Positions 1 through 27,661 of a stretch of DNA of 27,661 nucleotides are shown here, piece after piece. Source of the DNA: Chromera velia (Eukaryota; Sar; Chromeraceae); contig JAHBMJ010001412.1 of the NCBI GenBank assembly GCA_018398765.1, positions 1-27,661 on the forward strand, in the 5' to 3' direction. The translations under genes were made by a program, and so were the position numbers. The notes under the pieces are model-generated. The model did not search any database. It had not been told where the DNA came from and saw only the letters and a list, made by a program, of their open reading frames with translations. Numbering within the stretch: position 1 is the stretch's first letter; each line of letters starts with the position of its first letter.

Positions 1-1366
1 ATACTGCGAACAGTCAGGAATTGGCCCTTCTGGCCTCCTGAGCAACATTCCTTCTTTTCACCAGGAGGCCCCGAAATCGATTCCCGAGAATTTTGCCCAG
101 TACCTCTTATCAGTTGACATCCTTCTAGGGCAGTGGGATGGGTTGCTGGTGTGTTTGCTGGTTGTGGGAAGGTGAAATTCTTTTGTGTCTTTGTTGTGGT
201 AAAGTGACGTCTCTGGAGTATTGATCGACTTCCACTTCCCCGGGTAGGTCGTTCTGTCTTGCTCATTCCCTCTAGACATGATCGTATGCGTGTTGGGCAG
301 TACCTCTGTGCGCTGGATGTAGGTTGGAGGCACTCAAGAAAGAGAAAGGTCTTCCGACGATTTCATATAGGCTGCCCCCTAGAGTGTATCTTTCTGTTCC
401 TGGGCAGACTTGTCACTTGAAGTCCACAGTGCACCAACCATTCATTGTCTCCTGTTGAAACTAAGTTACCTGGACCAGATGGAGTGTGTCGGTATGCATT
501 TTATCATCATTGATGCATCACAGCCCTTTATTCACTTCTGAGTCCAGGGAGGCCTCTTTGGCCTCTTCAGGTGACAGAGCTCAGACGTCCATTCTTTGCA
601 CTCCCTGTATGTATTGGAGTTGTTTTTTCTGCACCAAGCAGCTAGAGAGAGTCTAGAGAGGCGAACTGACGTCTCCTAGGTGAGTTGGATGGGGTTCAGA
701 AGCGGGAAGAAAGGAAGGCAGGGCTCTCTTCTCCTTTCCCCATATATATGAGGCCAAAATCGTGCAGTGTGGGCGGCGGGGTCCGGTTTGATTAAGACCT
801 TCCTCATGTCCCGCCCGCCCACGTCCGTGCGAATGTTAATAATGCCCTTTTTGAGGTTCGTGTCTACTAGTATTTTGGGTGTACATAGATTAATTAAAAC
901 TTAAAAGTAAAAATGGTGCTATACTAACTAGATTTTTAATGTTTTACCATAATAATTTTACTTAGTATAAATTTATTATTGTTCTATATTTAATGTTACC
1001 TATATGTAATGTCACCATTAGATACCATCTGAGTTTAAATCCTAGTTTAGATCTTAGTGTCTCACTAACTGGCCATGCGGGGCTTGGTCAGCCTCCGTTG
1101 TGCGCGAACGAGCTTTTGTCATATCCGCACTGAACGCCGATGAACGGTGATGCCGGCCCTGCCAGTGGCCCATCCTGGCCTCATGCAACCTTACGTGGTG
1201 AACAAGTCCGACCTTTCAGTCACTGGAGTCACGTCTGAACCACCAAAAGAAAAACCACTAGCGGTCAGGACAGAAATATCCCACGTGTGGGGCGCGAGGA
1301 CCTAGAGAAGCTCTGCAATGAATGCAGACCTCGGGCTCAGGCTCGGCTACGGCACTCTTTTCGACC
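1..1366. other. Gene-free left flank with AT-rich island
   Basis: I see no supportable gene here. The longest open frame is on the minus strand (58-333), has no recognisable motif, and looks like chance. Roughly 840-1060 is strikingly AT-rich with short TA/AAT runs, then composition returns abruptly to mixed sequence near 1070. The last part should hold the 3' UTR of the minus-strand gene whose stop codon is at 1367-1369. Confidence 0.5.
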
Positions 1367-2560
1367 CTACCCAGCTTGAGCTAGCGTTTCAGGAGACATC
1401 ACATGGAAGGCTGCCATGTCATGGAACCGACAGATGTCGTTTCCCTGAAGCCTCACCTCCCCGAGAGTGCTGGCAAGGAGATCGAAAGTTTCCTTCAAAG
1501 CCCTGAAAGCCTTCCGGGCTTCCTTGCTCGTTGGCCTGTAAAGCTGGTAAGCAAACGTGGAGTGAAATCTGTAATCAGGGTCCAGTCGGACCCCCAAATC
1601 CCTGCAGTTCTCTTCAATGGAGGCTCTCCAGGCAGACAGCTGCTGTCGTGTCTGGTCGTCCGGCTCGAGGGTGACTGAGCACGCTTTTCCGTTCACACTG
1701 ACAGGTCGGAAGACGAGAATTTCCGGCTTCAAGTGGGACGCGCATGCATATGCACGGGAAGCCGTAGTGTGAAGCCGTTGCTCAAAGCCTTGTGGGTCAC
1801 TGAGGAAAGTCTCTGAGACAAAGGAGATTAGGTCGAGGGTGGTCACGTGAAAACTTGGGGGAGGGAGGAGAGCGTAGTGGGGGGCAAGAAGGGGATGGCT
1901 TTCAATCATCTTCTGCATCATCAACATTCTCTGGTGGAGTGGGTGGTCGCGCCCATGATGAGAAACTACAGTCACCCCCTCACACTGAATGGTGTTCCCC
2001 ATTGAGTCGAACTTGTTGGACGACAGATGCATAATCAAAGGTAGTCGGGAGATGGAGAGCACAGACATGCGGACAGGATCAATCCAGTTGGAAAATCCCA
2101 CAAACTTCCATCGAAACAGCTTCCCATTTCCAATACGGGCGCTGAGAAGAATGTTGTCGACGCAGGGTCGCGGGTTCTGGTCGTTCAACGTACCCATGAA
2201 CACCCACCCTGTTTGCCTGTCCAGCCCAAACCAGAATGTCTTTTCTTCTGAACTCCCTGATGCCAGAGATTGAGGGGCATCCGTTGTGAAGGGAGGATTG
2301 ACCCATGGGTTCCCAAGGCCAATGGCCGACCGCGTGTTTCCGTTCTGTCCCACCACAAAGCAAACACCCAAAGAATTGCCTCGCGTCTCCGTCTCCGGGT
2401 TGGCGTTCGAGATCACGACACGAAACTCTCCCCCAGAGGCTCGAAGAATGACACATACACTGTCTTCTTTGCGGCCCGCCATAGTATGGTCGGTACACTC
2501 AAGGGGAAAGGTGTGACCAAGCGTGAACCCCTTCAAGTTGCTCAGGTCCAGGGATTGCAT
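1367..2560 (-). CDS. FAMeT-like domain / DUF1868 2H phosphoesterase fusion protein
   Basis: Single-exon minus-strand frame, 397 codons from the first ATG at 2560-2558; the frame is open a little further upstream (GTG at 2587, in-frame TAG beyond it), so the ATG is the simplest start. Two domains are visible. The first half resembles the farnesoic acid O-methyltransferase-like domain (PF12248 type): a VGQNGNTRSAIG stretch, then FWFGL, GWVFMGT and FVGFSNW, matching the family pattern G-x-N-x-(R/K)-S-x-I ... F-W ... V-G ... V-G-F/V-S. The second half resembles DUF1868 in the 2H phosphoesterase superfamily. It has the two diagnostic H-x-T motifs, FHVTT and FHSTFAYQLY (about 95 residues apart), and the closing CRFHDMAAF pattern. 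2H enzymes act on RNA or nucleotide phosphodiester bonds, often 2',3'-cyclic phosphates; the substrate here is unknown. Both histidines and both threonines are present, so the enzyme may be active. The FAMeT-like domain is not a proven methyltransferase and probably serves binding. No signal peptide is evident. Confidence 0.85.
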   Translation of the reverse strand: MQSLDLSNLKGFTLGHTFPLECTDHTMAGRKEDSVCVILRASGGEFRVVISNANPETETRGNSLGVCFVVGQNGNTRSAIGLGNPWVNPPFTTDAPQSLASGSSEEKTFWFGLDRQTGWVFMGTLNDQNPRPCVDNILLSARIGNGKLFRWKFVGFSNWIDPVRMSVLSISRLPLIMHLSSNKFDSMGNTIQCEGVTVVSHHGRDHPLHQRMLMMQKMIESHPLLAPHYALLPPPSFHVTTLDLISFVSETFLSDPQGFEQRLHTTASRAYACASHLKPEILVFRPVSVNGKACSVTLEPDDQTRQQLSAWRASIEENCRDLGVRLDPDYRFHSTFAYQLYRPTSKEARKAFRALKETFDLLASTLGEVRLQGNDICRFHDMAAFHVMSPETLAQAG

Positions 2561-2587
2561 GGCTTCCGTGTCGTGAGATTGGAACAC

Positions 2588-3256
2588 CTTCTTCCCGTCT
2601 CCTGACTGCGTGTCCGTCTCCTATCTGTTCACAGACTGCAGTTCAGAACTGCAGTGCTTCAGGATCAACTTCTGAGTGCAAGCCGGCAGTAAGTGCCTCA
2701 TCTGTTGCACTGGTGACGACCAACACAGTGAATTAAAGGTTCGGTCGGAGTTTATCAGCCGCAATGAATTTGAGTTGACTCGAGAGGTAAGCTTGTGTAG
2801 ATGCAATCGGGAAGATGCTGCCATGAAAATCGGCTTTGAACCCGATTATCATCTGGCCGGGCCCGGCCCGCGCGCGCGTACGTCGAACGCGGACAAACAT
2901 ATGCATGCAGCGCTCATGCATGCAATCAAGTCTTCAATTCAACTGTCACTGACCGGCTGTCCTTCTCAAACCCACTTCAATACGAATAGAAGACAATAGA
3001 AGACATGCTCTGACAACAGTCAAGACACGGTGAACCACGTTGTAAAACAGAGTCTTCTTTGGGTCAATATTAATACCCGCTTTTGGATGGGTGTCACACG
3101 CGTACAATACTCTGTACTCACACGAAATCAGACTGAGCGTTGTAGCGGACTATAATATATCGATATATATATGACAGGCTGCCTGTTTGCTGCTGGGGAG
3201 CTCCCACTGCAGAGTTTCGGATGGACTCGTAGATTCCAACAAATACTTCGTTTTTC
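2588..3256. promoter_or_regulatory. Divergent intergenic region with two TGCATGCA motifs
   Basis: This space separates the minus-strand 2H phosphoesterase gene from the plus-strand ankyrin gene, so it should contain both promoters. It has two perfect TGCATGCA palindromes at 2902-2909 and 2917-2924, just after a GC-rich stretch (2860-2880). TGCATGC(A) is an established cis element bound by ApiAP2 factors in Plasmodium and is enriched in Toxoplasma promoters. A TA-rich run (3153-3172) lies about 100 bases before the ankyrin start. Promoter function is inference. Confidence 0.45.
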
Positions 3257-3271
3257 GTGAAAGCAAAAGCA

Positions 3272-3676
3272 ATGGGCTCTGAACAGTCGCTGTCCACCGT
3301 TGCAGGAGAAAACCAAACCATTCAGATGGAAGAGAGCCCAGACCCTGTTATGGATGAGCTTCTGGCGCTGGAAGGAGCTCTCTTTGCCGCTGCAGAGATG
3401 TTTCGCTCCAGAAGGCTGCTCCTGGCCAAGGTGAAAGCGAGGAACAGAGCTGCTGCAGGCAGTGTGAGTGCGGCTTCTGCTGTTGGTGCAGGTGATTCAG
3501 TGCATCCCCAAGAAACAGCAGCTCTTTCCCGTCTTTGGCAGCTGGTAGACGGAGAGCTCCAAGAGATCAAAGTACGTATTCGAGATGAGTTCAGCCAGAT
3601 TCTCAACTACAATTACAACATAGATCTGTCACCCCTCTTGAGAAGTGAGGTTGGCAACGTGATTCGTTCCTTCTAA
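3272..3676 (+). CDS. N-terminal open frame of the ankyrin gene
   Basis: 134 codons before the TAA. The frame also has an ATG at 3257, but the ATG at 3272 gives MGSEQSLS, which fits the N-myristoylation pattern MGxxxS (Gly2, Ser6), and I prefer it. The rest is predicted helical with an Ala/Ser-rich middle (about residues 65-85) and contains no ankyrin repeat or named domain. If the TAA is a true stop, this short protein might be made alone; otherwise it is the head of the ankyrin protein. Confidence 0.5.
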   Translation: MGSEQSLSTVAGENQTIQMEESPDPVMDELLALEGALFAAAEMFRSRRLLLAKVKARNRAAAGSVSAASAVGAGDSVHPQETAALSRLWQLVDGELQEIKVRIRDEFSQILNYNYNIDLSPLLRSEVGNVIRSF

Positions 3677-4644
3677 GCGATCTCAGCAGAAACGTTTCGC
3701 CCTGCTGTCGATGTGTTCACGGAGAGGGGAGAACGTCAAAACTTCAATCTCTTTCTTCACGTGGGTGCAAATATAGACGGAAAAGTCTGGGGGAAGACGC
3801 CCTTAATCCACGCGATCGAGAAGAGAAACATGAGGGCTGTGGTCTCCTTGGTCAAGGCAGGTGCCGATCCGAACACAGCTGGAGGGGTTGGTGGCCTGCG
3901 GGCTCTTCATATTGCCTGCCTCAGACGAGAAGAGAAAATCGCGCGATTCCTTGTGCTCCACGGAGCGGATTTGAACCTGCCTGAAAATGGAAGAGAGCAA
4001 GCTCTTCACCTCGCGACTCGAGGGGCTTCTCTGCAGTTTCTTGACTTTCTGATTTCACGTGGAGCAGATTTGAACGCGCAAACCATCCGGGGGAGGGAGC
4101 CATTCACATTGCCATCCGACTTGGTCGGGAAATCGCTGGTTTGCATTTAGTGCGCAAAGGCGCGAATGTGAATCTAACGGAGATCAACCGAGGGCGTACA
4201 CCGCTGTTCCATTGTATCGAAGTGCTATTGCGCATGCAGAGAGGTTTGCCTGCTGCCTCAGACAATCGTGTGATGGCGACAGGGCTCCTCTCTCATGGAG
4301 CAGATGTGAACGCAAGAGACGAGAATGGACAGACACCTCTCCACACCGCTACTCTTGTGGGTGCCGTTGAGATGGCCGAATTCCTTCTCAACAACGGCGC
4401 CGATCTGCATGCGGCGTGCAACGACGGCCGCACTGCTCTTCACTACAGTGCCACCAGGGTTGGGTGGGCCCGCAACCCCGCCACCTATCGGGGCATCGAG
4501 AAGCGGGATGTGGCTCGTCTCCTTGTCAACAGAGGCATCGACGTGGATGCAGTGACAAACGACGGGGACACAGCTCTCGACTTTGCAGAGGATGACTTTG
4601 ATGGGGACTCTCCCATTCGCGTCTACCTCTTCGATTTGAGTGTT

Positions 4645-4713
4645 CAGGCACTGGCCCCACCCATGCCGGCACTGGCCCCGCCCATGCCGGTACTGGCTCC
4701 ACCCATGCTGCAG
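4645..4713 (+). repeat. 21-nt tandem repeat coding LAPPMP(A/V) tail
   Basis: About three copies of a 21-nt unit related to CTGGCCCCACCCATGCCGGC close the ankyrin frame and encode LAPPMPA-LAPPMPV-LAPPML. The copies differ at a few bases. A proline-rich tail of this kind could bind partners, but that is inference. Confidence 0.8.
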
Positions 4714-4716
4714 TAA

Positions 4717-5740
4717 CTCAACAACTAACTGCATGCGGGAGGTAGCTAAGCACTGTCGCAGCCGTATGTCGAGACAGTTCGTCACAGTCGAGATCTCGTC
4801 GTTATAATGAGTCTGTTGAGCTAACAGTCAAGCCGCGTGCTTTGATAATAGACTTTCAGACGATGTCTGAGTAAATCAAATAATGTCTCCCTGACCATAG
4901 CCCTGATTATATAGGTTTCTGCATGACCTTAAATCCTTGCACGTATGAGGTTAAAGTAGAACTCGCCTAAGTTGCCTCACAATTTTGAGCAAAGTCTTAG
5001 CTGCAAAGATAAATGATTATATCTATAGCATTCAAAGTTGTATGAATTTAGGCTTGAAAAAATTTAATTTGAAAATAGATTTGATTTTTTTAGCTAGTCT
5101 TTTAGTCATATGATAGCAGTTACTGCCAACTTACTGGAGCAGTTATACCCTGCCTAGTATAGACTAGAGTATAGAGTAAAAACTAAAAATTTTGAATTAG
5201 CTAATTCGAGGCTAGATTCGAGGCTTCCGAGCCTAATTGATTAATCGCTAAACATAGGGCTATTAAAACATTTAGTGAAAAACGTATCAGAATAAATGGC
5301 CTCATATTAAAATGAACTTTCATATATTCATATCTGACAGAAACTTAATTGAATTGAAATTATTGAGGCACTGAACTTGAAAGTTGGAAACTGATGACAC
5401 TAAAACTATAAATTAAAGCTTTTTGTGTTTTTGAATGGAAAACTAACAAAGTGTAGTATATAATGAAAAAAAGGATAAAAGATGACAAAAACTACTTCTG
5501 AAGCTTAGTTTGACTAAGTTTGTATGCAAAGTATACCTAGAATTATACTATATCCTATACTACACCGTACTTTCTGCATGCGAATTATAGCTATATCACT
5601 ATATTTAGTTCTAAAACTAGGTATATGTTGACTAAAGAAAAAAATATAATAGAAAAGATACCTAGAAATATACAAAACAATGTTATAGATGCATAATAAG
5701 AATATAACATAATATAATTCGATGTCTTTAATGGACTAAA
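4717..5740. other. AT-rich island without genes
   Basis: After about 4840 the sequence is strongly AT-rich with many stop codons in all frames, runs of A and T, and frequent CTAG and TATA words. It ends near 5740. No coding frame, tRNA-like fold or clear terminal inverted repeat was found by eye. Confidence 0.6.
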
Positions 5741-7585
5741 AGAACCGTGTACGTTGGCAAAGAGATGCAAAGAGGAACATATCGTCTGCATGTCTCCGGT
5801 GACGTTTGCATGATCAAATGATTCAAATCACAACTTGTTTCACAAGCATGTACTGATATGTACTTTCGCATGTACTTCAATTGACATACATGAAAACATT
5901 TTGACCAAGCACAACTAGAAGCACAATGTATTTTGCACAACGAGACGTTTGCATGGTCCCATATATTACAACACATACGAAATGGCAGACAAGCTCATGG
6001 ACTTTGCTCACTTGCACGGATCGACTACACCCGAGCGGAGCGATGATCAAATCCGTCGATCGATCGTGCATACATACCCATTCCTTCACCTCATCCAGCT
6101 TGAGGTTCCCCTGTTTCTTCTCTCTTTTAATTGCACCCTCTGCATACATGGCCGTCAGACCGATGAATCGGGCCGAGGCTCTGAATTCAGAACGATCGAA
6201 TTGATTCAAGAAAGTGACGATGCAACCCCCTGCAGGGACCGTCTCGGACTCGGTCCTGATCGAGGGATTCAAACAAACAAACAAACAAACAAACAAACAA
6301 AGCCACTACTCTTGCAGCGCAGTGAAAGAAATGGAGAAGGGTAGGCAGGTCTCCAACATGCGTTGTCATTGGACCCCCACCTTTCTTCTCCCCTTCTCCT
6401 CTGTCACCTCACTCTGATCTTGTCCTCCGCCAGTTGAGTTCATTAATTCCCCCCTTCCCTCTGAAAAATCTCCAGTCCGAATTCTCCCACCCCCCCTTTC
6501 TCTTTCTTCCCTGTGGTTGCCCCAGTGAGGTGGGCAATAAACTTTGACTGTAAAGGCTGAATTCACCAGTAAACTTTTCATTGGCCCAATCTCGACCCAT
6601 CGTCCAGCTCAGTGATTCCCAAACACGGCTAGCTGCCTCATGTTCTTGCCAAGCACAATCACAGACCTTCCTTGCAAGCGGCCTTTCTTTTCTTTTCTTT
6701 TGTGCGAATCTCCAACGTCCCCATCCCGACATCTTCAATCAATTTCTTTGCCCTCCATTCGAACTGTCACTCAGCCGGTCTTTCTCCCCTGTAGCTTTGG
6801 AAGAATTCGCAAACGAGCAGGCAGTCAAATTGGACATTCCGGCCATTCGTTACACCGGTTGGATTCGGGGGATTACAAAGCGACGAAGGTGATGAATTAG
6901 AGTTAGTGACGCAGGAATACAAACACACATACACACGCACCAGTAGAGAGGGGGAAAAAGCAGAAAAACAGCGCGGTAGTAGAAAGAGAGAGTGCCGGCG
7001 GCATTTCAGTTGAAGAAGATAAGTAGAAAGATAGAGCGAGCAACGACGCCAGCCCGCTTCGTGTTCTTGCAGTCTCTCTCCACATTTCTTTCTTCATTCT
7101 CTGTCTGGCATGACGCTAGGTCTGCCCTTGAGGGCCAGCAGATCGATCAACAGGGAAGGGAGGAGGGGAAACAGCAGACAAACACACATGCAGGTATACA
7201 AATACCCGTGTCTGTACTCTCTCTCACACGCACACTGTCACACACAAAGTGGGAGGCCAGGGTAGGGACAAGACAAGAACTTCGGAAGAGACCGGCATAG
7301 AAATAAACGGCCAGGCAGACATTCCGACATTTCTCTTTTTCCCTTTCCCCCCTTCTTCTTCTTTTTTCAGTGCTGTGCTTCATTCCTTCCTTCCTCCATC
7401 ATACTTAGAGCTCAGGATCCGTTCGCTTCGCTTCACGAAGAGAGACAGGGAGAAGAAAGAAGAGGGAGATGGAAGGAGCGAAGTGAAACAACGAAAATCA
7501 AAAGGCTGTCCTTACTGAATTAAGGTAGGAGAAGACCTACTTCAAATCAATCCAGTTCAATTCAATGCAATACAAATCAATTGAG
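5741..7585. other. Gene-free stretch with simple sequence
   Basis: Several chance frames overlap on both strands between 5877 and 7520, none with a recognisable domain, and they cover pyrimidine- or purine-rich sequence (for example 6370-6510, 7070-7110, 7340-7400). The right end should carry the 3' UTR of the minus-strand GATA-finger gene (stop at 7586-7588). An undetected short exon cannot be excluded around 6580-6900. Confidence 0.4.
6270..6299. repeat. (CAAA)n microsatellite
   Basis: About seven uninterrupted CAAA/AAAC units, directly readable in the sequence. Confidence 0.95.
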
Positions 7586-8401
7586 TCAGCGTTCCATGTC
7601 CACGTCTCCCTCCTCCTCGTCGAATTCTTCCCCTTCCTCCTCCTCCTCTTCCTCTTCCTCGTCTTCATATTCCTCCTCGTCCTCGTCTTCTTCCATCTCA
7701 GAGGAATCCCTCCAGTCTCCGGCTCCCCTCCCACCCTCCCTGTCAGCAGAGCTTCCCCGCTGTCCTCCTCTGGAATGGCCAAAGAAGGGAGACATGGCCA
7801 GACTTGAACCTGTGGAGGAGCCCTCATGTTCGTCCTCTTCTTCTACCTCTCTTGAACGGAGAGCGGCCGAATGATGGTAGGGGGTGGAGTCCTCTTCCAC
7901 GTCCTCATCCTCCTCTTCGTCTTCATCTCTGTCGGAGAACTCCGCAGGGTCCTGCTGTCGACGTGCACGAGAGCGGGTGAGGGTCCCTTCGCGCACAGCG
8001 TTCCCTTCTCGGCCGTTTTCGGTCGGGTTTCGCTCTTTAGGTGTGGCCTCGAGTGTGCTCGCAGATCCAGAGGAACTGTTGAGATGCACGTCGGAGTTGT
8101 TGTCGTTGGGACACTCTCTCTCGCGATCGGGGTCGGATTGGGTCCTTCCCCTGATCAAACGCTGATTGCTCAGCTGCTTTGCTTCACGAGCATGAGCAAG
8201 AGCATCTCTGTTCGACTGTCGTTGAATCTGGAGGTAGCATCGGTTGCACACTCTGAGTCTGTCAACAAATCGCCACTGAGGTGTTTTGGAGATTGAACAG
8301 ATCACGCAAGCCTCTTGCTTCGTGTTGATGATCACCTTTGCAAGGGCTTCGTTAAACTGAGAAACCTTTGAGGCACGCATCAGCGAACGTTTGTTCTTCA
8401 T
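7586..8401 (-). CDS. GATA-type zinc-finger protein with acidic tail
   Basis: Minus-strand frame of 271 codons from the first in-frame ATG (8401-8399). The frame is open upstream to about 8644 with no ATG, and a good acceptor (TCTTTCCTGCAG, minus strand) ends at 8495, so the true 5' end may lie in an upstream exon. The finger (residues about 32-55 from this ATG) reads CVIC ... KTPQWR ... CNRCYLQ, that is C-x2-C-x16-C-x2-C. It has the TPxWR and CN-C-x-L signatures of GATA fingers, which bind (A/T)GATA(A/G) DNA through one Zn2+. The usual spacing is x17-x18, so this loop is one residue short. A basic, polar stretch follows, then a Ser/Arg/Glu-rich low-complexity region and an almost pure Glu/Asp tail (last 35 residues), which could be an activation or histone-binding segment. 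Likely a nuclear DNA-binding regulator; targets are unknown. Confidence 0.8.
   Translation of the reverse strand: MKNKRSLMRASKVSQFNEALAKVIINTKQEACVICSISKTPQWRFVDRLRVCNRCYLQIQRQSNRDALAHAREAKQLSNQRLIRGRTQSDPDRERECPNDNNSDVHLNSSSGSASTLEATPKERNPTENGREGNAVREGTLTRSRARRQQDPAEFSDRDEDEEEDEDVEEDSTPYHHSAALRSREVEEEDEHEGSSTGSSLAMSPFFGHSRGGQRGSSADREGGRGAGDWRDSSEMEEDEDEEEYEDEEEEEEEEEGEEFDEEEGDVDMER
7608..7700. repeat. TCC/TCT-rich trinucleotide tract coding the acidic tail
   Basis: Imperfect (TCC)n/(TCT)n on the plus strand, read on the minus strand as GAG/GAA/GAC codons for the Glu/Asp tail of the GATA-finger protein. Unit-number changes keep the frame, so the tail length may vary between strains. Confidence 0.85.
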
Positions 8402-8488
8402 ATTTGCTTCGCAAGAGGAGATTAGAAAGGTTTTTTGAATGAAGGGATGGGTGTCGTGGGGCGAGAGGATGTTGCGAAGGTCAGACAC

Positions 8489-9150
8489 TTGATCCTGCAG
8501 GAAAGATCCAGTGGTCTGCTTGAGCTGATGAGTGCGTGATCTGCTGCGTCTTTCTCGAATGTCAGAAATTCCTTTCTCTTGTCCAACTTTTCCATACCCA
8601 CTGTCACTGCAAGCAAGCTGCTGATCACGTATATTCGTTCCAGTTCATCTGCATGAGAAGCCTCAATTTGTCTGCCTGCTTGCGTGCACCTGCGTGCACA
8701 TGCATGCATGCACGCGTGCATGCATTTTGCTTTTTGCGCACGCGTACATAATTTCGAGCGCGCGGCGGCGCGCGCGCATGACGAGCGCAAACGTCAATTC
8801 GTACGTAAATTAACGCGAACGCAATGATGCATGCATGAAATTTAACGAATCGCAATCTTGATTTATTAATAGATCGACGAGATCAACAATCACTGTGACA
8901 CGAATGAAGTGATTGGGTTGAGTTTAATGTATACATATACCTCACGTTGCATACGCTTCACTTTTGGCGAACGTGGTTCAAGTCTTCCATGCTGCCTGCG
9001 CACTTCTCCTTTTAGGTGAAAAAGTCCGCCATGCGTGATGAACCAGACAGCTTCGTGAACAACACCCCTTTTCTTGACTCTGGACCGCTGCGTAAGAACT
9101 CATTTCTGAAGACGAAAACAGCGTAAGAGAGTCCCATTGGTTGGACGAAG
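8489..9150. promoter_or_regulatory. Divergent intergenic region with TGCATGCA cluster
   Basis: Lies between the minus-strand GATA-finger gene and the plus-strand giant gene. It contains a run TGCATGCATGCA at 8701-8712, TGCATGCA at 8717-8724 and again at 8828-8835, with a CG-rich block (8757-8780) between. As at 2902-2924, this is the apicomplexan ApiAP2-type palindrome placed in a divergent promoter region. Part of the left end (8489-8644) may be coding for the GATA-finger protein. Regulatory function is inference. Confidence 0.45.
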
Positions 9151-9822
9151 ATGGGCAACTGGATATCCGGGAAGGCTGTGGCAGTCGCACCGGAGGTTGC
9201 TCCCTTCTCCGAATGTAGGTCGTTATTGCTCGCCTCTCCCGTCAAATATTTATTCTACCAGTTGCACACAGAATCTGGGTGGGTCGAGCATGTTGTTGTT
9301 GAAGCGTTACGTAGGTTCACAGATTATGTCTCTTTCCTTTATGTCTGCAGGGGGTGAGGCACAATTATCCCAGCTGACTGCGCTAGTTAGAGACAGCAGC
9401 TCGGGGACTTTCAGAATGACCAAGTGGAGACTCGTGGAACTCATCGGGTCTGAAAAACTTGTGCAAGTAAACAAGTCAGTCGGAAGCTTGGGCTCGGGAT
9501 CTTGGTCTCTCTCGGTCTTCCTGTCTTTGCAGGGATAACATCGCACCCAGACCGGCAATCTGTCCGTTCATTTATCCGTCTATATATATATGGTTCTGTC
9601 TCCAGGCCTGTGCCAGTCTCTTGTTTTGTTATGCGTGTATCAGTTCCCTCGCACGTCACGTGAGCGGATATCGGTTCCCTCGCATATCTGTATAGAAAAT
9701 GCATACGTACAGCTGCGCATGTTCAGCTGTTTGCTTGTTCCTGTAATCATCTGTGTGCCTCTGCATATTGTGCAGCATGTATGTCGATCAAAGTATATAT
9801 GCGTGTGTGTGTGTGTGTATGT

Positions 9823-9863
<41 letters not shown>

Positions 9864-11778
9864 CTGTTCAATTTGTTTGAGGTGCGGGGCTCTTCAATCA
9901 ACGGATTGGAGCTGGCAAGTGCGATGGTGCTCTTCAACAAGCACCTGCAGGTGAAGCAGACGGCCGAGAAGCTGCTAGAGCTTATCTGCTGGGAGAAAGG
10001 AGGGGGCAGCTCGGACGTCCCGCTTTTGACAGACGCAGACCTCCTCCTACTGATTGCCTCTTGTGCTCAGGGGATTAGCGCCTTCACCAAGGGGGGTATT
10101 ACGGTCAGTCTTTTGTTGGTGATACGGGGAGGATCTGGGTCCAGGGAGAAGAAAGAAATGTGCATGCATTTATTTTCATACAGAAAAATTGATGCAGAAA
10201 AAAAATTCTGTATGAAACTAAATGGATGCGCGGAGGATCTGTGTCCAGGGAGAAGAAAGAAGAGAACACTTTGTTTTTTTGTTCTTCGGAAAGTAGAAGA
10301 GCAAGGCAGGATTCCACTCACTCTGCAGATCCATCAGCTGTTCCTTCCGTCCCCTTCTTTCGTCTGGTCGTCTAATTCCTTCAACATCAGGCCGTGTTTT
10401 TTTGTTTTTTCCGCGAGGGCCTCGGGGGTCTTCTGCACAGTCATCGGATCAACTGGGGAAAAGGAGATGGAGTGAGGAAGTAATTAATTGAGTGCGTTCG
10501 TTCATTCATGTACCTTTTTCCCCAAAGCATGGGACATTCATTCTGTCCAATTGAACGAATTGCCTCTCTCTTTCCCTCTCTCGCTCTCTTTTTTTCTTTT
10601 CTCTTTCAGGTGGACGATGCAGAGATCGAGAGACTCTCCAACGACGCAGTGCCGGAGGGAACAGACTCGACCTTCAAGTCTGTCTGTCAAACTACATGCA
10701 TGTCTCTCTGTATGTGTTTGACCAAGCTTGCGTTGATGCATTCATGTTTGTGGGTGCGTCTTTTCCACCCTCTGCCCGCCTGCCTGCCTGCATGCATGCC
10801 CCCGTGTCTGTCTCTCTGTCTCTCTCTGTCTATCACTTTTTTTTCACTCTCTGCAAGACGATTCGATGGAAGGGATGAAAAGAGGATGAAAAATCTTTCT
10901 CAAGACAAAAAAAGGACAAAAGAGCGAAGTGGCTCGCCTGTGGCACAAATATGAGGTACTCTCCCCCCTCCTCTCTCTCAGACATATATGTAGACATACA
11001 TGCATATGTATATACTAATAGATACACATGTATATGTATATGTATATACATATATATATATATATATAGGGNGGGGGGGGGGGGGGCAGGGATGGAGGGA
11101 GAAAGAGAAGGAGAAAGAGAGAGTACTGCCCCGAAATGATTTACATAAATACGCTTTAACCGACGTTTTTCGCCCCCCCCCCCCTGTCTTTCTCTCTGTG
11201 TGTGCAGAAGTGTCCTTGAGTGGGCAGAAGGTCACAGCTCGGTGATGGCTACATTGGAATCTCTTAAAGTCAGAAAAAAAAGGGGAAAAGGCTGTCTTTC
11301 TGTTTCTCCCTTGGATGGAATGAGACACAAACTTGAAGGAGGCGGAAAGTGAAAGCAGACGAGATGGGGGGGGGAAATGGCTGGGTGCCGGGCGATGCAT
11401 CAAAGCAGTGAGAGGAGAAAACGTGCAACAGACAAGAAAGTACGAAAAGAAAGGGAGCAAAACTGTTCTGCCTTTCAGTGTTGATGTGCCCGTAATTCTG
11501 TCTATGCTCATGTGCCTGCAGAAAGGTGCCGTGTCTCTGGATTCACGCGCCGAGTCGTCGAATAGGACGGGGAACAGGTAAGCCGGCAAAGGAAAAGGAT
11601 GTTCTTCTGTCTAGTTTCCCCCCCGTTTTGTTGCTGTACAAGTTTTGGCACGTCGCCTCGAAGTTAATCTGATTCCGCTGCTTCTCCTTCCTTTCCCCGG
11701 GCCCCTTGCGTACATTTGTTCCAGAGGATAATCTTTTGCGCTGTCATTTCGTGTCCTCTTGAGATTCCTGCATTTCTA

Positions 11779-11816
<38 letters not shown>

Positions 11817-14800
11817 GCGCAAGGCCGGTCGGACTCTGTCACGGGCAGCTCAGGAGACAAAGCGTGGAGCAGCCGGGGCGGCGCTAAAGGGGCGAACACA
11901 ACGGGAACACACGGCGCTCCCGACCCTGTAGCTGCTGCCGCCGCCGGAGGTCCCGGAGAGGGTGGACAGGCGACTGAGGGGGAAGGGGAAGAAGGAGAAG
12001 GAGAGGGGGGGGGTGGAGGCGACCAGTTGGGGTTTCCTGGTGTCGCGTTGGTGAAGCCTCCAAAGAGTGTGAAGGAAGTACTGGAAGATTTTGAGAAGAA
12101 AAGAGAACAAGCAAAAAATGAAGTCACAAGCTCAGAACTGGTAAGTTTTTTCCAACGTTCTCTCGGCATACCTCTGGCTGTGGCTTTGGTCATCCCATGC
12201 AGGCAGGCTCTTCGAAGGCACGTGCACTCGGTGTACTTTGTCTCTTTGGTTTTGTCTTTCGAAAGCTCATCTGTCTCTTTCTGTTTGTTCGATTCTGCTA
12301 GAACAACTGATTGTGCATCTAAAGTTACGATCGCACACTCCTCTCACAATCGTGATCTGTACCTACATTCTTCTGTCTGTCTGCTGATGCAATGAAATAA
12401 AATGCAATGCAGATGTCTAGAGGGGTGCGAAGTTTGCTGGACTCCCTCACCAAGCAGCAGCAGAGACTGGCAGCGATGAAGACGGCATTTCCGTCCACTC
12501 CAACCGACGGCATTCTCTACCACTGGTACATTGAGATGGGCTACTCTGTACCCATCTGCAGAACAGCCGTGACTGCACCAGCAAGTCACCACCCGCCCAG
12601 TGGCGTCGACTCTGTCGGCTTTGCCCTCAGTTCTCTCGTCGGTCTTCGACAAGAGAGCACCGCACTGGGTGCTGCTTTCGAGGCGTCCACCCTCCTTTAC
12701 AGACGTTCTGACCTTCTCAGATGCTTGGGTCAGTCAGTCAGTCGGTCAGTCAGGGAGGCAGCGAGTCCATCGAGACCAGACCTCTGTGTCTTTGTGTGTC
12801 GGGTGTGTGGGGTGGGAGACGACCGGTTTTCGTGGTCATCCTTCTGCGTCTTTTTCCACCGACCCGATGACATCTCCTTCCGAGTCCTTTGAAGGATCAA
12901 ACGAGCCACCCAGAATGAGCAGACAGAAAAATCACCCACAAAGGATGTGCACCACAGTCTATTATCTAATGCTGCCTTCACTTTTCCCCTCCGAGGACCA
13001 GAATGCATGCATACTTTCCGGGGAAGAAAAACAATTTCGGTGTTCCTCTCTGCAGCCTGGGCCCTTCCGGCGGCGTTGGAGGTCCTCGTGTGGCTTGCTG
13101 GGGAGTGTGCGGCGTCGCCCGACCCTGTTCAGACTGTAGGCAACCTGCAGGCACGGCTCTATAGGGAACTGACGGGGGGTCTCCGTCGCTTTCTGGCCTT
13201 GCGGGAATTCTACTGCTTCCCTCGGAAAAAAATCCTCAGGTGGGTGGGTGGGCCGGTCTGCTCTAATTCGGCTGGCCAGTCCTCTCGTTTATCCTCGCAT
13301 ACATTCATTCAGGGCGACGTATCGATTCTGACTGGCAGAAATGCACATGGATTGACAGAAAGAAGGACTGAAATTCCTAACAAATATGCACATTTGATGC
13401 TGCAGAGATCTGGACCGGGCGCACGGAGCTGTGTCCTTCTGTGACTTTCTCACCAGTTCTTATTCGTATGCGGCGGCGGGAAGTGGGGGCTCGGGGGGTC
13501 TTGACTTCTCGTCGTTGCCCGCCCTGAGGAATTCTGCTCAGACGCTCCTGCAGTCTCTAAGGGAGCAGCAGGAGAAGCTGGAGGCAAAGGGAAAAGAGGA
13601 ATACGCAAATCTGAAACGAAGAATGAGAAGCACACGATCGGTTGTGGGGTCAGTGCTTGAAGGAAAGTGTTTTCGCTGCCAGTGGAGGGACTCGGGGGGG
13701 GGGGAGCAGTGGGAGGGAGGACTTTTTATCTTTTTGCTTCTGTCTGTCTCTCTCTGTTTCCTTGTTTCTCTGGTCTTGTTTGTCATTCTTCGTCGACAAT
13801 TCCTTTTGCGTCTGTCCCATGTCCCTCCTGTTTCGGTGTTTTTGATCTTGATTCCCTCGAAACATGGTGAGCAAGGAGTCACACCGATATTTAGAGACTA
13901 CTAATCTTGATCAAAAAGTCTCTCTCGTCTATGACCTCCGTATTTCTGTGTCTCTTTTTTCTTTCTCTCTCTTATCCCTACAGGGCCCTGGATCGAATTC
14001 TGAAAGAAGGAGGAAATGTCAAAAAGGCCATACGCAAGGAAATTGGTTCGTTAGTCTTGCGTGCTTTCTTTTCGCTTGTCTCAAACACGCACAGAGGCAA
14101 ACCCTTCTTTTGACAATACTGTCGACGCACACAGACAGAGGACGGTTAGCGTTTCTCATTCACGCAGTGAGAATAAAAGGCAATCACATCGTCGCTTTGA
14201 AGGCTTCTTCCCTCCTTCCCTGCCCCTAGCAAACGTCCAACCGGCAACTCATGTCAGACTTCTGTTTTTTTAAAATCTCGTTTCTTTGGCACCGTTTTCT
14301 CCTTTGGTTCCATTGCTCAGGTAAAATGCGCGACGGGCTCACACAGCTCCAGGGTGCTCTGTCTGATGCCCAACAGACGAAAAGTTTCCACAAAGCGCGG
14401 AAGAAGGCATTCAGGGCAGCTCAAGGAGCAACGGCGGCAGCGAAGGCGGCAGCAAACGGTGAGTTGTAAAGAAACTATTTTTGTTTCTGGCATCAGCTTC
14501 CCTCATGATGGATTTCTGTTTTGAGAAACCGAGTCGCGGTACCTTCCTGTTGCTCTTGCCTCTTCCTAAGGGCTTCTATAAGGGACATGTTGGGCAGATG
14601 ACACCCACTTTCTTTTATGGAAGGAGAAAGAGGGGCATGCATTGTTTTGCAAGTGACTTCTTTCTGTAGATCAATCGGCCGACCCGTCCAACTCTCTTCG
14701 ATTGATTCTGTACGTGCTTGCACGGCAGATGTTTCTCAAAGCGAATGACTGATCGAAGATTGGCGTATTGCAAAACCCAATCGAAATCAAGAGAGTACGT

Positions 14801-17774
14801 TCTCTCTTGCATCCGCCTGCCTACGAGACCGAGAGAGACTGCATGGATGGATGGACTGATGGATCCATCGCGATGATTGCCTGCAGGTTCTTCTCTCGAC
14901 TTTGAGATGCTCCTGCTAGAGAGCAAGAGGTTCAGCAACCAGTCAGTCATTCGGTCAAGGACAAGAAGAAAAGGACGTAGAGGACAAAGCAAAGCTTTGG
15001 GTCTTCTTTAATTGCGTCGTTATGCTCATACGTTCAGCCGTTACCTGACCCTTCACGTGGCAAGCTTGTCCTCTTCTTTCTTCCTTCGACGAAAAGTGGC
15101 CTGACTGATTCAAAAGAAAGGGATACAGCGAGGCAGGAAAAAAAGGGGATTGACGCATGAAAACAGAGGAAGGGGGAGAGAGGTGTTTTGTTCTGATCAC
15201 TTGTGTTGCTTTGTGCTCCTGCTGACTCTTCGTTTTGCATCTCTCTCCCCCTTTCCCCCCTCTCTTCTGCCTTCCTGCCTGCAGATCCTGGGACGCACTG
15301 GAGATGATTGAAGACCCCAGGGACAAAGAACGGACAGACGGAAGCGGACTGCCCGACCATTCTCTCCTCTCCCTTCTGGGGGGGTTTGAGTCCTTCCCTG
15401 ACCCGAAAGAGATTTCCAAAGGCACAGTTGCGAGGGAGAACGAAGAAAAATTCAGAGGATTCTTCTCCCCCCTAGCGTCCAAAATGACCGGAAAACCGCC
15501 ACCCCAGAGACCCGTGTCACTCATGAAAAGCGTGGTAAGTGCATGCATGGGAAAATGTAATGTGGGCTTGAGCTCTTCGTGTCTGCCCTCACGGACAGAA
15601 TTAGTCTTCATGTGCTGACTTGCTTGCTTTTCCGTCGAGTGAAGGATAATCATGCACATGCAAACTGGCCGGACTTTGAGAGTTTTCTTTTGTTGCCTCT
15701 GCACACAGGCTGCTCAGGAGTTGGTGCTGAAGACGCTGCAGCTCCTGTGCCTGGAGATGCAACGCAGAGGTGTAGAGGAGTGGGAGTCTGTGTACGGAGG
15801 GTTGGAGCCCCTAATTGAAAGTGCCGGAGGGGAGGGGAACGCAGAGCAACCACCTGTAGCGGCAGAGGGAGGCGGGGGGCAGGAGGGAGTGGAGAGGGGG
15901 GAGGGAGAGGACGCTGAGGAGGAGGAGGAGGAGGAGGAGGAAGAGCAGCCGGTCAACATGGAGGCTCCGGAGGATGAAGAGGTCTGTCGGCTCTGTGAAG
16001 TCAGGTGATGCAGACATAGTGATAAAAGAAACGGTATGAGTGGACATCTTTTTTTTTCATTGCGACACACACTAGCAGCAACTTGTACGTGTTGGCACCA
16101 GGTTTATAAATAAGGAAATGAATGAATGAATGAATGAATGAATGAATGGATGAATGAATGAATGAATGGATGGATGAATGAATGAATAGGCCTGTGCCTC
16201 TTCTTTGTCTGCGCTGTGCAGGAGGCCGTCGAGCCAGCAGGCAACGAAGGGGCCGAGGAGGACTCAGAGGAAGCTCTTGTGGCCCCTCCAGGAGAAGGGG
16301 AAGGAGAGGGACTGTCAGAGGAGGAGGACAAGGAGAGAGAGATGAGGGACAAAATGCCTGACTGGTTTGCGGGGGAGACAGCTGAAGATAGGGCCGACCC
16401 AGCCAAGGAAGCAACAGCAGGTCCCGACGACCAGAAGGGAGACTCTCCTTCTTCTTCTCCTGACGAGGGCGAAGAAGATGGGGAGGAAGAGGACGAAGAA
16501 CGAGGCGAAAATGACGGTGACGTGTCCCATAGAGAGGAGGAAGAGACGGGGGACGATAGGCATGAAGAAGAGCCCACAGGGACCCCAAGTCAGCCCTCTC
16601 GCCCCGCCTGTTCCCTCGACACCGTCCTTGAAAAACCGTTCTCGACAATCCTCAGGGAATTGTGCAAGAGAGCAGGGACTGCAGACACGGCTCATCTAGT
16701 GGCGGCAAACGAGGACGGCACAGTCGACTTGCTGGCAGGGATGAGTGCAGAGGACGAGAAGGATTTCAGAGTTGCGAGGTTTTTCTCGTCAGTTGCTGCA
16801 CGGATTCTTTCTTTTGTTGCTCTCTGGTTCTTGCTCACTGTTTTTCTTGTTTTCTTTGCAGTTCTCTGCCTCTTTTGTTTCCTCTGGCGTTTTCTTCCTC
16901 CCTGCCTTTTTTTTTTTTTTCTCTCTTCAACTTTCGTTCGCACTATTCTTTCCCATCTCGATTTTGGGCGGCGTTCTCTGTCTCGTACGCCGTATTTTTT
17001 CGCTACCTCGACTTTCTCCTTCTCCGTGATCCTCCTGTTCTCTCTCTCCGTCACTTTCCGCTCTGTCAATCATCCTTCAGACCGCATTTATCCATCTACA
17101 AGCCTCTCTCACCATCACTTGATTTGTCTAGATGACTATCCTTCCTTGTCTTTCATCAATCCCATTTCATTTGCAGACGGGCTCTGTTCATGTCAGACGC
17201 CATCCTGGAGGCCTACGCTGTCAAAGAGGGGGGGCGTCCGAGTATGAACGACATCCCTTCTCTGCCCGTATCTGAGGGGGGCCCGGCCTCCGAAGACTGT
17301 CTGGAGAGTCTGAAGCCTCTACGGGATGCTGTGGGGAGAGAGAACGACAAGTGCTACCTGGCCCTCGAGAGGCTGTACTCGCTGGCACACGTCCACGCTC
17401 GGTTCTCAGAGAAGAGACTCAGGGCAGTGCAGACGGAGGTCAAGGCAGCCGCAATGAAGGCGAACACCATTGGCGAGGTCAGTCATTCATCTGTTTCAAA
17501 TGTGTCGAGGAAACAGCTGAGAGCATGTGCGGAAAGACAGACGAATGAAAGCACATTTCTGACTTAGAATGGCTGGACAGACAGGGAAAGAAGAAAAGAG
17601 GACTCAGGAAGTGGAAAGATAATCGATTGTAAAAAAGGAGCAAGGGAAGGAAGGCAGATTAGCAAACGTGGATCACGACAAGAGTATCGCGTGAGTTATG
17701 TTAGGATTCATCAGCATTCAAGTGGCACTCCTCGCGTCTCTCTCCGCACAGACATTATGTTTGTGTATGTGTGT

Positions 17775-17822
<48 letters not shown>

Positions 17823-20800
17823 GAGCGTGGAATTGCACAAACAAGGGAAAAGAAAAACGCGGTCTTTCATGAGTTGTCCCTCAGCTTTCCCGTCTCTCTT
17901 TTATCCCGTTGAGACCCTGCAGGCGATTCAGGTCGTAGAGCGGCGTTTGGCCAGCACTTACTCTGCGCTTCTCAACGAGGTCGGTTGGTAGGTCGAGGGA
18001 CTTTTTTCTTCCGATGCAGGTATAATTTGGATTGCTTCAAGTGGTATCTTTTTGTGTCCCATCAACTAGACGTGCCTTTCGAGTGGAATTTTTGCATCCC
18101 GTTGTCATGTCAGTGGGGCAGAAGTAACTAATTCTTTCACCTTGCTTGCTGCTTTTTTGAATTCTGATCGACATACTGACCACTCAGCACCTTCTCTGCG
18201 TTCCCCAATCAGTCGGTTTACTTAATTGTTAACTTGCTTGCTGTGTCATCCCTCCCTCTTGCAGCACGGACAGGCGGGTTCTCGATCTTCCCTTCCTGAA
18301 GGCCACACTTCCCTTTTGGTGCCCTCACTGATTGAGGAGTCTGCTCGTCCTTCCTTCAGCAACTTCCCCTTCAAGGCAGAAGGGAGCAACATCAACGAGC
18401 AGACGCCCTGGGGTTCTGCCAATCTCTGCAACGAAAAGTTGAGGTGGGAGCCCAGGACCTCCAACGGAGTCATGACTGACGACAACGACCGCTTGGAACT
18501 TCCCCCCTCCATGCTCGGGTATTCGTACATTGGAGAGGGGGGCCCTGGACAGCACGGTCGGCTGGCGGCTGCGATCGGGTCTCTGATGACGGCAGACATG
18601 CTCAGAGAGCTGTGCGGATGCGACAAGAGCTCGTTCGAGTCGCGGCGAAGGTTGATTGAACTGCGTGTGGTCAGTCAGTGAGGTGCTCTCTCAAGACGGA
18701 TTTGTAGCATAAGAAAGAGATTGGGGCTTGCAACTCTTTCCTTGTGATTCCGGAAATAGAAGCAAAACCTGTGCATAGTCCGAGAAGAGCATGAAGAAGA
18801 AATCTGGAAGAATGGGAATTCCAAAAATCAAACAGCTACTGTCTGGGCGTTCACAGGTGATCAACCAAAAAAAAGGGTGTAAGGTCCTCCAATGCTTTGC
18901 GGTTCCCTTATCGCAGTCTCCATCTGACAGCTGCTTGACCACGCATCGATCCTCTTTTGCTTTTGCTCTCCTCCTCTCCACTGCTTGCTTGCAGCGATGC
19001 AAGGCGATGCAGAGGGCTTCGGAGAGACAAATGGGATTTGCAGAACAAAATCTTCAGAAAACGTCAGTAAGCTTTGAGGGAGATGAATACTGAAGGGAAA
19101 TGGCAAACTGATAAAAATTGCGGAAGTCACTCAAGGACTCGCGGAAGGCTACCCACGGAAATACAGACAGACCGGCAGTCAAAGTGCAGTGAGAAGTGCA
19201 GAGAAATGCCGTAGTCCAAGAGATCGGAAAAACTTTTTGATGGGCCGTTGTTTGATTTGCCAACATGGCAGACGGTTCCTTTTTTCTCTCATTCTCTTGC
19301 CCCATCCACTTGCAGTCTGGCCGCGAGAGGTCCTGACGGCACCTTCAAGCTCGACGTGGGAGGTTCCTCTGCGACACAACAGAGCGACAAGAAGAGAGAA
19401 GGGGGGGAGGCAGAGGAGGAGGGTGGAGGGAGATCGAAAGCGCCGATGGAGCAACGGTAGGGGGGCAGGTGGCTTTCTTTCTCGGGTGCTTGGACTTGTT
19501 TGTTGTCCTGTACCGTTGCGTGTCTGTTGTGGAGAAGATGTTCTCGAGTCCCTGCGTTGAATTCGCCCACTTAAAAAGTCACCTTTCCTTTTTGTGCCCT
19601 GCGTCGTGTGCCCCCTCTCAGACTCGATCCTGCATGGGTTCATCGTTTGCATGCTTCCTTTCTTTCTTTCTTTCTTTCTTTTGTTTCTGCAGTCTCCAGC
19701 TGACCCTGGATAGTTTGAAGTCGTTCCTGAAGGCGCATTTTGTCCTTGATGGGGTCTTCTTTCTGCAAGATGTCTCTCAAGGTATGTCTGCAGCAAGGCG
19801 CCCCTTTCTGTCTATGGCGCGAAGATTGCTCCTTGCTTTCTAAATTTATGAGAGAAGCCAATGGATGTTCATTACTAGGACCCTTCGTTGGAACGGCTCT
19901 CCTGTTCCTTCCCCTCTTTCTCCATTCATTCTCATCCTCCCTCGCTGCATGCCCCGTGTGTACGTCCGTGCAGACCGCGCCATGGTGACCGGACCCGTGC
20001 AGGACCGGGTCGACTCTCTCCTGGACACCTTCCACAAGGAGAAGTCGGAAGCCGTGGTGACAGGAGAGATCGCGACGCTGCATCCCAAAGACGCACAGTA
20101 CCCGGAACCAGCGCCTCTGTCAGAGAGGTGCAGAGAGACAACGGCAGATCGTGCAGAAGTCAGTCAGTCAGTCAGCCTGTCTGCCCACCCCCCCAGTCTT
20201 CAGACGAGATGACCAATAAGCTGTTACCCTGAGAAAGGAGAAAGCGCCATGCAGTGGGACTAAAACCGAAAGAAACCTGCAAATCAGTCAGCGCCCTACG
20301 AATTAAAATCCTTTGTCCCTTGTTGTGTGCGTGCAGGTCTACTGCATCGATTCTGCCGTCCTCCCTCTTGCTGAAGGGGCAAAACCCGAGTTCGAGGCAG
20401 ACGCTCCGCCCCCCTCCCTCCGCTTTGCCGCCTCTGTCTTTGAGTTCCTTGCCTGGGAAATGGGAATCGACGTGGGAGCTCCTGTAGACCCCAGGAGGTC
20501 CTCCGTGATGAGCGCAGCTGGGGGGGGGTCGGATGTGATGGCGGCGGGAGGGTCGTCCCCTTCCGCCGCCACCGCCCCAGGAGGAGGTTTTCCCTCTGAG
20601 GTCTCCCCTCAGAAGTTCAAGGCCTTCTTCTCGTATCTGTCCAAGTGCTCGCAGGACAGAGACATCAGGGCCTACGCTGCTGCTGCCAGACTCTTCGTCA
20701 TGGCTCGGGTGCGACTGTGCGTGATCACAGCCCTCCTGAGGGGGTGGTCGGACTATGACGCGGTGAGTTCATGAAGGGAGGAACCGAGGCTTCTTCCTCT

Positions 20801-23448
20801 GAAGTGTTCTAACTGATCGAATTGGAAACAGTGGAGTTTCCTGTGGGGCTGATGCTTTCTTGCCAAGGAAGGCACATACATGCAATGGAGCCAGATATCT
20901 GCATACAATCATTCTCTTCTGTTTGTTGGTCTGTCTGTCTGTGTGTCTGCCTGCCTGTCTGTCTCTGTCTCTCTGTCTCTCTGTCTGTCTGTCTGCCTGT
21001 CTGCCTGCCTGTCTGTCTGTCTGCCTGCCTGTCTGTCTGTCTGTCTGTCTGTCTGTCTGCAGTTGCTTCACATCGCTGCCGTGAAGACTTCCCGACGATT
21101 GACAGAGCGGCTGTGGCGACAGAGGCTCCGAAGTAATGCGGTGAGTGGACGGACAGAGGGAGGTGCGTGGGGAGGGATTCAGCGATTGCTCTCGACAGGA
21201 AAACACTTGTTTAGCCTCTTTGGAGTGAAATTTCTGGACATGACTTGATTAGAAAAGAAAATTTGAGAATTCCAAACAGTTTTCCTATCCTGCATCAATC
21301 TGTTTTGTCTCCTGGTGACTTTGCACGTTCATGTCTCTCCCGGATCTGGTTTGGGTTCGTCATTTGCAACTTCCTGCTAGTTTCCCTCCTCTTGATTGTA
21401 TCTGGTTGTACATACTGCCTTCTCTGTTTTCATGCAGGCGTCTGCCTTTCTGGATCTTCGGATCAGGGGAGTCCATGCGAGTCTGTCCTTCCTTCTGCCC
21501 CTTCCTCCTGCGGATGCGGACATCCTTGAGGAGGAAGAGGTGGAGACAAAACTGAAGAGCGTCTCCAAGGAGAGAGAGCACATCGTCAAGAAGGTATGTA
21601 TGTTAGGGTGTCGGGAGCTTTAATTGTTTATTTGTTTGCTTGTCTGGTTTGCAGCCAGCGAGAAGGAGAGGCACATGCAGGGGGCTGAGAAGAGGCACAA
21701 TATGACAGAGAGCAAGCAGGAGCAGAACAAACGACGCTTCAAAACAGTCCCACATCCAGAAGAATTGAGAAAGAGTTTGTCGATGGAGCACCTCTGAGGA
21801 CAGTCACACCTCTGTGTAGTACGTGTCTGTTGGTCCAAGTGTCGGATGACCTCTGCTTCTTTCCTCCGCGTTTTCCCTTCCCTCCCCTGCAGATGCGCGA
21901 GCACGCAGTCTTCGAGAGGAGTTCCGATGCAGACCAGCAGTCATCGTCAGTTTCATCTCTCTTCCTTTCCACATTTTTCCTCTCCCCCCCCGTCTATTCT
22001 CGTATTCCTCCTTGAGCCCTCTACTGGACTAAAACGAGTGACCCGACTTGCCTGGTAGGCATCCACCTTTCTCCCCGTTCAATCCTTGTCACCGCATGAA
22101 TCAGACACTTGTTTCCCAAAATTGTGTATAAACCGTGGAGTCAATCATCCCAGCAAAGGCCTCACCAGAGAGCCAGACCACCCGATGATAAGCGTGATTT
22201 GTCTGATGTGGAGTGTCAAAGAAGAGCTGAAAGGTACGAGAGCAACATAAATGATCGAAGAAGACGGTCGTGCAATCCGGAAGGAACTCCAGAGAGGCAC
22301 AACACAAATCGGAGGGGCTCACCCCGACCTGCACGCCTCTCCTTGCAGAATTCTGATAGAGGACGGGATCCGTGTTATGCTGGACACCATCAAAAAGGGA
22401 GGCTCGGTCAGTCAGAGAGGTCATCCGTCTCCTCTTTTGATGGAACCCTCCATCAAAAGTTTTTCGTTTCACCGGAGGTCATGAAGAGGTTCGACTGCAG
22501 CCATGAAATTACAGGAGTTCATGAGTCTATTTGTCATTTGCTGAGTCAGTTTTTTCATTCATCCGTTTATGAGGCAGTCATTCAAGTATTCTGTGTCACA
22601 GCTCCTGGAGGCCAAGTGACTCGAATGTTCTGATGGTAGACGACGTCAGAGTGACAATTTCCGGTATACCCCGTGTCTGTGAATCTGTGTGCAGAATATG
22701 CGTGCGTGCGAACACCAAGCAGATTCGTACAAGGTCTGTCGAGGAAAACGCAATTTTTTCACCGTATATGGACGTCAATGAGAGATGCTCTTTGCATTCT
22801 CTTCCGTCGGCAGGAAATGATTGAAGCCTCAGCGCCCTCTGAAGAACCAGAGTGATGGACAAAACTTGCTCTGACAGATCCATTGCACGCAGCATGCAAA
22901 AATCCCCCGAACGATCCTGCACGCATGAATGCCTCTCTCTGTATGTTCGGACCCTGCATGGCCGTCTCTCTCTCTCTGTGCAGACACTGGTGGACACACG
23001 ATCGGCCAGCGCACCCAGGCAGGCGGAGAGGTGAGCAAGAGAAACAACCAATGTTTTTTCCTCGTGGAGTAAACTTTCAATCATGTGACTGTAATTGATG
23101 AACCAGTGCTTGCGTGAAGTCGTCTGTCAAGGGCCTATTTGAGAATTCGCTGCTGCGCTTTAGGTAGGTAAGCAAGAAAGGGAAAGCACGGATCTGTGAT
23201 CGAGAGAAGATCGATTTGATTTTACTCATCTTCGCACACTTCTTAGCGACTGTTTAGCAAAAAGGGAAAAGAAAAAGATGTGTTGCAATCGCTTTCGAGA
23301 CTTTTTGCGCTTCATGCTTACTCTTCTTCATGCGCTGTACCCGCGTCTGTTTATTTGCAGACTGTTGGCCTTGTGTGCCGGGTCGGAAGAGGCGCTTTCC
23401 CACGTGCTGAGGGTCTGTAAAACCGTAAAATCTCCTGTTCAAATGTAG
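9151..23448 (+). CDS. Giant multi-exon gene, unknown family, EF-hand-like N-terminus
   Basis: I assembled this by eye from GT-AG sites with matching phases. Exons: 9151-9310, 9351-9474, 9863-10103, 10610-10677, 11208-11268, 11522-11577, 11816-12140, 12413-12728, 13056-13239, 13406-13648, 13984-14045, 14321-14458, 14887-14941, 15285-15534, 15709-15999, 16222-16778, 17177-17477, 17923-17979, 18265-18669, 18995-19062, 19316-19456, 19693-19781, 19974-20158, 20337-20762, 21063-21140, 21438-21593, 21893-21945, 22349-22406, 22695-22733. It then ends either in 22814-22855 (TGA; 1,742 aa) or in 22984-23030 plus 23361-23448 (TAG; 1,773 aa). Twenty-nine exons give 1,729 codons without a stop. The start ATG has an in-frame TAA 27 bases upstream and yields MGNWISGK, a possible N-myristoylation site. 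Residues about 60-218 look like degenerate EF-hands. Then come a Gly/Ala linker, helical segments, an acidic region (about 795-1000), and a helical C-terminal half. No transmembrane segment or enzyme motif is evident. Function unknown; possibly a large membrane-tethered scaffold (inference). Confidence 0.85.
9808..9860. repeat. (GT)n microsatellite abutting the exon 3 acceptor
   Basis: Long GT run with a few TATGT interruptions, ending directly in GCAG at the exon 3 splice acceptor (exon starts 9863). It replaces the usual polypyrimidine tract. Confidence 0.9.
10128..10261. repeat. Intron 3 direct repeat enclosing a hairpin
   Basis: A 30-nt direct repeat (GGAGGATCTGGGTCCAGGGA... at 10128-10157 and 10232-10261, one mismatch) flanks a 12-bp perfect inverted repeat, TTTCATACAGAA at 10174-10185 and TTCTGTATGAAA at 10206-10217, with a 20-nt loop. 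All lie within the intron 10104-10609. Confidence 0.85.
11005..11086. repeat. (TA)n run followed by poly-G with one N
   Basis: A TATA/TATG-rich tract to 11068, then G to 11086 with an N at 11072. The N shows the assembly is uncertain in the homopolymer. It is intronic (intron 4) so does not affect the protein. Confidence 0.9.
11781..11812. repeat. (GT)n microsatellite abutting the exon 7 acceptor
   Basis: About 15 GT units ending in GCAG at 11815; exon 7 starts at 11816. Same arrangement as at exon 3. Confidence 0.9.
12413..14941 (+). other. Helical middle region of the giant protein (exons 8-13)
   Basis: Spliced residues about 346-678. Contains amphipathic helices such as SLLDSLTKQQQRLAAMK, ALEVLVWLAGECA and LLQSLREQQEKLEAKGKEE, followed by an Ala/Lys-rich helix (KAFRAAQGATAAAKAAA). 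Exons 11-13 are small (62, 138, 55 nt); the 55-nt exon 14887-14941 is required to connect the phase-1 end of exon 12 to the phase-2 start of exon 14. Coiled coil or helical bundle is likely; no family recognised. Confidence 0.6.
15826..16610 (+). other. Acidic low-complexity region of the giant protein
   Basis: Exons 15 and 16 encode long Glu/Asp/Gly/Ser/Pro-rich sequence, including a run of ten or more Glu codons at about 15915-15948 made of GAG/GAA repeats. Such regions are usually disordered. Intron 15 (16000-16221) splits it. The opposite strand carries long Ser/Pro-rich open frames only because GA-rich sequence lacks stops in reverse. Confidence 0.75.
16115..16189. repeat. (GAAT)n / (GGAT)n microsatellite
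   Basis: Tetranucleotide array with occasional GGAT variants inside intron 15 of the giant gene. Confidence 0.95.
17774..17822. repeat. (GA)n then (CAGA)n compound microsatellite
   Basis: About ten GA units passing into seven CAGA units, inside intron 17 of the giant gene. Confidence 0.95.
18265..18669 (+). other. Exon 19 of the giant gene: largest recognisable block before the C-terminal half
   Basis: A 135-codon, phase 0-0 exon with sharply defined TTGCAG acceptor and GTCAGT donor. The encoded sequence mixes Ser/Pro/Asn-rich parts with a conserved-looking end (IGSLMTADMLRELCGCDKSS, then Arg-rich helix). A good probe region for homologue searches because it is neither low-complexity nor purely helical. 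Confidence 0.6.
19659..19681. repeat. (TTTC)n microsatellite near the exon 22 acceptor
   Basis: Five or six TTTC units just before TTTGTTTCTGCAG, the acceptor of exon 22 (starts 19693); here the repeat itself supplies the polypyrimidine tract. Confidence 0.9.
19974..22733 (+). other. Helical C-terminal region of the giant protein (exons 23-29)
   Basis: Spliced residues about 1398-1729. Exon 24 holds RFAASVFEFLAWEMGIDVG, a Gly/Ala/Ser linker, then FKAFFSYLSKCSQDRDIRAY and FVMARVRLCVITALLRGWS. Exons 25-27 give basic helices (SRRLTERLWRQRLRSNA) and a Glu/Lys coiled-coil-like stretch. It has the look of an alpha-helical repeat or bundle domain; I cannot name a family. Confidence 0.5.
20923..21060. 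repeat. (CTGT)n/(CTGC)n compound array abutting the exon 25 acceptor
   Basis: About 140 bases of CTGT with CTGC and CTCT variants, running directly into CTGCAG at 21062. The pyrimidine-rich repeat acts as the branch/pyrimidine region of intron 24. Confidence 0.95.
22814..22855 (+). CDS. Alternative terminal exon A of the giant gene
   Basis: Acceptor CCGTCGGCAG, phase 0, encoding EMIEASAPSEEPE and TGA at 22853-22855. It joins in frame to exon 29 (22695-22733) through an 80-nt intron with a GTCTGT donor. Its acceptor is GGCAG, unlike the TGCAG at most other exons. No donor in it can carry the frame on to exon 22984-23030, so it is either a true end or an unused site. Confidence 0.5.
   Translation, partial: EMIEASAPSEEPE
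22984..23448 (+). CDS. Alternative 3' end B of the giant gene (two exons)
   Basis: Exons 22984-23030 and 23361-23448. The first has TGTGCAG acceptor and GTGAGC donor, the second TTTGCAG acceptor. They join in phase 2 and give 44 residues (TLVDTRSASAPRQAER then LLALCAGSEEALSHVLRVCK and a short tail) before TAG 23446-23448. The entry phase is 0, so exon 29 can splice here directly by skipping exon A. Both splice sites fit the gene's own style better than exon A does. Confidence 0.6.
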
Positions 23449-24643
23449 GAAGAGTCAATGGGAGTAGATTCTGTCTTTTATTTATCTGCAAGACGGTCAC
23501 TACTGAATACGTTACAATGCTTTCTCAGTCTTAAAGTTTGTGTATGTTGGTCTGTACTGAAGTTTGAATATTTAGAGGATATATAACCCCAGTTAGAATG
23601 CTAAGTATCGTTAATTACAATATACATTATACGTACTGTATGGAATACGAATTGTATTATAATCTACTAGGATAGGCGGTTTCTATATATATTTTTATAT
23701 GATATTATCTACTAGTGACTAGCATATAATGGAGTTGATGATAAAAGTATATAACATAAGTTTGTTTACAAATATTTGCATGCCAATTTCACTGCAAAAA
23801 CAAATATTAAAAATCAAATTTGTGTGTCCTTAGAGGGCATTTGAGGTAAAACTAAGGTTGTACTAATGAGATACATGTACAGTGAATTACAGTGAGAAAC
23901 ATCAGAAATTTGTATATAAACCTACAGATAAAAATTCTGTGTACGCATAATTTTCAACTTTTAAGTACCGCCGCCTGAGTAAAAACCTAATAAAGCACTA
24001 TAAAGCACTTATTTGAGTATGGATGTGCAGCGTGTGCTTTTAGCTATCATATTTTTAGTTATACTTACTAGCTATACTGAATTACTGATTATCTCATTAC
24101 GCCTTGCTGAAGTGATACAATGTCAGATACACAGATTAAGATAATACATCATTGTTCCGAAAAATGTATGTGTTCGAATTTTAGTGTGATTCTAGATCTT
24201 ACTAGATATTTTTTTTTTTTTAGTCTTCAGTCAATTACTGTTCACTCCCAGTCACTAGATCTGATTTAAATTCTGAATCTCATGCTGTTTAAAGTGGGGG
24301 AAAGCAGGGGGACCGCCCCCCCCACGCCCTCTTTGGTCCTCGCAGCGTGCGCGGCGTGCGCGGCGTCTGCGTAAACAAGATTTTTTTAATGATCTGCCAC
24401 CTATCCGCGAGCCTCGGCGTCTCTACGCATGTGTTGCGGACGTACGTATCTTACATTGTCAGACGCCATGTTCAATTGAACGTTGTTGGTGGGTTGAACT
24501 TTTAAAGAAACGATAAGCAAAGCAAAGCAGAGAGAAAAAGAGTAGAGAAAAGAGAAGAAAAGAAGATAAAGTAAGAGATAAGAAACAAAGGAGAAAAAGA
24601 TAAAAAAGCCAGTAAAAGATCGGCGCTTTCTCCTCCGATTGAA
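23449..24643. other. AT-rich island, then GC-rich and AG-rich leader
   Basis: From just after the TAG of the giant gene to about 24290 the sequence is AT-rich, with stops in every frame and no gene. It changes abruptly at about 24295 to GC-rich DNA with a tandem 9-mer GCGTGCGCG (24345-24353, 24354-24362), then an almost pure AG tract (24517-24607) before the CobW-like locus. The GC-rich block may be that locus's promoter; the AG tract creates hydrophobic chance frames on the minus strand. Confidence 0.5.
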
Positions 24644-26413
24644 GATGGGAGGCCCCAAACGAGAGTTCTGGTTCCATGACACGCGACCGATCATCAAAGT
24701 GAGTTAACCCTTTAGATGTAAACTTTTCTGTCATGAACACTGACTGGCATCCCTCTGTTGTGACTGTCTACGTACATGTGTTTTGTTGCCTCCTTCTGTG
24801 GCTCCCTGAGTGTTGTGCAGAGCACGAGTATGTTGCGTCACGGCTCTCCGTCTCTTTGTGAAAGGGAACATGTCTATATAGATCAAGGAAGGGGAATCAG
24901 TGAGTGCGGGGGTTCCGGCCGGGGTTAGAAAAATGATAGAGGGCGCTGTCAGAAGAAATTATCAACGGAATGGTGGGAAAAGTATCAGAAGCTCTGAATC
25001 ATCTGTCGGCTAGTCTGTTGGTGAACAATTCGAGAGAGTGTCACTGTTTGATTGAAATCGACTTTGCGTGTAGCAACTCAGCAATATGACAGAGGAGGCG
25101 GACCAGGTCCTGCACATTGACTCAGTCTGGAATGACGTCAGCGTGAAGCGTCGACAAATCCTGTCCCCAAATACAGACTCCAGTTTGCAAATGAGGAAGA
25201 CGCGTGCCTGGCGTTCCAGGGCGGTGTCGTTCCATTTCGCTGGGCGGCACATAGAGTTAGTGCCTACAGGAGAGCCCTATTTGATTGCGGTCCCCGAGGA
25301 GGAATGGAATGAGGAGAACACGGAGAAGCATCAGGAGTTGGTGTCAGAGGGGCAGTGGCATGCAGTGAATGGGGATCAGGAGTCTAAGCTTATCTTTATT
25401 GGCATCGGACTAGATAAACCCCGTATCCTGCAAGAGCTCAAGGCAGCATTGCTGACAGATGAGGAGATGGAAGGGGGTCCGGCACAGTGGAAGGAGATGG
25501 AGGACATTTTCTTTGGAAGGGAATTTTTTGACCTCCAAGAGGCAGGCGATGGAGAGAAGGAGGAAGATGGAGAGGATGAAGAAGAAAAAGAGGATGAAGA
25601 GATGCCTCCTGCATCGGGAGGGGGGACAGTGAAAGAAAACGAGTCAGGGGAGGTGGGAGGGGGGAAGAGAAAGAGGGTCGACACCCCTCTGTTGGCCGTG
25701 ACGTCTCCCGACGACCGCAGTGCCCAGATAAAGTCGGGGACAGAGGCCCTCGTCTTCGTGCCTCGATCGAGTGAGCTCAAGGTCATCTACAAAAAAGAAG
25801 TGCAGCTAGTAGTGTGGCGCTGTGAGGCCTATGAGCCTCTCCCGTCTTAAAGTTTGTCTCCACCCTGTCTAGTCATGAACTCACAGCAGCAAGTTTACTG
25901 AGCTTCACCAGCATTGTAAAGCTTGCAAACGCAGTGACAACAATCCGAAAGGGGCTATTGCTGGGCAAATCCTAAGGGCGCCGCGCTCTCTTAGATGAAC
26001 ATACCCAAGCGTTGGCTGCTGACATAGCCGAGCTTGTCAGAGTCTTCGCTGAAGTGTCAGGTTTAGAGACTATACATGTGAAATTGGAGTACGTGCAGGA
26101 CAACAGCTGCCAGTACTGACACCAGGACTGTGTCGACTTCCGTCTGGTCACCACGTACAGAGGGCCCTGCACTAAGTGGGTCCATCCTAATTTTTTAGAA
26201 GAGACCCTCCGAAGGCGCCGTTCCGATTCTAAGCGCGCCCAGTCTCTGACTCACCACGACGTTGCCCTCTTCAAGGGAAGAGGCGAGACCGCCCGGGGGG
26301 ATTCCCTCCTGCATCGGCTGGGCATCGTGCATCGATCTCCCTGGATCGAGGGGACCGGCCTCGTCCTCGTCCGTCTGGTGCTTATATTGGACATCCCCAT
26401 CCAGAACAACTGA
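24644..26413 (+). pseudogene. CobW C-terminal domain - DUF1826 fusion, decayed, GTPase domain absent
   Basis: The locus starts either at ATG 25086 or in a small exon 24644-24697 (MGGPKREFWFHDTRPIIK, GTGAGT donor) joined in phase 0 to an acceptor TGTAG at 25073. Frame 1 (to TAA 25848-25850) carries the CobW C-terminal domain, an acidic linker with KRKR, and VQLVVWRCEAYEP, which resembles the N-terminal VxLAVWxR motif of DUF1826. The DUF1826 body continues in another frame from about 25873 to TGA 26411-26413, interrupted by TAA 25973-25975 and TGA 26117-26119. It keeps the family's signatures: HQDCVDFRLVTTYRGPCTKW, DVALFKG and GIVHRSP. The TGA sits where DUF1826 has Phe in C-x-x-F-H. COG0523/CobW GTPases are metal (often zinc) chaperones, and DUF1826 genes neighbour zinc-responsive COG0523 genes in bacteria (from memory). 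The Walker A and CxCC region is missing upstream. Read as a 5'-truncated, decaying gene. Confidence 0.75.
25086..25850 (+). CDS. CobW C-terminal domain protein (intact open frame of the decayed locus)
   Basis: 254 codons from an ATG with an in-frame TAG 15 bases upstream. Residues about 36-139 match CobW C-terminal domains of the bacterial YjiA/YciC type: W-R-S-R ... ELVPTGEPYL, VPEEEW, a W before NGDQESKLIFIGIGLD (bacterial GDRRQELVFIGI), and ALLTDEEMEGGPAQW. Residues 154-173 are Glu/Asp-rich, then a Gly/Ser linker and KRKR. The last about 35 residues look like the start of DUF1826. With no GTPase domain it cannot be a normal metallochaperone. If expressed it would be a stand-alone C-terminal domain. 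Confidence 0.7.
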   Translation: MTEEADQVLHIDSVWNDVSVKRRQILSPNTDSSLQMRKTRAWRSRAVSFHFAGRHIELVPTGEPYLIAVPEEEWNEENTEKHQELVSEGQWHAVNGDQESKLIFIGIGLDKPRILQELKAALLTDEEMEGGPAQWKEMEDIFFGREFFDLQEAGDGEKEEDGEDEEEKEDEEMPPASGGGTVKENESGEVGGGKRKRVDTPLLAVTSPDDRSAQIKSGTEALVFVPRSSELKVIYKKEVQLVVWRCEAYEPLPS

Positions 26414-27110
26414 AGTAACAGTAAATCAGTATTTACGAAGGGCATTCGTTGCCTCATATTGTTTGGTCTCCTTCCGCAGTTTCTTTGCTTCGTGCCCCCC
26501 TTTTTGTTTTCCCGCCTGAGTCTTCTCACTTCAGTCTGCTTCTTGTCAATGTAGATATTTCTCTACATCTCTAGTCGTCTTTTCTCTCCTTGCATACATT
26601 CATTCTTCTTATCTCTTCGTCCGTCTTTCTTTAATCCTTCCGCTGTCTTCAGTCTGCCGCCAACCGAATCGGATGACCTTTTCTTTTTCTCTCCATGATC
26701 ATGTAAGCAAATTCATTCTGTCCCTCCCTGCCGGCTGTTCCTTCAGTTTTCTTCCGCTCTTGCTTGCTTGCTTGTTAGTGTGGTGCACCACTGTTTTCAT
26801 ATGCAGTGCCCCTGCTACTCTGTCTCTGCAACTGCGTCTCTTTCTGTCCTTCTGAAGTGTAGATCTGTCTCTCTGCATCTTTCTCGCGTTCACATGTTTG
26901 CTGCAGACGGGTCTGTCAGGAGGTACGACGATTTAAAAGGATGCACCGTGGGGCTACTGCCATTCACAAAACAGACGTTGAGTGATTGATGTATGCAGCG
27001 AAATGTAAAGTTTGTGCGGAGAGAGTATCCATGATTTGATCCTGGAACTACTCAAAGTCGGCCCATCTTTGTCTGGGATCTCTTCTTTTGTCGGGGAAAG
27101 TGATCTCTCT
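26414..27110. other. No recognised gene; one weak candidate exon
   Basis: Mostly pyrimidine-rich sequence. At 26907 a good acceptor (TTTGCTGCAG) opens a 28-codon frame, DGSVRRYDDLKGCTVGLLPF and a few more, to a TGA at 26987-26989; it could be a terminal exon of something, but no partner exon upstream was found. Confidence 0.3.
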
Positions 27111-27138
27111 TTTTGTTTAGTACACAGCCTAGTGCTCC

Positions 27139-27400
27139 AGTCTGTCTGTCTGTATGTCTGTTTGTCTATCTGTCTGTCTGTCTATCTATCTGTCAATTAG
27201 AAAAGAAGGAGGGAAAAGAAGAAGCAACATATAGTCTGTCTGTTTGTTTGCCTGTCTGTCTGTCTGTCTGTCTATCTGAAGAGAAGGAGGGAGAAGAAGA
27301 AGAAACATATAGTCTGTCTGTCTGTCTGTCTGTTTACCTGTCTCTCTGTTTGTCTATTTATAGTTTGTCTGTTTACTTGAACAAAGAAAGCAGGAAGAAA
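27139..27400. repeat. 78-nt higher-order repeat of (CTGT)n plus purine block
   Basis: Three blocks of (CTGT)n/(CTAT)n each followed by a purine-rich segment (AGAAGGAGGGAGAAGAAGAA type). The junction AACATATAGTCTGTC occurs at 27226 and 27304, giving a 78-nt period; the third copy is degenerate. Open frames across it code only Cys/Leu/Ser/Val simple sequence. Confidence 0.85.
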
Positions 27401-27661
27401 CTTACAAGTCTGTCCAGCTGTCGTCGGTTCCCGCGGCGTTCCTCTGCATCACTTTTTTTGTGTGCTTCATGTTTTTTTTGCAAGTTGGAGAAAGCTGTAC
27501 CCTTCTCTGTATGTAATGCGTTCTTTCCATCTGTCAGTATTGTGGTGCCTCATCCGAATATCCTGTATGGAAAACGTTGGAAGGAGTGTATGAGGGAGGG
27601 GAATTAGGATGAGGATACATGGGCGCTGGGGGGAAGCGCAGAGCTACTCGAGGAGGGGGGG

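Follow-up and report, generated by a model that had tools for sequence, protein, structure and literature searches.

A probable segmental duplicate of a predicted ZigA-like GTPase–DUF1826 fusion gene in Chromera velia, with substitutions dominated by C>T and G>A

Introduction

The closest described counterpart of the protein discussed here is a bacterial gene pair, in which a gene for ZigA, a zinc metallochaperone GTPase of the COG0523 family, stands next to a gene for DUF1826. In the parts of the literature that bear on the domain, DUF1826 is named in the Fig. 4 legend on Zur-regulated COG0523 clusters (PMC2770081), a Francisella DUF1826 gene was found by RNA-seq (PMC5786701), and a table row lists PA5534 as a DUF1826 gene beside zigA (PMC9431628). 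In zinc-depleted P. aeruginosa PA5534 is said to be enriched, with p-values of 0.423 and 0.056 in two data sets (PMC11761036). The passages retrieved for the word DUF1826 describe no fusion.

Two described processes offer precedents for the decay of duplicated DNA. One is the deamination of 5-methylcytosine (5mC) in silenced repeats. The other is repeat-induced point mutation (RIP), which in its classical form mutates both copies of a duplication. The passages available from PMC9998398 and PMC9246332 place RIP in fungi, and the latter places it mostly in Ascomycota. For Chromera velia, about 30 Mb of transposable elements are reported in PMC4501334; its main text, as accessible, mentions neither methylation nor methyltransferase. 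A literature search for DNA or cytosine methylation in Chromera or chromerids gave, among the titles listed, none on the subject.

Results

A truncated duplicate of a gene on another contig

The window, that is, the whole stretch of 27,661 nucleotides analysed here (contig C1410), contains a relic that is a segmental duplicate of a gene still present in the same genome, a relationship beyond what the initial annotation had described. In a DNA alignment, window positions 25222–27623 (+) match contig C865 26483–24118 (minus strand) at 91.66% identity. The features of the region are:

24644–25221 (+): interval without a match in C865, outside the CobW–DUF1826 relic
25074–25850 (+): 258-codon open frame, unrelated up to 25221, then the last third of CobW_C and an acidic linker
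25222–27623 (+): segmental duplicate, its left end in the last exon predicted for the C865 gene; about 1.2 kb of 3' flank is included
25827–25852 (+): span of two small frame-changing insertions absent from the parent (8 bp at 25827, 6 bp at 25847)
25910–26392 (+): DUF1826 (PF08856) relic, profile positions 45–202, with one TGA and one TAA in frame
25973–25975 (+): in-frame stop TAA, where the parent codon is CGA
26117–26119 (+): in-frame stop TGA, where the parent codon is TGG, directly ahead of the HQD motif
26413–27623 (+): duplicated 3' flank with tetranucleotide arrays

Searching the DNA of the same genome with the duplicate gave at least 133 matches, the best 40 of 984 candidates being scored. 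Among the matches listed, C865 is the sole full-length one besides the duplicate itself, and all others fall in the part with CTGT-type arrays. The relic had been placed at 24644–26413; it is indeed there, but the homology begins at 25222 and extends 1.2 kb past the right limit to 27623. We rejected 24644 as the left limit because 24644–25221 is unmatched in C865 and has no match listed elsewhere in the genome. The five short matches elsewhere that are listed for 23400–25222 (35–81 bp) all lie to the left of 24644.

The domain content agrees with what had been read from the sequence, a CobW C-terminal domain followed by DUF1826. CobW_C (PF07683) scores 24.3 bits against a cut-off of 22 in the frame 25074–25847, over profile positions 66–94 of 94, which is the last third of the domain; the fragment is absent among the 11 matches listed in a genome-wide PF07683 search. 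DUF1826 scores 101.5 bits with the stops read through. A match to PF08856 had been expected within 25873–26413, and even the stop-free end at 26126–26410, taken by itself, gives 55.5 bits (cut-off 22). The frame change and the two stops that had been described are found as the insertions and the TAA and TGA codons given above; both stops arose by C>T/G>A transitions, and the open frame ends at a stop within the 6-bp insertion. The GTPase half is gone, as had been proposed: the cobW nucleotide-binding domain PF02492 has no match on the window contig, so the locus does not itself qualify as a COG0523 GTPase, and the left edge of the duplicate falls inside CobW_C, which leaves the GTPase half out of the copy. 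An Rfam search of the window returned no match.

By eye, three small insertions in the copy (8, 6 and 6 bp at 25827, 25847 and 26666) resemble short palindromic or footprint-like duplications.

An intact parent, disabling changes and lost constraint, the marks of a pseudogene formed by segmental duplication, are all found for the window copy. The locus is, with high probability, a 5'-truncated segmental duplicate pseudogene of the predicted fusion gene on C865. Duplication at the DNA level is the best reading, given a left edge within the predicted last exon and the roughly 1.2 kb of 3' flank that was copied along. A processed retrocopy of the C865 mRNA would account for the lack of an intron in the copied stretch, but the parent is intron-free there too, its predicted last exon being 1.5 kb long; moreover, the 1.2 kb of copied 3' flank contains repeat arrays, the homology does not end in a poly(A) tract on its right side, and we regard this origin as very improbable.

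A live gene is harder still to credit. Its product would be a truncated protein or a regulatory RNA, made from the 258-codon frame or by splicing, and the frame 25074–25850 is in fact open: of the 16 C>T/G>A changes that could create a stop in it, none has occurred. Yet no constraint is visible in the frame, C>T/G>A changes having hit 18 of 203 non-synonymous sites and 9 of 132 synonymous ones, and the DUF1826 part is broken.

Intact predicted fusion genes in the same genome

The initial annotation had suggested that the lineage had, or still has, an intact GTPase–CobW_C–DUF1826 protein. Six-frame profile searches of the assembly (177.8 Mb, 4040 contigs) recover two intact predicted genes of this kind, on C865 and C1224. 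PF02492, PF07683 and PF08856 occur in this order on both contigs, and the predicted proteins, of 816 and 818 aa respectively and from three exons each, carry cobW, CobW_C and DUF1826 over the Pfam cut-offs; the exon joins were predicted from GT/AG sites and a kept frame. Parental CobW_C matches the full PF07683 profile with 49.8 and 49.6 bits. The predicted parent chain would thus consist of a ZigA-like COG0523 GTPase, CobW_C, an acidic linker and DUF1826.

ZigA is the best NCBIfam family for C865 and for C482. The ZigA equivalog NF038288 has a cut-off of 600 bits; the N-terminal part of the C865 protein scores 374.7 and C482 372.9, as against 606.9 bits for the Methylosinus neighbour gene, and the C865 protein is therefore a relative of ZigA and not a certified ZigA. 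Proteins of the C865 type share with ZigA the Walker A motif GAGKTT, the CICC motif and CobW_C; they differ from it in their lower score, in insertions and, in C865 and C1224, in the fused DUF1826.

PF08856 matches four places in the assembly, the window among them. One, on C1027, is a DUF1826 in an open frame of 338 residues. Two further GTPase relatives, on C482 and C1218, have no detectable DUF1826 in the stretch examined, and additional PF02492 matches lie on C544, C368, C608, C2089, C286 and C918.

In the stand-alone C1027 frame (L001 1423–2439, minus strand) a hydrophobic stretch resembling a signal peptide can be seen by eye near the start, and organelle targeting of this DUF1826 protein is possible.

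The bacterial gene pair and the origin of the fusion

The initial annotation names bacterial DUF1826 genes as neighbours of COG0523 genes. The arrangement is common, with exceptions: 22 of 40 bacterial loci have a COG0523 gene of the ZigA type immediately upstream of DUF1826 and in the same orientation. Among 398 genomes that share their phylum with Methylosinus, 47 contain PF08856, in 49 matches, three of them weak or partial, and 30 of the 49 were cut out with 1.5-kb flanks. Among these chromosomal loci the ZigA-type gene is directly upstream in 16 of 30, a cut-off fragment of it in one more, and 13 have none. A COG0523 gene also directly precedes DUF1826 in both pattern-search loci, one from Methylosinus sporium and the other from an uncultured MAG, and in four of eight plasmid loci (L111, L112, L113 and L116, where the zigA and DUF1826 genes overlap or abut; not L110, L114, L115 or L117). 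A single-chain fusion was found for none of the 49 PF08856 matches in the 47 of 398 genomes, all of one phylum. The longest DUF1826 open frame in that sample has 612 residues and was not counted as a fusion because the ZigA match there is in a different frame. The bacterial pair of the Zur-linked clusters, PA5535/PA5534 for example, thus has the same two parts in the same order as the Chromera genes, but as separate proteins, whereas in C865 and C1224 they form a single chain.

Three side observations concern these loci. Ten of the 30 bacterial loci, with a ZigA-type gene upstream, have a second, distant COG0523 frame (30–36% identity) downstream of DUF1826 on the same strand (L080–L085, L087, L090, L091 and L093). 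In L098, L099 and L101 such a downstream frame is present too, and the stretch examined has no upstream ZigA-type gene. In the MAG locus L079 (169–1950, +) the ZigA-type GTPase frame is broken by one in-frame stop.

Trees were built for both halves of the chain. The GTPase tree has 31 rows, comprising 15 of the 22 bacterial ZigA-type genes that are complete and upstream of DUF1826, eight other COG0523 rows chosen from the loci, and eight of ten COG0523 loci of the Chromera genome (C918 and C286 left out), and its sampling of COG0523 is narrow. C865, C1224, C1218 and C482 cluster together (100/100). A wider group with 92/96 support adds C2089 and all 15 DUF1826-linked rows from bacteria, and C544, C368 and C608 fall outside it; a long-branch warning applies to one plasmid row and to C2089. 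The DUF1826 tree has 37 rows, 34 of them from the 40 bacterial loci (L084, L085, L087, L090, L093 and L095 left out), with L078 and L079 as long rows. The three domains of the Chromera genome group together (93/89), within a group of 11 (93/88) whose remaining members are seven rows linked to zigA and a single further row; those from plasmids are alphaproteobacterial.

These groupings favour, without proving it, the earlier suggestion that the two parts were acquired as a unit. The reading that best fits the trees is that a zigA–DUF1826 pair was acquired and that fusion followed in the recipient; the parent gene would then be a eukaryotic fusion of a bacterial gene pair. Transfer via another eukaryote, or two acquisitions, are possible alternatives. 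C1218 is placed beside the fused C865 in the GTPase tree (93/71), which suggests that DUF1826 was lost later in C1218. As natural fusions, the predicted parents would tie DUF1826 to a ZigA-type zinc chaperone in one chain, beyond the link given by an operon neighbour.

What DUF1826 and the fusion may do

Twelve DUF1826 positions are invariant in all 37 rows, including C110, H114, D116, R121, H184 and R198 (P0001 numbering), in the pattern C..HxD..R..H..R. An Fe(II)/2-oxoglutarate oxygenase site consists of an HxD...H iron triad and a downstream R, and the HxD...H...R letters of DUF1826 recall such a site; the same letters could bind another metal. AlphaFold models built with two and three alignment rows are poor (pLDDT 39 and 47), and Foldseek with the pLDDT-47 model puts three plant dioxygenases on top (E 0.26–0.58), followed by unrelated proteins; none of 135 rows reaches E 0.001 or better. 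In view of the poor models, these E values and the unrelated proteins that come next, the oxygenase likeness is a lead only, and we hold an Fe(II)/2-oxoglutarate oxygenase-like DUF1826 to be a tentative idea, more doubtful than probable. One search for PDB sequence relatives of DUF1826 found none and another gave two chance-level rows (E 0.96 and 1.2); viral relatives were sought and none was confirmed.

When zinc is short, the parent protein may serve as a zinc metallochaperone driven by GTP, with DUF1826 as a metal-binding partner or enzyme domain of the fusion. The metal-site letters of DUF1826, combined with its zinc regulation in bacteria, make zinc (or iron) handling under zinc shortage a likely role; for a zinc chaperone role in particular, we consider the balance moderately favourable. 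The fused protein would be a convenient subject for biochemistry.

One-sided cytosine decay of the copy

With the parent branch as baseline, copy and parent differ by 149 substitutions: 130 lead, from parent to copy, from C to T or from G to A, four are reverse transitions and 15 are transversions. Of the C or G sites, 130 of 1,294 have changed in the copy and at most four such changes fall on the parent branch, a difference of about 30-fold. The duplicated flank considered separately has 71 C>T/G>A changes, two reverse transitions and nine transversions. Of 58 coding C>T/G>A sites that can be aligned to the fused C1224 gene, 41 have the parental base there, seven the base of the window and ten a different one; the seven that side with the window count against placing the changes on the copy.

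The changes affect both strands. There are 57 C>T and 73 G>A changes, and they are interleaved, in 68 runs where 65 are expected; single-stranded editing of a cDNA was rejected on these grounds. Sorted by the 3' neighbour, 45 of 262 CG, 46 of 331 CA, 22 of 337 CC and 17 of 355 CT sites have changed (CG and CA versus CC and CT, p 1.5e-8); 63 of 706 CHH sites have changed. The coding effects (35 non-synonymous, 22 synonymous and two stops) match the expectation from the available sites (33.8, 22.9 and 2.4), so that no selection is visible on the copy.

Such neutral coding effects, with CG as the most changed context, are also what an ordinary functionless duplicate would show if it decayed at the general rate of neutral change, including the usual CpG bias. 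Against this, the non-coding flank of the parent has at most two changes where that of the copy has 71, an argument that would weaken if the 1.2-kb parent flank were under selection, and CHH sites have changed as well. With the flank so one-sided, we rejected decay at the general neutral rate, which we regard as very improbable; a neutral clock drawn from the 15 transversions is imprecise, these being the only ones available.

Comparison with retrotransposons and with fungal RIP

Retrotransposons of the same genome offer a comparison. We sampled twenty 1-kb reverse transcriptase pieces (L058–L077), of which 19 fall in four families that we defined and L072 in none, and left out of the counts all pairs below 90% identity or 500 columns. 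Transitions to transversions number 567:49, 461:44, 136:7 and 444:36 in the four families, counts that are not independent since pairs share copies. The order of contexts in the four families is CG > CA > CC and CT, as in the duplicate. Single pairs vary, L058 versus L077 being one-sided (6 and 29) and L060 versus L069 balanced (18 and 17). Thus, the duplicate decays like a retrotransposon and the parent does not.

The duplicate may have been treated like a repeat, with decay of its cytosines, and cytosine methylation followed by deamination would be the simplest route. CG as the most changed context, the context preference shared by the repeats and the presence of PF00145 are points of likeness to 5mC deamination in silenced repeats. 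PF00145 matches occur in three contigs, and the family also includes tRNA methylases. We think methylation somewhat the better bet as the cause of the decay.

Active hypermutation of the RIP type, in which a process that senses duplication would deaminate cytosines of the copy in one or a few bursts, competes with passive methylation for this step and leaves the rest of the reading as it is. The copy resembles the product of fungal RIP in its directional C>T/G>A changes on both strands of duplicated DNA (130 versus 4 overall) and in having CA among its preferred contexts. It differs in that one of the two copies has changed and the other has not, the parent flank having at most two changes against 71, whereas classical RIP changes both; in that CG is changed more than CA; and in its host, since RIP is placed in fungi, mostly Ascomycota (PMC9246332). 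A six-frame search of the assembly gives eleven alveolin matches (PF12314), while one of 14 control genomes (Caulobacter) also matches; these favour an alveolate and not a fungus, and the host is probably an alveolate. RIP-like hypermutation seems to us an unlikely though respectable rival. In either form, decay in this duplicate of a probable alveolate would be methylation-driven or RIP-like.

A broader and speculative extension is that a non-fungal, probably alveolate duplication-sensing system, RIP-like or methylation-directing, destroys extra copies and retrotransposons by CG- and CA-directed deamination and spares the original; the evidence at hand leaves us doubtful of it. The 130 changes in the copy against at most four in the parent, together with the retrotransposon-like contexts, mean that a cytosine decay directed at the copy can be put to a direct test in this lineage.

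Other features of the window

Elsewhere in the window, a 417-aa open frame at 1370–2620 (minus strand) has a match of the 2H-phosphodiesterase type (PF08975, 37.8 bits), and ankyrin repeats extend across two overlapping open frames at 3677–4713 (+). A frame at 7589–8644 (minus strand) includes a CxxC...CNRC stretch that by eye resembles a zinc finger of the GATA type; it has no Pfam match at E 0.001. AT-rich blocks lie at 5001–6000 and 23001–25000 (31%, 38% and 43% GC), and their TA/AT ratios of 0.87–1.05 are unlike those of most of the remaining window.
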